Assembly: GCF_004210215.2 (NCBI RefSeq)
Contig: NZ_CP067394.1
Coordinates: 1,674,001-1,738,000 of the forward strand
Direction of reading: 5' to 3'
Source: Cryobacterium sp. SO1
GTDB lineage: Bacteria > Actinomycetota > Actinomycetes > Actinomycetales > Microbacteriaceae
DNA length: 64,000 nucleotides
The notes below the pieces were generated by a model that saw only the letters and a list, made by a program, of their open reading frames with translations, searched no databases and was not told the origin of the DNA. The position numbers and the translations under genes were made by a program. Of this stretch, positions 1 through 64,000 are shown in pieces; the first letter of the stretch is position 1; each line of letters begins with the position of its first letter.

Positions 1-170
1 TGCCCGCGGGGGCCACCATCGGCGTGTTCCTCGACGAGCTCGGCAGCACGTCGGCCGCGGTCTTCGCCCGCTGCTCCTTCATCCTGAACGGCACGGCCAC
101 CACCGACAGGGCCCGGGTGCTCGACGAGGGTGACCGGCTCGACGTGCTGCCGCCGTTCGCCGGCGGCTGA
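1..170 (+). CDS. MoaD/ThiS-like sulfur carrier, C-terminal part
   Basis: Only the last 55 or so residues are in the window; the gene begins upstream. The reading frame ends in Leu-Pro-Pro-Phe-Ala-Gly-Gly followed by TGA. This is the ubiquitin-like tail of MoaD-type carriers, whose terminal Gly-Gly is adenylated and then thiocarboxylated. The preceding segment, with a short hydrophobic strand, an Asn-Gly and the Asp-Arg-Leu-Asp-Val-Leu stretch, fits the beta-grasp fold. In this family the protein is the small subunit of molybdopterin synthase in cofactor synthesis. The MoeB-rhodanese gene at 2118-3371 would be its natural activating enzyme. It converges on the alkylsulfatase gene with only 13 bases between the stop codons. 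ThiS or another small carrier cannot be excluded from the tail alone. Confidence 0.75.
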   Translation, partial: PAGATIGVFLDELGSTSAAVFARCSFILNGTATTDRARVLDEGDRLDVLPPFAGG

Positions 171-183
171 ACGGACCCGTGCG

Positions 184-1992
184 CTACGGGGTCACGACAG
201 CGAAGGCCGGATCCGGGCTGTCCAGCAGCGCGAACAGCCTCGGCAGCACACCGGAGTCACCGGTCATGTCCACCCCGCTGAACGAACCGCCGGCCACGGC
301 CTGGGCCAGCCGGGCGTGGGTGATGCGCACACTGAGGTCCGCCTGGCGCGGCTTCGCGATCGGGAAATGCACCAGCGCTCCGTGGCTGAGTTCCAGCCTG
401 TACAACTCCCGCGTGTCGGTGATCACCCAGTTGATCGCGAAGCTCTCGTTCCAGGACCTGGGACCCACCAGCCGGATCGCCAGGGTGTCGAAGAGCTGGG
501 TGACGGTGAGCGCGTCGAGCAAGCCGCCGGCGCTGATGTCGTTGCGGCCCACACCGTAACGGAGCTCGGTCGCCCCGGTGAGGAAGACGTTCCGCCAGGT
601 GGCGTTCTCGGCGCCGAACCCGAGCCGCTCGAGGCCCGTGGCCAACAGGTCCCGCGCCGCGCCGTCGCCGGGGTCGGCGAAGACCGCGTGGCTGGCCAGC
701 TCCACGGCGAACCGCAGGTCACCGGCATCCAGGTACCGCCGGGCGTGTTGGAGGGTCGCCGCGACCCCGCCCATCACGTCGACATAGCGGGTGGCCGCCG
801 CGGTCGGCGGATGTTGCCACAGGTGCGCGGGATTGCCGTCGTACCAGCCGAGGTACCGCTGGTAGATCGCCTTGACGTTGTGACTGACCGAACCGTAGTA
901 GCCCTGCGTGTGCCAGCGGTCGGACAGCGACGGCGGCATCTCGAAGTCCTCGGCGATCTCGCTGCCGGTCTGGCCCTGGTTCATCAGGCGCACGGTCTGG
1001 TCGTGCAGGTAGGCATAAGTGTCGCGCTGCTCGGTGAGGAAGGTGACGATGGCCGCGGTGCCCCAGGTCGGCCAGTGGTGTGAGGCGAATTCAACGTCGG
1101 ACCGATACCCGAACATCTCGATCGCCTCACCCAGGTAGCGCGACCACATGCGCGCATCCCGCACCTGGGCGCCGCGCAGGGTGAGCAGGTTGTGCATGGT
1201 GTGGGTGGCGTTCTCGGCCATGCACAGCGCCCGCTGCTCCGGAAAGTACAGGTTCATCTCCGACGGGCACTCCGTGCCGGGGGTGAGCTGGAACACGATC
1301 CGCACGCCGTCGAGCACCTCCTCCTGGCCCGTCGCCGTGATGTCGAGGGTGGGCACGATCAGGCCGATGCTTCCGGTCGATGCGCCGGCACCCAGGCCGA
1401 TACCGACCCGGCCTGCCGCGTTGCGGGCCAGCGGATGGCCGTCGTAGTAGTAGCCGCGGCGGAACATGGCCGTTCCGGCATAGACGTTTTCCGAGACGGC
1501 GTTGTCGAGGAAGTGCTCAGGGGCGACGACCGGGATGCCGGTGTCGGGATCGACCACGCCGAGCACACCGCCGAAGTGGTCGACGTGAGCGTGGGTGTAG
1601 ACGATCGCGGTCACCGGGCGGTCGCCACGGTGGCTGCGATACAGCTCGAGTGCGGCCGCCGCGGTCTCCGCCGAGATGAGCGGGTCGATCACGATGACCC
1701 CTCGGGTGCCCTCGATGATGGTCATGTTCGAGAGGTCGAAACCGCGCACCTGATAGATGCCCTCGGCCACCCGGTAGAGGCCGTGTTTGGCGGTCAATGC
1801 GCTCTGGCGCCAGAGCCCGTCGTCGACGTTCTCCGATCCCGCACCGGCCAGGAAGGCGAGTGATTCCATCTCCCAGACCACACGGCCGTCCGTGGCCTTG
1901 ATGATCAGGGGGTCGAGGGTGCCGAGGAAGCCCCGGTCGGCTGCCTCCACGTCCGTCGCCGCTCTGTCGCTCACACGTATGCCATCGCCCAT
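184..1992 (-). CDS. Linear alkylsulfatase, metallo-beta-lactamase fold
   Basis: This 602-residue protein matches the SdsA1/Bds1/YjcS alkylsulfatases in length and layout. It has an N-terminal metallo-beta-lactamase domain with the zinc motif THAHVDHFGG near residue 132, then a helical dimerisation part, and a C-terminal SCP2-like lipid-binding domain in about the last 120 residues. The family hydrolyses primary alkyl sulfates such as dodecyl sulfate to alcohol and sulfate. No signal peptide is visible, so it is probably cytosolic. The frame extends up to 2097, but the ATG at 1992 has an AGAGAGG ribosome site just before it and begins right before the conserved region. It follows the MoeB-rhodanese gene on the same strand with a 125-base gap, so co-transcription is possible but unproven. 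Confidence 0.85.
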   Translation of the reverse strand: MGDGIRVSDRAATDVEAADRGFLGTLDPLIIKATDGRVVWEMESLAFLAGAGSENVDDGLWRQSALTAKHGLYRVAEGIYQVRGFDLSNMTIIEGTRGVIVIDPLISAETAAAALELYRSHRGDRPVTAIVYTHAHVDHFGGVLGVVDPDTGIPVVAPEHFLDNAVSENVYAGTAMFRRGYYYDGHPLARNAAGRVGIGLGAGASTGSIGLIVPTLDITATGQEEVLDGVRIVFQLTPGTECPSEMNLYFPEQRALCMAENATHTMHNLLTLRGAQVRDARMWSRYLGEAIEMFGYRSDVEFASHHWPTWGTAAIVTFLTEQRDTYAYLHDQTVRLMNQGQTGSEIAEDFEMPPSLSDRWHTQGYYGSVSHNVKAIYQRYLGWYDGNPAHLWQHPPTAAATRYVDVMGGVAATLQHARRYLDAGDLRFAVELASHAVFADPGDGAARDLLATGLERLGFGAENATWRNVFLTGATELRYGVGRNDISAGGLLDALTVTQLFDTLAIRLVGPRSWNESFAINWVITDTRELYRLELSHGALVHFPIAKPRQADLSVRITHARLAQAVAGGSFSGVDMTGDSGVLPRLFALLDSPDPAFAVVTP

Positions 1993-2117
1993 GATGACCG
2001 CCTCTCTGTCGCCAGCGGACGTGGATCCCGCGCCCCCCGTTGGGCACACCATAACCGGGCCGCCGCCCGGCAGCCACCCCGCACCAGCCCGGGGCACCAG
2101 CCTTCGGCAGTCGCTGG

Positions 2118-3371
2118 TCAGTACCGGGGCTTGTCCGGTTCGATCCGGTGCACCCAGTCGTCGACGCCGCCCGCGAGGTGAGTCACATTGGACCAGCCGT
2201 TGTCGCGGAGCACCCCGCGGGCGTATTCGGACCGGGTGCCGTGGTGGCAGTACAGGATGACTCTGTCGTCCGGCTCCATCACGGTGCGGGCCTCGTCGGT
2301 GAGCAGCTGCGCCATCGGCACCGGGGCCGATCCGTCGATGGCGACGATGTCCCGCTCCCAGGGCTCCCGGATGTCGACGAGCACGAAGTCGGCGGCGCCC
2401 GCCCGGCGGTCGGCCAGCAGGGCGGCGAGCTCGGCCGAGCTGACCTCATCCGGCGCCGGCGCGTCGGGGCCCGGCGGCACCGGGGTGGGGTGGGCGTGCA
2501 CCTGGCTGTGGCTGGTGTCGCGCGGCGGCACGGCCGTGGCGCCCGGCTCGCGGTGCCCGGCGGCCGCGGCGGTCGGTGCGGCAGCGGCAGTCTTCGAAGC
2601 GGCAGGAGCGGCCTTGCCGTAGTGGACGTCGCGCCAGGAGGCGTCGAGACCGTCGAGCACCAGCAGCCGGCCGAACAGCGGTTCGCCGAATCCCACGATG
2701 AGCTTCAGAGTCTCGGTGGCCATCATGGCGCCGACACCCGCGCACACCGAGCCGAGCACACCGGCCATGGCGCAGGTCTCGGCCTCGTCGGCGCCGGGCG
2801 TGGTCGGGAACAGGTCCTCCAGCCGGGTTCCACCGGCCGGCCCGTCCACCCAGAAGGTCGTGACCAGGCCGTCGAAGCGCAGCACGGAGCCCCAGATGTA
2901 GGGCTTGTGCAGCAGGGCCGCGGCGTCGTGGGCGAGGTGGCGGGTGGCGAAATTGTCGGTGCCGTCGACCACGATGTCGTAGTCGGCGATCAGGGCGAGC
3001 ACGTTGGCGGCGGTGAGGCGGGTCTGGTGCGCCACGACCTCGATCAGCGGATTGCGGGCGCGCAGCGCGGCCGCGGCCGCGGCGGCCTTGGGCTGGGCCA
3101 GGTCGGCCATCGTGTAGATGGTCTGGCGGTGCAGGTTCGAGACCTCCACGCTGTCCGAGTCCACGATGCCGATCGTGCCGACGCCCGCGGCGGCCAGGGC
3201 AGTGAGCACCGGGGACCCGAGGCCACCGGCGCCGATCATCAGCACCCGGGCGGCCGCGAGACGGCGCTGGCCGACGTCGCCGACCTGCTCGAGGGCCACC
3301 TGACGGGAATACCGCTGGCGCTGGGCCGGGGTGAGCGGCGGGCCAGGGGAGACGAGGGGAACGTGCGGCAT
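2118..3371 (-). CDS. moeB: MoeB/ThiF adenylyltransferase fused to rhodanese
   Basis: This 417-residue fusion is of the MoeZ type. Residues about 15-245 form the E1-like adenylation domain, with the nucleotide motif GAGGLGSP and the ETCAMAGVLGS segment that carries the family cysteine. An Ala/Pro/His-rich linker follows. Residues about 310-417 form a rhodanese domain with the active-site loop CHHGTRS near residue 374. Such proteins adenylate the Gly-Gly tail of MoaD or other carriers and pass sulfur to it from a rhodanese persulfide. The two Cys-x-x-Cys zinc pairs usual in MoeB are absent: the first region reads RLEDLFP, and no CxxC follows the adenylation domain. It is divergent from sufS with a 69-base gap, which fits a shared sulfur-mobilising role. 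Confidence 0.9.
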   Translation of the reverse strand: MPHVPLVSPGPPLTPAQRQRYSRQVALEQVGDVGQRRLAAARVLMIGAGGLGSPVLTALAAAGVGTIGIVDSDSVEVSNLHRQTIYTMADLAQPKAAAAAAALRARNPLIEVVAHQTRLTAANVLALIADYDIVVDGTDNFATRHLAHDAAALLHKPYIWGSVLRFDGLVTTFWVDGPAGGTRLEDLFPTTPGADEAETCAMAGVLGSVCAGVGAMMATETLKLIVGFGEPLFGRLLVLDGLDASWRDVHYGKAAPAASKTAAAAPTAAAAGHREPGATAVPPRDTSHSQVHAHPTPVPPGPDAPAPDEVSSAELAALLADRRAGAADFVLVDIREPWERDIVAIDGSAPVPMAQLLTDEARTVMEPDDRVILYCHHGTRSEYARGVLRDNGWSNVTHLAGGVDDWVHRIEPDKPRY

Positions 3372-3440
3372 GGCGGCCCTTTCTTGCTGACTTCCAGCCT
3401 AGGCCTGATCTCTGGCGGGCCCGTGGCGGTACCCTGAAGT

Positions 3441-4772
3441 ATGACGTTCGTTGCACCTCCTCCTGCCCCCGCGCGTGATCAGACCTCGCCGGACCAGACA
3501 CTCAGCACCGATGAGGTGCTGCGCATCCGCAACGACTTCCCGGTGCTGCACCAACTGGTGAACGGGCATCCGCTGGCCTACCTCGACTCGGGCGCCACCT
3601 CGCAGAACCCGATCAGTGTGATGGAAGCCGAGCAGGAGTACTACGAGCAGCGGAACGCCGCCGTGCACCGCGGCGCGCATACCCTGGCGTTCGCCGCCAC
3701 CGAGGTGTTCGAGGCCGCCCGCGCCACCGTGGCCGCGTTCGTCGGCGCAGACGAGGACGAGATCGTCTGGACCTCCAACGCCACCGAGGGTGTGAACCTG
3801 GTGTCGTACTCGTTCTCGAACGCGTCCCTCGGCCTCGGCGGCCCGGCCGCCGCCCGGTTCACGCTGGGCGCCGGCGACGAGATCGTCGTCACTGAGATGG
3901 AGCACCACTCCAACCTCATCCCGTGGCAGCAGCTGGCCGTCCGCACCGGCGCGACGCTGCGCTTCATTCCGGTGCTGGCGGACGGAACCCTCGACCTCGC
4001 CGCCGCCGCCGAGATCCTGAACCCGCGCACCCGGCTGTTGGCCGTCACGCACGCCTCCAACGTGGTCGGCACCATCAACCCCATCGACGACCTCGTGGCG
4101 ATGGCGCACGCCGTTGACGCCCTGGTGTTCCTGGATGCCTGCCAGTCGGCGCCGCACCTCGCCCTGGATCTCGCGGCGCTCGACGTTGACTTCGCGGTGT
4201 TCTCCGGACACAAGATGCTCGGTCCGACCGGCATCGGCGTGCTTTACGGCAAGGCGGAGCTGCTGGCCGCGATGCCGCCGTTCCTCACCGGCGGGTCGAT
4301 GATCACCACCGTCGACATGCAGAGTGCCGAATTCCTCGCCCCGCCGCAGCGGTTCGAAGCCGGCACCCAGCGGATCTCCCAGGCCATCGCGTTGGCCAGC
4401 GCGGTCGACTACCTCAGCCACACCGGCATGGGCCGCATCCGCACCCGCGAAGCCGAACTCGGCCGCCGGCTGGTCGAGGGCACCGCCGCGATCCCCGGCG
4501 TGCGGCTGCTCGGCCCCGGGCTCGGGGTCGAACGCATCGGCCTGGCCGCGGTGGATGTCGCCGGCGTGCACGCGCATGACGTCGGCCAGTTCCTCGACGA
4601 GGCCGGTATCGCCGTGCGGGTCGGCCATCACTGCGCCCAGCCGCTGCACAAGAAGCTCGGCGTCACGGCGTCCACCCGCGCGAGCACCTACCTGTACACG
4701 ACCGATGACGAGGTCGACCGGTTCCTGGCGGTGCTCGCCGAGGTCGGCCCGTTCTTCGGAGTGTCCCGATGA
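3441..4772 (+). CDS. sufS: Cysteine desulfurase SufS
   Basis: This is a 443-residue class V aminotransferase-fold, PLP-dependent cysteine desulfurase. The Schiff-base lysine is K258 in SGHKMLGPTGIG. The catalytic cysteine is C398 in RVGHHCAQPL, a loop typical of group II SufS enzymes. It takes sulfur from L-cysteine as an enzyme persulfide for Fe-S cluster assembly in the cytosol. The next gene, sufU, overlaps it by four bases (ATGA), so the two are translationally coupled. The ATG lies five bases after a TACCCT that could be a -10 box, and no good Shine-Dalgarno is seen, so a leaderless mRNA is possible. The N-terminus is about 30 residues longer than the conserved core. Confidence 0.95.
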   Translation: MTFVAPPPAPARDQTSPDQTLSTDEVLRIRNDFPVLHQLVNGHPLAYLDSGATSQNPISVMEAEQEYYEQRNAAVHRGAHTLAFAATEVFEAARATVAAFVGADEDEIVWTSNATEGVNLVSYSFSNASLGLGGPAAARFTLGAGDEIVVTEMEHHSNLIPWQQLAVRTGATLRFIPVLADGTLDLAAAAEILNPRTRLLAVTHASNVVGTINPIDDLVAMAHAVDALVFLDACQSAPHLALDLAALDVDFAVFSGHKMLGPTGIGVLYGKAELLAAMPPFLTGGSMITTVDMQSAEFLAPPQRFEAGTQRISQAIALASAVDYLSHTGMGRIRTREAELGRRLVEGTAAIPGVRLLGPGLGVERIGLAAVDVAGVHAHDVGQFLDEAGIAVRVGHHCAQPLHKKLGVTASTRASTYLYTTDDEVDRFLAVLAEVGPFFGVSR

Positions 4773-5263
4773 CCTCGTCCGCCATGCAGCAGCTGTACCA
4801 GCAGATCATCCTCGACCACGCGAAGTCGGCGCACGGCGCGGTCGCCGAGCTGTCGGCACTGGACGCCGACGCCGCATCCGTCGCCGCCGACGGGCTGCGC
4901 CAGGCCCAGTCCCACCAGGTGAACACCACCTGCGGCGACGAGATCACCGTGCGGGTGGGCCTGACCGGCACCGGAGCGGAGGCCCGAATCGACGGCTTCG
5001 GCTGGCGGGGCGCCGGCTGCTCGATCTCGATGGCCTCGGCCTCGGTGCTGAGCGACACCGTGCGGGGCACCAGCGTGGCCGAGTCCGACGTCATGCTCGA
5101 CCTGTTCAGGGAGATGCTGCGCTCCCGCGGCACCATCGAACCTGACGAAGAGGTGCTCGGCGACGCCGCGGCCTTCGCCGGCGTCTCCAAGTACCCCGCG
5201 CGCGTCAAGTGCGCCATGCTGCCCTGGGTCGCCTTCGAGGCCGCCCTGCTTCAGCTGCGCTAG
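4769..5263 (+). CDS. sufU: SufU zinc-dependent sulfurtransferase
   Basis: A 164-residue SufU-type protein. It has the three conserved cysteines of the family in NTTCGDEI, GAGCSISMAS and RVKCAMLPW, together with the Asp in the first motif, which bind zinc in characterised SufU. In Firmicutes and Actinobacteria SufU accepts the persulfide sulfur from SufS by zinc-ligand swapping. It starts inside the end of sufS (ATGA overlap). Its TAG stop codon forms the outer left arm of the convergent terminator hairpin at 5261-5311. No other suf genes (sufB, sufC, sufD) are in the window. Confidence 0.93.
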   Translation: MTSSAMQQLYQQIILDHAKSAHGAVAELSALDADAASVAADGLRQAQSHQVNTTCGDEITVRVGLTGTGAEARIDGFGWRGAGCSISMASASVLSDTVRGTSVAESDVMLDLFREMLRSRGTIEPDEEVLGDAAAFAGVSKYPARVKCAMLPWVAFEAALLQLR

Positions 5264-5311
5264 CCGCAGGCACCGCCTCGTCCCCGGCGCGCGGCGCCGG
5301 ACGTGCGGCTA
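5261..5311. terminator. Convergent hairpin containing both stop codons
   Basis: TAGCCGCA at 5261-5268 pairs perfectly with TGCGGCTA at 5304-5311. Inside it, CCGGCGC at 5284-5290 pairs with GCGCCGG at 5294-5300 across a three-base loop. The TAG of sufU and the TAG of the kinase gene on the other strand are the ends of the two outer arms. There is no clear U-run, so a bidirectional terminator role is inferred from position and symmetry. Confidence 0.65.
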
Positions 5312-6238
5312 GACGACCGAACTGGCGATGCGGTCGCGTAGGGCGCTGGCGGGGGACAGCCGGGCCAGGTACTCGGCACCGTCGAGGGCGTTGGCGATGG
5401 CGGGGCGGATGTCCACGGCCGGCCACTGCTCGCGCAGGCGCCGCTCGAACCTGGCCGCGATCTCCGGCGCGCGGAGCACCCCGCCGATCCCACAGACCAC
5501 GGGGGAGGCGCTGGTGTCTTCGCCCACCCGGCGAAGCCCGGTGGCGGCCGAGAGCACCAGTTCGGCGGCGGCGCCGTCACAAATCCTGCCGGCGACGGCA
5601 TCCGTAGCGGCCAGTTCGGTGACCTGACGCGCGTACGCGGCGATGCGGCTGACCCGCATCGGGTCGGCCTGCAGGTCGAGATAGGCCATCTCAATGTCGG
5701 GGAAGTCCAGGCGCACCGCGGCGCTGAGCGCGGTCGCCGGCCCCCTGCCGTCGTAGGCGCGCATCACGGCGTCCAGTGCCGCCCGGCCGAGCCAGTAGCC
5801 GCTGCCGGCGTCGCCGAGCAGGTTGCCCCACCCGTCGACGCGGGCCACGTCGTGTGCGCCCACCGCGAGGGTGACCACGCCGGTGCCGGCGGCGACGACC
5901 ACACCGAGCTCGTCGCCCAGCGCGCCGAGGTAGCTGGTGACGGAATCGTGCGCGAGGAACACCTCGCGTACCCCGTGGGCGGTGCCGGACACGAGCAGCT
6001 CGCGCGGGTCTGTTTCGGCCTTGGAGAAGCCGGAGATGCCGGCGCTGACGCTGACGATGGGCTGCCCGGTTCGCGACGCGATGGTGGCGACAATCTCGCC
6101 GAGCTGGGGAACCAACGCGCTGTCGGTGCGAATCCCACCGAATTCGAACGGTTCCGACTGCCCGACACCGGTGTGCAGACGCGCACGGATCCCGGTCTGT
6201 CCGGCATCGATGGTGAGGGAGTTGGATTCGACAGTCAT
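5309..6238 (-). CDS. BadF/BadG-family sugar kinase (N-acetylglucosamine kinase-like)
   Basis: A 309-residue ASKHA-fold ATPase of the BadF/BadG/BcrA/BcrD group. The N-terminal phosphate-1 loop reads IDAGQTGIRARLHTG. A second loop with GTGVVTLA and the GDAGSGYWLGR segment match N-acetylglucosamine kinase-type members. It is the last gene of the minus-strand glycoside operon and overlaps the preceding glycosidase gene by four bases. The context suggests it phosphorylates a sugar released inside the cell from the imported glycoside. Mannose, glucosamine or N-acetylglucosamine are all possible, and the sequence does not decide. The stop codon lies in the convergent hairpin shared with sufU. Confidence 0.8.
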   Translation of the reverse strand: MTVESNSLTIDAGQTGIRARLHTGVGQSEPFEFGGIRTDSALVPQLGEIVATIASRTGQPIVSVSAGISGFSKAETDPRELLVSGTAHGVREVFLAHDSVTSYLGALGDELGVVVAAGTGVVTLAVGAHDVARVDGWGNLLGDAGSGYWLGRAALDAVMRAYDGRGPATALSAAVRLDFPDIEMAYLDLQADPMRVSRIAAYARQVTELAATDAVAGRICDGAAAELVLSAATGLRRVGEDTSASPVVCGIGGVLRAPEIAARFERRLREQWPAVDIRPAIANALDGAEYLARLSPASALRDRIASSVV

Positions 6239-7293
6239 GGGTGGTCCGTTCTTGCGGGCGAAGCGTTCGTGGGAACTGCGGTGGTGGGATGGGCGGTGGG
6301 GGGATGTGCGGTGGTGGGATCTCTGGTGAGTCTGGAGCCGAATTCCCGGCTCAGGAACTCGGCGGCCGGCTTGCCGAGGACACAGTAGTCGTCATTCTCG
6401 GCCGCATCGGCTGCCGGGTACAGCGTCGTCGGCCAGTCCCAGAGCATGAAGCCGCGCATCCATTCTCGCCGACCGGTGGCCGCGAACATGTCCTCGTAGT
6501 AGCGCAGTTGCTCAGCCCCGGAGGGCTCGCCTGGTAACGCCCAGTCATTGGGCGTGTCCGGCGACCCGGTCCGGCTCGGGCAGCCCGCCTCCATGAAGAA
6601 GAACGGCTTGCCGGCGGCGGACACCACTGTCTCGATCCGATCCAGCTGCGCGTCCCAGCTTCCGATCGGGTAGTAGCCGCTGGAGGTGATCACATCGACG
6701 GCGTCCCACCAGGTGACGTGATCCTCCTGGAACTTGTCGCAGTTGTAGGTCACCAGGCCGCCGTACACCTGGCGCACCGCCGCGATCAGGGTGCGCCAGC
6801 GGGCGTCCTGGCCGTCGGCGCGCACCATCTCGCAGCCGATGCAGAGCATCTCGGCGCCCTCCTCCTCGGCGAGCCGGGCCGCGTGCAGGATGAAGGCGGT
6901 ATACGAGCGGAACCAGGCGGTCCACCCAGGTTCGCCGGGCACCTCCCAGTCGAAGAAGCCGATGTAGGCGCGCCAAGTGCCGTCCGCGCAGTTGACGACC
7001 GGCTTCAGGCACACCTTGAGCCCGTGGCTCCTGGCCTCGCGGATGGCCCAGCGCACCTCGTCGTCGGTGACGGTCGGTGCGTCACCGAAGGGGATCTCCT
7101 CCGACTGGGCGGTGGCCTGCAGCGCCGCGTAGGCCAGGGCGGTCCAGTTGACACCGAGGCCGGCCATCAGCCGCATCGACTCGGTCGCCGCCGGGGTGGC
7201 CCAGGTGCCGCGCACCCCGGTCCAGCCCCAGGTCATGCCGCAGACCGGTGCGGTGAGTGCGGATGCGGCATCCGGCCGGATCCCGGTGGTCAC
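6235..7293 (-). CDS. GH113-like glycoside hydrolase
   Basis: A 352-residue TIM-barrel glycosidase resembling family GH113 (beta-mannanase-like). The barrel starts with GMTWGW. Likely acid/base and nucleophile glutamates are in IGCEMV (near residue 153) and FFMEAGCPS (near residue 235). There is no signal peptide, so it probably acts on imported oligosaccharides in the cytosol. It overlaps the GH2 gene upstream and the kinase gene downstream by four bases each, so it is translationally coupled in the operon. The C-terminal 30 residues are a Pro/Thr/Ala-rich tail of low complexity encoded by short GGTGGGATG-type repeats near 6280-6330. The exact substrate is inferred from the mannosidase neighbour. 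Confidence 0.75.
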   Translation of the reverse strand: MTTGIRPDAASALTAPVCGMTWGWTGVRGTWATPAATESMRLMAGLGVNWTALAYAALQATAQSEEIPFGDAPTVTDDEVRWAIREARSHGLKVCLKPVVNCADGTWRAYIGFFDWEVPGEPGWTAWFRSYTAFILHAARLAEEEGAEMLCIGCEMVRADGQDARWRTLIAAVRQVYGGLVTYNCDKFQEDHVTWWDAVDVITSSGYYPIGSWDAQLDRIETVVSAAGKPFFFMEAGCPSRTGSPDTPNDWALPGEPSGAEQLRYYEDMFAATGRREWMRGFMLWDWPTTLYPAADAAENDDYCVLGKPAAEFLSREFGSRLTRDPTTAHPPTAHPTTAVPTNASPARTDHP

Positions 7294-9809
7294 GGCTGCG
7301 CCAGCTGGTTGGTGCTGCGCAGCACGGTCGGCGCGGCGAAGGCGGCCGGGTCCACGTCCCGGGCCGAGGTGACCGTGAAGACCACACTCTCGCCGGGCAG
7401 CAGGGTCACCAGCATGTCATCGACCCTGGCGTCCGGATCGACCTTGTCGACCAATAGGGCCAGGTCACGGGTGAGCACCGGTACGGTGACCCGCACCGTG
7501 TAGCCGGCGGCGGTCCGCTCAGCTCTCACGTCGGCTTCGGCAGCGGTCAGGGTGGTGTCGCGGGCCTCGGCGAAGAACCAGTGCCCGCGCACCCCGGCCA
7601 GCTCGGCGCGGAGGAGCTCCGCCGCCGCATCCGTTGTCGCGGACACGGATGCGGGCAGCGGCACGGTCACGTTCGACCGCGCCGGCAGGGTGACCTGCTC
7701 GACGTGCTCGGCCAGAACGACTCCCGCGTCTGTGTACCGCCGCACCCGGAGCTCGCCGCTCCAGGGGTCGGCGGAGTCGTTGACCGCGATGACGGCCAGG
7801 CCGTCGCCGCGGGGCTGCACGGTGATCAGCCGGTCGGCGTAGGCGTGCTTGATCGCGTAGAGCAGTGGCTTCGGCCGGCCGTACCCGTCCACCGCGGCCC
7901 ACGAGGTGACCGGCCAGCAGTCGTTGAGCTGCCAGACGATGCTGCCCATGCAGTGCGGGGCCAGCGAGCGGAAATGCTCGATGGCCGTGCTGATCGCGTT
8001 GGCCTGGTTCAGTGACATCGCCCAGTGCCAGTCACCGATCTCGTTCGGCAGCGGCAGGTGCGGCAGTAGCCCGTCGGTGAGCTTGACGTTGCCCTCCATG
8101 GCCTTCTGGTGCACCAGCATGCCGGGCGATTCCGGGGTCAAGGGCACGTCGTGGATCGACTCGGTGAGGGTCGACCAGGTGGGCGGACCCTGCCAGCCGA
8201 ACTCCGCGACGAACCGGGGCTGGTACTCCCGGTAGGCGGGGTAGTCGCGCTGGTTCCACAGGTCCCAGATGTGCATGGTGCCGTGCTCGGGGTCGTTGGG
8301 GTGCAGGTCGTTCCGAATGCTGCCGGCAACGGGGGAGAACGGGCTGCCCGGGGTGTAGCCGATGTGCGGCGCCAGCTCGGCGACCAGGGCCGGGAACACG
8401 TCGTAATAGAAACCGCCGCCCCAGGTCTTGCCGTCCAGGCGCAGCTTCCAGTTCCATTCTTCGTAACCCCAGAGGTTCTCGTTGTTGCCGTTCAGCACCA
8501 CCAGCGACGGGTGCGCGGCCAGCCGGATGACGTTCTCCCTGGCCTCGGCCTCGATCTCGTCGCCGAGCGGGGCCTCTTCGGCGTAGGCGGCGCAGGCGAG
8601 CAGGAAGTCCTGCCAGGTGAGCAGGCCCCGCTCGTCGCAGAGGTCGTAGAAGTCGTCGCTCTCGAAGATACCGCCGCCCCACACCCGGATCAGGTTGATA
8701 TTCGCGAACTCGGCCTGTTCGAGACGGTCGAGGTACCGGGCCCTGGTGACCCGGTGCGGGAAGGCGTCGTCGGGGATCCAGTTGACGCCGCGGACGAACA
8801 CCGGCCGGCCGTTGACGACCAGGGTGAACGGGGTGCCGTGCTCGTCGGGCGTGGTGTCGAATTCGACGGTGCGGAAGCCGATGCGGGTGCTGGAGCTGTC
8901 CAGCTCCACGGTGGTGTCTGCCGCTCGCAGGGAGACCTCCAGGTCGTAGAGCGGCTGCTCGCCGTAGCCCAGCGGCCACCACAGGTCCACATCGGGCACG
9001 CTCAGGCTCACGGTCGTGCCGGTCGCTCCGGCCGGCACCTCGACGGTACGGCTGATGCCGGCGACGGATGCCGTGACGCTGACCGGCGCAGCCGTCGCCC
9101 GGGCCACATCCACGTGTACCTCGACGAGCCCGGTGGATCCCTGTACCGTGGCGATCGGCCGCACGGTCGCCAACCGGGCTGTGGACCAGCTGATCAGGGT
9201 CACCGGCTTCCAGAGCCCGGAGGTGGACGTGTCGATGCCCCAGTCCCAGCCGAAACTGCAGGCCATCTTGCGGATCGCGTTGTACGGGTGGTGGTTCACG
9301 TGCGGGCGGTAACCGAGGTCGAGGCTCGCGGCATCCGCGGCCTTGATCGGAGAGCGGAACACCACCACGAGTTCGTTGAGGCCGGCCTTCAGCCTGGAGC
9401 CCACGTCGAAGCTGTAGCTGCGGTGCATATTGCGGGTGCTGCCCAGCGAGACCCCGTTCAGCTCGATCTCGGCGATGGTGTCCAGCCCGGCGAAGTGCAG
9501 GTCGGTCCGGTCGGCGCCGGCCGGGTTCCAGGAGAAGGTGGTGCTGTAACGCCAGTCGGTCAGTCCGATCCAGGAGAGCAGGTGCTCGTTGCCGTCCAGG
9601 TAGGGATCGGGAATGAGCTCGGCGGCGAGCAGGTCGGTGTGCACGGAGCCGGGCACGGTGGCCGGCACGACCAGGCGCCGAATGCGCTGTGGTGCCGGCC
9701 CGTCAAGTGCGGTGACGTTCCAGTCCGCGTCGAGCATCCGCCGAGTCGGCGACGGGGCCGCAGCGCTGGGAAGGGCTGTGACGGGGGTAGAAGTGGTGTT
9801 GACAGACAT
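7290..9809 (-). CDS. GH2 beta-mannosidase
   Basis: This 839-residue protein has the GH2 order: an N-terminal jelly-roll sugar-binding domain, an immunoglobulin-like domain, a TIM barrel, and C-terminal beta domains. The barrel carries RVWGGGIFESDDFYDLCD, the acid/base motif NGNNEN (Glu near residue 445) and the nucleophile motif VAEFGWQG (near residue 535), all typical of beta-mannosidases. It removes terminal beta-mannose from short oligosaccharides. No signal peptide is seen, in line with cytosolic action after ABC import. The frame is open to 9920, but the ATG at 9809 shares a base with the stop of the permease gene (TAATG) and starts the expected N-terminus. Confidence 0.88.
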   Translation of the reverse strand: MSVNTTSTPVTALPSAAAPSPTRRMLDADWNVTALDGPAPQRIRRLVVPATVPGSVHTDLLAAELIPDPYLDGNEHLLSWIGLTDWRYSTTFSWNPAGADRTDLHFAGLDTIAEIELNGVSLGSTRNMHRSYSFDVGSRLKAGLNELVVVFRSPIKAADAASLDLGYRPHVNHHPYNAIRKMACSFGWDWGIDTSTSGLWKPVTLISWSTARLATVRPIATVQGSTGLVEVHVDVARATAAPVSVTASVAGISRTVEVPAGATGTTVSLSVPDVDLWWPLGYGEQPLYDLEVSLRAADTTVELDSSSTRIGFRTVEFDTTPDEHGTPFTLVVNGRPVFVRGVNWIPDDAFPHRVTRARYLDRLEQAEFANINLIRVWGGGIFESDDFYDLCDERGLLTWQDFLLACAAYAEEAPLGDEIEAEARENVIRLAAHPSLVVLNGNNENLWGYEEWNWKLRLDGKTWGGGFYYDVFPALVAELAPHIGYTPGSPFSPVAGSIRNDLHPNDPEHGTMHIWDLWNQRDYPAYREYQPRFVAEFGWQGPPTWSTLTESIHDVPLTPESPGMLVHQKAMEGNVKLTDGLLPHLPLPNEIGDWHWAMSLNQANAISTAIEHFRSLAPHCMGSIVWQLNDCWPVTSWAAVDGYGRPKPLLYAIKHAYADRLITVQPRGDGLAVIAVNDSADPWSGELRVRRYTDAGVVLAEHVEQVTLPARSNVTVPLPASVSATTDAAAELLRAELAGVRGHWFFAEARDTTLTAAEADVRAERTAAGYTVRVTVPVLTRDLALLVDKVDPDARVDDMLVTLLPGESVVFTVTSARDVDPAAFAAPTVLRSTNQLAQP

Positions 9810-10633
9810 TACTTGGTAGCTCCAGCCGTGACGCCGTTGTAGATGAATCGTTGAAGGAAGAGGAAGATGACCAGCGTCGGCACGATCACGATCATGATGC
9901 CGGCCGCGATGACTTCCCACTGTGCACCGTACGGGCCCTGGAACCGGAACAGCGAGGTGCTGATCACGGCGAGATCCTGGGCGGGCATGTACAGATAGGG
10001 AATATAGAACTCGTTGTAGATTGCGATGCCCTTGATGATCACGACGGTGGCGATGGCCGGGCCGAGCAGGGGCAGGATGATCCGCCAGTAGATGCCCAGC
10101 CGGCTGGCGCCGTCGAGCATGGCGGCTTCGTCGAGGCTCTTGGGGATCGACTGCATGAACTGGATGAAGATGTAGATCGACAGGATGTCGGTCCCCATGA
10201 ACAGGATGATCGCAGCGCCGTGCGTGTTGACCAGGTGGAAGAAGTTGACGACCTGATAGGTCGCCACCTGGGTGGTCACGGCGGGAACGAGGGTGGCGAC
10301 GAGGAACAGGGCGAAGACCAGTTTCTTGAACCTGAATTCGAAGCGGTCCAGCACGTAGGCGGCCATCGTTCCGATGAGGATCGTGCCGGTGACCGAGATG
10401 ACCGCGATGACGGTGGTGTTCGCGAAGCCGAGCAGCATCCGGCCGTTGACGAATGCCGTGACGAAGTTGGCGAAATTCAGCCAGTTCTCCGGCGGCACGA
10501 GTGGTCCGGTGGTGGCGTACTCGGTGTTGGACTTCAGCGAGGCGAACAGGATGACCACAATGGGCACGAGGGCTACGAGGGAGCCGATGACCAAGGAGGT
10601 GTACTTCCCAGTGACGGCGAGGTGTCGGATCAT
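9809..10633 (-). CDS. ABC sugar transporter permease (MalG type)
   Basis: A 274-residue inner-membrane permease of the CUT1 carbohydrate family. It has six predicted hydrophobic segments, the first at about residues 13-33. The EAA loop, which contacts the ATPase, reads EAAMLDGASRLGIYWRIILP. It pairs with the MalF-type permease encoded just upstream, which its start overlaps by four bases. No ATPase gene is present in the operon, so a shared MsiK-type ATPase encoded elsewhere is expected, as in other actinobacterial sugar systems. Substrate specificity rests on the binding protein at 11730-13022. Confidence 0.9.
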   Translation of the reverse strand: MIRHLAVTGKYTSLVIGSLVALVPIVVILFASLKSNTEYATTGPLVPPENWLNFANFVTAFVNGRMLLGFANTTVIAVISVTGTILIGTMAAYVLDRFEFRFKKLVFALFLVATLVPAVTTQVATYQVVNFFHLVNTHGAAIILFMGTDILSIYIFIQFMQSIPKSLDEAAMLDGASRLGIYWRIILPLLGPAIATVVIIKGIAIYNEFYIPYLYMPAQDLAVISTSLFRFQGPYGAQWEVIAAGIMIVIVPTLVIFLFLQRFIYNGVTAGATK

Positions 10634-11592
10634 GATGCCAGGGATACTTTCTCGTCGGGAACGACCTTGCGCTGGATCCAGGTGACGATCAGCACGATGA
10701 GGAGCAGGATGACGGCCATCGCGGAGGCGAGGCCGACCTTGCGGTAGACGAACGCCGTCTGAATGGTCTGGATGACGAACGTCTCACTGCCGTTGGCGCC
10801 GCCGGTGATGATGTAGGGCAGCTCGAATGCCGACAGGCTGCCCGCGATCGCCAGAATAAAGGACAGGCTGATGATGCGCTGGATCCCGGGGGCGATGATG
10901 TAGCGGAACTGGTGCCACTTGTTGGCACCGTCGAGGTCGGCTGCTTCGTACAGCTCACCGGGAATGGACTGGATCGCGCCGAGGAAGAGCACGAAGTTGA
11001 GGCCGATGTAGCGCCAGATGGCGACGCCGGCCAGGGAATAGTTCACGACATCCGGATTGCCCAGCCACTGGGTGGAGACATCGCCGAGCCCGACGAAGCT
11101 GAGGACGGCATCCAGAGTTCCGCCGGGGCGGAAGAAGAACAGGAAGATGAAAGCGATCGCGACCGCGTTGATGAGGTAGGGGAAGAACAGGATGCCCTTG
11201 AACAGGCTGCGGAACCTGGTTCTGAAGCTGAGGATGGTGGCGAAGTACAGTGCCAGGGCCATTTGCAGGAACGACGCGGCGAAGTAGTAGAGGCTGACGG
11301 CGAAGACCTGCCAGTATTCGGGCTTGGTGAAGATCTTCACGAAGTTGTCGAAGCCGACGACCTCTTTGTTCTGGTCGAGGCCGTCCCACGACGTGAAGCT
11401 GTACCAGATCATGTTGCCCACGGGGATGTAGGTAAAGGTGATCAGCAGGGCCAGCGGGATGGCGAGGAATAGCCAGGGCATGACGATGGAGTCCTTCCGC
11501 TTGCCCCCAGCGGTGACCGTGGTGCGGATGAAGCGCTGGGAGAATCTGCTGAACAGTTCTCCCGTCTTCGTGGGGGCTAGTTGTTGAGACAC
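10630..11592 (-). CDS. ABC sugar transporter permease (MalF type)
   Basis: A 320-residue CUT1 permease. A cytoplasmic N-terminal stretch of about 35 residues precedes the first membrane span (PWLFLAIPLALLITFTYIPV). The EAA loop is EAADLDGANKWHQFRYIIAP. It forms the heterodimeric channel with the MalG-type partner downstream (ATGA overlap). It is separated from the binding-protein gene by 137 bases that hold a strong GC hairpin. That arrangement usually gives more binding protein than permease. No fusion or truncation is visible. Confidence 0.9.
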   Translation of the reverse strand: MSQQLAPTKTGELFSRFSQRFIRTTVTAGGKRKDSIVMPWLFLAIPLALLITFTYIPVGNMIWYSFTSWDGLDQNKEVVGFDNFVKIFTKPEYWQVFAVSLYYFAASFLQMALALYFATILSFRTRFRSLFKGILFFPYLINAVAIAFIFLFFFRPGGTLDAVLSFVGLGDVSTQWLGNPDVVNYSLAGVAIWRYIGLNFVLFLGAIQSIPGELYEAADLDGANKWHQFRYIIAPGIQRIISLSFILAIAGSLSAFELPYIITGGANGSETFVIQTIQTAFVYRKVGLASAMAVILLLIVLIVTWIQRKVVPDEKVSLAS

Positions 11593-11669
11593 CTAGCGTC
11601 CTTTCTCTCGTGAACTCCCGACAAACATGCGGGTGCGCAGCGCGGGCTGCACGGTTGACCTGGATACGG

Positions 11670-11707
11670 GGACGGCCGGCCGTTGAGGTGCACACGGCCG
11701 GCCGTCC
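11670..11707 (-). terminator. Intra-operon stem-loop between binding protein and permeases
   Basis: GGACGGCCGGCCGT at 11670-11683 is a perfect 14-base inverted repeat of the arm at 11694-11707, with a 10-base loop. No T-run follows on the minus strand. It probably stabilises the binding-protein mRNA or reduces read-through into the permease genes. Full termination is unlikely because no new promoter is evident downstream. Confidence 0.7.
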
Positions 11708-11729
11708 TGCGTACTGCTGGTGGTGAGGC

Positions 11730-13022
11730 TTAGCCCTCGACGGAGGCTTTGGCTTCGGCCCAGGCAGTGTTCAGGGCCTCGAAGGTCGAGGCCTTGTCGC
11801 CGTCTGCGGCGCCGCGGGCGACGTCCACGATCTTCTGGCGATAGATCTGGCCCCAGAGGTCGATCTCGGACTCGCTGATGATGTCGTTCTCCCAGGTGGC
11901 CTTGTCGGTGGGCACCGGGGTGAGTTCGAGGTACTCCACGCCGCTGGCGGTGAACTCCGTCAGGGTGTCGGGGTCCGGTCCGTCGACGACCGGGGACAGA
12001 CCGCCCTGGTCACCAGCGAAGCCGGACTCCTGGGCGAACCAGTCGATCCACGCGCGGGCCGTTGCCTTGTTCTTCGAGTTGAGGCTGACGGCGTTCTTGT
12101 AGTCGCCGCCGATGGTGGCGTAGGTCTGACCATCGACCGCCCTCGGGAAAGCCATGTACCCGATGTCGTCGGCGCTGCCGCCGGCGGTCACCGCTGCATC
12201 CTGCATCTGGGTGAGCGCCCAGGAGCCGAGCACCATCGAGGAGATCGCGCCGCTGCCGATGCCGGCCTTGGAGGACTCCCAGTCGGTGGTCGATGGGTCA
12301 TCCTCGCTCAGGCCGTTTGCGACGATGTCATAGAGCAGCCCATCGGTGATCTCGTGGTACTCGCCTTTCGCCCAGGGGGCATCGGACTCGACCAGGCTGA
12401 TCGAGGCGTCCGCGTCGCCGGTGGCTGCGCGGTTGCCTTCCCACTGACTCAGCGGCCAGCCGTCGTTGTAGTTGGTGTAATAGGGGGTGGCATCCGTTTT
12501 GTCCTTGACCAGCTGCAGGTCGGCCAGGAAGTCATCGGGTGTTGTGGGCAGTTCGGTGATCCCGGCGGCCTCCCAGACATTCTTGTTGTAGACGATGCCC
12601 TGGGCGTTGCCCGTGACGGCCACACCGTAGGCGTTGTCTTCATAGGCCATTTCGGTGACGAATCGGTAGGTTTTGCCGAGTTCGTCGATGGTGCCCAGGG
12701 GCTCGAAGAACTGGGGGAGCTGAGCCTTGGTGACGGTGTTCGGAATGAGCAGGACGTCCCCGTAGCTGCCGGACGAGAGCCGGGTCGAGACGTCGGTCTC
12801 ATAGTCTGCGATGGCCTCGAACTTGACGGTGGTGCCCGGGTAGGCCTTTTCGAACTTGGCGGCGTAGTCCTTGAAGACCGTGTCGACGATGTCGGTGCGG
12901 TTGGTCAGGACCGTGATTTCGCCGGCAACCTTGCCATCGTCTGCGGGGGCTGATCCGGAACATCCCGCCAGTAGTGCGGTGGCTGCCAAGGCGGCCACTC
13001 CTATGATGAGCTTCTTTGCCAT
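11730..13022 (-). CDS. ABC sugar-binding lipoprotein
   Basis: A 430-residue family 1 extracellular solute-binding protein. The signal peptide MAKKLIIGVAALAATALLAG ends in a lipobox (LLAGC), so it is a membrane-anchored lipoprotein. The mature part starts with a short Ser/Gly/Ala linker and shows the two-lobed fold pattern of CUT1 binding proteins. The ATG at 13022 is preceded by TAGGAGAAAACAG, a strong ribosome site. The frame itself extends to 13049. It is the first gene of the operon that also encodes two permeases, a GH2 beta-mannosidase, a GH113-like enzyme and a kinase, so it probably binds a beta-manno-oligosaccharide. Expression is probably controlled by the divergent LacI protein. Confidence 0.92.
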   Translation of the reverse strand: MAKKLIIGVAALAATALLAGCSGSAPADDGKVAGEITVLTNRTDIVDTVFKDYAAKFEKAYPGTTVKFEAIADYETDVSTRLSSGSYGDVLLIPNTVTKAQLPQFFEPLGTIDELGKTYRFVTEMAYEDNAYGVAVTGNAQGIVYNKNVWEAAGITELPTTPDDFLADLQLVKDKTDATPYYTNYNDGWPLSQWEGNRAATGDADASISLVESDAPWAKGEYHEITDGLLYDIVANGLSEDDPSTTDWESSKAGIGSGAISSMVLGSWALTQMQDAAVTAGGSADDIGYMAFPRAVDGQTYATIGGDYKNAVSLNSKNKATARAWIDWFAQESGFAGDQGGLSPVVDGPDPDTLTEFTASGVEYLELTPVPTDKATWENDIISESEIDLWGQIYRQKIVDVARGAADGDKASTFEALNTAWAEAKASVEG

Positions 13023-13112
13023 CTGTTTTCTCCTAATCGGTATCACCATTGACCCGTTGAGACACGACCGCGACTTCCCGCCCGTGGACCCCTGGTGTTG
13101 CTGTTGGGCCTC

Positions 13113-13160
13113 ATGCTAGGCCCGGATTCGACGGCGCGTCAAACGCAAATGTCAACGTTG
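13113..13160 (-). promoter_or_regulatory. Promoter and operator of the mannoside operon
   Basis: On the minus strand TTGACG (13142-13137) and TAGCAT (13118-13113) are spaced by 18 bases and form a plausible housekeeping promoter. Directly upstream lies AATGTCAACGTTG (13148-13160), which contains the palindrome CAACGTTG with the AACGTT centre usual for LacI-family operators. Its first 11 bases occur again in inverse orientation at 13267-13277. Confidence 0.6.
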
Positions 13161-13246
13161 TCCGATGTTGTCCTCTGTCTGCTTTGTTGCTCGACATCCC
13201 TGTAATAGCGGCGAACTGGGCCGCACAGTGCACAGATTCTCATTGC

Positions 13247-13277
13247 AAATGTCTGCGAAATGTCTTACGTTGACATT
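13247..13277. promoter_or_regulatory. LacI-type operator before the regulator gene
   Basis: AATGTCTTACGTTGACATT at 13259-13277 has perfect six-base inverted arms. On the minus strand it begins with the same 11-mer as the site at 13148. AAATGTC occurs twice in direct orientation here (13247 and 13258). A TTGACA at 13270-13275 could be the -35 box of the regulator gene, so the site may serve autoregulation. Confidence 0.6.
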
Positions 13278-13347
13278 GCTGCGATTCGACCGCGGTACGG
13301 GCATGCGGCCGTGCGGCATCCGGCGGCACGATTCACGAGGGGATCCC

Positions 13348-14361
13348 ATGACGACACAATCACGCGCGACGCTGGCCGATGTGGCCAGGCTGGCCGGAGT
13401 GAGCTCGAAGACGGTCTCGAGGGTCTTCGCTTCGGCCGGCAACGTCTCCGCCGAGACGAGGGAACTGGTGCTCGGCGCGGCCAAGAGGTTGCGTTTCCGG
13501 CCCAACAATCTGGCCCGCAACCTGCGCCGCGGCGGGGTGACGAACACCGTGGCCTTCGTGATCGGCGACCTGAAGAACCCGTTCTACTTCCACGTCGCCG
13601 CGGGCATCGAACGGGAGCTCGCGCTCAGCGGCCTGACCATGGTGCTCGCCACGACGGATGACTCGCCCGACAGCGAGGAACGGGTGGTGGACGCCCTGAT
13701 CTCTCAGCGGGTGCGCGCGCTGCTGCTCATCCCGATCGCCGACGACCAGTCCTACCTGGAGGGCGAGCGGCAACTGGGCACCCCGGTGGTCAGCGTCGAC
13801 CGGCCGGCCCGCAACCTCCTGGCCGACTCCGTGGTGCTGCAGAACCGGCTCGGCATGGCGGAGGCGGTGCGATCGCTGACCGCCATCGGGCACCGCAAGA
13901 TCGGCTTCATCAGCAACCCCTCGGCCATGTACACCCAACGCGAACGCCTGGCCGGGTACCGGGAAGCCTTGCGCGAGGTGGGTGTCAGCGAGACCGCCCA
14001 GTGGGAACGCCTGGACGACGACCCCGACATCTCCCCGGAGCTGGCCGTACAGAGCCTGTTGGACCTGCCGGACCCGCCGACGGCCATCGTGGCCGGCAAC
14101 AACCGCGGCAGCGCCGGCGCCGTGCGGGTGCTGCGCAACCTCGAGCCGCCGGTGGCGTTCATCGGTTTCGACGACTTCGAGCTGGCGGATGCCCTGGACA
14201 TCTCGGTCGTGTCCTACGACCCGATGGAACTCGGGCGCACCGCGGCCCGGCTCGCTCTCGAACACCTGGCCGACCCGGACTCGTTCACCAAGCAGGTCGA
14301 GCTGCCGACCCGGCTGATCCACCGCGGCTCCGGCGAGATCCCCCCGCAGCCCGAGCGCTGA
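13348..14361 (+). CDS. LacI-family transcriptional regulator
   Basis: A 337-residue repressor with an N-terminal helix-turn-helix (TLADVARLAGVSSKTVSRVF, residues 8-27), a hinge helix region (RPNNLARNLRRG), and a periplasmic-binding-protein-like effector domain. The long frame opens at 13165, but the ATG at 13348 follows a GAGGGG ribosome site and gives the canonical LacI N-terminus. It is divergent from the mannoside operon across a 325-base region with two related operator-like sites. It is therefore the likely repressor of that operon and of itself, released by an imported or processed sugar. Confidence 0.92.
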   Translation: MTTQSRATLADVARLAGVSSKTVSRVFASAGNVSAETRELVLGAAKRLRFRPNNLARNLRRGGVTNTVAFVIGDLKNPFYFHVAAGIERELALSGLTMVLATTDDSPDSEERVVDALISQRVRALLLIPIADDQSYLEGERQLGTPVVSVDRPARNLLADSVVLQNRLGMAEAVRSLTAIGHRKIGFISNPSAMYTQRERLAGYREALREVGVSETAQWERLDDDPDISPELAVQSLLDLPDPPTAIVAGNNRGSAGAVRVLRNLEPPVAFIGFDDFELADALDISVVSYDPMELGRTAARLALEHLADPDSFTKQVELPTRLIHRGSGEIPPQPER

Positions 14362-14401
14362 CCCGGTCGGCCTGCCCCGCCCGCCCGGCCCGCCCGGCGT
14401 G

Positions 14402-14469
14402 CAACTGTTCCCCGTGCGGACAAGTGGTCCCGGTACGCCGGGACCAGTTGTCCGCAGCGGCCACAGTTA
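14402..14469. repeat. Long imperfect palindrome, copy 1
   Basis: The inner arms at 14415-14433 and 14438-14456 match at 18 of 19 positions around a TACG loop. Weaker pairing continues out to 14402 and 14469. The last three bases on the right are the stop codon of the esterase gene. The left arm matches the left arm of the palindrome at 52024-52091 at 26 of 31 positions, so it is one of a dispersed family. It lies between convergent genes and may act as a bidirectional terminator. Confidence 0.75.
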
Positions 14470-15465
14470 GCGGCGGGCGGGCTCCGGGGCCAGCTGGCGG
14501 GCGAGCCAGGCGGCCTGGCGCACGAAGTGGTGGCCCTGGCCGCCCTCGTGTTCGTTGAACGGGTAGACCTCGATCTCGGCGTCGCCGGCGTAGTGGTTGC
14601 GGGCGGCGAAGACCGTGGACGGCGGACAGACCGGATCGAGTAGCCCCACCGAGAAGATCGCCGGGGCTGTGGCCCGTTTGGCGAGGTTGACGCCGTCGAA
14701 ATAGGCGAGGGTGGCGAAGGTCTGCTCGACCTGATCTCGGTGCACCGAGAGGTAGCGCACGATCTCGTGGTACGGGTCGTTGTCGGTCATGCCCACGGCA
14801 CGTTCGAAGTGGCAGAGGAACGGCACCTCCGGCATCGCGCCGACCAGTCCCTCGGCCAGTCCGGCTGCCGCCAGGGCGATACCGCCGCCCTGGCTGCCGC
14901 CGCAGACCGCGACCCGTTCCGGGTCGACCCTGACGAGGGTGCGCACCGCGTCAATCGCCCGGACCGCGTCGGTGAACACCCGGCGGTAGTAGTAGTCATC
15001 CGGCGACTGGATGCCGCGGGTCATGAAGCCGGGCGCGGACGGTCCGCTGCCGTGCGGGTCTGCGGTGTCGCCGCCGGAGCCCCAGCCGCTTCCCTGGCCA
15101 CGGGTATCCATGAACAGGTAGGCGTAGCCGCTGGCGACCCAGCCGAGGCGCTCGTGCGGAAAGCCGCGGCCGCCGCCGTAGCCGTTGTATTCGACCACGG
15201 TGGGCAGCCGGTCGGGCAGCCGGCCGGTTCTCTCCGCCGGCACCAGGAACCAGGCCTTGACCGGGTCGCCGGCGAAGCCGTTGAAGGTGACGTCGTAGAC
15301 CTCCACCTCGGTCAACGGCGAGTCCACCCTGGTAAGCCGTGGCTCGGCCGGATGCTGCCTGGCCTCAGCCAGGGTGCGCTGCCAGAAGTCGTCGAAGTCG
15401 GCCGGTTCGGCGATCTCGGGGCGGTACGACTGCAGCTCGGGCAGGGACATGTCTAAGCGGGGCAC
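14467..15465 (-). CDS. CE7 acetyl xylan esterase / cephalosporin-C deacetylase family
   Basis: A 332-residue alpha/beta hydrolase of carbohydrate esterase family 7. Visible marks are RGQGSGWG, the nucleophile elbow CGGSQGGGIAL (Ser near residue 191) and a late His in NEHEGGQGHH. The family removes acetyl groups from xylo-oligosaccharides and other small acetylated substrates in the cytosol. The frame runs to 15549, but a GTG at 15465 has AAAGG six bases upstream and gives VPRLDMSLPELQ, the family N-terminus. It follows the ABC exporter gene on the same strand with a 43-base gap, so the two probably form one operon. Confidence 0.9.
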   Translation of the reverse strand: MPRLDMSLPELQSYRPEIAEPADFDDFWQRTLAEARQHPAEPRLTRVDSPLTEVEVYDVTFNGFAGDPVKAWFLVPAERTGRLPDRLPTVVEYNGYGGGRGFPHERLGWVASGYAYLFMDTRGQGSGWGSGGDTADPHGSGPSAPGFMTRGIQSPDDYYYRRVFTDAVRAIDAVRTLVRVDPERVAVCGGSQGGGIALAAAGLAEGLVGAMPEVPFLCHFERAVGMTDNDPYHEIVRYLSVHRDQVEQTFATLAYFDGVNLAKRATAPAIFSVGLLDPVCPPSTVFAARNHYAGDAEIEVYPFNEHEGGQGHHFVRQAAWLARQLAPEPARR

Positions 15466-15508
15466 AGGTTGCCTTTCTTCAGTGCGAATGCGAGTGGTGG
15501 GGGCGTGG

Positions 15509-17302
15509 TCAGGGGTTCTGATGCGCAACGATGGCCGAGTACCGGCCACCGAGCGCCATCAGGTCGTCGTGGCTGCCGAGCTCCACGATACGGCCGGCCT
15601 CGATGTAGGCGATCCGGTCGGCCTCGCGAATGGTGGAAAGCCGATGCGCCGCGATGATCGTGGTGCGATCGCGGAACAGTGTGCTGAGCGCATCCTTGAC
15701 CTTGGCCTCCGAGACCGCGTCGAGGGCGCTGGTGGGTTCGTCGAGCACCAGGATGCGAGGGTCCCGCACCAGGGCTCTGGCGATGGCCAGGCGTTGGCGC
15801 TGCCCGCCGGAGAGCCGGGCACCCCGGTCGCCGACCACGGCGTCAAGGCCGGTGTCCTGGCCCGCCAGGATGTCCAGCGCGTTGGCGCCGGCCAGGGCGG
15901 CGAGCACACTCTCGTCGCTGACTCCGGTGAGGCCGTAGGCGACATTGTCGCGGATGGTGCCCTCGAAGAGCACCGATTCCTGGGGTACCACCGAGACGAA
16001 GGAGCGGGCGCTGCGGAGGTCGAGGGTGGCGGCGTCGACCCCGTCCAGCAGGACCCGTCCCGTGCCGGGCCGCACGAAGCCGAGCACGAGGTTGAGCAGG
16101 GTGGACTTGCCCGACCCTGACGGGCCGACCAGGGCGATGGTCTCGCCGGGCCGGATCGAGAGGGAGATGTCCCGGAGCGCCGGCCGGTCATCCTCGTAGC
16201 TGAAGCCCACATTCTCGAGGTCGATCCGGCCGTCGATCGCGGTCACCAGCTGTTTCCCCTCGTTGACCTCGAGGTCCGGGTCTTCCATCACCTCGGCGAT
16301 CGACCGGATCGAGTCGATGCCGCGTGCGAAGATCGGCGTGACGTTGAGCAGGGCCACGATACCGCCGGTGAGCACCGTGAAGTAGGTGCTCAGCAACACG
16401 ACCTCGCCCGGGCTGATCGGCACGATCCGGGTGATCGAGGCGGCGGATGCGCCGATCAGGCAGATCACGCCGAGCGCCTGGTAGGAGATCCAGGACAGGG
16501 CGCCGAACCGGCCGTTCAGGGTGTCAAGCTCCTGACCGGCCGTGCGCACGTTATCGGCAGCTCCGGCGACGCGGCGGGTGGCGACCCGTTCGAGGCCGTG
16601 CCCGCGGGTGATCGAGATCAGTGCGGCCATCTCGCCGACACCGGCGGAGAACCGTTCAACCTCGTGCCGGAAGTTCTCGTTGCGATCGGCCGCGCGCGAG
16701 CGGATGTAGCCGACCAGGAGCACGGCCAGCGGAACCGTGACGGCGAAAACGCCGACGAAGGCGGGCACCGTGATGGCAGTGAGCACAACGGCGCCGGTGA
16801 GGGTGAACAGGGCGGAAAGGAAGGTGGGCAGCGCCTGCTGCATCATCAGTTCGATGCTCTCGACGTCACGCACCACCTTGGTGTGCACGATGGAGGCGCT
16901 CTGCCGGTTGTGGAAACCGATCGACAGCCGCTGCAACCGCTCGGCGAGGGCGTTGCGCACATCCACGGCCATCGACCGGATGGACCGGCTGGAGTGCCGC
17001 ACGAAGATCATGTGGAAGGGATAGTTCAGGCTGAGCAGTGCGAGCGCGCAGGCCGCCCAGAACCACAGCTGCGGCAGCGGACCGCGGTCCACCACGATGT
17101 CGATCACGGCGGCCGTCATGGGCGGCAGCAGCCAGGCCGGGCTGTCCTTGATCAGGAACGCCAGGGTGGCCAGCGAGAACCGGCCCCGGTAGGGCCGCAT
17201 CAGGCGCAGCAGCGAACGGACGGGGGCTGCCGCGACGAAGGCCCGTTCGATCGACCGCTCGGCCGATCGCTCGGCCGGGCGGGGGAGGGATTTGTCACCC
17301 AT
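15509..17302 (-). CDS. ABC exporter, fused membrane and ATPase domains
   Basis: A 597-residue half-transporter. Residues about 45-330 are the six-span membrane domain. Residues about 360-597 are the ATPase, with Walker A GPSGSGKST (near 390), signature LSGGQRQRLAIARAL (near 496), Walker B ILVLDEPTSALD (near 517) and the H-loop histidine in AAHRLST. It would work as a homodimer or with a partner exporting lipids, drugs or peptides; the substrate is unknown. The ATG at 17302 follows AGAGG at a good distance, while the longer frame to 17350 adds an unlikely leader. It precedes the CE7 esterase, which does not reveal its cargo. Confidence 0.88.
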   Translation of the reverse strand: MGDKSLPRPAERSAERSIERAFVAAAPVRSLLRLMRPYRGRFSLATLAFLIKDSPAWLLPPMTAAVIDIVVDRGPLPQLWFWAACALALLSLNYPFHMIFVRHSSRSIRSMAVDVRNALAERLQRLSIGFHNRQSASIVHTKVVRDVESIELMMQQALPTFLSALFTLTGAVVLTAITVPAFVGVFAVTVPLAVLLVGYIRSRAADRNENFRHEVERFSAGVGEMAALISITRGHGLERVATRRVAGAADNVRTAGQELDTLNGRFGALSWISYQALGVICLIGASAASITRIVPISPGEVVLLSTYFTVLTGGIVALLNVTPIFARGIDSIRSIAEVMEDPDLEVNEGKQLVTAIDGRIDLENVGFSYEDDRPALRDISLSIRPGETIALVGPSGSGKSTLLNLVLGFVRPGTGRVLLDGVDAATLDLRSARSFVSVVPQESVLFEGTIRDNVAYGLTGVSDESVLAALAGANALDILAGQDTGLDAVVGDRGARLSGGQRQRLAIARALVRDPRILVLDEPTSALDAVSEAKVKDALSTLFRDRTTIIAAHRLSTIREADRIAYIEAGRIVELGSHDDLMALGGRYSAIVAHQNP

Positions 17303-17503
17303 GGAACACCTCTGGAGCTTCTTTGCGCGGCGCGCAGGGCGCAGCGGCAACCTCGACAGGGTCGAGGGGGCTGGGGTGCGTCCTCAGCCGGGGCTGTCGG
17401 AGCCCGCGGCTGCCGCGGGGCGAGGTCGCCGGCGCCAACGCTGGCGCCAGCTCCGACTATACCGGCGCGGGGAGCCCCGCCGCACGTGGGGATTGCCGCC
17501 GAT
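17303..17503. other. Intergenic region upstream of the exporter
   Basis: No gene is supported here. A TATAGT on the minus strand (17461-17456) could be a -10 box for the exporter operon, but no good -35 is seen. Just downstream of it, GGCGCC at 17431-17436 and 17443-17448 can pair around a six-base loop within the presumed leader. Confidence 0.35.
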
Positions 17504-17722
17504 TCACAGGAGTCCGAGCGCGCCGAGGGCGTAGCGGATGGCTGGCGCCACGTGCTCGGCGTACGCCGGGGTCATGTGTACGGTGTCGTACTTGGTCGGC
17601 AGCGTTCCGGCGAAGGTCGGGCAGATGCCGTCGACGCAGCTGAACGGCAGGGAGCTGATGAAGTGGTCACCGGTCGCCGACGGAGCCGAGAGTGCGTCGG
17701 CGAACTGCCGCCAGACCCGGCA
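17504..17722 (-). pseudogene. Remnant of an acyltransferase-SGNH protein (C-terminal end)
   Basis: The last 72 or so codons of this frame match the C-terminal end of OafA-type acyltransferases with a fused SGNH hydrolase domain. A cysteine pair lies in CVDGICP, followed by the conserved KYDTVHMTPAYAEHVAPAIR with the Asp-x-x-His catalytic pair, and then the stop. Upstream on the minus strand the frame enters a low-complexity Pro/Arg-rich stretch (17723-17990) with no membrane domain and no credible start, so the remaining several hundred codons are gone. In full-length members the protein O-acylates surface sugars. Nothing else is recognisable in 17723-17990. Confidence 0.6.
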
Positions 17723-17990
17723 GTTTGGGGCCCGGCGGTGTGGAGCCGCGCGGCGTGGAGCCGGGCGTCGTGGGGCCGGGTGGCGTGGCTCGTGCCGGCG
17801 CGCCGGCATCCGGCGGTGTGGTCGTGCGGATCGTGACTGTGCGGATGGCATTGGGACGCGAGGCGCCCTGCCGGGACTGGCCGGGACGGGCGGGCGTCTG
17901 ACCTGCCGGCGGGGTCAGCGATGCGCCGGGCGGTGGTGCCCCGATCTCAGATTGCACGCGCGCCCCCCAGCGTGCGAACCTCTGCCGGGA

Positions 17991-18437
17991 CTATTCCTGG
18001 GCCGTGTGCTCGGCGGCGTGCTCGGCGGTGTGTTGGGCGGCGCTGTCCCGCGGCGCCTCGGCGCGCGGAGTCAGCTCGGCGCGCAGCGGCCAATCCTGGC
18101 CGTCCAGGATGATCTGGGCGCACCGGCCGGTGTCGGCGTTCACCACGATGGGAGCCATCAGGTTGACGGTGGTACCGGTCTTACCCGGGTTGGTGACCAC
18201 GAGGACCATCGCCTGGTCCGGGCCGGCGAGGTCCAGCGCCCGGGCGTGCTCGTCGGAGATGACGGGCGCGTAGTCCGGCAGGTACACCGACGCGTCGAGC
18301 ACGAACAGCCTGGTGTGCAGGTCCACGGCGGACTGCAGGGCGAACAGTCCGGCGGCACCGGTGATTTCGCGCAACTGGAAGTCGGTGAGCGGCGCGAGGC
18401 CGGGCGGCGGGGAGAGGAAACTCAGGGTGGCGGTCAT
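17991..18437 (-). CDS. fliW: Flagellar assembly factor FliW
   Basis: A 148-residue FliW. The core (residues 1-125) shows the family pattern, including FQLREI, ALQSAVD, FVLDASVYLPDYAP, VVTNP and VNLMAPIVVNADTGRCAQIIL. The C-terminal 25 residues are a His/Ala/Glu-rich tail not found in short homologues. FliW binds free flagellin and, when released, binds CsrA allosterically and lifts its repression of flagellin translation. This is known from Bacillus and Campylobacter. csrA is also in this window (49877-50116), and fliC has a candidate CsrA site. It overlaps flgL by four bases as the last gene of flgN-flgK-flgL-fliW. Confidence 0.92.
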   Translation of the reverse strand: MTATLSFLSPPPGLAPLTDFQLREITGAAGLFALQSAVDLHTRLFVLDASVYLPDYAPVISDEHARALDLAGPDQAMVLVVTNPGKTGTTVNLMAPIVVNADTGRCAQIILDGQDWPLRAELTPRAEAPRDSAAQHTAEHAAEHTAQE

Positions 18438-19327
18438 GAAAGGAAGTCCATCAGGGTCGGTTGGATCACGCGGGCGGTCACCGCGAGGGCGGATTGGTAG
18501 GCGACTTCCTGCAGTTTGAGGTCGAGGATCACGGTCGCCAGATCGGCGTCCTCGAGCTGCACGCGCTGCGCCTCGAGGCTGCCCTTCTGGGTGACCAGGC
18601 CGGCGGAGGCGCTCTCGATGCGGGCCTGCCGGGCGCCGACGTCGGAGCTGGCGGCGATCACTGTATTCAGTGCGACTTCGACGGCGGCCAGGTGGTCGGA
18701 CACCTTCACGGTCGGGTTGGTGCTGCGCAGGGCGAGCGTGATCGTGTCGAGCAGGGCGAAGACCGAGGTGGTGCCGTTGCCGAAGATGGCGGCACCGTCG
18801 GCATCCACCCGCACCGTGCTGTCGGCGCCCACGCGCCGCTCGACACCAGCCGCGGAGCCGCCGCTGTGAACGCCCTCTGGCGAAAAGGCCGCTCCGGCAT
18901 CGGAGTTGCCTGCGAAAACAGTACGACCGAGGTAGGTCGCGTTGGCCTGGGTGAGCAGGTCCTTCTTGAGGCCGTCGATCTGCACGGCGATGGCTTCCCG
19001 GGCCGCCGGCGTCATGGTGCCGGCGTTGGAGCCCTGCACCGTGAGGTCGCGCACCTTGTTCAGGATGGTGGTGCTCGCACCGAGCGCGGTATCGAGCGTG
19101 GTCAGCCAGCCGTCGCCGTTGTCGGCGTTGCGGGTGTACTGGGCGGTGGCCCGCTGCTCGGCCCGCACGGCGATGGCGTTCGCGGCGCGGGCGGGGTCGT
19201 CGGAGGCCCGACTGATGGTCTTCAGCGTCGAGGACTGCTCCTGCAACTGGGCGAGACGCTGGGCGCTGGCCTGCAGATTGGCCTGCGCGGAGCGCATCTG
19301 GGTCTGGCTGGTTACGCGGGGGATCAT
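18434..19327 (-). CDS. flgL: Hook-filament junction protein FlgL
   Basis: A 297-residue FlgL (HAP3). It has the flagellin-like N-terminal helix (AQRLAQLQEQSSTLKTISRA) with the motif SDDPARAANAI, and a matching C-terminal coil ending near MDFLS. It forms the second of the two adaptor rings between hook and filament and is secreted by the flagellar export apparatus. It starts three bases after the flgK stop and overlaps fliW by four bases. Its position in an operon with flgN fits export with the help of that chaperone. Confidence 0.93.
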   Translation of the reverse strand: MIPRVTSQTQMRSAQANLQASAQRLAQLQEQSSTLKTISRASDDPARAANAIAVRAEQRATAQYTRNADNGDGWLTTLDTALGASTTILNKVRDLTVQGSNAGTMTPAAREAIAVQIDGLKKDLLTQANATYLGRTVFAGNSDAGAAFSPEGVHSGGSAAGVERRVGADSTVRVDADGAAIFGNGTTSVFALLDTITLALRSTNPTVKVSDHLAAVEVALNTVIAASSDVGARQARIESASAGLVTQKGSLEAQRVQLEDADLATVILDLKLQEVAYQSALAVTARVIQPTLMDFLS

Positions 19328-19330
19328 GGG

Positions 19331-20791
19331 TTACCTTCCCACCAGTCCGGTGCGATTGATCAGGGTGTCGAGCATCTCGTCCACGGCCGTCATCACCCGG
19401 GCGGCACCCTGGTAGGCGTGCTGGAAGGTGAGCAGGTTGACGTTCTCCTCGTCGATGTCAACCGAGGAGTTGGATAGCTGCATGGTGACCGCGGCGCTGG
19501 CCGACAGGTTCGCAGAGGAGGCCTGGGTGAGTTCGATGCCGGTGTCGACGCCCAGCCTGGTGACGAAGGCCGACCAGATGACGTTGGGGGAGGTGACCGG
19601 TTGCCCGGTGGCATCCACGGCGCGTCCGGCGCCGAGCTGCGCGATCTTGTCCGCGTTGGCACCGTTGCTCGCGCCGGCGCCGACGGCGCCGGCCGCGATC
19701 TCGGTGCCGTCACTTGGTACGACGCTCAGCGTTGCGGCGGCGTTGCCCGCTACGTAGTCGAAGAACTTCCCGCCGGGGTTGCCATCGCTGGTGACTCCAC
19801 CGAGGTGGATGCTGTTCACGGAATCGGCCAGGCGGGTGGCGAAGTCGTTGTACGACGCCGCTGCCTGGGCGAGGGCGCCGCCGGTGCCGGCAGTATCCGC
19901 CGGGCCCAGCAGAGACAGGGCGCCGGCGAGTTCGCCGCCGTCGATGCCGACGGTTTCGGGCCGGTGGGTCCAGACCACCCGCACCGCGTTCGCAGGGTCG
20001 GCCGCGTCGGTGCCGGTGGGCATCGTTGTCGGGCCGCTCACCTTGAGGGTCTGCACATCGGTGCCGGACACCAGGGTGTTGCCGCCGATCAGCACATCCA
20101 CGGTGCCGTTGGCCTGGGGCCGCACACTCGCGCCGGTGATGGCGGCGATGGTGGCGGTGAGCGCGTCGCGCTTGTCGATGGCTTCGTTGGCCGACCCGCC
20201 GCTGGCCAGGGTCTGCCGGATGATGCCGTTGAGCTCGGCAACCTGGAGCGCAGCGCCGTTGACCTCGGTGACCAGCGAGTCGGCGCTGCCCCGCACGGCC
20301 GCCCACTCGTCGGTGACGGCGCGGTACCCGGTGGCGATCTGGGCGGTGAGCTGACCGGCCTCGCCGAGCAGCAGTCCGGCGCCCGCCCCGGCGTCGGTCC
20401 CGTTACTGAGTTCCCCCCAGGCGGCCCAGAACTCCTGCAGCTGGTGGGACAGGCCGTTCACGCCGGGTTCCTTCAGTGAGTTCTCGACCGAACCGAGGGC
20501 ATTCGCCCGCACGGCGGTGTAGCCGGCGGTGGCCGCGGTCGCCCGCACCTTGGCGTCCAGGGTGGCACTGCCCAGGCGCGAGATGCCGTCGACGGATACT
20601 CCGGTGCCGGGGGTGGCACCCCAGGAGACGAGACCGGCCCGCGCCGCAGCGCTGGTGGAGGAGGTCGTCACCCGCTGGCGGGTGTACCCCTCGGTGTTGA
20701 CGTTGGCGATGTTCTGCCCGACGACGTCGAGACCGGCGCGCGCCGCGATCAGTCCGGTGTATGCGGTATTGAGTCCGCCGAAGGTGCTCAT
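19331..20791 (-). CDS. flgK: Hook-associated protein FlgK
   Basis: A 486-residue FlgK (HAP1). The N-terminus MSTFGGLNTAYTGLIAARAG followed by the rod/hook motif NIANVNTEGYTRQRV is diagnostic. The C-terminus carries VNLLTFQHAYQGAARVMTAV, the family coil. It makes the first junction ring on the hook. The frame is open to 20875, but the ATG at 20791 gives the exact family start. It lies 22 bases after flgN and three bases before flgL, in the operon driven by the flagellar promoter at 21368-21394. Confidence 0.95.
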   Translation of the reverse strand: MSTFGGLNTAYTGLIAARAGLDVVGQNIANVNTEGYTRQRVTTSSTSAAARAGLVSWGATPGTGVSVDGISRLGSATLDAKVRATAATAGYTAVRANALGSVENSLKEPGVNGLSHQLQEFWAAWGELSNGTDAGAGAGLLLGEAGQLTAQIATGYRAVTDEWAAVRGSADSLVTEVNGAALQVAELNGIIRQTLASGGSANEAIDKRDALTATIAAITGASVRPQANGTVDVLIGGNTLVSGTDVQTLKVSGPTTMPTGTDAADPANAVRVVWTHRPETVGIDGGELAGALSLLGPADTAGTGGALAQAAASYNDFATRLADSVNSIHLGGVTSDGNPGGKFFDYVAGNAAATLSVVPSDGTEIAAGAVGAGASNGANADKIAQLGAGRAVDATGQPVTSPNVIWSAFVTRLGVDTGIELTQASSANLSASAAVTMQLSNSSVDIDEENVNLLTFQHAYQGAARVMTAVDEMLDTLINRTGLVGR

Positions 20792-20813
20792 GCGTGGGTC
20801 ACAGGTCGGGTTC

Positions 20814-21299
20814 TCACAGGCTCTGGTCGAAGAGTCGGGCGCCGGTCGCGTGAGCGCCGGAGGTTCCGCGGGCATCGTAGGTGGTGGCTTGCGCGTCGAC
20901 GCCGGCCAGGGATTCCTGGGTGTAGCGGGCGGCGGAACGCAGGAACTGTTCGTTCACGTCGCGCAGGCTGCGGATCTGCGCGATCAACTCGGTCATGGCC
21001 GTCAGGTGGGCGGTGAAGATGTCGCTCCACGGGCCGGCGGGCGCCTGCTGGACCAGTTCGCTCAGCGTGGCGTCCTGGGAGGTACCCCACTGGGTGGCGA
21101 GCGCCGCGACCTCGACCGAACGGCCCAGGCCAGCCTCGCGGACCAGTTCGAGAACCTGCTCCACCTCGCGAGTGGCGTGCTGCACCCACCGGGTGCGGCC
21201 GGCGCTGAGGAGCAGCTGTTCCTCGTCGAGCTTGAAGACGAGCAGTTCGAGCAGCTCACGCTCACGCCACAGCACGGCAGACAATTCGTTGGCGCCCAC
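20814..21299 (-). CDS. flgN: FlgN-type flagellar export chaperone
   Basis: A 161-residue mostly helical protein of the FlgN family. It begins with ANELSAVLWRERELLELLVF, continues with a Glu/Leu-rich helix, and has a long second helix (MTELIAQIRSLRDVNEQFL). FlgN binds the hook-filament junction proteins FlgK and FlgL and delivers them to the export gate. The GTG at 21299 is chosen because it has GGAAGGG upstream and starts the conserved helix; the open frame upstream to 21470 would run across the promoter and the leader hairpin. It is the first gene of flgN-flgK-flgL-fliW. The sequence is divergent, so the name rests on both pattern and place. Confidence 0.8.
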   Translation of the reverse strand: MGANELSAVLWRERELLELLVFKLDEEQLLLSAGRTRWVQHATREVEQVLELVREAGLGRSVEVAALATQWGTSQDATLSELVQQAPAGPWSDIFTAHLTAMTELIAQIRSLRDVNEQFLRSAARYTQESLAGVDAQATTYDARGTSGAHATGARLFDQSL

Positions 21300-21342
21300 G
21301 TCGTCACTGCCCTTCCGCTGTTGAAACACGTCTCTCCATCGT

Positions 21343-21358
21343 ACGAGCCGATGCTCGT
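21343..21358 (-). promoter_or_regulatory. 5' leader hairpin of the flgN operon
   Basis: ACGAGC and GCTCGT pair perfectly around a four-base loop, starting about three bases after the predicted transcription start. A GGA follows on the minus strand in GATGGAGAG, but it is outside the loop. The position matches hairpins found in three other flagellar leaders. Confidence 0.5.
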
Positions 21359-21367
21359 TCGGGGGCA

Positions 21368-21394
21368 CTGTCGGTCGGTTCTCCCGGTTGGTTA
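21368..21394 (-). promoter_or_regulatory. Sigma-28-type promoter of the flgN operon
   Basis: Read on the minus strand, TAACCAAC and ACCGACAG are separated by exactly 11 bases. This matches four other sites in the window (TAAC-N15-RCCGAYAG) and the flagellar sigma consensus TAAAGTTT-N11-GCCGATAA in its key bases. The flgN start lies about 60 bases downstream. Confidence 0.75.
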
Positions 21395-21435
21395 GCGGCC
21401 TTCTGGTCCCGGGACACTCCCCGGACCCGATTTCC

Positions 21436-21505
21436 GGAGGCTGCGTCCTCCAATAAACCCTGTCCTTCAAAGAGAGGACAGCGAATGCCCCGTTCTGGGG
21501 GCATT
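21436..21505. other. Three tandem hairpins between flgN and fliA
   Basis: GGAGG/CCTCC (21436-21451), CTGTCCT/AGGACAG (21460-21481) and AATGCCCC/GGGGCATT (21484-21505) are three consecutive perfect inverted repeats. They lie in the 413-base gap between the divergent flagellar operons. They could be part of a long fliA leader or binding sites for a flagellar regulator. No clear housekeeping promoter for fliA was found. Confidence 0.5.
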
Positions 21506-21712
21506 TCGGCGCCAGAATGAACCAGCGCAGTTGTTACCGTAATACCTAGGCGCACACGCACCGAAACGGGACCCGAACCCCGGTTCCGGTGGGCACTGCG
21601 CTCTTGATACGACGTCACCCCTCACGCGCGCTTACCCGGCAGTGAAACGCACGATCACTCATGCGATCACCGTCCGCGAGAACAACGCCGGCACCAACCA
21701 GGAGGGCAACCG

Positions 21713-22666
21713 TTGAACCGTTCGGAACGTAACCGGCTTGTCGTAGACAACCTACCCCTCGTTGGCTACCTTGTGTCCGACGTCTGGGCGAAGGCCCGCC
21801 ACCTCTCCCGCGACGACCTGGCCTCCGCCGGCTCGCTGGCCCTGATCACCTCCGCCGATGCGTTCGACCCGGCCCTCGGCGTGCCGTTCGGTGCCTTCGC
21901 CCGCCGCCGCATCATCGGCGCCTTCGCCGACGAGATGCGCTCAAACGACTGGGCTACGCGGATGGCCCGCCGCCGGATCAAGGACACCCGCCAGGTGCAG
22001 GAGACCCTCGCCGTGGCCCTGGGCCGCAGCGCCACCGTCGACGAGGTCGCCGCGGCCCTCGGCGTCGACCGGGAGACCGCGCTGGCCGGACTGGCCGATT
22101 CCGAACGCACCCTCACTGCCCTCGACGACAACACCGCGGAATTCCTCGTCGCCGACACCGTGCTTCCCGAGGAGTCCCTGCTGTCTGCCGAACGTCTCGC
22201 CTACCTGAGGGCCGCCGTCGTCGCACTCCCGGAGCGGATGCGTCTGATCGTGGAGCAGGTGTATTTCGAGGACCGCTCGGTCAAGGAGATCGCCGCAGAC
22301 CTGGGCATCACCCACTCCGCCGTGTCCCAGCAGCGTTCGGAGGCCATCCGTCTTCTCCGCGACGGCTTGGGCACCCACTACGCCGACGACGCCGAGATCG
22401 GGTACCTGCCGGAGTCCACCGTGGCACCGGCCCGGCGCAGTGCCTACCTGTCCAGGATGGCCGACCAGGCGATGCTCGGCATGGCGATCATGGCGCATGA
22501 CAGGGTGCCGGATGCCGTTCCGGTCTTGTCCATCGCCCCCACGACGGACTCCGGAACTGCCGGCTCCTCGGCTCGTGCGACCGACAGGTTGGCCGGCGTC
22601 AGTGACATCACCGCGGTGCAGCCGAGCATTCGGGACACCCGCGAACTTTTCTCCAGCAACGGCTAA
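21713..22666 (+). CDS. fliA: Flagellar sigma factor FliA (sigma-28 group)
   Basis: A 317-residue sigma-70-family protein. Region 2 (residues about 10-85) includes SRDDLASAGSLALITSADAFD and FGAFARRRIIGAFADEMR, typical of FliA. Region 3 has SATVDEVAAALGV. Region 4 (about 180-225) has the helix-turn-helix SVKEIAADLGITHSAVSQQR. About 85 extra residues follow region 4. The start is a TTG preceded at six bases by AGGAGGG. It probably directs RNA polymerase to the five TAAC-N15-RCCGAYAG promoters here. The stop codon TAA is itself the first part of the fliC promoter. No flgM anti-sigma gene is in the window. Confidence 0.88.
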   Translation: MNRSERNRLVVDNLPLVGYLVSDVWAKARHLSRDDLASAGSLALITSADAFDPALGVPFGAFARRRIIGAFADEMRSNDWATRMARRRIKDTRQVQETLAVALGRSATVDEVAAALGVDRETALAGLADSERTLTALDDNTAEFLVADTVLPEESLLSAERLAYLRAAVVALPERMRLIVEQVYFEDRSVKEIAADLGITHSAVSQQRSEAIRLLRDGLGTHYADDAEIGYLPESTVAPARRSAYLSRMADQAMLGMAIMAHDRVPDAVPVLSIAPTTDSGTAGSSARATDRLAGVSDITAVQPSIRDTRELFSSNG

Positions 22667-22690
22667 CGCGCCGCCCGGCGGAGCCGATAG
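22664..22690 (+). promoter_or_regulatory. Sigma-28-type promoter of fliC
   Basis: TAACGCGC, 11 bases, GCCGATAG. The -10 element is seven of eight to GCCGATAA. The TAA of the -35 element is the stop codon of fliA. The predicted start is near 22697, giving a leader of about 55 bases. Confidence 0.85.
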
Positions 22691-22702
22691 GTCTCAGTGT
22701 CA

Positions 22703-22743
22703 GCCCATGGATGGGCAGGCGATCACCACCCAATCACGGAGGA
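22703..22743 (+). promoter_or_regulatory. Candidate CsrA sites in the fliC leader
   Basis: GCCCATGGATGGGC at 22703-22716 folds as GCCC/GGGC with the loop ATGGAT, so GGA is in the loop. A second site is the Shine-Dalgarno GGAGGA at 22738-22743, preceded by AC, seven bases before the ATG. One hairpin site plus one site over the ribosome site is the arrangement shown for CsrA on hag mRNA in Bacillus subtilis. Binding here is inferred. Confidence 0.65.
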
Positions 22744-22750
22744 ACACATC

Positions 22751-23593
22751 ATGGGTATGCAGATCAACACCAACCTCGCGGCAAACAACACCTACCGCAA
22801 CCTGGCTTCGACCCAGACCGACATGGCCAAGTCGCTCGAGCGCCTCTCCAGCGGCCTCCGCATCAACCGCGCAGCGGATGACGCAGCCGGCCTGGCCATC
22901 TCCGAGGGACTGAAGTCGCAGGTCGGTGGCCTCACGGTCGCCAGCCGCAACGCCCAGGACGCCGTCTCGGTCATCCAGACCGCTGAAGGTTCCTTGAGCG
23001 AGGTCCAGACCATCCTGCAGCGCGTTCGTGACCTCGCCGTTCAGGCCGGTAACGGCTCGAACAACGCCGATTCGCGTGCCGCCATCGCCACCGAGGTCAC
23101 GGCGCTGGGCGAAGAACTGACTCGTATCAGTGCGTCGACCAACTTCAATGGCACCAAGCTTCTCGACGCGGCAGCGGGCACCACGCCGCTGACCTTCCAG
23201 GTCGGCGCCGGCGGAGTGGCAGTCGAAGACCAAATCTCGGTCACGCTGACCGACGTCGCGGCCATCGGCACCGCTGTCTCCGGACTCGCGGCCACCGGCT
23301 TCGCCGACTCCACGGCGGCACTTGCGACGATCAACACGATCGACGGCCACATCAAGGATGTGTCCACCTCGCGTGCCTCGCTCGGTGCCGACCAGAACCG
23401 GTTCGAGAGCGTCATCCGCAACCTGGCCGTCTCCAAGGAGAACCTCACCGCTGCCGGTTCGCGTATCCGCGACACCGACATGGCCGAGGAAATGGTCAAG
23501 TACACCCGCTCCAGCATCCTGTCGCAGGCCGGCACCGCCATGCTCGCGCAGGCGAACCAGTCCAACCAGGGCGTCCTGACGCTGCTGCGCTAA
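22751..23593 (+). CDS. fliC: Flagellin
   Basis: A 280-residue flagellin, close to the minimum length. The N-terminal D0/D1 part starts MGMQINTNLAANNTYRNLAS and includes ERLSSGLRINRAADDAAGLA. The C-terminal D1/D0 part includes RIRDTDMAEEMVKYTRSSIL and ends QSNQGVLTLLR. The central variable domain is reduced to about 100 residues, so the filament surface is probably smooth. The frame is open to 22697, but the ATG at 22751 follows GGAGGA and gives the family start. It is preceded by a sigma-28-type promoter and candidate CsrA sites, and followed by fliD and fliS. Confidence 0.96.
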   Translation: MGMQINTNLAANNTYRNLASTQTDMAKSLERLSSGLRINRAADDAAGLAISEGLKSQVGGLTVASRNAQDAVSVIQTAEGSLSEVQTILQRVRDLAVQAGNGSNNADSRAAIATEVTALGEELTRISASTNFNGTKLLDAAAGTTPLTFQVGAGGVAVEDQISVTLTDVAAIGTAVSGLAATGFADSTAALATINTIDGHIKDVSTSRASLGADQNRFESVIRNLAVSKENLTAAGSRIRDTDMAEEMVKYTRSSILSQAGTAMLAQANQSNQGVLTLLR

Positions 23594-23650
23594 ATCACGG
23601 ACCGACCGACCGACCGGCTGAAAGGCGGGAACGTCGACTGACCGAGAATC

Positions 23651-23704
23651 GGCCGGCGGCACGCTCACTCTGACCTGGACCTCAGAACGCGCGGGCCGCC
23701 GGCC
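23651..23704. other. Inverted repeat between fliC and fliD
   Basis: GGCCGGCGG at 23651-23659 is a perfect inverted repeat of 23696-23704, with 36 bases between. It lies in the 150-base gap after fliC and before the fliD start. It could limit read-through so that flagellin is made in excess of the cap protein. There is no T-run. Confidence 0.35.
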
Positions 23705-23743
23705 ACTCGCACACCCGCAGACAACGGAACGGACACGGCGCCC

Positions 23744-25072
23744 ATGGGACTCTCCATCGATGGCCTGATCAGTGGCCAGGACACCACGACCCTGATCAAC
23801 AACCTGATCGCGGTCGAGGCGATCCCGCAGACGCTGCTCAAGGGCAAGGTCACAGCGGCCCAGGCCTACACCACCGCCGTGCAGGGGCTGAACGCCCAGG
23901 TGGCCGCCCTCTCCGACGCCGCCACCAAAGCGAGCAAGCCCGCCAGCTACGACCTCCACACAGCCACCAGCAGTTCCGGCCAAGTCACCGCGACCACCAG
24001 CCCCGGCGCCGCCGCCGGTGTGCTCGATGTCACGGTCGGCAGGCTCGCCCAGAACCAGGTCACCGTCACCGGACCCCTCACCGCCTGGCCGGATGCCACC
24101 CTCACGCTCACCGACGCCGCCGGAAAAGCCACCGTGCTCACGCCGGCATCCACATCGCTCGACGACGTCGTGACCGCCGTCAACGCCGCCGGGCTCGCCA
24201 TCACCGCCACCAAGGTCGCCGTGGGCGCCGACGGCTTCCGGGTGCAGTTCAGCAGCAGCACCACCGGCTCCGCCGCGGCCTTCACCGTCACCGGCGGCAC
24301 GGTTCCGACCACTCAGGTCAAGGGCGCCCAGGATGCCCAGGTCACGCTCTGGGCCGGCAGCTCCGCCGAACAGACCATCACATCGGGCAGCAACACCTTC
24401 ACCAACCTGCTGCCCGGTCTGGACGTCACCGTCCAAGCGGTCTCCACCACGCCGGTAACCCTCACCGTGACCAGGGACGACGCCGCCATCAGCAAGATGG
24501 CCGGTGGCTTGGTCAGCGGGTTGAATGATATCTTCGCCGTCATCACCAACCGGTCGGCCGTCTCCACCACGACCGACGCCTCGGGCAAGAGCGTCACCAC
24601 GGCCGGGCTCTTCGCCGGCGACAGCACCATCCGCACCGTCAAGCAGAACCTGCTCTCCGCCGCGTCGATGCCCGTCGACGGTCGCTCGCCGTCGGAGATC
24701 GGCATCAGCATCACCAAGAGCGGCACCCTGGAATTCGACGCCGAGAAATTCGCCGCCGCCCTGGCCAAGGACCCGGCCGGTGTGATGAAGACCGTGCAGG
24801 AGATCTCCGGCCGGGTCGCGACGGCAGCGGCGACGGCATCCGACAAGTACGACGGCACCCTCACCACCACCGTCACCAGCCAACAGTCCCAGGTGCGCAC
24901 GATGGGCCTGGAGATCAGCGACTGGGACCTCAGGCTCACCGCCAAACGCAGCTCGCTCGAACGGGTGTACACGGCCATGGAATCCAGGCTGGGGGAGCTC
25001 AAGGCGCAGTCCTCCTGGCTCACCTCGCAGATCAATTCACTACCCGACACCTACACAGGGACCTCAAGCTGA
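23744..25072 (+). CDS. fliD: Filament cap protein FliD
   Basis: A 442-residue FliD (HAP2). The N-terminal domain begins MGLSIDGLISGQDTTTLINN and has the family coil up to about residue 60. The middle is Thr/Ser/Ala-rich and made of beta-repeat-like segments. The C-terminal helix is RLTAKRSSLERVYTAMESRL followed by SQINSLP. It caps the growing filament and promotes flagellin folding outside the cell. Its stop overlaps the fliS start (TGATG). Confidence 0.93.
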   Translation: MGLSIDGLISGQDTTTLINNLIAVEAIPQTLLKGKVTAAQAYTTAVQGLNAQVAALSDAATKASKPASYDLHTATSSSGQVTATTSPGAAAGVLDVTVGRLAQNQVTVTGPLTAWPDATLTLTDAAGKATVLTPASTSLDDVVTAVNAAGLAITATKVAVGADGFRVQFSSSTTGSAAAFTVTGGTVPTTQVKGAQDAQVTLWAGSSAEQTITSGSNTFTNLLPGLDVTVQAVSTTPVTLTVTRDDAAISKMAGGLVSGLNDIFAVITNRSAVSTTTDASGKSVTTAGLFAGDSTIRTVKQNLLSAASMPVDGRSPSEIGISITKSGTLEFDAEKFAAALAKDPAGVMKTVQEISGRVATAAATASDKYDGTLTTTVTSQQSQVRTMGLEISDWDLRLTAKRSSLERVYTAMESRLGELKAQSSWLTSQINSLPDTYTGTSS

Positions 25073-25608
25073 TGACAACCACACTGTTCCCGTCCCACCA
25101 GTTCCCGTCCCACCAGTTGCCGGCGCAGCGGTTGCCGGCACAGCAGCTGCCGGCACAGCAGTCAGCGCAGCCATCGGCAGCCCAGCTCGCCGGCGCGCAA
25201 GCCAAGCGTGCCCAGCTGGGCCGTGAGGCTGTGCTCTCGGCCACACCCGTGCGCCTGCTCACCATGCTCTACGACAGGCTGATGCTCGACCTGACCCGCG
25301 CCGAGGACGCCCAGGTCGGCGAGGACTGGCCGGTCGCATCCGAGAACCTGCTGCACGCCCAGGCGATCGTCGACGAACTCACCACTTCCCTGAACGTCAC
25401 GGCCTGGGACGGCGCCGACGGCCTGCTGGCGATCTACACTTACGTGTCGAACGCACTGATCGGTGCGAACATCCACCGGGACGTGGCGCGCACCCGCGAG
25501 AGCATCGCCCTGCTCGAGCCGCTGCGCCAGGCCTGGCACGAAGCCGCCGGCGCCCTGCCCGCCCCGCAGACTGCTCCGAGTGCGGAGGGCTACCGTGGAG
25601 TCGCCTGA
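25072..25608 (+). CDS. fliS: Flagellin export chaperone FliS
   Basis: A 178-residue protein. Residues about 45-165 form the FliS helical domain, with REAVLSATPVRLLTMLYDRL and the helices around ENLLHAQAIVDELTTSLN and YVSNALIGANIHRD. FliS binds the C-terminal end of flagellin in the cytosol and prevents premature assembly. It carries an unusual N-terminal extension of about 40 residues made of five 5-residue repeats (FPSHQ twice, then LPAQ-R/Q three times) and Ala/Gln-rich sequence. It is coupled to fliD by TGATG, and the next gene starts inside its end. Confidence 0.9.
   Translation: MTTTLFPSHQFPSHQLPAQRLPAQQLPAQQSAQPSAAQLAGAQAKRAQLGREAVLSATPVRLLTMLYDRLMLDLTRAEDAQVGEDWPVASENLLHAQAIVDELTTSLNVTAWDGADGLLAIYTYVSNALIGANIHRDVARTRESIALLEPLRQAWHEAAGALPAPQTAPSAEGYRGVA
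25087..25161 (+). repeat. Five 15-base tandem repeats in fliS
   Basis: The first two units are identical (encoding FPSHQ) and the next three are near-identical (LPAQR, LPAQQ, LPAQQ). They encode the N-terminal extension of FliS. The unit length keeps the frame, so copy-number change would alter only the extension length. Confidence 0.85.
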
Positions 25609-25987
25609 CATTCACTCCAGCAGCGCCCGGCCGCACAGCAGCCGGCCGGACAGCGCCGCGCTGGCGGGGTACCGCACCAGCAACGCCGATTGGCTGCTGG
25701 TTCTCGACGACCTCGAGGCTAGCCTCGGCAGTGGCGCCAGGGACGCCGTGCTCTCCGCTCAGGGCGGAGCGCTCGTCACCGGCGTGCAGTGGCGGGCCCC
25801 CGAACACCTGGGCCAGCTGCCGCAGGAGCTCGAGGAGCGGGCCAGGATGCTGATATCCGGCCAGCTCGAGCTGATCCGGGAGATCGAGGATGCGCGCCGG
25901 TCGGCCGGCGCCCACCTGGCGGCCGTGCGCACAATTCTTTCGACCCACCGGTCCGACCAGCCGGTCTACCTCGACATCGCAGGCTGA
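25595..25987 (+). CDS. FliT-like flagellar protein (hypothetical)
   Basis: A 130-residue protein starting at a GTG inside the end of fliS, with GGAGGG five bases upstream. The first 35 residues are Ser/His/Pro-rich. The rest is predicted helical, with WLLVLDDLEASL, a Glu-rich helix ELEERARMLISGQLELIREIE, and a short end. Position after fliS and the small helical character suggest a FliT-type chaperone for FliD, but no diagnostic motif is seen. It ends 40 bases before the flgB promoter. Confidence 0.6.
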   Translation: MESPDIHSSSARPHSSRPDSAALAGYRTSNADWLLVLDDLEASLGSGARDAVLSAQGGALVTGVQWRAPEHLGQLPQELEERARMLISGQLELIREIEDARRSAGAHLAAVRTILSTHRSDQPVYLDIAG

Positions 25988-26027
25988 CCCCGCCGATACT
26001 TTTTTGCGACATTCCCTCCGAGAGCGC

Positions 26028-26054
26028 TAACGCATCGTCTCCGACGGCCGATAG
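26028..26054 (+). promoter_or_regulatory. Sigma-28-type promoter of the flgB operon
   Basis: TAACGCAT, 11 bases, GCCGATAG: the -10 element is identical to that of fliC and the spacing is the same. It lies about 77 bases before flgB and probably drives flgB through fliK or flgE. Confidence 0.82.
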
Positions 26055-26062
26055 CTGAGAAT

Positions 26063-26098
26063 GAGCACGGATTGCTCACCCCAGGCCACGGATCGGCC
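26063..26098 (+). promoter_or_regulatory. Two GGA-loop hairpins in the flgB leader
   Basis: GAGCA/TGCTC at 26063-26077 has the loop CGGAT, and GGCC/GGCC at 26084-26098 has the loop ACGGATC. Both loops show CGGAT preceded by an A close to the stem, resembling the CsrA consensus core. They begin just after the predicted transcript start. A CsrA role is inferred. Confidence 0.5.
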
Positions 26099-26130
26099 GT
26101 CTGATTATTTGACGACGAAACGGGCTTGCC

Positions 26131-26472
26131 GTGATCGAATCCGTGACCACCGCGGCGCTGTCCAGCGCCCTGGATGGCCTGGCCCTGCGCCAGCGCACCA
26201 TCGCCAACAACATCGCGAACGTGAACACCCCCGGCTACACGGCCCAGCGGGTGTCTTTCGAGGATGCCCTGGCGAGGTCGGTGCAGGCCGGCGACGGCCA
26301 CATAGCGGCCAGCATGGCCCGGTCGCTTGAACCGACCCGGCTCGACGGCAACAACGTGAACCTCGACACCGAAACCGTCGCCAACATCGACACCGTGCTG
26401 CGCTACCAGTTCGCGTCGCAGGCCGTCGCCGGCGCCGACTCCAGCATGCGCGCCGCCCTGAGGACCAGCTGA
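26131..26472 (+). CDS. flgB: Proximal rod protein FlgB
   Basis: A 113-residue FlgB. The conserved N-terminal motif is LRQRTIANNIANVNTPGYTA, and the C-terminal helix ends YQFASQAVAGADSSMRAALR. It is part of the rod that crosses the cell wall. The start is GTG at 26131 and no strong ribosome site precedes it, so translation may be weak or controlled by leader structure. Its stop overlaps the flgC start (TGATG). It opens the rod/export operon flgB-flgC-fliE-fliF-fliG-fliH-fliI-fliJ. Confidence 0.93.
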   Translation: MIESVTTAALSSALDGLALRQRTIANNIANVNTPGYTAQRVSFEDALARSVQAGDGHIAASMARSLEPTRLDGNNVNLDTETVANIDTVLRYQFASQAVAGADSSMRAALRTS

Positions 26473-26864
26473 TGGGCCTCGACGCTCTCGGGATCGCCGG
26501 TACCGGCCTCACCCTGCACCGCAAATGGCTCGACGCCGTCGCCGACAACATCGCGAACGCGAACACCGCCACACCCACGTCGGGGGTCGCCTTCCAGGCC
26601 CGGTACGTCGTTGCGCAGGAGGGTGCCGGCGTCTCCGGCGCCTACGTCACCGGCATCGCGCAGGGCGACGCGGAGGGCCTGCTGGTCTACGAACCCGACA
26701 ACCCGATCGCGGATGCCGACGGCTACGTGCGGCGCCCCGACATCGACATGGCCGAACAGATGGGTGAGCTGATCATGGCTCAGCGTGGCTACCAGGCCAA
26801 CGCCGCCGTCATCGACCGGGCCAAGACCTCCTACGAAGCCGCACTGCAGATCGGACGCAACTGA
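26472..26864 (+). CDS. flgC: Proximal rod protein FlgC
   Basis: A 130-residue FlgC with the N-terminal LDAVADNIANANT motif and the C-terminal coil EQMGELIMAQRGYQANAAVI typical of rod and hook proteins. It is coupled at both ends by TGATG overlaps to flgB and fliE. It forms part of the rod together with FlgB and FliE. Confidence 0.94.
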   Translation: MGLDALGIAGTGLTLHRKWLDAVADNIANANTATPTSGVAFQARYVVAQEGAGVSGAYVTGIAQGDAEGLLVYEPDNPIADADGYVRRPDIDMAEQMGELIMAQRGYQANAAVIDRAKTSYEAALQIGRN

Positions 26865-27172
26865 TGACCATCCCCGCCATCGGATCGGCGCCGGCCGTCA
26901 GTGCCACGTCCTATTTGCCCGCCAGTACCGCCGCCGATGCCTCCGATTCAGGTTCCGGCTTTGCGAGCGCCCTCACCGGGGCGGTGGACAATCTGCAGCA
27001 ACTGCAGTCCACCTCGAACAGCTACGCCATCCAGGCCGTCACCGGCGACCTTGACGACATCCACACCGCCACCATCGCGTCGTCGCGGGCGCAGGTCACC
27101 CTCGAACTCGTTGCCGCCGTGCGTAACAAGGGCGTCGAAGCGTTCAACGACATCATGAGGATGCAGGCCTGA
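26864..27172 (+). CDS. fliE: MS ring-rod adaptor FliE
   Basis: A 102-residue FliE. The first 40 residues are variable, and the rest follows the family pattern (FASALTGAVDNLQQLQ, then ASSRAQVTLELVAAVRNKGV and AFNDIMRMQA at the end). It joins the MS ring to the rod and is among the first proteins exported. Coupled to flgC and fliF by TGATG overlaps. Confidence 0.93.
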   Translation: MTIPAIGSAPAVSATSYLPASTAADASDSGSGFASALTGAVDNLQQLQSTSNSYAIQAVTGDLDDIHTATIASSRAQVTLELVAAVRNKGVEAFNDIMRMQA

Positions 27173-28788
27173 TGCCCGCCCAGATCACCTCGGTGTTCCG
27201 TCGCCTGGGAAACGCCATCCGGGAATTCACCGTCGCCCAGCGCACCATGGCCATCATCGGCGTGGCCGTGCTGGCCCTCGGCACGGCCGCGCTCACGATG
27301 TGGGCCACCCAGCCGGCGTACACACCGCTGTACTCGGGCCTGAGCGGTTCAGACGCCAACACCATCGTGGAGCAGCTGCGCACCGACGGGGTCTCCTACG
27401 AGCTGAGCGACGGCGGCGCGACCATCCTGGTTCCGGAGGCCGATGTCTACGACCAACGGCTCAAGTCCGCCGCCGCCGGCCTGCCGTCGTCCAGCACCGG
27501 CGGGTACTCGCTGCTGGACACCATGGGGGTCACCGCCTCCGAATTCCAGCAGTCGGTCACCTACAAGCGCGCCCTGGAGGGCGAACTCGCCGCCACCATC
27601 GAAGCCATGAAGGGTGTGCAGACCGCCTCGGTTCGCCTGGCGATCCCCGAGGCCACGGTGTTCACGGAGGAGACCAACGACCCCACGGCATCCGTCTTCG
27701 TCGGCACCCGAAACGGCATCACGCTGAACGCCGACCAGGTGCAGGCCATCGTGCACCTCACCAGTGCGTCGATCGACGGGATGAAGCCCACGGATGTCGC
27801 GGTCATCGACGCCGCCGGTGTGGTGCTCTCCGCGGTGGGCGTCGGCGCCACGGGGTCGGCCGGTCAGCAGGCCAGCGACTACGAGGAGCGGGTGCGCGGC
27901 TCCGTGCAGGCGATGCTCGACAAGGTTGTCGGACCGGGCAACGCCACCGTCGTGGTGGCCGCCGACATGAGCTACCAGAGCGCCCAGGTCGTCGAGGAGT
28001 CGTTCACGGTTCCCGAGAACGCCCCGGCACTGAACGAGGCCGTCACGACGGAGTCCTACACGGGCGGCGGGGGAGCCGCGGCCGGAGTGCTCGGCCCCGA
28101 CAACATCGCCGTTCCGGCCGAGGCCACCGGCGACGGTACCTTCACCTCCGAAGACACCACCCGGAACAACGCCATCAACAAGGTGACCGAAACCCGCACG
28201 GTGCCCGCGGGGGAGATCAACCGGCAGACGGTTTCGGTGGCGGTGAACGCGGCCGTTGCCGAGAACCTCAACGTGGCCAACGTCACGAGCCTGGTGTCCT
28301 CTGCTGCCGGCATCGACGTGGCCAGGGGCGACGCAGTCACCGTGGAGGTCGTCAGCTTCAATGCCGCCGGCGCCGACGCCGCGGCCGCAGCGTTGGCTGA
28401 GGCCGCCGCTGCCGAAGAGTCCGCCCGGAACGCCGGCATCCTGCAGGTGGGCTTGATCGTAGCCGGCTCCGTGATCGCGTTCGTGCTCGGTTTGATCCTC
28501 TACGCCAGGCGTTCACGCCGGCAGAGCCGGCAGGCCATCGAGCTGAACGACCTGGTTCAAGCGCGGTCGGCTCTGGACGCGCCGACGGTGCCGTTCTCGT
28601 TGCCGCCGCAGATGGCGCCGCTGTTCATCGACTCAGCGCCTACCCAGGCGTACCCGGTGGCCGGTGGCGGCGCCCTGCCAGGCGGCGGTGACCAGCGGGT
28701 GGCCGACATCGATGCCCTCGCCCTGCGTGATCCGCAGATGGCGGCCGAGATGCTGCGCGGCCTGATGGACGATCGGCAGCCGGCCTGA
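27172..28788 (+). CDS. fliF: MS-ring protein FliF
   Basis: A 538-residue FliF. A first membrane span lies at residues about 22-45 (MAIIGVAVLALGTAALTMWA). The ring-building region includes YTPLYSGL and NAIRE/YSLLDTMGVTASEFQQ. The second span lies near residue 430 (LIVAGSVIAFVLGLILYARR). The C-terminal tail, which binds FliG, ends in DIDALALRDPQMAAEMLRGL. It forms the MS ring in the cell membrane, which houses the export gate. The stop overlaps the fliG start (TGATG). Confidence 0.96.
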   Translation: MPAQITSVFRRLGNAIREFTVAQRTMAIIGVAVLALGTAALTMWATQPAYTPLYSGLSGSDANTIVEQLRTDGVSYELSDGGATILVPEADVYDQRLKSAAAGLPSSSTGGYSLLDTMGVTASEFQQSVTYKRALEGELAATIEAMKGVQTASVRLAIPEATVFTEETNDPTASVFVGTRNGITLNADQVQAIVHLTSASIDGMKPTDVAVIDAAGVVLSAVGVGATGSAGQQASDYEERVRGSVQAMLDKVVGPGNATVVVAADMSYQSAQVVEESFTVPENAPALNEAVTTESYTGGGGAAAGVLGPDNIAVPAEATGDGTFTSEDTTRNNAINKVTETRTVPAGEINRQTVSVAVNAAVAENLNVANVTSLVSSAAGIDVARGDAVTVEVVSFNAAGADAAAAALAEAAAAEESARNAGILQVGLIVAGSVIAFVLGLILYARRSRRQSRQAIELNDLVQARSALDAPTVPFSLPPQMAPLFIDSAPTQAYPVAGGGALPGGGDQRVADIDALALRDPQMAAEMLRGLMDDRQPA

Positions 28789-29804
28789 TGGACACCAAAG
28801 TGGGCCTGACCGGAACCCAGAAGGTGGCCGTGGTTTTGATGACCATGGATCAGCAGCGTGCCTCTGAGGTGATGAAGCAGTTCTCCGAGGTCGAGGCTGC
28901 CGAGATCATCGCCGAGATCGTGCAGCTGCGCCGGGTCGACTCCTCCATCATGGACAGCGCCGTCGCCGAGTTCCACCAGCTCACCACCATCGGCGCCCGC
29001 AACCCCCGCGGCGGCCACGCCGTGGCGATCGGGCTGCTTGAGAAGTCATTCGGCGCCGAACGTGCGGCCGGGGTGATGAGCCGGGTGGCCACGTCCATGG
29101 CCGGCAAGGCCTTCGAATTCCTCGACAGCGTCGACCCGGTGCAGGTGCTGTCGCTGCTGGACGGCGAACTCCCGCAGACCATCGCCCTGGTGCTCGCACA
29201 CCTCCGCCCCGAGCACGCCTCCGCGATCCTGTCCGGACTGGACGGCCCGGTGCGCACCGATGTTGCCCAGTGCATCGCTTCCACCGGACCCGCAACGCCG
29301 GAGGCCCTGCGGGTGGTCACCGAGATCCTCAAGAAGCGGATCGGCGCCGTCGCGGCGTCCAGGGACTCCGCCGAGGTCGTCGGCGGGGTGCAACCGCTGG
29401 TGGAGATCATCAACCGTGCGGACATCAGCACCGAACGCGCCCTGCTCGAGGCGCTGGATGAACGCGACCCGGTGCTGGCCGAAGAGGTCCGCTCCCGCAT
29501 GCTCACCTTCCAGGACATCGTCAAGCTGGAAAACCGCGATGTGCAGCTGGTGCTGCGCGGCATCGACGGCGCCGTTCTGGCCGTTGCCATGAAGGGCTCC
29601 AGCGAACTGGTCGTCGACATCATCCAACGCAACCTGTCCGAGCGGAACCGGGAGATCCTCAACGACGAGGTTGTCAACCTCGGACCCGTTCGGGTCTCTC
29701 AGGTGGAAGAAGCCCGAGCCACCATCGTGCGGGCGATCCGAGACCTGGCCGCTCAGGGGGCCATCACCGTGCAGCGCGCCGACGAGGATGATTTCGTTGT
29801 TTAG
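28788..29804 (+). CDS. fliG: Motor switch protein FliG
   Basis: A 338-residue FliG with its three parts: an N-terminal domain that binds FliF (LTGTQKVAVVLMTMDQQRAS), a middle domain with the family segment ETLPQ-type ELPQTIALVLAHL, and a C-terminal torque domain (MLTFQDIVKLENRDVQLVLR) that carries the charged residues facing MotA. It couples ion flow to rotation. It ends DEDDFVV, and the fliH start lies within its last codons. Confidence 0.96.
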   Translation: MDTKVGLTGTQKVAVVLMTMDQQRASEVMKQFSEVEAAEIIAEIVQLRRVDSSIMDSAVAEFHQLTTIGARNPRGGHAVAIGLLEKSFGAERAAGVMSRVATSMAGKAFEFLDSVDPVQVLSLLDGELPQTIALVLAHLRPEHASAILSGLDGPVRTDVAQCIASTGPATPEALRVVTEILKKRIGAVAASRDSAEVVGGVQPLVEIINRADISTERALLEALDERDPVLAEEVRSRMLTFQDIVKLENRDVQLVLRGIDGAVLAVAMKGSSELVVDIIQRNLSERNREILNDEVVNLGPVRVSQVEEARATIVRAIRDLAAQGAITVQRADEDDFVV

Positions 29805-30525
29805 CGCGGCCGGCCCCGGCCTGGTTGGCGCTGGCGCGACCGCCATGGAAGCGACGGACAACGACTTCTCAGCGCTGGTCTTTCCCACCCTCGCCGACGC
29901 CGGCGAGAGCCGCGGCCCGGGCGAGGACCGCGCCAGGATCGAACGTCAGTGGCAGGCCAGAGGTCACGCCGCCGGATACACCGAGGGCCTGCGCGCGGCA
30001 GCGGCGGCCGTCGACGCACGGGTCGCCGGGCTCGAGGCCGAACACGCCGAGCTGATGCGGGCGACTGACGAGCAACACGACCGCACGCTGGCCGGGCTGA
30101 ACGCCGCGGTCCGGGCGCTCGAGGAGCGCACGGTCCCCGTGCTGCACGACGTGGAGGACACCCTGCTGGACGCCGCCATCGACCTGGCCGAGGCGATCAT
30201 CGGTCACACCCTGGCCGACGAAACCGCCGCGGTGCGGGCCGCGCTGGGGCGCACCATCGCCGACGGCCCGGCGGGGGCACCGGCCGCCGGCCGCACTATC
30301 AGCCACACCACCGGCCGCACCGTCACCCACACCGTGCGACTGAACCCGCACGACCTGGCCGCGCTCGACGTCGCCGCCGTGGCCGAGGCGGGCGTCACCC
30401 TGGTGGCGGATGCGAGCCTGTCCCGCGGCGACGCCGTCAGCGAGTTCCCCGACGGCTACCTGGATGCCCGGATCGGCAGCGCGCTGCAGCGCGCCAGGGC
30501 GGCCCTGGCCGGGGGTACGGCATGA
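29788..30525 (+). CDS. fliH: Flagellar export ATPase regulator FliH
   Basis: A 245-residue FliH-like protein, from the ATG at 29788 inside the end of fliG. GAGG directly before it would suit a TTG at 29797 better, so the exact start is open. It has ARIERQWQARGHAAGYTEGL, the typical Gly-x-x-x-Gly-type entry helix, a long helix, and a C-terminal domain including LDAAIDLAEAIIGHTLADE and RLNPHDLAAL. FliH dimers hold the ATPase FliI and steer it to the gate. An insert rich in Ala/Gly/Thr lies near residue 160. It overlaps fliI by four bases. Confidence 0.87.
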   Translation: MISLFSAAGPGLVGAGATAMEATDNDFSALVFPTLADAGESRGPGEDRARIERQWQARGHAAGYTEGLRAAAAAVDARVAGLEAEHAELMRATDEQHDRTLAGLNAAVRALEERTVPVLHDVEDTLLDAAIDLAEAIIGHTLADETAAVRAALGRTIADGPAGAPAAGRTISHTTGRTVTHTVRLNPHDLAALDVAAVAEAGVTLVADASLSRGDAVSEFPDGYLDARIGSALQRARAALAGGTA

Positions 30526-31892
30526 CCCTCACCCGGCCGGACAGCACCGACCGCCTGGCACGCGCCCTGGCGGCGGCCCGCCCGGAGCGGGTCGGCGTGG
30601 TGTCGTCGATCGTGGGACTGAGCGTGGATGTGCGCGGGCTGAACGGCGCCATCGGCGATCTTGTCGTGATCGGCGGGCCCGGTATCGGCCAGACGTCCGC
30701 CGGTACCGCTCACACCGCAGGCGTGGACGCCGAAGTCGTCGCCACGACCCCTGACGGGATGCGCTGCATGCCGCTGGGCCGGCTGACCGGCATCCGGGTC
30801 GGCGACCCCGTGCGCGCCAGCGGCAGCGGTGTCGGCTTTCTCGTGCCCACCGGCTCAGGCCTGCTCGGCCGGGTGATCGACGGGCTGGGCCGCCCCATCG
30901 ACGGCAAGGGGCCCCTCGTTGTTGAGCAACGGGTGCCGCTCGAGAACGCCAGCCCGTCTGCCATGGCCCGGTCGCGCATCCAATCGCCCCTGCAGTTGGG
31001 CGTGCGGGTGCTCGACACCCTCACCACCGTGGGCAAGGGGCAGCGGATGGGCTTGTTCGCCGGTTCCGGCGTGGGCAAGTCGTCGCTGCTGTCGATGATC
31101 GCGCGGGGCACGGATGCCGAAGTCTCCGTGATAGCCCTGGTGGGCGAGCGCGGCCGCGAGGTACGCGAATTCCTCGAGGACGACCTGGGGCCGGAGGGAC
31201 TCGCCCGGTCGATCGTCGTGGTGTCGACCTCGGACGAGCCGGCCATGATGCGGCTGCGGGCCGCGTTCGTGGCCACCCGCATCGCCGAGTCGTTCCGGGA
31301 CCGGGGCGCCGACGTGATGTTGATGATGGACTCGCTCACCCGGGTGGCGATGGCGCAGCGGGAGATCGGCCTGTCGGTGGGGGAACCGCCGGCTACCCGC
31401 GGCTACCCGCCGTCGACGTTCTCGCTGCTCGCCCGGCTGCTCGAACGCGCCGGCACCGACCAGGCCGGCTCGATCACCGGCATCTACACGGTGCTCGTGG
31501 ACGGCGACGACCACAACGAACCCATCGCCGATGCCGCCCGTTCGATTCTGGACGGCCACGTGGTGCTCGATCGCAAACTCGCCGTCCTCGGCCACTTTCC
31601 CTCCGTCGACGCCCTCGCCTCCATCTCCCGGGTGGCGTCGCGGGTGACCACCCCGGAGCAGGCCGCCGTGGCTGGCACGCTGCGTGCGGTGCTCGCCGCC
31701 CGGCGCGCCGCCCAGGACCTCATCGATGTGGGCGCCTACCGCCGAGGCACCAACCCGCTGGTCGACGCCGCCGTTGATCACGACGCGGCGATCACGGCGT
31801 TCCTGCAACAGCGGATGGACGAACACACCCCGGCCGCCGAGGCGTGGGACCGACTGGCCACGCTGGCCCGACTGCTGGGCGTCACCCGATGA
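30522..31892 (+). CDS. fliI: Flagellum-specific ATPase FliI
   Basis: A 456-residue F1-beta-like ATPase. Walker A reads GLFAGSGVGKSSL near residue 178. Walker B is in DVMLMMDSLTRVAMAQREIG, and the family segment GEPPATRGYPPSTFSLLARL follows. It helps unload substrates from chaperones at the export gate. ATGA overlaps join it to fliH and fliJ. Confidence 0.96.
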   Translation: MTLTRPDSTDRLARALAAARPERVGVVSSIVGLSVDVRGLNGAIGDLVVIGGPGIGQTSAGTAHTAGVDAEVVATTPDGMRCMPLGRLTGIRVGDPVRASGSGVGFLVPTGSGLLGRVIDGLGRPIDGKGPLVVEQRVPLENASPSAMARSRIQSPLQLGVRVLDTLTTVGKGQRMGLFAGSGVGKSSLLSMIARGTDAEVSVIALVGERGREVREFLEDDLGPEGLARSIVVVSTSDEPAMMRLRAAFVATRIAESFRDRGADVMLMMDSLTRVAMAQREIGLSVGEPPATRGYPPSTFSLLARLLERAGTDQAGSITGIYTVLVDGDDHNEPIADAARSILDGHVVLDRKLAVLGHFPSVDALASISRVASRVTTPEQAAVAGTLRAVLAARRAAQDLIDVGAYRRGTNPLVDAAVDHDAAITAFLQQRMDEHTPAAEAWDRLATLARLLGVTR

Positions 31893-32335
31893 GCCGCGCC
31901 TTCTCGCTCGCAGGCCTGCTGCGCCTGCGGCACCTGCAACAGGACCAGGCCGCCGGCGACCTGGCCGTGGCCAACGCGCGGCTCCGGGCCGCGGCGACAC
32001 GCATCGACGAGACCCGCGCCGCGCTCGAGCACCTGCCGATCAGTGCCACCGGCGCCGACACGCTCTACGCGATCGCCGCCGCCCGGGCGTCATCCCGCAG
32101 CATGCTGGCCGAACTCACGGCGCTCGATGCCATCGCCGAACAGGGAGTCGTCGACGCGCAGCGCGATTTCGAGTCGAAGAAATCCGCCGCGGTGAGCCTG
32201 GAAAAGCTCGAGGGGCGCCACGGCGACCTGGCCGCTGCTGAAGAACTGCACGCCGAACAGACCGTCATCGACGAGATCGCGTCGACGAGCTGGCACCGGC
32301 GGCTGGGCGAGACAACGACAGGGGAGAAGAAATGA
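31889..32335 (+). CDS. fliJ: Flagellar export protein FliJ
   Basis: A 148-residue predicted coiled-coil protein, as expected for FliJ. It starts MSRAFSLAGLLRLRHLQQDQ, and two long helices cover most of the length. FliJ sits in the ATPase ring and engages FlhA. The ATG overlaps the fliI stop (ATGA), and its own stop overlaps the next gene by four bases. The frame upstream to 31844 is discarded because it lies within fliI. Sequence identity in this family is low, so order supports the name. Confidence 0.85.
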   Translation: MSRAFSLAGLLRLRHLQQDQAAGDLAVANARLRAAATRIDETRAALEHLPISATGADTLYAIAAARASSRSMLAELTALDAIAEQGVVDAQRDFESKKSAAVSLEKLEGRHGDLAAAEELHAEQTVIDEIASTSWHRRLGETTTGEKK

Positions 32336-33024
32336 CGATGGTGGATGCGCTCGGCCGGATGGGCGAGATCCAGTCCAGGCTGGTTCAGCTCAATGACCTG
32401 GTCTCCGGCGGTACCGGACTCGCGACGACCAGCACGGCAAGCAGCACCGCTGCCTCGGCCGTCTCAGCGACCAGCTTCGCCGACGCTTTTGCCGCGGCCA
32501 CCGGCACCGCGGCCACCGGCGCGGCCACTGGCGCTGCCACTGCCACCGGCGCCGCAGGCTCGGGCGCAACGGGCGCCGGTGTTGTTGCGGCCGCCGAGAA
32601 GTATCTCGGTGTGCCCTACGTGTTCGGCGGCGAGGACAGCTCCGGAATGGACTGTTCCGGTCTGGTGCAGCGCGTTTACGCCGACCTCGGCATCGAAGTT
32701 CCCCGACTGGTGTCCGGGCAGATGACCATCGGCACCGAGGTGGCGTCGCTGGCCGAGGCCAAGCCCGGCGACCTCATCGTCACCGGCGGCGGCGACCACA
32801 TCCTGATCTACGCCGGCAACAATCAGGTGATCCATGCGCCCTACGAGGGACGAACGGTCTGCAAGGTGGACGCCTACATGGACGACTCCGAGATCACCAC
32901 CATCCGCCGGGTGATCCCCGATCAGGCGGCGACGGCCGGCCAGGCCTCCAACTCCACCGACATGCTGACGGCTGCATTCGCGTCAATGTTCAACGGCACG
33001 TCCAAGTCAGGACTGTCCTCATGA
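32332..33024 (+). CDS. NlpC/P60 peptidoglycan hydrolase of the flagellar operon
   Basis: A 230-residue protein. Residues 1-25 (VDALGRMGEIQSRLVQLNDL) form a helix resembling an export or rod-binding segment. A Thr/Ala-rich linker follows. Residues about 83-190 form an NlpC/P60 domain, with the catalytic Cys in SSGMDCSGLVQRVY, the His in GGGDHILIYAG and a third polar residue in VIHAPYEG. Such enzymes cut peptide bonds of the cell wall. No signal peptide is seen, so secretion through the flagellar export system is likely. It would open the wall for the rod, as the muramidase part of FlgJ does in Proteobacteria. It is coupled to fliJ and fliK by four-base overlaps. Confidence 0.88.
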   Translation: MTMVDALGRMGEIQSRLVQLNDLVSGGTGLATTSTASSTAASAVSATSFADAFAAATGTAATGAATGAATATGAAGSGATGAGVVAAAEKYLGVPYVFGGEDSSGMDCSGLVQRVYADLGIEVPRLVSGQMTIGTEVASLAEAKPGDLIVTGGGDHILIYAGNNQVIHAPYEGRTVCKVDAYMDDSEITTIRRVIPDQAATAGQASNSTDMLTAAFASMFNGTSKSGLSS

Positions 33025-35000
33025 CGACCACAGCAGCCGCACAGTTCCCTCGTTCCACCGGAGCCGCGGGGTCCACCCTCGATCACGGCTCGCGGGGATC
33101 CCGGCAGGAGTCCACTGCCGGTGCCGACTCCTTTGCGGGAGCCATGCGCGGTGCCGTGACCGGGCAGGGCGCCAGGACCGGCTCGGCCGGAGCGCGGGCC
33201 AGTACGCCTACGGCTCTCGATTCCCCAAAGCCGCCGCTGCCCGCACGTGCCAAGCCCGCACCGAGCTCGCCCGCGCTGGCCAAGCCCGGGACCACGAGGC
33301 CCGCGCACACCAATCCTGCGCTCATCAATCCCGCGCAGCACGTCTCAGCCTCGGGCCCCGCAGCGAGGGATGCCGGGCTCGCCGACGACCCCGCAACCCA
33401 AGCCCGGCTCACTGCCCAACCCGCGGGCACAATGCCGGCTGCCTTCTTGGCCAATGGGGCCGGCCCCGACACACCAGTCCCGGGTGGACCGGGCCGGCCC
33501 GGATCCGCTGCGTCCGCCGACCCCCTCCCGACGGGTGCCCTCGCGAGCGCGGCCGACCTGGAAGCGGCCGCGCCGGCCGGAGGCCGTCCGCGTGCCGCCG
33601 GCGACGACGTGTCTTCGGGTGAATCCAGTGACGTCACCGTGGCCGGAACGCTTGATGCCGTGCTCGTATCCGGAGCCGTGCTGCCGACGATCCAGCCGGC
33701 GGCTCAAACATCGGCCCAGTCCGGCGCACCCGGCCCGACCGCGGTGTCCGGGAACCCGTCACCGGCCGCGACCGGAGTCGACGGGTCCAGTACCGCCGTG
33801 TCCAGTACCGCCGCGTCGAGTGCCGCCGCGAACGGCACCGCCGCGAACGGATTCGCCGCGAATGGCGCCGCCTCAAAACAGACCGGCGCAAACGGGCCGG
33901 CCGCGAACGGGGCGATGGCAAACGGACTTGCGGTGAGCGGCACTATCGCCGCCGCCGGTGCCGCGGCCGCCGGTGCCGCGGCCGCTGGTGCCGGTGCTGC
34001 TGCCGGTGCCGCTGCCGCTGCCGCCGGTATCGCGGCCGCAAGTACCTGGAACGCCGGGACCGGGGCTGCCTCACGCGGGGATGCAGCGACCGGGACAGCT
34101 TCTACCGGGACGGCATCGACCGGGGCAGCGTCGACCGGGACATCCGCGACAGGGACCTCCGCAACCGGGACCCCCGCAACCGGGACCCCCGCGACTGGGA
34201 CCTCAGCGACTGGGACCCCCGCGACTGGGTCCCCCGCGACTGGGACCTCCGCGTCTGAAAACTCCGCGTCTGGGACCTCCGAGACCGGACCCGCCTCGAC
34301 CGGGGCTGCCAACGGCGGTGCCACCGGCGCCGTCTGGTCTACCCGGTCTCCCGACATCGCCACGGGCGATCCTGCTGCTGCCGAGAGTCCGGCAGCCGGC
34401 CTCGTTCCACCCTCACTCTCCGGTCCGGTTGCCCCCGCGGCCGCTACCCCGGCCGGTGCCGCGGCATCGCCGCTGCCGACCGGTCCTGCCGTTCCCGTTC
34501 CGCTGGCCAGCCAGGTCGCGCGTCCGCTGTTCAGCCTCGCGGCCGCGGGACCCGGCGAACACACGATGTCGATAAGCGTCACTCCCGACAACCTCGGACC
34601 GGTCGTGGTGCGGGCGCAGATCAGCGCCGCCGGCATCCGTCTGGAGTTGTTCGCCCCCACCGACATGGCGCGGGAAGCACTGCGGCTCATCCTGCCCGAC
34701 CTGCGCCGCGACCTCGCCGGTGGTGCACTATCGGCAAGCCTCGACGTGTCCGCACGCAACCAGCCCGGTGACGCCGGCTCTTCGGGCCGGCAGGACCGCT
34801 CAGGGGCCGACCAGCAGGGCCAGGGGAGTGCGACGCTCGGCGGGGATCCACGCGGGGCCCAGGACCGCCGCCGGGAGCCCGGTGCAACCGATCCCTGGCT
34901 CCGGTCCACCTCCATCGGCACCGACACCACGGCCGTCGACGCCGGGACAGACCCCGCACGATCCGACCAAGCGAGGGGACGAGTCGATGTTCTTGTCTGA
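33021..35000 (+). CDS. fliK: Hook-length control protein FliK
   Basis: A 659-residue FliK-like protein. Most of it (residues about 20-490) is low-complexity Ala/Thr/Gly/Pro/Ser sequence, including AAN-G repeats near 33820-33940 and long GTSAT/GTPAT repeats at about 34084-34317. Residues about 505-600 form the conserved C-terminal domain, with MSISVTPDNLGPVVVRAQIS and ELFAPTDMAREALRLILPDL, which switches export from hook to filament proteins. The long unstructured part would serve as the ruler. It overlaps the NlpC/P60 gene by four bases and ends 63 bases before flgD. Confidence 0.88.
   Translation: MTTTAAAQFPRSTGAAGSTLDHGSRGSRQESTAGADSFAGAMRGAVTGQGARTGSAGARASTPTALDSPKPPLPARAKPAPSSPALAKPGTTRPAHTNPALINPAQHVSASGPAARDAGLADDPATQARLTAQPAGTMPAAFLANGAGPDTPVPGGPGRPGSAASADPLPTGALASAADLEAAAPAGGRPRAAGDDVSSGESSDVTVAGTLDAVLVSGAVLPTIQPAAQTSAQSGAPGPTAVSGNPSPAATGVDGSSTAVSSTAASSAAANGTAANGFAANGAASKQTGANGPAANGAMANGLAVSGTIAAAGAAAAGAAAAGAGAAAGAAAAAAGIAAASTWNAGTGAASRGDAATGTASTGTASTGAASTGTSATGTSATGTPATGTPATGTSATGTPATGSPATGTSASENSASGTSETGPASTGAANGGATGAVWSTRSPDIATGDPAAAESPAAGLVPPSLSGPVAPAAATPAGAAASPLPTGPAVPVPLASQVARPLFSLAAAGPGEHTMSISVTPDNLGPVVVRAQISAAGIRLELFAPTDMAREALRLILPDLRRDLAGGALSASLDVSARNQPGDAGSSGRQDRSGADQQGQGSATLGGDPRGAQDRRREPGATDPWLRSTSIGTDTTAVDAGTDPARSDQARGRVDVLV
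34084..34317 (+). repeat. 15-base tandem repeats in fliK
   Basis: More than twelve units of about 15 bases encode variants of T-G-T-S-A and T-G-T-P-A. The units keep frame and many neighbours are identical, so slippage could lengthen or shorten the FliK ruler region without loss of function. Confidence 0.85.
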
Positions 35001-35063
35001 CCCGCCCCCATCCCACCCGCGTCCGTCCCCGCACCGCCCGCCGACTCCCAGAAACGAGACCCC

Positions 35064-35510
35064 ATGACCATCGACGCCGTCGGCTCCGTGTCCACCGCCG
35101 CCGCAGACTCCACCACCGGAGCCAGCATGTACTCGAACACCCCGGTGCGCACGCCCAAACAGACCCTCGACTCCGAGACCTTCATGGCTCTTCTGGTGGC
35201 CCAGCTGCGCAACCAGGACCCGAGTTCACCCATGGACACCAACCAGATGATCGCCCAGACCACCCAGCTGGCCATGATGGAAAAACTCACCGCGCTGTCC
35301 ACCACCGCGGACGAGAACTTCTCGCTGCAGATGCGCACGGCCGCTGCCGCCCTCGTCGGCCAGAACGTCACCTACACGGATGCCGCCGGCGCGAGCGTCA
35401 CCGGCATCGCGACCGCGGTGTCCTTCGCCGGCCCGGTGCCCCAGGTCACCGTCGGCACCGCCAGCGTGGCGCTCGACGCGATCTCGGGGGTGACCGCCCC
35501 GAAGGGGTGA
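35064..35510 (+). CDS. flgD: Hook scaffold protein FlgD
   Basis: A 148-residue FlgD, short form. The conserved N-terminal core is SETFMALLVAQLRNQDPSSP followed by MDTNQMIAQTTQLAMMEKL. The C-terminal part is only about 60 residues, with GQNVTYTDAAG; the Ig-like and Tudor-like domains of longer FlgD are reduced. It caps the growing hook and is lost when the hook is complete. No close ribosome site is striking, but the ATG lies at the start of the conserved region. Confidence 0.93.
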   Translation: MTIDAVGSVSTAAADSTTGASMYSNTPVRTPKQTLDSETFMALLVAQLRNQDPSSPMDTNQMIAQTTQLAMMEKLTALSTTADENFSLQMRTAAAALVGQNVTYTDAAGASVTGIATAVSFAGPVPQVTVGTASVALDAISGVTAPKG

Positions 35511-35667
35511 GCCCGCACCGCGTGAACAACGCGCGACCCTGCCCCTCGACGCCCGCCGTCGCCGGCCCGCCAGCCAGCCACCACCAGGTGAACAGCCCGC
35601 CCGGCACCAGAACGACATCACCGTATTGACCCATCCGCTGCAGTCACTCTCTCGAAAGGAAGCTCCC

Positions 35668-36852
35668 ATGCTTCGCTCCCTGTACTCCGGTATCTCCGGC
35701 CTCCGCGCCCACCAGACCATGCTCGACGTGACCGGCAACAACATCGCCAACGTCAACACCACCGCGTTCAAGGCCTCGGCCACCCAGTTCCAGGACACCC
35801 TCTCCCAGCTCACCCAGGGCGCCGGCGGCCCGGGCGCCAGGACCGGTGGCACGAACCCGGCCCAGGTGGGACTCGGCGTGCAGGTGGCCGGCATCGCCAC
35901 CAACTTCGCGCAGGGATCGTCGCAGGCCACCGGCAAGGCCTCCGACATGCTCATCTCGGGCGACGGATTCTTCATCACCCAGCAGGGCGGCGAGACGGTG
36001 TACAGCCGCGCCGGCTCCTTCGACTTCGACTCCGCGGGGCGCCTCGTCACCCCGTCCGGTGCGATCGTGCAGGGCTGGGGTGCGGTGAACGGCGTGGTCA
36101 ACGAGGGTGGCGCCGTCGGGGACCTGGCGCTGCCGGTCAACGCCGTCATCCCCGGCACGGCAACGAATGCGGTTGCGGTGACAGGCACGCTGCCGTCCGA
36201 CGCCGTCAAAGACACGCAGGTGCTCCGAGACGTCAAGGTCTATGACGCCTCGGGCGCGGCCCGCACACTCTCCCTGACCTTCACCAAGTCGGCCAGTGGA
36301 TGGGACGTGTCCGGCATCGACAACGGCGGTACCCCGGTAACGACTTCGCTGGGCTTCACGGGAGATTCGGTGACGTCAGGTGGGACGCTCGTCATCGGTG
36401 ACCCTGCCGCCGGCGGAGTGACGGTGGACCTCACCAGTCTCAAGGGACTGGCCGGGATCAGCACGGTCAAGGCCGCGGCGAACGGTAGCGCCCCAGGCTC
36501 GCTCGAGTCATACACCTTCGGCAAGGACGGCACCCTCGTGGGCCTGTTCAGCAACGGCGAGCAGAAGGCGCTCGGACGGATCGCCCTCGCCACCTTCACC
36601 AACCCGGGCGGCCTCGAGAAGACCGGCTCGAACGGCTACCGGGCCACCTTCAACTCCGGTACGGCCGAACTCGGCGCTCCGGGCTCCACTGGACTGGGTT
36701 CGCTCACCGGTGGCGCCCTGGAGATGTCGAACGTGGACCTGTCGCAGGAGTTCACCAACCTCATCGTCGCCCAGCGCGGCTTCCAGGCGAACGCCCGCAT
36801 CATCACCACCTCGGACGAGGTGCTGCAGGAGCTCACCAACCTGAAGCGCTAA
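35668..36852 (+). CDS. flgE: Hook protein FlgE
   Basis: A 394-residue hook protein. It starts MLRSLYSGISGLRAHQTMLD with GNNIANVNTTAFKAS, and ends VDLSQEFTNLIVAQRGFQAN with RIITTSDEVLQELTNL. The ATG at 35668 has AAGGAAG before it; the frame itself opens at 35626. A 157-base gap with no gene separates it from flgD. This is the only hook/rod protein of the FlgE/F/G type in the window; distal rod genes flgF and flgG are not present. Confidence 0.94.
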   Translation: MLRSLYSGISGLRAHQTMLDVTGNNIANVNTTAFKASATQFQDTLSQLTQGAGGPGARTGGTNPAQVGLGVQVAGIATNFAQGSSQATGKASDMLISGDGFFITQQGGETVYSRAGSFDFDSAGRLVTPSGAIVQGWGAVNGVVNEGGAVGDLALPVNAVIPGTATNAVAVTGTLPSDAVKDTQVLRDVKVYDASGAARTLSLTFTKSASGWDVSGIDNGGTPVTTSLGFTGDSVTSGGTLVIGDPAAGGVTVDLTSLKGLAGISTVKAAANGSAPGSLESYTFGKDGTLVGLFSNGEQKALGRIALATFTNPGGLEKTGSNGYRATFNSGTAELGAPGSTGLGSLTGGALEMSNVDLSQEFTNLIVAQRGFQANARIITTSDEVLQELTNLKR

Positions 36853-36878
36853 CGGACGCAGTAAGCGGTCCCGTCGTC

Positions 36879-37098
36879 GGTCGAGCTTGGCGACGTCGTG
36901 CTGAGCCTGTCGAAGTAGACCCGGTGAGACGTGTCCCAAAAATCCCCCATCTCGCGGGATCTCGACAAGCTCGATCAGCGGGTGGTGGCGACCCTGCGTT
37001 GGTCGAGCTTGTCAGTGACCCGTTCGATCAGCGGGTGGTGGCGACCCTGCGCTGGTCGAGGTTGTCGACGTCGTGCTGAGCTTGCCGAAGTAGACCCG
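36879..37098. repeat. Direct repeats between flgE and the HNH gene
   Basis: A 45-base sequence at 36879-36923 recurs at 37054-37098 with about four changes. A 37-base sequence at 36971-37007 recurs at 37024-37060 with one change. Their consensus resembles the GTCGAGCTTGTCGA-type interspersed sequence seen in many Microbacteriaceae intergenic regions. There is no gene in 36853-37103. Confidence 0.8.
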
Positions 37099-37103
37099 CT
37101 CGA

Positions 37104-39271
37104 TCAGTGTGTGCGGGCTGAGGTGGGCCGTGGCCGGGTGCGGCTGGGCATCTCGATGAGTGCCTGGCCGGGGTCGATGGTCGCGGGTGGCCTGAGCCAG
37201 TACCGGCCGTCGTCTTCGAAGACTTGCCAGCGTTGGTTGTGCAGCAGCAAGTGGTGGGCGCGGCAGAGCAGGATGCCCTGGTTGATGTCGGTTCGGCCGT
37301 TATCTCGCTGCCAGTGTTGGATATGGTGGGCTTCGGTGAAGGCGGGTGGTCGGTCGCAGCCGGGCCAGCGGCAGCCGCCGTCGCGGGCGGCGAGGGCTCG
37401 GCGTTGGGCCCGGTTGAACAGTCGTTGCTCGTGCCCGACGTCGAGGGGCCGGTCAAGCTGGTCGAAGGTGATGTTGATGGTGCCGGAGTCGCAGATGAGG
37501 CGTTCGATGGTTTCGGGGGAGATGGGGGCGGTGTTGCCTTCGATGTAGCCGTGGCCGGGTTGGCCGGGTAGGCAGATCAGGATGTCGTCGGCGTCACTGA
37601 GGAACCCGGGCTGCAGCGGCTCGGCCATCGGGCAGGGGTCGCGTTCGGGAGGCCCGGATGTGGTGCCGGCGGTGCCGGTCGTGCTGGTAGCGCCGGTGGG
37701 GTGGCCGGTGACGCCTGTCGCGCCTGGTCCAGAGGATCCGGTGGGCCTGGTGGGTCCGGTCTGATCGGCGGGTCCGGTGCGATCGGCGGCCTGGGTCGGC
37801 TCGCCCGGCGGGGTGGGTTGGCCGGTGTGTCCGGTGTGTCCGGTGGGTCTGGTGTGTCTGGTCGGTCCGGTGTGTCTGGTCGGTCCGGTGGGTCCGTCGA
37901 GTTGGGTGGGTTTGCCGGGCTCGGCGGCCTCGGCGGGCCCACCCGGCTTGGTGGGCTGGGTGGGCTCGGCCGGCTGGGTGGGTTCGCCCGGCTGGGTGGG
38001 CTGGGTGGGCTCGGCCGGCTGGGTGGGTTCGCCCGGCTGGGTGGGCTGGGTGGGCTGGGTGGGCTGGGTGGGTTCGCCCGGCTGGGTGGGCTGGGTGGGC
38101 TCGGCCGGCTGGGTGGGCTTGGTGGGCTGGGTGGTTTCGCCCGGCTGGGTGGGCTGGGCGGGTTGGCCGGTAGCGCCGGCGGTGGTGGTGAGGATCTGCA
38201 CGGCGGGCCGGCGGCCGCCGAGCATCTCGTTGGGTTGACGGTGGTGCCGGCGGTGAGCAGGTCGATGAAGCCGTCGCAGGTGATCTGGGTGGTGGTGCGG
38301 GGGTCGTCCTTGACTCGTTTGGCCCAGGCGGCCCGGTCGGTGTCGACGAAGCGCACGCCGCCGCGGCGGGGGCTGGTGAGGCTGTCGAAGGTGGACTTGA
38401 TGAATTCGCCCTGTTCCGGCGGGAAGAGGCCGTCGATGCGGACTTGGCCGGTGTTCAGGGTCCAGATGTGCAGGTAGCGGTCGTCCCAGGCTTTCTGTTC
38501 GCGCACCCGGATGCCGGCCTCGTCGAGGCAGTCGCGCATCTGCCGGGCCTTTTTGAGCAGTTGGTCCACGTTCAGCGAGGCGGCGTCGGCGAGTAATTGG
38601 GTCAGGGCGTCGGCCAGGGCCGGGCCAGTGACGACGGTGTCGACGTCGCCCAGGCCGGTGCGCAGGGCGTGCGCGGCATCGATGGACAGGGTGCCGTCGT
38701 TCACGGCGTGCGAGATCGGTGTGTGCCACGGCAGCGGCAGAAGCGGAACCGAAGGGGCGGCCGGGCCGGACCCCTCGGCGGTGCCCGGGCCAAGCGCGTC
38801 CCAGTCACGCGCCCCCGGGTCACCCGCCGGATCCAGCGCTTCGTCGCGCAGCCGACGGGCGGCCGCCGCCTCGGCCTCCGCCTGCGCGGCGGCGGCCTGG
38901 GCTTCGGCCTCCTCGGCCTCGGCGAGTATCCGGCCCACCCCCACGAGCTTGCGCGACTCGACCTTGCTCGCCCCGGTGAGCTGTTGGATCAACGCCTCGG
39001 GGTTCAGAAAGCCCTGCTGCGCGGCCAGGCCGGACTGGCCCAGCTCCCACCGGGAGCGCTGCCCGAGGGTCTTCGCCATCCACGCCTTGCGGGTATCCAA
39101 CTCGCGTTGCGCCTGCGCGAGGATCCGCTGACCGGCCAACACCTCCGCATCCGACAACGCGTCGTACTCAACACTGCACGAGCCCAGCCTGGCCACGTTC
39201 GCGGCGGCATCCACGAACGCGTCACCGCGGGAAGCGGCGAACGTGTCTACGATGGTCGACTGGTTGTTCAT
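37104..39271 (-). pseudogene. DUF222/HNH endonuclease-like gene, frameshifted
   Basis: The N-terminal DUF222 part runs from the ATG at 39271 to near 38233. The C-terminal part, with the HNH domain (GCRWPGCDRPPAFTEAHHIQ then ILLCRAHHLLLH), is in another frame and ends at 37104. A shift occurs at a run of three Gs (38232-38234 on the plus strand), where a fourth G would restore TVNPNEMLGG and join the two frames. Between them lies a long Pro/Thr/Gln-rich repeat. The family is abundant in actinobacteria and its role is unsettled. It lies antisense within the flagellar cluster. A sequencing error in the run cannot be excluded. Confidence 0.85.
37780..38175 (-). repeat. Pro/Thr/Gln tandem repeat region
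   Basis: Short units of 9 to 15 bases (GGCTGGGTG and GGTTCGCCC types on the plus strand) repeat for about 400 bases. In the HNH frame they encode PTQP and GEPTQPAE units. In the other frame they give Pro/Ser-rich sequence. They form the linker between the DUF222 and HNH domains. Confidence 0.85.
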
Positions 39272-39378
39272 ACTGCGAATCTAGCCCGATTCCGAAGCTT
39301 TGTGTGAGTAAACGTCAACTTGTGGATAACGTTCTCGGGTCAGAGCGAGCGCACGGTCACACGTCCCACCGGGCCATC

Positions 39379-39405
39379 TAACGTAACGCGGGGACCGGCC
39401 GACAG
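39379..39405 (+). promoter_or_regulatory. Sigma-28-type promoter of flbD-motA-motB
   Basis: TAACGTAA, 11 bases, GCCGACAG. It differs from the fliC -10 element by one base. It lies 48 bases before flbD, so motor genes have their own promoter downstream of the antisense HNH gene. Confidence 0.75.
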
Positions 39406-39413
39406 TGGCCGTT

Positions 39414-39432
39414 GACGACTGCTGGAGTCGTC
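39414..39432 (+). promoter_or_regulatory. 5' leader hairpin of flbD
   Basis: GACGACTGCTGGAGTCGTC is a perfect seven-base stem with the loop GCTGG; the first two bases of the GGA are in the loop. It starts about two bases after the predicted transcript start. AGGGACGGG before the flbD ATG offers another GGA over the ribosome site. Confidence 0.5.
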
Positions 39433-39452
39433 CGGGAACCAGGGACGGGTCC

Positions 39453-39731
39453 ATGATCGTTGTAACCAGGCTGAATGACAGTCAGTTCGCGATCAATCCT
39501 GACCTCATTGAGCGCATCCATGTGAACCCCGACACCACCCTGGTGATGGTCGACGGCGCCAAGTTCATCGTGACCGAGAGCCTGACCGAGGTCATCGAGA
39601 AGATCGCCGCCTACCGGGCACGCGTGATCGGACTGGCCTACAGCGGCACCGACGCTTCCACGGGGAGCACAGACAGCAATCCCTACACCCGCCCGGACGC
39701 CGTTGTCCCCTTGCGCCCCCGGAGGCTGTAA
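39453..39731 (+). CDS. flbD: Flagellar protein FlbD
   Basis: A 92-residue FlbD-family protein (the small form found in Gram-positive and spirochaete operons, not the Caulobacter regulator). The core is MIVVTRLNDSQFAINPDLIE followed by DTTLVMVDGAKFIVTESL and EVIEKIAAYRARVIGL. Its exact role is unknown; it sits next to motA in many flagellar clusters and is linked to motor function. The ATG at 39453 follows AGGGACGGG; the longer frame starts at the promoter. The stop is directly followed by motA. Confidence 0.88.
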   Translation: MIVVTRLNDSQFAINPDLIERIHVNPDTTLVMVDGAKFIVTESLTEVIEKIAAYRARVIGLAYSGTDASTGSTDSNPYTRPDAVVPLRPRRL

Positions 39732-40556
39732 ATGGACCCCGCAACCCTGATCGGCATCGTTCTCGCCTTCGGCGCTCTCTTTGCAATGATCACCATCGAG
39801 GGCTCGCACGTCACCGCGATCCTGCTACCCGCCCCGATGGTTCTGGTCTTCGGCGCCACCATCGCCGTCGGAATCGCCGGCGGCACCCTGCGCGACACCG
39901 TCAAGGCCGTCAAGGCCCTGCCCGGTGCGTTCCTGGGCAAGACCACCCCGCCCCAGAAGCTCATCGACCAGGTGGTGGGTCTGGCCGAGAAGGCCCGCAG
40001 CTCGGGGCTGCTCGCCCTCGAGCAAGAGGCCGACAAGATCAACGACCCGTTCCTGCGCGGCGCACTGCAGAACATCGCCGACGGCACCGACGGTGATGAG
40101 CTGCGCATCCTGCTGGAAGACGAGATCGCCACCCGCACCAAGGAGAGCCGCAACGCGGCCAAGTTCTTCACCACACTGGGCGGCTACGCCCCCACGGTGG
40201 GCATCATCGGCACCGTGATCTCGCTCACGCACGTCCTCGAGAACCTGGACACCCCATCCACCCTCGGGCCCATGATCGCCGCCGCGTTCGTCGCAACTCT
40301 CTGGGGGCTCCTGTCCGCGAACTTCCTCTGGCTCCCCATCGGCAGCCGGCTGAAGCGACTCTCCGACATCGAAGCCGAACGGATGACGCTGCTCATGGAG
40401 GGCGCTCTGGCCGTGCAGGCCGGCAGCCAGCCCCGGCTGCTCGGCGAGCGCCTGCAGGCCATGGTGCCGGCGGCATCCGGTAAATCGGCGAAGGGGTCAA
40501 AGGGCGGCAAGGCCCAGAAGCCCTCGTCCGAGAAGCCCCTCAAGAAGGCCGCGTGA
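39732..40556 (+). CDS. motA: Motor stator protein MotA
   Basis: A 274-residue MotA with four predicted membrane segments. The first is LIGIVLAFGALFAMITIEGS. The cytoplasmic loop after the second contains LEDEIATRTKESRNAAKFF. The third and fourth spans include YAPTVGIIGTVISLTHVL with the conserved Pro, and AAAFVATLWGLLSANFLWLP. It forms the ion channel with MotB and presses on FliG. The C-terminal 30 residues are Lys-rich (KSAKGSKGGKAQK). It overlaps motB by four bases (GTGA). Confidence 0.95.
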   Translation: MDPATLIGIVLAFGALFAMITIEGSHVTAILLPAPMVLVFGATIAVGIAGGTLRDTVKAVKALPGAFLGKTTPPQKLIDQVVGLAEKARSSGLLALEQEADKINDPFLRGALQNIADGTDGDELRILLEDEIATRTKESRNAAKFFTTLGGYAPTVGIIGTVISLTHVLENLDTPSTLGPMIAAAFVATLWGLLSANFLWLPIGSRLKRLSDIEAERMTLLMEGALAVQAGSQPRLLGERLQAMVPAASGKSAKGSKGGKAQKPSSEKPLKKAA

Positions 40557-41491
40557 GCGGACGCGGCCGGGGCCGGGGCCGGGGGCTCGAGGAGGAACAC
40601 GAGGAGCACGTCGACGAGCGCTGGATGGCCTCGTACATGGACATGGTCACCGTGCTGATGTGCATGTTCATCGTGCTGTTCGCCATGTCCACCGTGGACC
40701 AGGCCAAGTTCGTACAGCTGAAGAACTCCTTGGCGACGGGCTTCGGCGCGGTGGACGTGGGCAAGATCGACACCGCCGAGGGCGTCGTGGTGCCGGCCGA
40801 CCTGGTCGACACCCCGGCGGTGAACCAGGATGTCGGGCTGTCCGACCTCGACCTGGCCATCGCCGAGGTCGACGACCTCACCGCCGTGCAGGAGGCCATG
40901 CAGACGGCCCTCACCGCCGTGGGCCTCGACGCCCTCGTGGAGTACGCCATCGACGAGCGCGGCCTCTCGGTGGGCCTGGTCGGGTCCGAGACGTTTTTCG
41001 AACCCAATGTCGCCACCCTCAGCTCCCAGGCGGTCTCGGTGCTCGACATCATCGGCCCGGTGCTGGCGGGCAGCCAACGCGAGGTCTCGGTCGAGGGACA
41101 CGCCGACAGGCACGGGGTGACCATCAACTACCCGACCGACTGGGAGCTCTCCAGCGCCAGGGCCACCCAGGTGCTGCGCCACCTGGTGGAACGCACCGGG
41201 GTGGCGCAGGAGCGGATCGGCGCGATCGGCTACGGCTCGGCCCGGCCGGTGGACACCGGCGATGACCTGGCCGCCATGGCTCGCAACCGCCGGGTCGACG
41301 TGGTCCTGCTCTCCAACCAGCCCGACAGCGTGCGGGCGCTGATCCCGTCCGTGCTCGATGGCACGGCCGTGCCCGACGAGTCGGCCCCCACGGACAGCAC
41401 CGCCGTGCACACCAACCCCAAGGACAGCGAAGCCAAGGACAGCACCCCCGCCACCGGCGGCGACACCTCGGCGGTGACCTCCGGGCACTGA
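40553..41491 (+). CDS. motB: Motor stator protein MotB
   Basis: A 312-residue MotB. The N-terminal tail is Arg/Gly-rich, then acidic (GLEEEHEEHVDERW). The single membrane span has the ion-binding Asp30 in SYMDMVTVLMCMFIVLFAMS. Residues about 150-265 form the OmpA-like wall-binding domain, with VSVEGHADRHG, DWELSSARATQVLRHL and RNRRVDVVL. The last 45 residues are Thr/Asp/Pro-rich. The start is GTG at 40553, overlapping the motA stop. It anchors the stator to peptidoglycan. The next gene is fliM; no fliL lies between. Confidence 0.95.
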   Translation: MSGRGRGRGRGLEEEHEEHVDERWMASYMDMVTVLMCMFIVLFAMSTVDQAKFVQLKNSLATGFGAVDVGKIDTAEGVVVPADLVDTPAVNQDVGLSDLDLAIAEVDDLTAVQEAMQTALTAVGLDALVEYAIDERGLSVGLVGSETFFEPNVATLSSQAVSVLDIIGPVLAGSQREVSVEGHADRHGVTINYPTDWELSSARATQVLRHLVERTGVAQERIGAIGYGSARPVDTGDDLAAMARNRRVDVVLLSNQPDSVRALIPSVLDGTAVPDESAPTDSTAVHTNPKDSEAKDSTPATGGDTSAVTSGH

Positions 41492-41554
41492 GGCCACGGG
41501 CAGGCCGGGCGGCCGGGCGGCACAAAACGGCACCGACGACTTTGCCGACGCCGC

Positions 41555-41581
41555 TAACATCCGTATTCAACCCGCCGATAG
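41555..41581 (+). promoter_or_regulatory. Sigma-28-type promoter of the fliM operon
   Basis: TAACATCC, 11 bases, GCCGATAG, with the same spacing and the same -10 element as fliC and flgB. The predicted start at about 41588 falls on or next to a GTG at 41590 that opens the FliM frame, so the mRNA may be leaderless. Confidence 0.8.
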
Positions 41582-41589
41582 TGCCAGTC

Positions 41590-42498
41590 GTGACGGTCCA
41601 GGAACATATCAGCAGCGGCGTGCCCGGAAAACCCGCGCGCGCTGTAGAGGTCTACGACTTCAGCAGACCGACGACGCTGGCCCGTGACCACGCCCGGGTG
41701 CTCGAGCTGGCCTTTGAGACCTTTGCCCGCCAGTGGGGTACCCAGCTGACCGCCCAGGTGCGGATGATTTCCCAAGTCACCTGCGAACAGGTGGTGATGA
41801 GCGGCTACGACGAGTACGCCTCCTCGCTCCCCGCCACGACCGCCATGGTGCTGTGCACCGTCGAGGGCCTCGACGCCCAGGCCGTCATCCAGTTTCCGTC
41901 CGCCGCCGCGCTGTACTGGGTCGCCCACATGCTCGGCGGCACCGGGCTGCCCCTTCCGCCGGAGCGGCCGTTCACCCAGATCGAGCAGGCCCTCGTTCGC
42001 CGGCTGATGGACGACGCCCTCGAGGACTTGCGGTACTCCCTCGGCGCCCTGCTCACCCTGCCCATCGCGGTGGACGGCATCCAGTACAACTCCCAGTTCG
42101 CGCAGGCTGCGGCCACGTCCGACCTGATGATCGTGGCTTCCTTCACTATCAGGGTCGGCGACAAGACCACGGCGGCCACCCTCGCCCTCCCGGCCGAAGC
42201 CCTGCTACCCCAGCTCGGCGAACCCGGCCCTCCGGTCTCGGCCACCCCGCCGGTGGACCTGTTGCGCGCCCAGCTCGGCTGGGTGCCCGTGGACGTGTCC
42301 CTGCGGCTCGCGCACGCGCGGGTGCTGCCGAGCGCCATCCTGGCCCTCGCGATCGGCGACGTGCTGGCGATCCCGCATCCCACCCACCGACCGCTCGACC
42401 TGGTGGTGGATGGCCGCACTCTGGCCCGCGCTGCCGTCGGCTCCACCGGCTCCCGCCTGGCCTGCATCATCATCGACACCGAGGAAAAGACCCCATGA
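41590..42498 (+). CDS. fliM: Flagellar switch protein FliM
   Basis: A 302-residue FliM-like protein from the GTG at 41590 (a second in-frame GTG lies at 41620). After about 25 variable residues comes YDFSRPTTLARDHARVLELA, the start of the FliM middle domain, with FARQWGTQLTAQV. The end (LRAQLGWVPVDVSLRLAHAR with LAIGDVLAIPH) is the SpoA/FliN-like domain. The LSQ-x-EIDALL motif that binds CheY-P in most FliM proteins is not seen at the N-terminus. FliM forms the C ring with FliG and FliN and sets rotation direction. It overlaps fliN by four bases. Confidence 0.9.
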   Translation: MTVQEHISSGVPGKPARAVEVYDFSRPTTLARDHARVLELAFETFARQWGTQLTAQVRMISQVTCEQVVMSGYDEYASSLPATTAMVLCTVEGLDAQAVIQFPSAAALYWVAHMLGGTGLPLPPERPFTQIEQALVRRLMDDALEDLRYSLGALLTLPIAVDGIQYNSQFAQAAATSDLMIVASFTIRVGDKTTAATLALPAEALLPQLGEPGPPVSATPPVDLLRAQLGWVPVDVSLRLAHARVLPSAILALAIGDVLAIPHPTHRPLDLVVDGRTLARAAVGSTGSRLACIIIDTEEKTP

Positions 42499-43268
42499 CG
42501 CTTCAGCGCTCCGCCTCCGCCCAGTCACCGTCCGCCGCCGGCGGAGTCGGCGTCATCGGCTCAGGGCTCTCCGACGGAGTCGCGGACGCGGCCGTCGCCG
42601 CCCTGCTCACGGTGCTGCCCACGCCCACCATCCTCACCGCGACGGTCGGTTCCGGCGCCGGCGTCGTCGGCCGCGCCGGGGGAACCGTGCACGGTGCCGT
42701 CGTGGCCTCGTTCGTCGGCGCCACCTCAGCCGACCTGGCCGTGGTCCTCGCCGACCCCGGCTCCCTCGACGCCGCGGCCGGCGCCGAGAGCGGCCTCGTC
42801 TCGCGAGACGACATCATCCGCCCGGCCCTCGAGCGCGCTGCCGGCGTGCTCGGCCTCGGTGTGCTGGGCGACGCCCGGATCGACGACGCGACCACCCTGT
42901 TCCTCGATGCGGAGACCGTGGTCTTCGAGCTCACCGGCGGCGGCGTCACCGTCGGCTGGTTCGCGATCCGGCTGCGCCTGAACAGCGCGGCCGCCGCAAC
43001 CGGCGACCGCACCGTGGTCGGCAACCTCGGCCGTATCAACAGCGTCGAAATGGCCCTCACGGTCGAGATCGGCCGCACCAGGATGACGGTGCGCGACGTG
43101 CTCGCCCTCGAACCGGGCGCCGTGGTCGAACTGGACCGCTCCGTCGGATCGCCCGCCGACATCCTCCTCAACGGCCGCCTGATCGCCCACGGTGAGATCG
43201 TCGTCGTCGACCAGGACTACGCCGTGCGGATCACCCAGATCCTCGATGTGGCCGAGAGCCTGACCTAG
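42495..43268 (+). CDS. fliN: Flagellar switch protein FliN (FliY-like length)
   Basis: A 257-residue protein whose last 85 residues form the FliN/SpoA domain (EMALTVEIGRTRMTVRDVLA, then GAVVELDRSVGSPADILLNG). The first 165 residues resemble the FliY N-terminal domain in length, with GVGVIGSGLSDGVADAAVAA. The CheC phosphatase signature is not evident. It forms the base of the C ring and helps dock FliH. The ATG at 42495 overlaps the fliM stop; the much longer frame opened at 41733 lies within fliM and is not real. Confidence 0.92.
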   Translation: MTLQRSASAQSPSAAGGVGVIGSGLSDGVADAAVAALLTVLPTPTILTATVGSGAGVVGRAGGTVHGAVVASFVGATSADLAVVLADPGSLDAAAGAESGLVSRDDIIRPALERAAGVLGLGVLGDARIDDATTLFLDAETVVFELTGGGVTVGWFAIRLRLNSAAAATGDRTVVGNLGRINSVEMALTVEIGRTRMTVRDVLALEPGAVVELDRSVGSPADILLNGRLIAHGEIVVVDQDYAVRITQILDVAESLT

Positions 43269-43781
43269 GTGGACACCGTCGTCGTCGCCCTGCGAGTGAT
43301 CCTGTCCCTGGCCGTTGTGCTCGGGCTGCTCTGGGTGCTGCAACGACGCCTGACTAGGGGCGCCGGGTCGCGCGCAGCCAATGTGGTGACCGTCGTGGGC
43401 CGGCAGGGCCTCGGCCAGAAGGCCTCAGTGGTGGTGGTGGATGTCGACGGCCGCCGTTTTGTGCTCGGCGTCACCGAGCAGTCGATCAGCGTGCTGCACG
43501 ACGGCGAGACCGACCCGGCCGCGGCTGTGGCCGGCGGCGCCGGCATCAGCGCCGTGCGCACCGAGGGCGGCAACGATCAGTCGGCTGTCGCTTTCGCCAG
43601 GTCGTTGCACGCCGCATCCGGGGGACCGACCCTGGTGCCGTCGGACACCGACACACCGGCAGAGCCGCCGCTGACCTTCCGTCCGCGACGGGATCGCAGC
43701 CAGGGCGGTCGGCTCGGCGGCTCCATCCTCTCGCCCTCGACGTGGCAACAGACCGCCGCTCTGCTTCGGCACGGCCGGTGA
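43269..43781 (+). CDS. fliO: Flagellar biosynthesis protein FliO
   Basis: A 170-residue FliO. A single N-terminal membrane segment (VVVALRVILSLAVVLGLLWV) is followed by RRLTRG and a small cytoplasmic beta domain with VVVDVDGRRFVLGVTEQSIS, typical of FliO. It helps assemble the FliP ring of the export gate. It starts with GTG directly after the fliN stop. The C-terminal 50 residues are disordered. It overlaps fliP by four bases (GTGA). Confidence 0.88.
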   Translation: MDTVVVALRVILSLAVVLGLLWVLQRRLTRGAGSRAANVVTVVGRQGLGQKASVVVVDVDGRRFVLGVTEQSISVLHDGETDPAAAVAGGAGISAVRTEGGNDQSAVAFARSLHAASGGPTLVPSDTDTPAEPPLTFRPRRDRSQGGRLGGSILSPSTWQQTAALLRHGR

Positions 43782-44677
43782 AAACCGCGAACCCTGCTCT
43801 CGGCCGGCCCGTCCTGGCCCCTCCCGTCCCCACCCGGCAGGTCCTGGCCCGATGGGTCGTCATGGCGGCTCTTGTGGCCGTCATCGTGGTGGCCCTGATC
43901 CTGCTCGTGGCCTCAACCAGCCACGCGGCGCCGCTCGCCCCTACCGAGCCGATAGTGCCGATCGTGCCCATCGACCCTGCCGTCCCCACCCCGGCCGCCA
44001 CCCCGGGAACGGGCCTCACCGTGGAGATCAACGGGCCGAACGGCGCGCCGTCTTCGGCCATCGTGACCCTGATCGGCATCACCCTGCTGTCGGTGGCGCC
44101 GGCGCTGCTGCTGATGATGACGTCGTTCACCAAGATCTTCGTGGTGCTCGCCATGACCCGCAACGCCCTCGCGCTGCCGTCGATCCCGCCCAACCAGGTG
44201 CTCGCGGGCCTGGCCCTGTTCCTGTCGCTGTTCATCATGGCTCCAGTGCTCACCGACATCAACACCGAGGCGTTGCAGCCCTACCTCAACGGCTCGATGA
44301 CCTTCGACGATGCGGTGACGACGGGCTCGGAGCCGTTGCGCACCTTCATGCTCGCGCACACCAGGCAGGAAGACCTGGCCCTGATGGTGCGGGCGTCCGA
44401 CCAGCCCAACCCGGCCAACCCCGCCGCGGTGTCGCTCGTCACCCTCATCCCGGCGTTCATGATCTCCGAACTGCGGGCCGCGTTCATCATCGGCTTCGTG
44501 ATCTTCATCCCGTTCCTGGTCATCGACCTGGTGGTGTCGGCGGCGCTGATGTCGATGGGCATGATGATGCTGCCGCCGGTGATGATCTCGCTGCCGTTCA
44601 AGATCCTGCTCTTCATCCTCGTCGACGGCTGGGGCCTGATCATCACCACCCTGGTCAACAGTTACCGGGGTGGCTGA
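43778..44677 (+). CDS. fliP: Export gate protein FliP
   Basis: A 299-residue FliP. An N-terminal signal-like span (MAALVAVIVVALILLVASTS) ends in AHAA-type sequence, then a Pro-rich outside stretch. The family core has SVAPALLLMMTSFTKIFVVL, ALALPSIPPNQVLAGLALFL and RAAFIIGFVIFIPFLVIDLV. It forms the export pore with FliQ and FliR. GTG at 43778 is the likely start. The stop overlaps the fliQ ATG (TGATG). Confidence 0.95.
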   Translation: MKTANPALGRPVLAPPVPTRQVLARWVVMAALVAVIVVALILLVASTSHAAPLAPTEPIVPIVPIDPAVPTPAATPGTGLTVEINGPNGAPSSAIVTLIGITLLSVAPALLLMMTSFTKIFVVLAMTRNALALPSIPPNQVLAGLALFLSLFIMAPVLTDINTEALQPYLNGSMTFDDAVTTGSEPLRTFMLAHTRQEDLALMVRASDQPNPANPAAVSLVTLIPAFMISELRAAFIIGFVIFIPFLVIDLVVSAALMSMGMMMLPPVMISLPFKILLFILVDGWGLIITTLVNSYRGG

Positions 44678-44952
44678 TGGACCCCAACGCCGTCCTGGAC
44701 ATCGGCCTGCAGGCCATCGTCGTGTCCGCCAAGCTCTCGGCACCCATCCTGATCACCGCCCTGGTGGTCGGCTTCGCCATCTCCCTGGTGCAGTCGATCA
44801 CCCAGATCCAGGAGGTGACGCTCTCCTTCGTGCCCAAGGCCATCGCGGTCTGTATCGCCATGCTCATCTGCGGGCACTGGATGATCTCCGAGATCGTCTC
44901 GTTCACCACCAACCTGTTCGATAAGATTCCCGGCCTGATCGGCGGCGGCTAG
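44677..44952 (+). CDS. fliQ: Export gate protein FliQ
   Basis: A 91-residue FliQ with two membrane spans (APILITALVVGFAISLVQSI and FVPKAIAVCIAMLICGHWMI) joined by TQIQEVTL, the family signature. Four copies surround the FliP-FliR core. Coupled to fliP by TGATG; fliR begins right after its stop. Confidence 0.95.
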   Translation: MDPNAVLDIGLQAIVVSAKLSAPILITALVVGFAISLVQSITQIQEVTLSFVPKAIAVCIAMLICGHWMISEIVSFTTNLFDKIPGLIGGG

Positions 44953-45711
44953 GTGAACATCACCCTGGACTTCGCCTGGCTGGAGGCGGTGATGCTGGCC
45001 GGGGTGCGCATGATCGCGTTCCTCGTCGTGGCGCCGCCGTTCTCCTTCAACGCGTTCCCGCTGCGCATCAAGGGCATGCTCGCGCTCGGCCTGGCGCTGG
45101 CCGTGGCGCCCAGGGTGGTGCCCGGCTACGCCTCGCCGGACACCGGGGGGTTCATCGTGGCGCTGCTGTTGGAGATCGTGGTGGGCGGCGTGCTGGGTTT
45201 CCTGGTCCTCGTCGTGTTCTCCGCCATCCAATCGGCCGGCAACCTGATCGACCTGTTCGGCGGCTTCCAGCTCGCCCAGGGCTTCGACCCGCAGTCGATG
45301 GTCAACGGCGCCCAGTTCACCCGGCTCTACCAGATGACCGCGCTGGCCCTGCTGTTCGCCTCCGGCGGCTACCAGCTGATCCTGGGCGGCCTGACCCGCT
45401 CGTTCGCCGCGCTGCCGGTCGGCGGCGGCATCGACCTCGCCGTGCCGATGCAGACGGTCACCGCCGCGGTCGGCCAGATGTTGCTGGCCTCGGTGCAGAT
45501 CGCCGGACCGCTGATCGTGGTGCTGTTCCTCGCCGACGCCGGCTTGGGCCTGCTCACCAGGGTGGCCCCGGCGCTGAACGCGTTCGCGCTCGGTTTCCCG
45601 CTCAAGATCCTGATCACCCTCACCCTCGGCGCCGCCGGGTTCATGGCCCTGCCCGGCATCGTCGCCTCGCTCACCGACGACGCGGTGTCGAGCATGTGGG
45701 GGGTGCGCTGA
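44953..45711 (+). CDS. fliR: Export gate protein FliR
   Basis: A 252-residue FliR with six predicted spans. Family segments include MLAGVRMIAFLVVAPPFS, QSAGNLIDLFGGFQLAQGFD and PLKILITLTLGAAGFMALPG. One copy completes the FliP5-FliR pore. The start is GTG directly after fliQ. The stop overlaps the flhB start (TGATG). Confidence 0.94.
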   Translation: MNITLDFAWLEAVMLAGVRMIAFLVVAPPFSFNAFPLRIKGMLALGLALAVAPRVVPGYASPDTGGFIVALLLEIVVGGVLGFLVLVVFSAIQSAGNLIDLFGGFQLAQGFDPQSMVNGAQFTRLYQMTALALLFASGGYQLILGGLTRSFAALPVGGGIDLAVPMQTVTAAVGQMLLASVQIAGPLIVVLFLADAGLGLLTRVAPALNAFALGFPLKILITLTLGAAGFMALPGIVASLTDDAVSSMWGVR

Positions 45712-46823
45712 TGAGCGACGCGGGTGAACGCACCGAACAAGCCACAGAGAAGCGGATGCGGGAGGTCCGGTCCAAGGGTCAGCTGGCCAGGTCGCAGGAC
45801 CTCACCGCGTGGGTCGGCATCGGCGCCGCCGCGGTGATGATGCCGATGACCATCGAGGCCGGTGCGGCCGCCGGGCGGTCGCAGCTGTTGGACATCCGTA
45901 ACGTGGCCGAGAACCCGAACCCGGAGCGGGCGCTGCAGCTGCTCGCCGAGGGGCTGGGCACCATGGGCGGCGTCCTCACTCCCATGCTCGTCGTGGTCTG
46001 CGTGGCGGTGCTGGCGGGATCGATCCTGCAGGGCGGCGTGCACATCAAGAAGGTCGCCGGCAAGTACGAGCAGTTCAACCCGGTCACCGGGCTCGCACGC
46101 ACCTTCGGCACCCAGGCGCTCTGGCAGGGGGTAAAGGCTCTGCTGAAGACCATCGTTGTCGGCGTGGTGCTCACCTCGGTGATCCAGGGCCTGACGCCGG
46201 TGCTGATGACCGCGGGCGGTCTGCCGGTGATGGTCCTGATCGGCGCGGCCGGCGACGGCACCGCCGCGCTGGTGCAATCGGCCGTGATCGCCGGCCTGGT
46301 GCTGGCCGCCGCCGATGTGATGGTGGTGATGCGGCGGAACCGCAAGCGCACGAGGATGACCAAGAAGGAGGTCACCGACGAGCACAAGAGCTCAGAGGGT
46401 GACCCGCTGATCCGCTCCCAACGCCGGGCCCGCCAGCTGGCGATGAGCCGCAACCGCATGATCGCCGCCGTCGCCACCGCCGACGTGGTGCTGATCAACC
46501 CCACCCACTTCGCCATCGCCCTCCGGTACGAACCGGGCAAGTCAGCCCCGAGGGTCGTCGCCAAGGGGGCCGGGGTGATCGCCGCCCGCATCCGCGAGCA
46601 GGCCGAGACCGACACCGTGCCCATCGTCAAGGACATCCCGCTGACCCGGGCCCTGCACAGCGCCTGCGAGCTCGGCCAGGAGATCCCGGTGGAGCTCTAC
46701 AACGCCGTTGCCCGGGTGCTGGCCTTTGTGCTCGCCCTGAAGACCCGCGGTTCACGCTCCGGCGTGCACACCATGACCCACACCACTCGCCCTCATTTCA
46801 CCCACCCGGCGGAGGCCATCTAA
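45711..46823 (+). CDS. flhB: Export switch protein FlhB
   Basis: A 370-residue FlhB. The N-terminus is SDAGERTEQATEKRMREVRS, followed by four membrane spans. The cytoplasmic domain has the autocleavage motif NPTH near residue 263 in VLINPTHFAIALRYEPG, and KGAGVIAARIREQAE after it. Cleavage at NPTH permits the switch from hook to filament export under FliK control. The last 20 residues are His/Thr-rich. The start overlaps the fliR stop. Confidence 0.96.
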   Translation: MSDAGERTEQATEKRMREVRSKGQLARSQDLTAWVGIGAAAVMMPMTIEAGAAAGRSQLLDIRNVAENPNPERALQLLAEGLGTMGGVLTPMLVVVCVAVLAGSILQGGVHIKKVAGKYEQFNPVTGLARTFGTQALWQGVKALLKTIVVGVVLTSVIQGLTPVLMTAGGLPVMVLIGAAGDGTAALVQSAVIAGLVLAAADVMVVMRRNRKRTRMTKKEVTDEHKSSEGDPLIRSQRRARQLAMSRNRMIAAVATADVVLINPTHFAIALRYEPGKSAPRVVAKGAGVIAARIREQAETDTVPIVKDIPLTRALHSACELGQEIPVELYNAVARVLAFVLALKTRGSRSGVHTMTHTTRPHFTHPAEAI

Positions 46824-48875
46824 GTGAACAGCACGCTCGCAAAACTCGCCGTTCCGATCGGAGTGGTCGGCATCATCCTGCTGCTGGTGGTGCCGATTCC
46901 CGCCGGGCTGCTCGATGTGCTCATCATCGTGAACATCCTGCTGGCCCTGGTGACCCTGCTCACTACGATGTTCGTCAAGAAGCCGCTGGACTTCTCGGTG
47001 TTCCCGTCGCTGTTGCTCGTGGCCACCCTGTTCAGGCTCGGCCTGAACGTCGCGTCCACCCGGCTGGTGCTCGGCGACGGGTACGCCGGCCAGGTGATCG
47101 CCTCGTTCGGCCACGTCGCCGTCGGCGGGTCGATCATCATCGGCGCCGTGATCTTCCTGATCCTGGTGGTCATCCAGTTCGTCGTCGTCACCAAGGGCGC
47201 CGAACGTGTTGCCGAGGTGGGCGCCAGATTCACCCTCGACGCCATGCCGGGCAAGCAGATGGCCATCGACGCCGACCTGAACGCCGGCCTGATCACCGAC
47301 GTGCAGGCCAAGGACCGTCGTGCGGAAGTCTCCGCTGAGGCCGACTTCTACGGGGCCATGGACGGCGCCTCCAAATTCGTCAAGGGTGACGCCATCGCCG
47401 GCCTGATCATCATCATCATCAACCTGATCGGCGGCATCGCCATCGGCATGCTGCAGCGCGGCATGGAGGTCGGCGACGCGCTGAACACCTACGCCCTGCT
47501 CACGATCGGCGACGGCCTGGTCACCCAGATTCCCGCCCTGCTGATGGCCGTCTCCACCGGCATGATCGTCACCCGCTCCAACGCCGAGTCCGACATCGGC
47601 GCCACAGCGTCGGCCCAGCTCACCCAGTCCCGCACCGCGCTGATGATCGCCGGCGCCGCCGCGATCCTGATGGCGCTCATCCCCGGCATGCCGATCATCC
47701 CGTTCATCATCGTCGGCGCTGGACTGATCGTCATCTCCCAGCGGATCAAGGGCAACGAGGCCAAGGCCAAGGCCGGCGCCGCCGCGGCCGCGGCCGTGGA
47801 AGGGCTGGCGCCCCGGACGGACACGGCCGAGGACCTCATGGAGCAGATGCGCGTGCATGCCCTCGAGATCCAGCTCGCCCCCGACCTCGTGGACCTCGTG
47901 TCCGGGGCCTCCGACGACCTGCTCGCCCGGGTGCGGGCACTCCGCCGCAAAATCGCGATCGACCTGGGAATGGTCGTGCCGCCGGTGCGCACCAGGGACA
48001 ACATCGACCTACCGCCGTCCACCTACGCCATCCGCATCGCCGGGGTCGAGGCCGGGCGCGGCATCGCCCCGGCCGGCAAGGTGCTCGCGCTCGGCGACAA
48101 CCTGGAGTCGCTGCCGGGCACGGCGACCATCGAACCGGTCTTCGGTCTGGCCGGCAAATGGGTGCCGGGCGAGATGCGGCCACGGGCGGAGATGGCCGGC
48201 GCCACGGTGATCGACCGGGTCTCGGTGCTCGTGACGCACCTGTCGTCGATCATCACCGGCAACGCCGCGCGCCTGCTCAGCCGTGAAGACGTGCGGGTGC
48301 TCACGGATGGCGTCCGCCAGGTCAGCCCGTCGGCCGTGGACGACCTCATCCCCGGCCTGCTCTCCCTGGCCGAGGTTCAGCGGGTGCTGCAGGGGCTGCT
48401 CGCCGAGCAGATCCCGATCAACGACCTGCCGCGCATCTACGAGGCCCTGTCGGTGCGTGCGAAGGTGTCCGTCGATGCGGAAGGCCTCGTCGAGGCAGCC
48501 CGGCAGGCGCTCGGGCCCGCGCTCACAGCGTTATACCTGGACGGCGCGCTCCTTCGGGTCATCATGATCGAGCCCGGCCTCGAGCAGTCGATGCTCGAGG
48601 GCATGCGGCCGAGCGACGCGGGCAGCCAGATCCTGCTCGACCCTGTCCGGGTCGACGCCATCCTCGGCTCCCTGCGCAGCACCATCGCCGCCGTCGAGGC
48701 CAGCGGCCGCACGGCCGTGCTGGTCTGCGCTCCGGCGCTCCGGCCGGCCATCCACCGTCTGGTGTCGGCGCAGGCCGGTGGCCTGCCGGTGTTGTCCTAC
48801 GAAGAGGTCACCTCCGCCAGGGTCGCCATCGAAACGGTGGGGGTGGTCCGTGCAAACGAAACGCTTGCGGCTTGA
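46824..48875 (+). CDS. flhA: Export gate protein FlhA
   Basis: A 683-residue FlhA. The first 315 residues hold eight membrane segments and the FHIPEP-type loop (RFTLDAMPGKQMAIDADLNA, then AEVSAEADFYGAMDGASKFV). Residues 345-683 are the cytoplasmic ring domain that binds chaperone-substrate complexes. It starts with GTG directly after flhB. The next gene begins within its last 26 bases. Confidence 0.96.
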   Translation: MNSTLAKLAVPIGVVGIILLLVVPIPAGLLDVLIIVNILLALVTLLTTMFVKKPLDFSVFPSLLLVATLFRLGLNVASTRLVLGDGYAGQVIASFGHVAVGGSIIIGAVIFLILVVIQFVVVTKGAERVAEVGARFTLDAMPGKQMAIDADLNAGLITDVQAKDRRAEVSAEADFYGAMDGASKFVKGDAIAGLIIIIINLIGGIAIGMLQRGMEVGDALNTYALLTIGDGLVTQIPALLMAVSTGMIVTRSNAESDIGATASAQLTQSRTALMIAGAAAILMALIPGMPIIPFIIVGAGLIVISQRIKGNEAKAKAGAAAAAAVEGLAPRTDTAEDLMEQMRVHALEIQLAPDLVDLVSGASDDLLARVRALRRKIAIDLGMVVPPVRTRDNIDLPPSTYAIRIAGVEAGRGIAPAGKVLALGDNLESLPGTATIEPVFGLAGKWVPGEMRPRAEMAGATVIDRVSVLVTHLSSIITGNAARLLSREDVRVLTDGVRQVSPSAVDDLIPGLLSLAEVQRVLQGLLAEQIPINDLPRIYEALSVRAKVSVDAEGLVEAARQALGPALTALYLDGALLRVIMIEPGLEQSMLEGMRPSDAGSQILLDPVRVDAILGSLRSTIAAVEASGRTAVLVCAPALRPAIHRLVSAQAGGLPVLSYEEVTSARVAIETVGVVRANETLAA

Positions 48876-49872
48876 GGGTTCCACCCTGCCCGAACTGCAG
48901 GCCCGCGTGCTCGCCGAGCACGGCGACGGCGCCCGCATCGTCGCTGCCGAGCAGGTGACCGTCGGCGGTATCCGGGGCTTCTTCGCCAAACGGCACATCG
49001 AGGTGACCGTCGAGGTGCCCGACGCCCCGGTCCAGGTCCTGGTGGAGCGCGGCTCTCAGCGCCGCCGTGCCGCCCGCCCGAGGGATGAGGTCACCACCAG
49101 GCTCGGCATCGCGGCGCTGCTCGATGACGCGGATGCGGCCGAGACGCTTCTGCGCACCGACCCGGCGTCTCCTCGTCGAGCGGCCCGCGAGACCGCCGTC
49201 GCACCGGACGTGTCGACGGGCACCCCGGACTTCGCCCGGCTGATGGACGAGCTGACCTTCGCCACCTCGCCCGCCCTTCGGCCCGGCGGCGCGTCGGCGC
49301 CGGACGAGCCGGCGGAGCCGTTCGGTTCCTCGGTGCCGGTCGGTTCAGTGGTGCCGTTCCGTTCGGCGGAGCCGTTCCGTTCAGCGGAGCCGGACCGACA
49401 CGAACCCGGCGACCGGCCGGCACTGTCGTCTGGGGCGCCGACGATGCTGGACGGCCCCGGCGATCTGATCCTGCTCCTCGGCCTGCCCGACGACGTGGCC
49501 GTGGCCGCCAGGCTGCTGTCGGCGGGCGCCACGGCAGTGCTCTACGACGAGCGGGACCAGATCGCCGACCGCCGTTCGGCCCTCGCCGCCCGGGCCAGGG
49601 GAGTGGAACAGGGCCGGAGCATCCTCGTGGCGCACGCGTCCGGTGACCCTGCCGCGCTGGGCGCCGACCAGGTCTGGGCCGTTGTGCACGCCGGCCGGAA
49701 GCCCGCAGACACGGCCCGCTGGGTGCGGGACGCGGGCATGTGGGTCTCGATCGACGCCGTCGCTGTGCTCGGCGTGGACTCCACGGCCACTCCCGGCACC
49801 GTGCTGGAGCTGGGTCTGCCGATCGGCTGGCTTGCCCCAGCCGGGCCGCCGCGGCCGTTCGCGATAGGCTGA
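48850..49872 (+). CDS. FlhF-like protein without a GTPase domain
   Basis: A 340-residue protein starting at a GTG that overlaps flhA by 26 bases. Residues 1-50 match the start of FlhF (KRLRLEGSTLPELQARVLAE, then VGGIRGFFAKRHIEVTVEV). Residues 60-190 are low-complexity and include a GSVVPFRSAEPFRSAEP repeat. Residues about 200-340 may keep a Rossmann-like order (LILLLGLPDDVAVAARLLSA, then WAVVHAGRKPADTARWV), but the GxxGxGKT loop and other G motifs of the SRP-type GTPase are missing. The place between flhA and csrA is that of flhF. Function is unknown; loss of GTPase activity is inferred. Confidence 0.7.
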   Translation: MQTKRLRLEGSTLPELQARVLAEHGDGARIVAAEQVTVGGIRGFFAKRHIEVTVEVPDAPVQVLVERGSQRRRAARPRDEVTTRLGIAALLDDADAAETLLRTDPASPRRAARETAVAPDVSTGTPDFARLMDELTFATSPALRPGGASAPDEPAEPFGSSVPVGSVVPFRSAEPFRSAEPDRHEPGDRPALSSGAPTMLDGPGDLILLLGLPDDVAVAARLLSAGATAVLYDERDQIADRRSALAARARGVEQGRSILVAHASGDPAALGADQVWAVVHAGRKPADTARWVRDAGMWVSIDAVAVLGVDSTATPGTVLELGLPIGWLAPAGPPRPFAIG

Positions 49873-49876
49873 GCGG

Positions 49877-50116
49877 ATGCTGGTTCTCACGCGCAAACAG
49901 GGGGAAAAGATCCTCATCGGTGACGACATCGTCATCACGGTGCTCGAGGTCCGCGGCGACAGCATCCGCCTGGGTGTCGACGCCCCGCGGGGAATCTCCA
50001 TCCAGCGTGCCGAGATCCTCAAGGCCGTCACCGAGGCCAACCTCGAGGCCAACCTCGCCGCGGACCGGGACGACCAGGTCGCGGCCGACCAGCTCAGATC
50101 GAGCCTAGGCCTCTAG
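49877..50116 (+). CDS. csrA: Carbon storage regulator CsrA
   Basis: A 79-residue CsrA. The RNA-binding strand reads MLVLTRKQGEKILIGDDI, followed by VITVLEVRGDSIRLGVDAP and the C-terminal helix with RAEILKAV. It would repress translation by binding GGA in hairpin loops. FliW, the protein antagonist, is encoded at 17991. The C-terminal 25 residues extend beyond the core, as in Gram-positive CsrA. The stop codon TAG is part of the CTAG at the left edge of the insertion sequence; the reconstructed site has the same stop, so the protein is intact. Confidence 0.95.
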   Translation: MLVLTRKQGEKILIGDDIVITVLEVRGDSIRLGVDAPRGISIQRAEILKAVTEANLEANLAADRDDQVAADQLRSSLGL

Positions 50117-51959
50117 GAGGCCGCTGAACAACTTTGGGTGCGGGTGTCGCTTATTTAAGGCGCGCCTGCGGCGGGTCGGCTCTTGGTCGTTAAGACTGGG
50201 GTGATGCAGGGTTGTGATGATGGTCAGCGTGAGATTTACGATGTCGATGCCGTAGCGGGGCACTTGCTTCCGCCTGGATCGGTGTTCGCTTTCCTCGCAG
50301 CGCACCGTCGGGAGCTGTTTCCCGACGATGCGTTTGCGGACTTGTTTTCCTCGCAGAACGGCCGCCCGTCAATACCGGCGGACGTGATCGCGTCGGTGAT
50401 GGTGTTGCAAACACTGCACAACCTTTCCGACAGGGAAGCGGCCGAGGCGTTGACGTATGACCTGCGGTGGAAAGCCGCCTGCGGGTTCGCGCTGACTGAA
50501 ACCTCTTTCCACCCGACCGTGCTGGTCTATTGGCGCAAACGCTTGGCTGCCAGTGACCGGCCGCACCGCATTTTTGAGGCCGTGACCGCGGTCATTGCCC
50601 AGTCCGGAGCATTGTCGGGGCGCAAACGCCGGGCGTTGGACTCAACAATTTTGGAGGATGCGGTTGCCCGGCAGGACACCGTCACGCAGCTGGTCGGACA
50701 GATCCGCCGTGTTGGCCGGGAGATCCCCGGCGCGGACGTGAGCGTCGCCGGCTTGACCGGCCATGATTACTCCCAGCCGGGCAAGCCCGACATTGCGTGG
50801 GACGACCGCGACGCCCGCGACGAGCTCGTCTCCCGCCTGGTCACCGATGCTCTCGCTCTGCTGGGCAGCATCAACGTCCATATCCTCAACAAGAAGCAGC
50901 AGGAAACCGTCGCGCTGCTTGCCTTGGTCGCCGGCCAAGACGTGGAACCCGCCGACGGGTCCGACGGGACCGACGGGCGGTGGCGGATCGCCCGCCGGGT
51001 CGCTCCCGACCGGGTGATTTCCACCGTCGATCCTGATGCCCGCCATGCGCACAAGAGCCGCCAGAAAAAGATCGACGGCTATAAAGCCCACGTCAACGCG
51101 GAGCCCGACACCGGGTTGGTGACGGCGGCAATGCTCACGAAAGCCTCTGGTTCGCAAAACAGCGACGCGGCTCGCGGCGGCGAGCTGCTCGCGGCCGACG
51201 TCAGCATCGGTGAGCAAAACATTGACGTGCTGGGTGATTCGGCCTATGGCAGCGGCGGGCTCCTGACCGAGATTCATGCCGCTGGGCACCGGCCGATCAT
51301 CAAGCCGATGCCGCTGGGCCGAGCCGTTCCGGGCGGATTCACCATCGATGACTTCACCGTGGATGAAACCCTGCAGACCGTGACCTGCCCGGCCGGGAAC
51401 GTCCGGTCGCTCAGCCCGAAACGACGGGCCAGTTTTGGTAGTTCGTGCCAGGCCTGCCCGCTGATGGCGCAGTGCACCACCGCGAAGTCCGGCAAGAAGA
51501 TGCAGATTCATCCGCTGGATCAGGTTCGCCGGGAGCACCGCGTCACCGCTCAGGACCCGGACTTTCAAGCCCTTTATCGCCAGCACCGTCCAATGATTGA
51601 ACGGACGCTGGCGTGGATGACGCGCGGGGCCCGGCGGGTCCGCTACCGCGGCGTTGCCAAGAACAATGCGGGGTGGGTGATCCGTGCTGCCGCGATCAAT
51701 CTCAAACGGCTCCTCAACCTCGGTTTGACCAGCCAGAACGGGGTTTGGGCCCTTGGATAACACCCCGACGCACAAGGACCACCTCGGCGCACGGTCCCAG
51801 GCGGCAGAGCCGCCCACTACGGCCCCATCGATCAGCCCCGACGCGAGATCCCACCATCGTGGCCGATCGCTCAGTCGACCGCACAAAGCCCCACAGCGGA
51901 GCAAAAAACCACTCTAAGAACTCGCCGAGGCAACTGGACCCCTAATATTCAGCGCCCTC
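50117..51959. mobile_element. IS1182-family insertion sequence
   Basis: An element of 1843 bases. The left end GAGGCCGCTGAACA and the inverted right end GAGGGCGCTGAATA match at 12 of 14 bases. CTAG flanks both ends (50113-50116 and 51960-51963), consistent with a four-base target duplication. One transposase gene of full length is inside, and no frameshift is seen, so it may be active. It sits exactly behind csrA. Confidence 0.85.
50204..51760 (+). CDS. IS1182-family transposase
   Basis: A 518-residue DDE transposase. The N-terminal part holds AFLAAHRRELFPDDAFADLF and RPSIPADVIASVMVLQTLHN with ALTYDLRWKAACG, typical of the family. Likely catalytic residues are Asp in RALDSTILEDAV, Asp in VLGDSAYGSGG and Glu in HRPMIERTLAWM. 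A Cys-rich knuckle (CQACPLMAQC) lies at about residue 420. The ATG at 50204 is chosen; a TTG at 50183 would add seven residues. The right end of the element (51761-51959) has no gene. Confidence 0.9.
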   Translation: MQGCDDGQREIYDVDAVAGHLLPPGSVFAFLAAHRRELFPDDAFADLFSSQNGRPSIPADVIASVMVLQTLHNLSDREAAEALTYDLRWKAACGFALTETSFHPTVLVYWRKRLAASDRPHRIFEAVTAVIAQSGALSGRKRRALDSTILEDAVARQDTVTQLVGQIRRVGREIPGADVSVAGLTGHDYSQPGKPDIAWDDRDARDELVSRLVTDALALLGSINVHILNKKQQETVALLALVAGQDVEPADGSDGTDGRWRIARRVAPDRVISTVDPDARHAHKSRQKKIDGYKAHVNAEPDTGLVTAAMLTKASGSQNSDAARGGELLAADVSIGEQNIDVLGDSAYGSGGLLTEIHAAGHRPIIKPMPLGRAVPGGFTIDDFTVDETLQTVTCPAGNVRSLSPKRRASFGSSCQACPLMAQCTTAKSGKKMQIHPLDQVRREHRVTAQDPDFQALYRQHRPMIERTLAWMTRGARRVRYRGVAKNNAGWVIRAAAINLKRLLNLGLTSQNGVWALG

Positions 51960-52023
51960 CTAGCCGGCCGCGGCAGCCCAGCCCTGCCGGCCCCGGCGGC
52001 CCCGCCCTGCACCCCCGCCGAGC

Positions 52024-52091
52024 CAACTGGTCCCCGAACGGACAATTGGGCCCGGCGTAACGGGTGCAATCGTCCGAACGGGCACCAGTTG
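52024..52091. repeat. Long imperfect palindrome, copy 2
   Basis: Arms of 31 bases (52024-52054 and 52061-52091) match at 25 positions around a six-base loop. The left arm matches that of the palindrome at 14402-14469 at 26 of 31 positions. It lies between csrA plus its insertion sequence and the convergent GH130 gene. The rest of 51964-52103 holds nothing recognisable. Confidence 0.75.
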
Positions 52092-52103
52092 TGGCCCCGG
52101 CTC

Positions 52104-53186
52104 CTACTCGGCGACGCGGCGATCCAGCCTGGCCACGCCGATCTTCGAGTCGGCCATGCCGTAGAACACGTAGAGCTGGCCCTCGATCTCCTCGATGGCG
52201 GTGGGGAACACCACGTTGGGCACGATGCCGCTGGTCTCATCGGCGGTCTCGGCCTTCAGCAGCGGCTCGCTGGTGCGGCTGAGCACGATCGTGGGGTCGT
52301 CGGCGTCCAGGATCATGCCGCCAGCGGCGTAGTTCACCTTCTGCTGCTGGTCGAACGCGCGGGCGAGGATGCCCGTGACGCCGTGGTGCAGCAGCAGCCA
52401 GCCCTCCGGAACCCGCAGGGGTGCCGGGCCGCCGCCGATCTTGAGTTCCTCGAACGCGTACTCGGGGCCGGCCAGAAACCGGTGCCCGCGCCAGAACGTG
52501 AGCGCGGAGACATCCGCCAGCGCGTCGGCGACGGGCACGTAGCTGATCCAGATGCTCTGCCGCTGGTCGGTGACACCGGCCGGCACCCGGATGCCCTCGC
52601 CGGGCTTGGTCTCCTCCAGATCCCACATCGGCCGGTGCAGTACAGCGAAGCTCTCCACCCCGTCCGGTGCGGTGACCGGCTCGGGGAAGAACACCGTGTC
52701 CTTGTTGTGGAACAGGTTGAGGTCCATGTCCAGGGATTCGTCGTAGGCGAACAGGGCCGGCCCCAGCCGACGCCACTCGCGCAGGTCATCGGAGACCGCC
52801 ACGGCGGTGCGGGGGCCGAGCGGCCCGTAGGCGACATAGGTCATCACGTGCAGGCCGAGACGCGGGATGAAGGTCACCCGGGGGTCCTCGACGCCGGCGT
52901 TGTTCGCGCCGCGCTCCCAGCCCCGGTCCGGTGCGAGAACCACGCCCTCGCGCTCGACGCCGGTCGGCACCCCGTTCTCGATGATCACCCGGGCCAGCCC
53001 CACCCTGGAGACGTTGCCGGTGGCGACGAGCCGGGGGAGCAGGTACAGGGTGCCGTCCGGCGTGTGCCCGGTACCCGGGTTGAGCACCCCCTCGGCCTCG
53101 AGGGCGTTACCGTCCTCCGGCGACATGATGACGCCCATCCTGGTGAGGGTGTACGGGAATGTGGTCGTGGTGGTGGTAGAGCTCAT
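52104..53186 (-). CDS. GH130 glycoside phosphorylase
   Basis: A 360-residue five-bladed beta-propeller protein of family GH130. The catalytic Asp is in GVEDPRVTFI near residue 100. Other family marks are RWERG-type DRGWERGANNAG, SDDLREWRR and NYAAGGMILDADDP. The family phosphorolyses beta-mannosides (for example beta-1,4-mannosyl-glucose or manno-oligosaccharides) to mannose 1-phosphate. The exact linkage cannot be told. No signal peptide is visible. The ATG at 53186 follows GAAAGG, two bases after the stop of the permease gene. It is the last gene of the second sugar operon. Confidence 0.85.
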   Translation of the reverse strand: MSSTTTTTTFPYTLTRMGVIMSPEDGNALEAEGVLNPGTGHTPDGTLYLLPRLVATGNVSRVGLARVIIENGVPTGVEREGVVLAPDRGWERGANNAGVEDPRVTFIPRLGLHVMTYVAYGPLGPRTAVAVSDDLREWRRLGPALFAYDESLDMDLNLFHNKDTVFFPEPVTAPDGVESFAVLHRPMWDLEETKPGEGIRVPAGVTDQRQSIWISYVPVADALADVSALTFWRGHRFLAGPEYAFEELKIGGGPAPLRVPEGWLLLHHGVTGILARAFDQQQKVNYAAGGMILDADDPTIVLSRTSEPLLKAETADETSGIVPNVVFPTAIEEIEGQLYVFYGMADSKIGVARLDRRVAE

Positions 53187-53188
53187 GA

Positions 53189-54064
53189 CTAACCTTTCAC
53201 GCCCGAGCCGATGTCGCTCGAGACGAAGTGCCGTTGGAACAGGATGAAGAGCACGACCGCGGGGGCGGCCAGCACGCAGGCGCCGGCCAGGATCGCGCCG
53301 AACGGATTCGCCGCGGTGGCCGCGACGTTGGTGAGGTAGTTCGCCAGCGAGACCGCGAGCGGTTGCAGCGAGGCCTCCTTGGTGATCAGGAACGGCCAGA
53401 GGAACTCGTTCCACGGGCCGATGAAGGTGAGCAGCACAACGGTCAGCAGTGCCGGCCGCACGAGCGGCAACGCGATGCTCCAGAGAATCTTGAGCTCGCC
53501 CGCGCCGTCGATCCTGGCCGCGTCGAAGAGCGCCCGGGGAACCTGCAGGAAGTACTGCCGGAAGATGAGCACCGCCGTCGAGTTGATCGCGAACGGCAGG
53601 ATCATGCCCAGGTAGTTGTCGGCCAGGCCGTAGTCCCTGGCGATCATCACGTAGAGCGGGATCATCAGCAGCTGGAACGGCACCACCTGAACGAGCAGCA
53701 CCAGAGCGAAGGTGATGCCGCGTCCGCGCCACTGCAGCTGCGCCAGGGCGTAGCCCACCAGCACACCGAACACGACGGTGCAGAGGATGACACCGCCGGC
53801 GAAGATGCCGGAGTTGGCCAGGCCCTGCAACAGGTCGATGCGGCTGTTGATGGCGGTGTAGTTCTCGCCGGTGATGTTCGCCGGGTTCGGGAAGGCCCCG
53901 GCCACGGTCGAGTCCGGTTCGGTCTGCAGCGAGCCGATCACCATGTAATAGAACGGGAACAGGAACACCAGGGCGCCCGCGAACAGCACGGCGTAACGCA
54001 GGATGTTCTGGCCACGGCTCAGGCCGTCGACCTTGCGCGTCCTCGAGCGTGCGACGGTGCTCAC
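53189..54064 (-). CDS. ABC sugar transporter permease (MalG type)
   Basis: A 291-residue CUT1 permease. The first span is ILRYAVLFAGALVFLFPFYY. The EAA-type loop reads DAARIDGAGELKILWSIALP, with the usual first Glu-Ala replaced by Asp-Ala. Four-base overlap with the MalF-type gene upstream. It ends two bases before the GH130 start. No ATPase gene is nearby, so a shared one is expected. Confidence 0.9.
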   Translation of the reverse strand: MSTVARSRTRKVDGLSRGQNILRYAVLFAGALVFLFPFYYMVIGSLQTEPDSTVAGAFPNPANITGENYTAINSRIDLLQGLANSGIFAGGVILCTVVFGVLVGYALAQLQWRGRGITFALVLLVQVVPFQLLMIPLYVMIARDYGLADNYLGMILPFAINSTAVLIFRQYFLQVPRALFDAARIDGAGELKILWSIALPLVRPALLTVVLLTFIGPWNEFLWPFLITKEASLQPLAVSLANYLTNVAATAANPFGAILAGACVLAAPAVVLFILFQRHFVSSDIGSGVKG

Positions 54065-55032
54065 GATTCGTCCCCTCCGGCCAGCTTGCGTTGAATGAAC
54101 GCCAGGATGAGCACACCGATCACGAGGATGACCCCGATCGCGGCGGCGATGTCGGGCGCGCCCTGTTCGATGCCGCGCTGATACATCAGCAGCACGGGCG
54201 ACGACGAGGCGCCGTTCGGGCCGCCACCGCCGGTGAGCAGGTACGGCTCGGTGAACAGGTTCGCCCCGGTCACCGTGGCCAGCAGGAGCACCAGCACTGT
54301 CGCGGGCCGCACGCCGGGCACGGTGATCGAGAAGAACATGCGGATCTTGCCGGCACCGTCAGTTGCCGCGGCCTCGTAGAGCTCCTCGGAGACGTTCTGC
54401 AGGGCGGCCAGGTAGAGCAGGATGAAGAAGCCCATGCCCTTCCAGGTGACGAAGATGGCAATCGTGGGCATCGCCCACTGTTCGTTGATCAGCCAGGCCG
54501 GGTCGGGGGCCAGCGGGCCGAGGATCTGATTGACCAGGCCGTTACCGCTGAACAGGAAGATCCAGACGCCGACCACGGCCACGCTGGCCGTGACGTACGG
54601 CACGTAGAAGGCCACCCGCAGGAAGGTGCGGGCATGGACGACCTTGTTCAGTGCAGTGGCGAGAACGAGCGAGAGCACCACGGTGAGCGGCACGTTGATC
54701 AACAGGAAGATGCCGACGTTGCCGAACGACCGGATGATCGCAGGATCGGAGAGCACCTCCTGGAAGTTCGCGAGTCCGACGAACGGCCGGTCGACCACGG
54801 CGCCGGGGGCGGCGAAGAAGTAGTCGTGGAACGACATGTAGAAGGCGAAGACCAGCGGATACGCGAAGACCAGCAGCACGAAGGCCAGGTACGGAGCGCT
54901 GAGCACGAGCCCGAGCGGGTTCTTGCCCAGCCACTGGCGCCTGCGGCCCCGGCGGGGGCCCCCGCCGCCAGGCCGTGCGGGCCTGGCGGCGGGGTTCGGG
55001 GTGACGCTCTCGGGTGAGACTGTCGTGGACAT
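54061..55032 (-). CDS. ABC sugar transporter permease (MalF type)
   Basis: A 323-residue CUT1 permease from the ATG at 55032. A basic Pro/Gly/Arg-rich cytoplasmic N-terminus of about 35 residues (with PRRGRRRQWLGK) precedes the first span (LVLSAPYLAFVLLVFAYPLV). The EAA loop is EAAATDGAGKIRMFFSITVP. The frame upstream to 55152 overlaps the binding-protein gene and is not used. Five bases separate it from the binding-protein stop. Confidence 0.9.
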   Translation of the reverse strand: MSTTVSPESVTPNPAARPARPGGGGPRRGRRRQWLGKNPLGLVLSAPYLAFVLLVFAYPLVFAFYMSFHDYFFAAPGAVVDRPFVGLANFQEVLSDPAIIRSFGNVGIFLLINVPLTVVLSLVLATALNKVVHARTFLRVAFYVPYVTASVAVVGVWIFLFSGNGLVNQILGPLAPDPAWLINEQWAMPTIAIFVTWKGMGFFILLYLAALQNVSEELYEAAATDGAGKIRMFFSITVPGVRPATVLVLLLATVTGANLFTEPYLLTGGGGPNGASSSPVLLMYQRGIEQGAPDIAAAIGVILVIGVLILAFIQRKLAGGDES

Positions 55033-55037
55033 GAGGG

Positions 55038-56357
55038 TTACGGCTGCGCGATCAGTTCGTTGACCTTGTCGGCGGCTGCGTCGAAGGCGTCGGCGACGTC
55101 GCCCTCTCCGGTGATGACGTGCTTCGTCCACGCGTCCCTGAACGCCTGCCAAGCGGCGACGGAGTTGGCCACCTGGGGTACCTCGACCGTGCGCGACGCC
55201 TGGTCACCGAACTGCTCGTAGGCCGGGTTGGCCGCGAAGTACTCGGGGTAGGCGCTGGTCAGGTCGGCCCGCAGCGGCATCTGGCCGGTCAGCTCGAGGA
55301 GCTGTCCGTCCTGCTCCTGGCTGGTGGCGAACTTCAGCACGTCCCAGGCCGTGGCCTGGTTCTCGCAGGCCGTGAACATTCCCACGTTCTTCGCATCGCT
55401 GAAGGTGTACGCCTCCTCGGCCGGGCTGCCGGCGCTGGTGGGGAAGGTCACCGCTCCCCAGTTCACCGCATCCTTGTAGACCGAAACGGCCCAGGGCCCT
55501 GCGCTCGACATGGCGGCCTTGCCGTCGGCGAACGAGTCGCCCTGGTACTGCTCCTTGCCCGCAAGGCCCTCGGCGTACAGGGTCTTCCAGAACTCGCCGA
55601 CCGCGACGCCCTCGTCCGAGTTGAACGTGGCTGCGCCGTCCTCGATGAGGAGGCTGCCATCGGTCTCGGCCGCGTAGGTGGGGTAGAAGTCGAACCAGCT
55701 CTGGAAGAACTGGCTCGTGGGCGAGGGGTAGATGGCGTACTCGGCCGCGCCGCTGGAGACCAGGGTGCGTGCGGTGGCCGTGAACTCCTCGTAGGTGCCC
55801 AGCGCGGGGTTCTCCGGGTCGAGCCCTGCCGCGGCGAAGAGGTCCTTGTTGTAGAACAGCATCACCGGGTTGGACTTCCACGGCATCTGGTAGAACTTGC
55901 CGTCGTCGCTCTGGTATTGGTCGGCAAGGTCGCCGGTGCGCTCTTGGATGTAGGCGTCGCCGTCCTCAAAACTGCTGAGGTCCACCAGCCCGCCCTGCTT
56001 CTGGAACTGTGGCACCGCCACCGGGGCGGTGTTGAAGACCAGGCAGGGGGCGTTGCCGGCGGTGATGGCGGCGCCGATGACCTCTTCGCTGCTCTTGCCG
56101 GCCGGGATCTCCTGGGCCTTGACCTGCTCATCGGGGTGGTCGGCGTTCCAGGCCTCGACCATCTGCTTACCCCAGAGCACCTCGTTCTCGTTGTTCGAAT
56201 ACCAGATGGTGATGTCACCCCTGGAGTCGGCGCCACCCGAGCTGCCGCCGCTGGAGCAGGCGCCGAGGGCGACGACCATGGCTGCGGACGTGACGGCGGC
56301 GGCCACGAGGCGCCTGCCGTTTCGGGGAGTGGTGCGTGGGCGGATGTTGCTGTGCAT
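55038..56357 (-). CDS. ABC sugar-binding lipoprotein
   Basis: A 439-residue family 1 solute-binding protein. The signal peptide (VAAAVTSAAMVVALGAC) ends in an LGAC lipobox followed by a Ser/Gly linker. The mature part has the family pattern, with DITIWYSNNENEVLW and FYQMPWKSNPVMLFYNKDLF. The ATG at 56357 is favoured over the one at 56369, because GGAG lies six bases before it. It leads to the two permease genes and the GH130 gene. The ligand is probably a mannoside, by association with GH130. Confidence 0.9.
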   Translation of the reverse strand: MHSNIRPRTTPRNGRRLVAAAVTSAAMVVALGACSSGGSSGGADSRGDITIWYSNNENEVLWGKQMVEAWNADHPDEQVKAQEIPAGKSSEEVIGAAITAGNAPCLVFNTAPVAVPQFQKQGGLVDLSSFEDGDAYIQERTGDLADQYQSDDGKFYQMPWKSNPVMLFYNKDLFAAAGLDPENPALGTYEEFTATARTLVSSGAAEYAIYPSPTSQFFQSWFDFYPTYAAETDGSLLIEDGAATFNSDEGVAVGEFWKTLYAEGLAGKEQYQGDSFADGKAAMSSAGPWAVSVYKDAVNWGAVTFPTSAGSPAEEAYTFSDAKNVGMFTACENQATAWDVLKFATSQEQDGQLLELTGQMPLRADLTSAYPEYFAANPAYEQFGDQASRTVEVPQVANSVAAWQAFRDAWTKHVITGEGDVADAFDAAADKVNELIAQP

Positions 56358-56377
56358 GTCGTTCTCCATTCATGATC

Positions 56378-56397
56378 CCGCAGCAGCTCTGCTGCGG
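56378..56397. promoter_or_regulatory. 20-base palindrome upstream of the binding-protein gene
   Basis: CCGCAGCAGCTCTGCTGCGG has perfect nine-base arms. It lies 20 bases before the start of the binding-protein gene, between it and the LacI gene. It could be a hairpin in the mRNA or a binding site. It is unlike the ACCGGT sites of the LacI promoter. Confidence 0.5.
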
Positions 56398-56449
56398 CAT
56401 TTCGTGCCGGCGGTACGTGTGAGTGAGGCGGCTCTCGGCGGGAACCGAA

Positions 56450-57487
56450 TCAGTGGGATGTCGGAGCCGCCGCCGAACCCCGGATGATCAGACGGGCGGC
56501 GGGAAGCTCAATGTCATCGGCGGACCCGGTTCGGATGAGCCCCAGCAGGGTGGTCGCGGCCGCCCGGCCCCAGACCATCGGGGTCGCGCCCACCGTGGTG
56601 AGCGCGGGGTAGACGTACCGGGCGAATTCGATGTCGTCGAACCCGGTGATCGAGAGGTCGTCAGGCACGCTCACCCCGAGTTCCTGGGCGACGCCGATGC
56701 CGGCGATGGCCATCGGGTCGTTGGCGAAGACGATGGCAGTGGGCGGCTGGGCCTGACGGAGCAACCGGCGCGTGGCATCCGCCCCCGCCGAGATCGAGAA
56801 GTCGGTCTCGACGACCTGCCCGTCTCCCAAGCCGGCGTCGCGCATGGCGGCGGTGAAGGCGGCCCTGCGCCGGTTGCCGTGCAGCATCGCGGGGCTGCCG
56901 GCCACATGGGCGATCCGCCGGTGCCCGAGACCGGCCAGGTGCCGCACCGATTCGCTGATGCCGTTGGTGTCGTCGATCGACACCGACGGGAACGGGCTGG
57001 GCTGGTCGGGGCGACCGAGGGTCACGGCCGGCAGGCCGAGTTCGGACAGGTACGGGATGCGCGCGTCATCCTGCCGCAGGTCGCTGAGAAAAACGCCATC
57101 GACCCGGCCGTCGGCCACGAGGGTTCGATAGGTGGCCAGTTCGGTCGACACGTCCGGCACCACGCTGAGCACCAGGGCGAGGCCCTCCGGAGCGAGGATG
57201 GTCTCGACGCCGGCGATGAAGGAGGTGAAGAACGGGTCGGACCCGAGCACCTCGGGGTCCCTGGCGATGACGAGGCCGAGGGCGAATGACCGCTTGGACG
57301 ACAGCGACCTGGCCCGCAGTGATGGGGTCCAGCCGAGGGTTCCGGCGACCTGCAGGATGCGCGCACGCGTCTCGGCGGACACGCCGGGACGGTCGTTGAG
57401 CGCGAACGAGACGAGGCCCTTGCTGACCCCGGCCTCCCTGGCCACGTCGGCGATCGTCACCTTGCTGGAATCCTGGGCGGGATCCAT
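56450..57487 (-). CDS. LacI-family transcriptional regulator
   Basis: A 345-residue repressor. The helix-turn-helix is KVTIADVAREAGVSKGLVSF (residues 8-27), followed by ALNDRPGVSAETRARILQVA and the hinge. The effector domain follows the PBP-like pattern. It is placed directly before and on the same strand as the second sugar operon, 92 bases from the binding-protein gene, so they may be co-transcribed. Two ACCGGT-centred sites lie over its own promoter, which points to autoregulation of the whole operon. GAGGAGG precedes the ATG. Confidence 0.92.
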   Translation of the reverse strand: MDPAQDSSKVTIADVAREAGVSKGLVSFALNDRPGVSAETRARILQVAGTLGWTPSLRARSLSSKRSFALGLVIARDPEVLGSDPFFTSFIAGVETILAPEGLALVLSVVPDVSTELATYRTLVADGRVDGVFLSDLRQDDARIPYLSELGLPAVTLGRPDQPSPFPSVSIDDTNGISESVRHLAGLGHRRIAHVAGSPAMLHGNRRRAAFTAAMRDAGLGDGQVVETDFSISAGADATRRLLRQAQPPTAIVFANDPMAIAGIGVAQELGVSVPDDLSITGFDDIEFARYVYPALTTVGATPMVWGRAAATTLLGLIRTGSADDIELPAARLIIRGSAAAPTSH

Positions 57488-57532
57488 GGGCCTCCTCGTT
57501 GATGGCGGGTGCGGGTCGGCCGTGTGGCTACC

Positions 57533-57577
57533 TTAACCGGTTTAGGACAATCTATACCGGTTTAGTTCTCCCGTCAA
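57533..57577 (-). promoter_or_regulatory. Promoter and paired operators of the second sugar operon
   Basis: TTAACCGGTTTA (57533-57544) and TATACCGGTTTA (57553-57564) are two near-palindromes with centres exactly 20 bases apart. On the minus strand TTGACG (57577-57572) and TATAGA (57556-57551) could be -35 and -10 boxes with a short 15-base spacer. One operator covers the spacer and -10 region and one lies just downstream, as expected for repression. Confidence 0.7.
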
Positions 57578-57607
57578 GCAGTTTCTGTCCGTCAACGGGT
57601 GCCGGCC

Positions 57608-57636
57608 TTGAGACGGTGGCTCCACGGGCCTAGGGT
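57608..57636 (+). promoter_or_regulatory. Promoter of the lipase-maturation-factor-like gene
   Basis: TTGAGA, 17 bases, TAGGGT. The -10 box ends 10 bases before the ATG at 57647 and no ribosome site is present, so the transcript is probably leaderless or nearly so. Confidence 0.55.
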
Positions 57637-57646
57637 GATCTGCACC

Positions 57647-59104
57647 ATGGACTGGTTCGCTACGGGGGAGTACGACCTCGCGCGCGAGATCCTGCAGCGA
57701 GGCATCGCCGCGATGTTCCTGATCGCGTTCGTCTCCGCCCATAACCAGTTCCCGGCGTTGCTCGGCGACACCGGCTTGCTCCCGGTCCGGCAGTTCACGG
57801 CGGTGGTGCCGTTCCGACGGTCGCCCAGCCTGTTCCACTGGCGCTACTCCGACCGTATGCTGCGGGCGGTCGCCTGGTCCGGGATGGCCCTGGCCGCCAC
57901 CGTGGTGCTGGGCCTGCCCCAGCTCGGCCCCGCCTGGCTGCCGATGCTCGTCTTCCTGCTGCTCTTCGCCGGCTACCTCTCGATAGTGAACGTGGGGCAG
58001 ACCTTCTATTCGTTCGGGTGGGAGAGCCTGCTGGTGGAGGCCGGGTTCATCGTGGCGTTCCTGGGCTCCAGCGCCGTCGCCACCCCGCTGCCGATGCTGC
58101 TGTTCCTACGCTGGTTGGTGTTCCGGCTCGAATTCGGCGCCGGCCTGATCAAGCTGCGGGGCGGCCGCGAGTGGCGCGACCTCACCGCCCTGTTCTACCA
58201 CCACGAGACCCAGCCGATGCCCAACCCGGTGAGCTGGTTCGTGCACCACCTGCCCCGCTGGTTCCACCGGGGCGAGGTGCTCGCCAACCACGCCGTGCAG
58301 CTTGGTCTGCCTTTCCTGCTTTTCGCCCCGCAGCCGGTGGCGTCGATCGCGGCGGGCCTGATCGTGCTCAGCCAACTGTGGCTGGTGGTCACCGGCAACT
58401 TCGCCTGGCTCAACTGGATCACCATCGTGCTGGCGTTCGCGGCCGTCGACGACGCCTCCTTCCGCTGGCTGGGCGGCCTGATGCTGCCCGGGCTGCCGGC
58501 GGCGGCGCCCGGCGGCAGCACGGCGCCGGGGGAGCAGCCGCTCTGGTTCGTGGTGGTGGTACTCGCCGTGGTCATTCTGCTACTGGTGCTCAGCTACTGG
58601 CCGGCCCGCAACCTGTTCCGACGCCGCCAGTTGATGAACGCGAGCTTCAATCCGTTCCACCTGGTCAACGCCTACGGTGCGTTCGGCACCGTCACCCAGG
58701 AGCGGTTCGAGGTGATCGTCGAGGGCAGCGCTTCCGCTGACCCGCAGGACGCCACGGCCTGGCGGGCATACGGATTCCGAGGCAAGCCCGGCGACCCGGC
58801 CCGGCTGCCCGGCCAGTTCGCCCCGTATCACCTGCGCCTGGACTGGCTGATGTGGTTCCTGGCGCTCGGCTCTCGCGACACGGCCTGGTTCGAGGCGTTC
58901 CTAGCCCGGTTGTTGCAGGCGGACCCGGCCACTCTGCGGCTGCTCGCGCACGATCCGTTCGCCGGGCAGCCGCCGCGGTTCGTGCGCGCCCGGATGTTCC
59001 GCTACAGGTTCAGCACGCCGGCCGAGCGCCGGGCCGAGCACGTGTGGTGGGTGCGCACCGAGGTGGGTACCCTGGTGCCAGCGGTGACGCTGCCGCCGGA
59101 GTAG
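57647..59104 (+). CDS. Lipase maturation factor (LMF1)-family membrane protein
   Basis: A 485-residue multi-span membrane protein. The first half has about eight hydrophobic segments. Family segments include VGQTFYSFGWESLLVEAGF, RWLVFRLEFGAGLIKLRGG and REWRDLTALFYHHETQPMPN. The C-terminal 110 residues are a soluble part with RAYGFRGKPGDPARLPGQFA, YHLRLDWLMWFLAL and RARMFRYRFS. In animals the family assists lipase folding; the bacterial role is unknown. The ATG at 57647 is preferred. It diverges from the LacI gene and stands alone. Confidence 0.85.
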   Translation: MDWFATGEYDLAREILQRGIAAMFLIAFVSAHNQFPALLGDTGLLPVRQFTAVVPFRRSPSLFHWRYSDRMLRAVAWSGMALAATVVLGLPQLGPAWLPMLVFLLLFAGYLSIVNVGQTFYSFGWESLLVEAGFIVAFLGSSAVATPLPMLLFLRWLVFRLEFGAGLIKLRGGREWRDLTALFYHHETQPMPNPVSWFVHHLPRWFHRGEVLANHAVQLGLPFLLFAPQPVASIAAGLIVLSQLWLVVTGNFAWLNWITIVLAFAAVDDASFRWLGGLMLPGLPAAAPGGSTAPGEQPLWFVVVVLAVVILLLVLSYWPARNLFRRRQLMNASFNPFHLVNAYGAFGTVTQERFEVIVEGSASADPQDATAWRAYGFRGKPGDPARLPGQFAPYHLRLDWLMWFLALGSRDTAWFEAFLARLLQADPATLRLLAHDPFAGQPPRFVRARMFRYRFSTPAERRAEHVWWVRTEVGTLVPAVTLPPE

Positions 59105-59112
59105 TCCTGCAT

Positions 59113-59212
59113 CCGATCGCTCAGCAGCCGATCGCTCAGCAGCCGGACGAGTGGCGGCCGGGCCGCTCAGCGTCCGCACCGCTCAGTGTCCGCACCGCTC
59201 AGTGTCCGCGCA
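59113..59212. repeat. Short tandem repeats at the end of the S4 gene
   Basis: CCGATCGCTCAGCAG occurs twice in tandem (59113-59142). A 16-base unit GCTCAGTGTCCGCACC occurs three times with small changes (59165-59212). The S4-protein stop codon lies in the third copy. The repeats fill the gap between two convergent genes. Confidence 0.85.
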
Positions 59213-59567
59213 ACTCGTCGATCTCGCGCCGCTCGCGCTTGGTGGGCCGGCCGGCCCCGCGGTCGCGCATGGGCACCAGGGCCACCTCTTCGCGCGGTGG
59301 CGGTGGCGGGGTGTTGTCCACGAAGCACTCGGCGGCCACGCTCGGGCCCACCCGCTTCACGATGATTCGGGAGACCACCAGCACCCGGTCGAACCCGTTG
59401 GCCCTGATCCGCACCTCGTCGCCGGGCTTGATGGCCTGGGCCGACTTGGCTCGTTCGCCGTTCACCCGCACGTGCCCGGCCCGGCAGGCCGCCGTGGCCT
59501 GCGAACGGGTCTTGTACATCCGCACCGCCCACGCCCAGCTGTCCACCCGTGCGCTTCGCAATTCCAT
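59199..59567 (-). CDS. S4-domain RNA-binding protein (HslR-like)
   Basis: A 122-residue protein with an S4 fold at residues 5-65: VDSWAWAVRMYKTRSQATAA, GHVRVNGERAKSAQAIKPGD and EVRIR. The C-terminal part is basic (GRPTKRERREIDELRGH), as in HslR/Hsp15-type proteins, which in E. coli bind stalled 50S subunits carrying nascent chains. Its role here is inferred from the family. It is convergent with the LMF-like gene and follows the carotenoid operon with a 49-base gap. Confidence 0.85.
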   Translation of the reverse strand: MELRSARVDSWAWAVRMYKTRSQATAACRAGHVRVNGERAKSAQAIKPGDEVRIRANGFDRVLVVSRIIVKRVGPSVAAECFVDNTPPPPPREEVALVPMRDRGAGRPTKRERREIDELRGH

Positions 59568-59616
59568 GCCTCGACTCTATACGCGGGCGCCGGCGGCTCC
59601 TCGGCGCAGCACGAGG

Positions 59617-60525
59617 TCAGCGCAGCACGACCCACAGGATGAGCAGCATGGTCACCAGGAACCCGGTGAAGAAGTTCAGGCGCAGGAATCGCTTCCAGCC
59701 GTTGTTGGCACGTTCGGACTCGGCGTCGCTGATCGACCGGTACGGCCACGCGGCAAGAATGTACGGGATCACCAGGACTGCGGCAAGCGGCCCGGGCCAG
59801 GTGGTGACGAGCATCAGCAGCCCGGCGAGAAGCCAGAAACCGATGGCCAGGCGCACGGTCTGAGCGGCGCCGAACGCCGTGGCGATGGAGCTGATGCCGC
59901 CCTGCCGGTCGGGTTCGACATCCTGCACGGCGCCGAAGGCATGACTGGCTATGCCCCAGAAGAAGAATGCCGCCAACAGCGCCACCAGGTCGGGTGTGAC
60001 CACGGCGCCGGCCACCGCGAGGCCGTAGACCGCCGGGCTGACGAAGTGCACGCTCGAGGTGACCGAGTCCAGTACCGGCCGCTCCTTGAAGCGCAAGCCC
60101 GGCGCTGAGTAGGCGACCACGGCGAACAGACTGATCGACAGCACGACCCACGACCACGGGTTCGCGCCGGCCAGGACGAGCATCAGCAGCAGCACCGGCA
60201 GCGCCGTCGCCACGCCGGAGATCAGCACCGTGCGGTGCATGCCCGGATCGAGCATGGCGCCCTCGACGCCGCCCTTGCGCGGGTTGCGCAGGTCGGACTC
60301 GTAATCGAAGACGTCGTTGATGCCGTACATCAGCAGGTTGTACGGGATCAGGAAGAACAGGGTGCCCACCACGAGGAGCGCGTCGACCCGGCCCGTCGTC
60401 ACGACGTAGGCGGCGGCGAACGGGAAGGCCGTGTTGATCCAGCTCAGCGGACGCGAGGACAGCAGCACCTGCCGCACGGAGTGGCCGAGTCCGGTGGGGC
60501 CGGTGGGGTGAATCGCCTCGGTCAT
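59617..60525 (-). CDS. crtEb: Lycopene elongase, UbiA family (CrtEb type)
   Basis: A 302-residue UbiA-type prenyltransferase with seven to eight membrane spans. The Asp-rich motif is NDVFDYESDLRNPRKGG near residue 70, as in lycopene elongases. A second motif, DVEPDRQGGISS, lies near residue 200. CrtEb adds C5 units to lycopene, giving C50 precursors such as flavuxanthin. It overlaps crtYf by four bases and is the last gene of the carotenoid operon. Confidence 0.92.
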   Translation of the reverse strand: MTEAIHPTGPTGLGHSVRQVLLSSRPLSWINTAFPFAAAYVVTTGRVDALLVVGTLFFLIPYNLLMYGINDVFDYESDLRNPRKGGVEGAMLDPGMHRTVLISGVATALPVLLLMLVLAGANPWSWVVLSISLFAVVAYSAPGLRFKERPVLDSVTSSVHFVSPAVYGLAVAGAVVTPDLVALLAAFFFWGIASHAFGAVQDVEPDRQGGISSIATAFGAAQTVRLAIGFWLLAGLLMLVTTWPGPLAAVLVIPYILAAWPYRSISDAESERANNGWKRFLRLNFFTGFLVTMLLILWVVLR

Positions 60526-60911
60526 GCGTCCTGTGCTTCTGCGGGTGGTGCTGCGGGTGATGCTGCGGGTGATGCCGTGGGTTGCTCGGCGCGTCCGGCC
60601 GTCGGACGCCGGGCATCGCCGCCGCGCAGCGACCAGACGGCCGGCAGCAGCAGGGCCGCGGCCACCGGATACGCGAAGTCCTCCACGGGCGCGATCCCCA
60701 CGAACACTCCGGAGATCAGAGCCGGGTCGTACGCGACGAGCCCCACCCCGATCATGATGTTATCGAAGAGCGCGGTGAGCACGAGCACGGCGACCAGCGC
60801 GAGCCCGGATGCCGCGTAGAGCCGCCTCGACGCCGGCCGCCGCCACAGCGCCACGGCGGCCACCAGCGCCGCGAGGCCGAGGAACACGGCGTTCAGTCCG
60901 AGGTAGCTCAC
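60522..60911 (-). CDS. crtYf: C50 carotenoid cyclase subunit CrtYf
   Basis: A 129-residue membrane protein with a lycopene cyclase domain of the heterodimeric type. The motif PVEDFAYPV near residue 75 corresponds to the family Pro-x-Glu-x-Phe. Three spans are visible, and the last 30 residues are Ala/Pro-rich. Together with CrtYe it cyclises C50 precursors to decaprenoxanthin-type epsilon rings or related rings. It overlaps crtYe and crtEb by four bases each. Confidence 0.88.
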   Translation of the reverse strand: MSYLGLNAVFLGLAALVAAVALWRRPASRRLYAASGLALVAVLVLTALFDNIMIGVGLVAYDPALISGVFVGIAPVEDFAYPVAAALLLPAVWSLRGGDARRPTAGRAEQPTASPAASPAAPPAEAQDA

Positions 60912-61234
60912 GAGGCGCGCCTCCGCTCCAGCAGCACCCGGGCGCCCTGCAGGGCATTCATGAACAGGTAGCAGAGGAAGGTGAGGAAGAAGACCTCTTC
61001 GATGGGCAGCTCCCGCGCCACCTGCAGCCCGGTCATGAACGCGGTCTCGCCGCGGTAGAAGATGCCGGCGGAGATGCCGATCAGGTCCCAGGCCAGGAAG
61101 AACAGCACCCCCGCCGCGAGCACGACGGCCGCGGCGCGGGGTGCCCGCCAGAAGAACAGGCCGAACCGGCGGTCGAGCACCACCATCCCGGTCAACGACA
61201 CCAGCAGGGCGAGCAGATACGCGAAACTCAGCAT
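60908..61234 (-). CDS. crtYe: C50 carotenoid cyclase subunit CrtYe
   Basis: A 108-residue membrane protein with three spans and the motif LPIEEVFFL near residue 77 typical of lycopene cyclase domain subunits. FLAWDLIGISAGIFYRG is also a family segment. It partners CrtYf. It lies 46 bases after crtI. The ring type formed cannot be read from sequence. Confidence 0.88.
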   Translation of the reverse strand: MLSFAYLLALLVSLTGMVVLDRRFGLFFWRAPRAAAVVLAAGVLFFLAWDLIGISAGIFYRGETAFMTGLQVARELPIEEVFFLTFLCYLFMNALQGARVLLERRRAS

Positions 61235-61280
61235 CGCTCAGGTCACCATCCGCCGGGTCCGTCGGGTCAGCATCCGTCGG

Positions 61281-62915
61281 TCAACGCAAAACGGCGGGCC
61301 GGGGCTCGGGCAGTGGGCCCGTACTCACGTCCCCGCGAATCCGCTTGAGCAAGATCTCGGCGCTGATCAGGCACATCGGCAGGCCGATGCCGGGAATCGT
61401 TGTGCCGCCGGCGTAGTACAGGCCGTCGATGTGCTTGGACACATTGCTGCCGCGGAAGAAAGCGCTCTGCTTGAGCGTGTGCGCCGGTCCGAGCGCGCCG
61501 CCCTTCCAGGAGTTGAGGTCGTCGGCGAAGTCGGCCGGTCCGATGGTGCGCCGCACCAGGATGCGCTCGGCGAGGTCGGGGATTCCGGCCCACTGGGCGA
61601 GCTGGCCGATCGCGGCATCCGCGATGCCCTCCACGGAGGCCGAACCGGCTCCGTTGATGCCGCCGTGGCCGATGCCGGTGTCGGCAGGCACCGGGATGAG
61701 CAAGAACATGTTGCTGGCGCCGTCCGGGGCCACGCCCGGATCTGTCGCACTGGGCAGGCAGGCGTAGAACGATGCCGGGTTGGGCACCGAGGTCTCTTTC
61801 CCGAAGATGCGGTCGAAATTGTCGGCCCAGTCCTGGGTGAAGAACAGGGTATGGTGGGCGAGCTTGGGCAGCTCGCCGCTGACGCCCAGCAACACCAGCA
61901 CGGCACCGGGTCCGGAGGTGCGCTTTCGCCACCAGCTTTCCGGGTAGGTCTGCTTGGCCGGCTCGACCAGTTCTGTTTCGGTGTGGTGCAGGTCGGCGGC
62001 CGAGACGACCAGGTCGGCATCCAACCGCACGGTCTCACCGGCCGCGTTGGTGTAGGTGACGCCCTCGACCGTGGCCTGGGCGCGCCGGCCGGCGGGCGTG
62101 GGTCCCGAGCGAATCGCCTGCACGGTGGCGCCGGTCTCGATGGTGACGCCGGCCGCGCGGGCCAGGTCGACGATGCTCTCGATCAGCCGGGTGAAGCCGC
62201 CCTGCGGGTAGAGCACGCCGTCGGCCAGGTCGAGGTGGCTCATCAGGTGGTACATCGACGGGGTGCGGTCGGGGGAGGAGCCGAGGAACACCGCGGGGTA
62301 GCCGAGGATCTGGCGGATGCGGGGGTCGCGGAAGTAGCCGGCCACGAACTTGTCCAGCGGCTGCAGCAGCAGCCGGCCAAGCCGGCCCATCCGGGAAAGC
62401 ACGTCGCGCACCAGCAGCGGCTTGAACGAGGCGAAACTCGTGTAAAGGAACCTGGCCACGGCCATATCGTAGGTTTCTTTGGCGCTGGCCAGGTACTTCT
62501 CCAGTTTTTTACCGCCGCCGGGTTCGAGGGTGTCGAACAGACGGATGTTGTCGGCCCGTTCGGCGCGCACGTCGACGGGCTCGGAGTCCGATTCGAAGAA
62601 CACCCGGTAGCCGGGGTCGAGCCTGGTCAGCTGCAGCTGCTCGGCCGCGCTGGTGCCCATCAGCCGGTAGAAGTGCTCGAACACCTCCGGCATGAGGTAC
62701 CAGGACGGCCCGGTTTCGAAGCGGAAGCCGTCGGCCTCCCAGAAACCGGCGCGGCCGCCGAGGGTGTCGTGGGCCTCCAACAGGGTGACCTGGTGACCTT
62801 CCTTGGCCAGCAGTGCCGCGCTGGCCAGGCCGGCGATACCGCCGCCGATCACGACCGTGCGGGTGAGGGGGGCCGTGGTCGGGGTACGTCCGGTCGGGCT
62901 GCTCACCGTCGCCAC
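61281..62915 (-). CDS. crtI: Phytoene desaturase CrtI
   Basis: A 544-residue CrtI-type flavoprotein. The FAD site is VVIGGGIAGLASAALLAKEG followed by LGGRAGFWEADGFRFETGPS. The C-terminal part has the family end YYAGGTTIPGIGLPMCLIS. It converts phytoene to lycopene in four desaturation steps. It overlaps crtB by 13 bases. Confidence 0.95.
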   Translation of the reverse strand: MATVSSPTGRTPTTAPLTRTVVIGGGIAGLASAALLAKEGHQVTLLEAHDTLGGRAGFWEADGFRFETGPSWYLMPEVFEHFYRLMGTSAAEQLQLTRLDPGYRVFFESDSEPVDVRAERADNIRLFDTLEPGGGKKLEKYLASAKETYDMAVARFLYTSFASFKPLLVRDVLSRMGRLGRLLLQPLDKFVAGYFRDPRIRQILGYPAVFLGSSPDRTPSMYHLMSHLDLADGVLYPQGGFTRLIESIVDLARAAGVTIETGATVQAIRSGPTPAGRRAQATVEGVTYTNAAGETVRLDADLVVSAADLHHTETELVEPAKQTYPESWWRKRTSGPGAVLVLLGVSGELPKLAHHTLFFTQDWADNFDRIFGKETSVPNPASFYACLPSATDPGVAPDGASNMFLLIPVPADTGIGHGGINGAGSASVEGIADAAIGQLAQWAGIPDLAERILVRRTIGPADFADDLNSWKGGALGPAHTLKQSAFFRGSNVSKHIDGLYYAGGTTIPGIGLPMCLISAEILLKRIRGDVSTGPLPEPRPAVLR

Positions 62916-63811
62916 GCCTGCGGGCCGAACGAGGACGAGAGGGCGATCATCAGTTTCTCCGGATCCGGCACCCGCACGCGGGTGCTCATCAAGGCGTGGG
63001 CGGGGGTCTCCCGCAGTTTCGCAGATAACCGGGCGAACAACCGGTGGGCGGCGGTGACGGCGCGTCGGCTGCTCGTCGGCAGCAGCGGCAGCACTCGTTC
63101 GGCGGCCTCGAGGTCGGCATCCATGTCATCGAGCAGCAGCTGCTTCTGCGGTTCGGTGAGCCGGGTGAGGTCGACGCCCGGGAAGTAGTTGCGGCCGAGC
63201 GAATCCCGGTCGGCGGCCAGATCGCGCAAGAAGTTGACCTTCTGGAACGCGGCGCCGAGGCTGCGTGCGCCGTGTTCAAGAATGGCGTGGTCCGAGGGTG
63301 ACCGCGGGGAGTCCCGCAGGAAGCTGCGCAGGCACATCAGCCCGACGACCTCGGCCGAGCCGTAGATGTACTCGGCCACACTGGCCGCCGTGAACGGGGC
63401 CGGGTCGAGATCCCGCCGCATCGAGGCGTAGAACGGCCGGGTGAGAGCCGGTTCGATGCCCACTCGTCGTGCGGTGACGGCGAAGGCGTGCACCACGAGG
63501 TTGGTGCTGAAGCCGCGCGCCATCGCGCGCTCGGTTTCCTGCTCGAGGTCGTCGAGCAGCTCGCGCTGACCGGCCAGGTCGATGCCGGCACCGCTGGCGG
63601 CGCCGTCGACGATTTCGTCGGCGATGCGCACGAGCGCGTAGATGCTGCGTACTTCCTCGCGCACACCGGGGGCCAGCAGCCGCGCGGCCAGGCCGAATGA
63701 TGTGGAGTACTGCCCGATGACCGTGGTGGCGCTGGCCAGGGCGGCCGCGTTGTAGTTGGCCAGACCGGTGGTCGGGGCTCCGACGGCCGGCCCGAGCGTA
63801 TTGCGGCTCAT
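62903..63811 (-). CDS. crtB: Phytoene synthase CrtB
   Basis: A 302-residue squalene/phytoene synthase. The two Asp-rich motifs are IADEIVDGA near residue 66 and DLAADRDSLGRNYFPG near residue 200. It condenses two geranylgeranyl diphosphates to phytoene. Its ATG overlaps the crtE stop (ATGA). Confidence 0.95.
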   Translation of the reverse strand: MSRNTLGPAVGAPTTGLANYNAAALASATTVIGQYSTSFGLAARLLAPGVREEVRSIYALVRIADEIVDGAASGAGIDLAGQRELLDDLEQETERAMARGFSTNLVVHAFAVTARRVGIEPALTRPFYASMRRDLDPAPFTAASVAEYIYGSAEVVGLMCLRSFLRDSPRSPSDHAILEHGARSLGAAFQKVNFLRDLAADRDSLGRNYFPGVDLTRLTEPQKQLLLDDMDADLEAAERVLPLLPTSSRRAVTAAHRLFARLSAKLRETPAHALMSTRVRVPDPEKLMIALSSSFGPQAWRR

Positions 63812-64000
63812 TTCTGCCGCGTCACGGCGCTCAGCGCCAACTGGGTGAGGGTGGTGCGCAGGGTGTCGGGCATCAGCGGTCCCTGCAGGGCGTCCACCGC
63901 GCGGCTTGCGTACTCACGAGCGAGGGCATCCGCGGTCTCCGGGGCGCCGCAGTCGCGCAGATGGCCGCGTACCAGGTCCGCCTCGGCGTCGGTGAGGTCG
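63808..64000 (-). CDS. crtE: Geranylgeranyl diphosphate synthase CrtE, C-terminal part
   Basis: The last 63 residues of a polyprenyl synthetase are visible; the gene continues beyond the right edge. The segment ADALAREYASRAVDALQG followed by LRTTLTQLALSAVTRQK is the usual C-terminal helical end of the family. The place before crtB, with an ATGA overlap, supports CrtE. The Asp-rich catalytic motifs are outside the window. Confidence 0.8.
   Translation of the reverse strand, partial: DLTDAEADLVRGHLRDCGAPETADALAREYASRAVDALQGPLMPDTLRTTLTQLALSAVTRQK

Follow-up and report, generated by a model that had tools for sequence, protein, structure and literature searches.

The leader of the flagellin gene fliC in Cryobacterium sp. 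SO1 is very probably a two-site CsrA target that runs a homeostatic switch between flagellin, FliW and CsrA. The DNA analysed, hereafter the window, spans 64,000 nucleotides and corresponds to positions 1674001-1738000 of a 4.07-Mb one-contig genome. The predicted circuit is of the Bacillus subtilis hag and Campylobacter jejuni flaA kind, partly foreseen in 2008 for Kineococcus. The sequence features by which a hag/flaA-type circuit can be recognised occur here: a flagellin leader hairpin presenting A-N-GGA-N, a second GGA over the ribosome site at a distance that CsrA can bridge, and csrA and fliW in the same genome, with a CsrA that matches profile PF02599 and carries the RNA-binding residues. 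A sequence-only reading of the window had already suggested such a circuit at fliC, and conservation, covariation, the context of the second site, gene co-occurrence and CsrA residues all argue for it. The features are collected in Table 1.

Table 1. Features of the putative flagellin-FliW-CsrA circuit (window coordinates).
Feature	Coordinates	Strand	Evidence or detail
fliW, 148 aa, behind flgK-flgL in the divergent operon	17991..18437	-	PF02623, 2.5e-22
FliA/WhiG-like sigma factor gene, directly 5' of fliC	21713..22666	+	NCBIfam FliA_WhiG
Sigma28-type promoter of fliC	22664..22690	+	TAAC 22664-22667, 15 nt, GCCGATAG 22683-22690
Predicted CsrA site 1, hairpin	22699..22720	+	Fold, R1 model match, covariation
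Possible second hairpin	22728..22756	+	Fold; ACCCA 22728-22732 with UGGGU 22752-22756
Predicted CsrA site 2, over the ribosome site	22735..22743	+	CACGGAGGA, CANGGA context
fliC (flagellin, 280 aa)	22751..23593	+	Flagellin_N 1.4e-44, Flagellin_C 2e-24
csrA, 79 aa	49877..50116	+	PF02599, 3e-24; two equivalog cut-offs passed

The fliC start was placed at the ATG of the table rather than at GTG 22697 of the longer open frame. The top match in the FliC search of contigs was FliC of Cryobacterium adonitolivorans (93% identical); a second genome of the genus also reached 93%, and its fliC leader letters are those of C. adonitolivorans. For the sigma factor gene, the best NCBIfam model was FliA_WhiG at 127.2 bits, under the model's cut-off of 189.6, and the position of its end implies that the stop codon overlaps the -35 element of the fliC promoter. 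This promoter was compared with the sigma28 consensus, and the pattern CTAAC/CTTAC/CTCAG, gap, NYCGA recurs in 172 of 195 site-bearing leaders, with a 15-nt gap in 159. Judged from the promoter position, the fliC RNA would start near 22697, giving a leader of about 55 nt, the length estimated in the sequence-only reading. That reading's GCCC-ATGGAT-GGGC hairpin with GGA in the loop, its GGAGGA ribosome site, and its placement of csrA at the other end of the cluster and of fliW in the divergent operon are likewise borne out by the letters, the coordinates and the Pfam matches. Searched against Rfam at gathering cut-offs, the window returned no family.

Site 1 consists of GCCC (22703-22706), the hexaloop ATGGAT (22707-22712; AUGGAU in the RNA) and GGGC (22713-22716), and beyond an A-A mismatch (22702/22717) the stem gains three extra pairs (22699-22701/22718-22720). 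The R1 hairpin model scores it at 28.2 bits, the window hairpin being itself among the 82 on which R1 was trained. A hexaloop GGA hairpin with at least four pairs arises by chance in 4.5% of shuffled 120-nt leaders (pooled, all leaders), and the folding energy of the window leader is no better than that of its own shuffles (z 0.77). In one sequence, the predicted hairpin is weak evidence; conservation makes the case.

Leaders were collected from 78 named loci and from those genomes in which FliC found a match: 91 of 299 in the family and 47 of 394 in the class, with five genomes in both. The resulting 223 rows, of which 204 are unique by their last 90 bases, leave out truncated matches such as that of G176 and a single additional copy in each of G177 and G444; a few rows are not actinobacterial (L127 and L128 belong to the Bacillales). 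Each start codon was placed by protein matches, in at least one case wrongly (L132). Since the leader sequences are related, the counts below are not independent events.

A CANGGA motif at -28 to -95 occurs in 195 of the 204 unique flagellin leaders, against 9.8% expected from shuffles. The nine leaders lacking it are L117 (Mobiluncus), L121, L128, L132, L163, L165b, L186, L232 and L233; by eye, L163 and L186 carry a U-G closed version of the site, and the real leader of the wrongly set L132, at 6412, has it. The commonest loop with its closing pair is C-ACGGAU-G, the second loop base being C in 129 of 195 sites (ACGGAN) and A in four, while AUG is found in 62, as in the window. At least five of six inner stem pairs form in 181 of the 195 leader CANGGA motifs, versus 65 of 1110 CANGGA motifs elsewhere in the named loci, a set that includes some sites of flagellin copies. 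When 168 unique segments were anchored on CANGGA alone, with no stem required, pairs 3 to 7 were standard in 83%; with shuffled partners the share was 57% (largest of 500: 60%), and in slid registers it was at most 45%.

The stem also covaries. Among 82 hairpins differing by three or more bases, 132 cells were double-changed (shuffled mean 49.3) and the covariation score was 0.478 (shuffled 0.144; slid registers at most 0.132); none of 500 shuffles reached either value. Double changes fell in seven of eight pairs, a number that is itself no evidence, as 51 of the 500 shuffles reached it. The third pair is a purine mismatch (A-A, A-G or G-A) in 42 of the 168 segments, so one defect in the stem can be tolerated. 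Inspection of eight more class leaders by eye found the hairpin in six, three of these with an uneven internal loop (L254-L256), and not in the other two. The leader of G663, a nearly complete genome without csrA and fliW, has no hairpin, as expected of a negative, and in the G377 flagellin leader no site was seen by eye although csrA is present. The check set beforehand, that stem and GGA be kept in relatives, thus held.

Some individual leaders depart from this pattern. Read by eye, that of Mobiluncus porci (L117, upstream of 6001; csrA present) has another hairpin, in whose larger loop CAGGAC is found. In G344 and G391, one flagellin copy (L232 and L233, respectively) is without a CsrA site and its sister copies have one; these site-less copies may escape CsrA.

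The second predicted site lies over the ribosome site, GGAGGA at 22738-22743, with the fliC ATG seven bases after it. The gap between the two GGA elements is 26 nt in the window and 17-39 nt in 143 of 150 leaders scored; the range that a CsrA dimer bridges is given as 10-63 nt in the available text of PMC7652899. At the ribosome site, CANGGA is present in 175 of the 195 fliC leaders with site 1, versus 29 of the 283 GGA-type ribosome sites that precede other flagellar genes of the named loci, and the CA of this motif is not needed by a plain ribosome site. The contrast is smaller for ANGGA (177 of 195 versus 97 of 283).

A second stem around the ribosome site is less firmly supported. As folded in the window, it would hold the ribosome site in its loop and take up the start codon's U and G in its stem. 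In a loose test, 132 of 170 leaders had a longest helix of at least five, more than any of 40 swaps (119 at most) or 20 shuffles (104 at most). In 67 of 167 leaders (113 with G-U pairs), the stretch from hairpin to ribosome site contains a 5-nt complement of the start segment by Watson-Crick pairing, whereas 200 swaps gave at most 58 (105 with G-U) and 200 shuffles at most 26 (77 with G-U); leaders of other flagellar genes had it in nine of 354 cases (54 with G-U). The motif GACTC accompanies nine of 11 flagellins whose genes start ATG-AG but only three of 137 that start ATG-GG. None of the 19 leaders whose second codon begins with GC, TC, AA or CG has a Watson-Crick second stem, and the second stem can therefore be real for no more than part of the group.

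The two protein partners follow flagellin across genomes. The window FliW scores 79.4 bits against PF02623 (cut-off 25) but falls under the cut-offs of the eight NCBIfam FliW models listed, and it matches the FliW chain of 5dmb weakly (E 1.1e-4). With presence called at E up to 1e-6 for csrA and up to 1e-25 for fliC, 92 of 299 Microbacteriaceae genomes have csrA and 91 have fliC; 91 have both, and G209 has csrA only. Of 42 further fliC genomes, 39 carry csrA, those without it being G321 (80% complete), G656 (63% complete) and G663. Searches for fliW, covering 80 of 134 genomes, found it in 76 and not in G209, G321, G656 and G663. Residues L4, R6, R44 and the FliW-contact residue N55 are present in every one of 38 CsrA rows (that of the window, 30 from family loci, among which the window recurs, and seven others); position 51, the other FliW contact examined, is V in 32, I in five and M in one. 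Strands 2-7 and 40-47 of CsrA are described as RNA-binding in the consulted part of PMC7829508, and R44 as an RNA-binding residue in that of PMC7652899. The former text also reports that in C. jejuni CsrA the N55A change abolished the detectable FliW complex, with 10-fold weaker binding by surface plasmon resonance (PMC7829508).

By analogy with B. subtilis and C. jejuni, we infer CsrA binding, repression, relief by FliW and feedback at fliC. One face of the CsrA dimer would grip the A-N-G-G-A-N loop of the 5' hairpin, and the other would reach the ribosome site CACGGAGGA 26 nt downstream, shutting out the ribosome. Free FliW would bind the CsrA helix that bears N55, releasing the RNA; flagellin made but unexported would bind FliW, and CsrA would repress again.

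Other explanations of the hairpin are conceivable. Within the window, GCCCATGGATGGGC is a perfect inverted repeat, and this 14-bp palindrome keeps an almost constant distance to the -10 element (25-27 nt in 152 of the 176 leaders where a -10-like element is present), as might suit an operator in the DNA that lies just past the promoter and is read by a dimeric transcription factor. Such an operator is nevertheless extremely unlikely: the arms change letters yet keep pairing, which base reading would not allow, 129 of 195 sites have the asymmetric loop ACGGAN, and the same motif context is seen again over the ribosome site. A hairpin that only shields an abundant mRNA from decay would also fit the location, which is the predicted start of the transcript; a shield needs no fixed A-N-GGA-N loop, yet the core is kept in 195 of 204 leaders, and the G663 leader, the one leader read from a nearly complete genome that lacks csrA and fliW, has no hairpin, leaving this role highly improbable. 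That the loop AUG (CCCAUGG) starts a small overlapping reading frame controlling fliC has only the slimmest chance, because the AUG of the window and of 62 sites is absent wherever the second loop base is C (129 of 195) or A (four).

In the named loci, the hairpin is almost confined to flagellin leaders: the hairpin test was positive for 69 of 78 fliC leaders, compared with fliA 0/65, fliD 1/73, fliS 0/3, flgB 2/60, flgC 0/59, flgK 0/71, fliW 0/60 and flgL 2/71; both flgL matches carry the site of the flagellin of the same locus and are thus probably misassigned. Scanned with the hairpin model at E up to 10, the genome of the window yielded 17 matches and no second clear leader match. The top one, whose 28.3 bits slightly exceed the 28.2 of fliC, falls within a reading frame that we take to be a polyprenyl synthase, where it encodes Ala-His-Gly-Trp-Ala. 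None of the remaining 15 exceeds 21.2 bits, and 13 of them overlap coding-like frames by a crude test (L262 and L275 do not).

Across 39 of the family's 91 fliC genomes, the model matched 51 times, 40 of them at fliC leaders (39 of 39 genomes), which is no test, such leaders having trained it, and 11 elsewhere (0.28 per genome). In 28 fliC-negative genomes (23 csrA-negative, five not tested for csrA) there were eight matches (0.29 each). The alike rates indicate no excess of other hairpin targets. Nine of the 11 elsewhere matches were read, and one, 5' of flbD in G006 (L333), looks like a true leader; L337 and L339 lie shortly 5' of a possible start codon. CsrA-type hairpins were also seen 5' of flgB-like genes, named by eye, at L107:9019-9066, L100:9156-9177 and L130:4843-4864. 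The flgB-like hosts are Herbiconiux, Paeniglutamicibacter and an actinomycete MAG, and the flbD-like host is one family genome; these hairpins are possible extra flagellar targets.

A mini-flagellin gene of 110-123 aa was encountered beside the flagellin loci (L129:5477-5818; also L077, L124, L125, L131, L132, L133, L137 and L283-L294). Of 57 genomes in the window's genus, 16 have a near full-length match; none was found in the window's own genome. The product joins a short flagellin-like N-terminus to about the last 51 Flagellin_C positions, scoring above the Pfam cut-off in two of four tested. All 20 rows, several from the same genome and with L126 dropped as a flagellin end, have a CsrA-type hairpin 5' of the gene and a sigma gene upstream, and 17 have a flagellin within 480 nt downstream. 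A FlgM-like identity for the small gene beside fliC was dropped, as it matches flagellin ends. At L124:9350 and L131:10850, a full promoter, hairpin and ribosome site precede a short frame of 47-49 codons (starting ATT in L131), apparent relics of a flagellin leader.

The N-terminal 60-72 residues of flagellin suffice for FliW, according to the accessible text of PMC6070490. The mini-flagellin keeps the FliS-wrapped C-terminal end without the N-terminal FliW part, and may thus be a FliS client. It is tentatively proposed, as a reading more doubtful than probable, that actinobacterial CsrA is nearly single-target and that, in part of the window's genus, the CsrA leader was copied onto this sigma28-linked mini-flagellin, a small FliS client. 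CsrA would then move with the flagellar genes, the hairpin marking flagellin leaders and almost nothing else, and the mini-flagellin, possibly secreted, would report CsrA status through its translation before flagellin's. No account of such a gene was found in the portions of the literature searched on it.

Yakhnin in 2007 and Mukherjee in 2011 reportedly dealt with the B. subtilis hag leader together with CsrA and FliW. The fliC circuit proposed here shares with hag two leader CsrA sites, one over the ribosome site, the presence of csrA and fliW, and CsrA N55. It differs in that csrA and fliW lie 31 kb apart in the window, whereas the two genes are adjacent in the hag system, and in that most actinobacterial loops read AYGGAY, on a GC-rich stem located at the inferred 5' end. 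The two sites in the hag leader, one of them over the ribosome site, and the presence of FliW are stated in the consulted parts of PMC7652899 and PMC8523840. As described in the text available for C. jejuni flaA, a 45-nt leader forms two stem-loops, with ANGGA in both loops and compensatory changes (PMC4894983); the short leader and the two stem-loops, the second over the ribosome site, are common to both systems, although the possible actinobacterial second stem is less firm, Watson-Crick pairs supporting it in 67 of 167 leaders. In Pseudomonas, where small RNAs sequester RsmE, the hcnA RNA that RsmE binds has the loop and closing pair C-ACGGAU-G in the part of the source consulted (PMC13287468), identical to the commonest actinobacterial site and different from the AUGGAU loop of the window.

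The closest precedent is the 2008 work on Kineococcus radiotolerans, whose available text places csrA in a motility cluster, proposes CsrA control of flagellin, and matches the flagellin leader to B. subtilis BS2 at nine of 12 bases (PMC2587704). Thus csrA in an actinobacterial motility cluster, a CsrA site in the flagellin leader and the proposal itself are shared; as far as that text goes, site 1, its hairpin, the covariation and fliW come from the present analysis. A 2015 survey, in the part consulted, names Actinobacteria as one of the groups in which FliW may be used. In the literature searched, most subscription papers lying outside it, nothing was found that describes site 1, its covariation or how widely it occurs in actinobacteria; the same search found no paper on CsrA, flagellin and Microbacteriaceae, and for Leifsonia only PMC2587704.

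The hag-type CsrA-FliW circuit thereby gains firm comparative support in Actinobacteria, a phylum for which the literature searched, partly consulted, offered only the one-site suggestion of 2008 and the FliW remark of 2015. The leaders of relatives mostly keep the hairpin shape while the letters change. The comparative picture agrees with the view that governing flagellin is an old role of CsrA, and a system in which CsrA has a single clear hairpin target would serve as a simple natural model for antagonism of CsrA by a protein.
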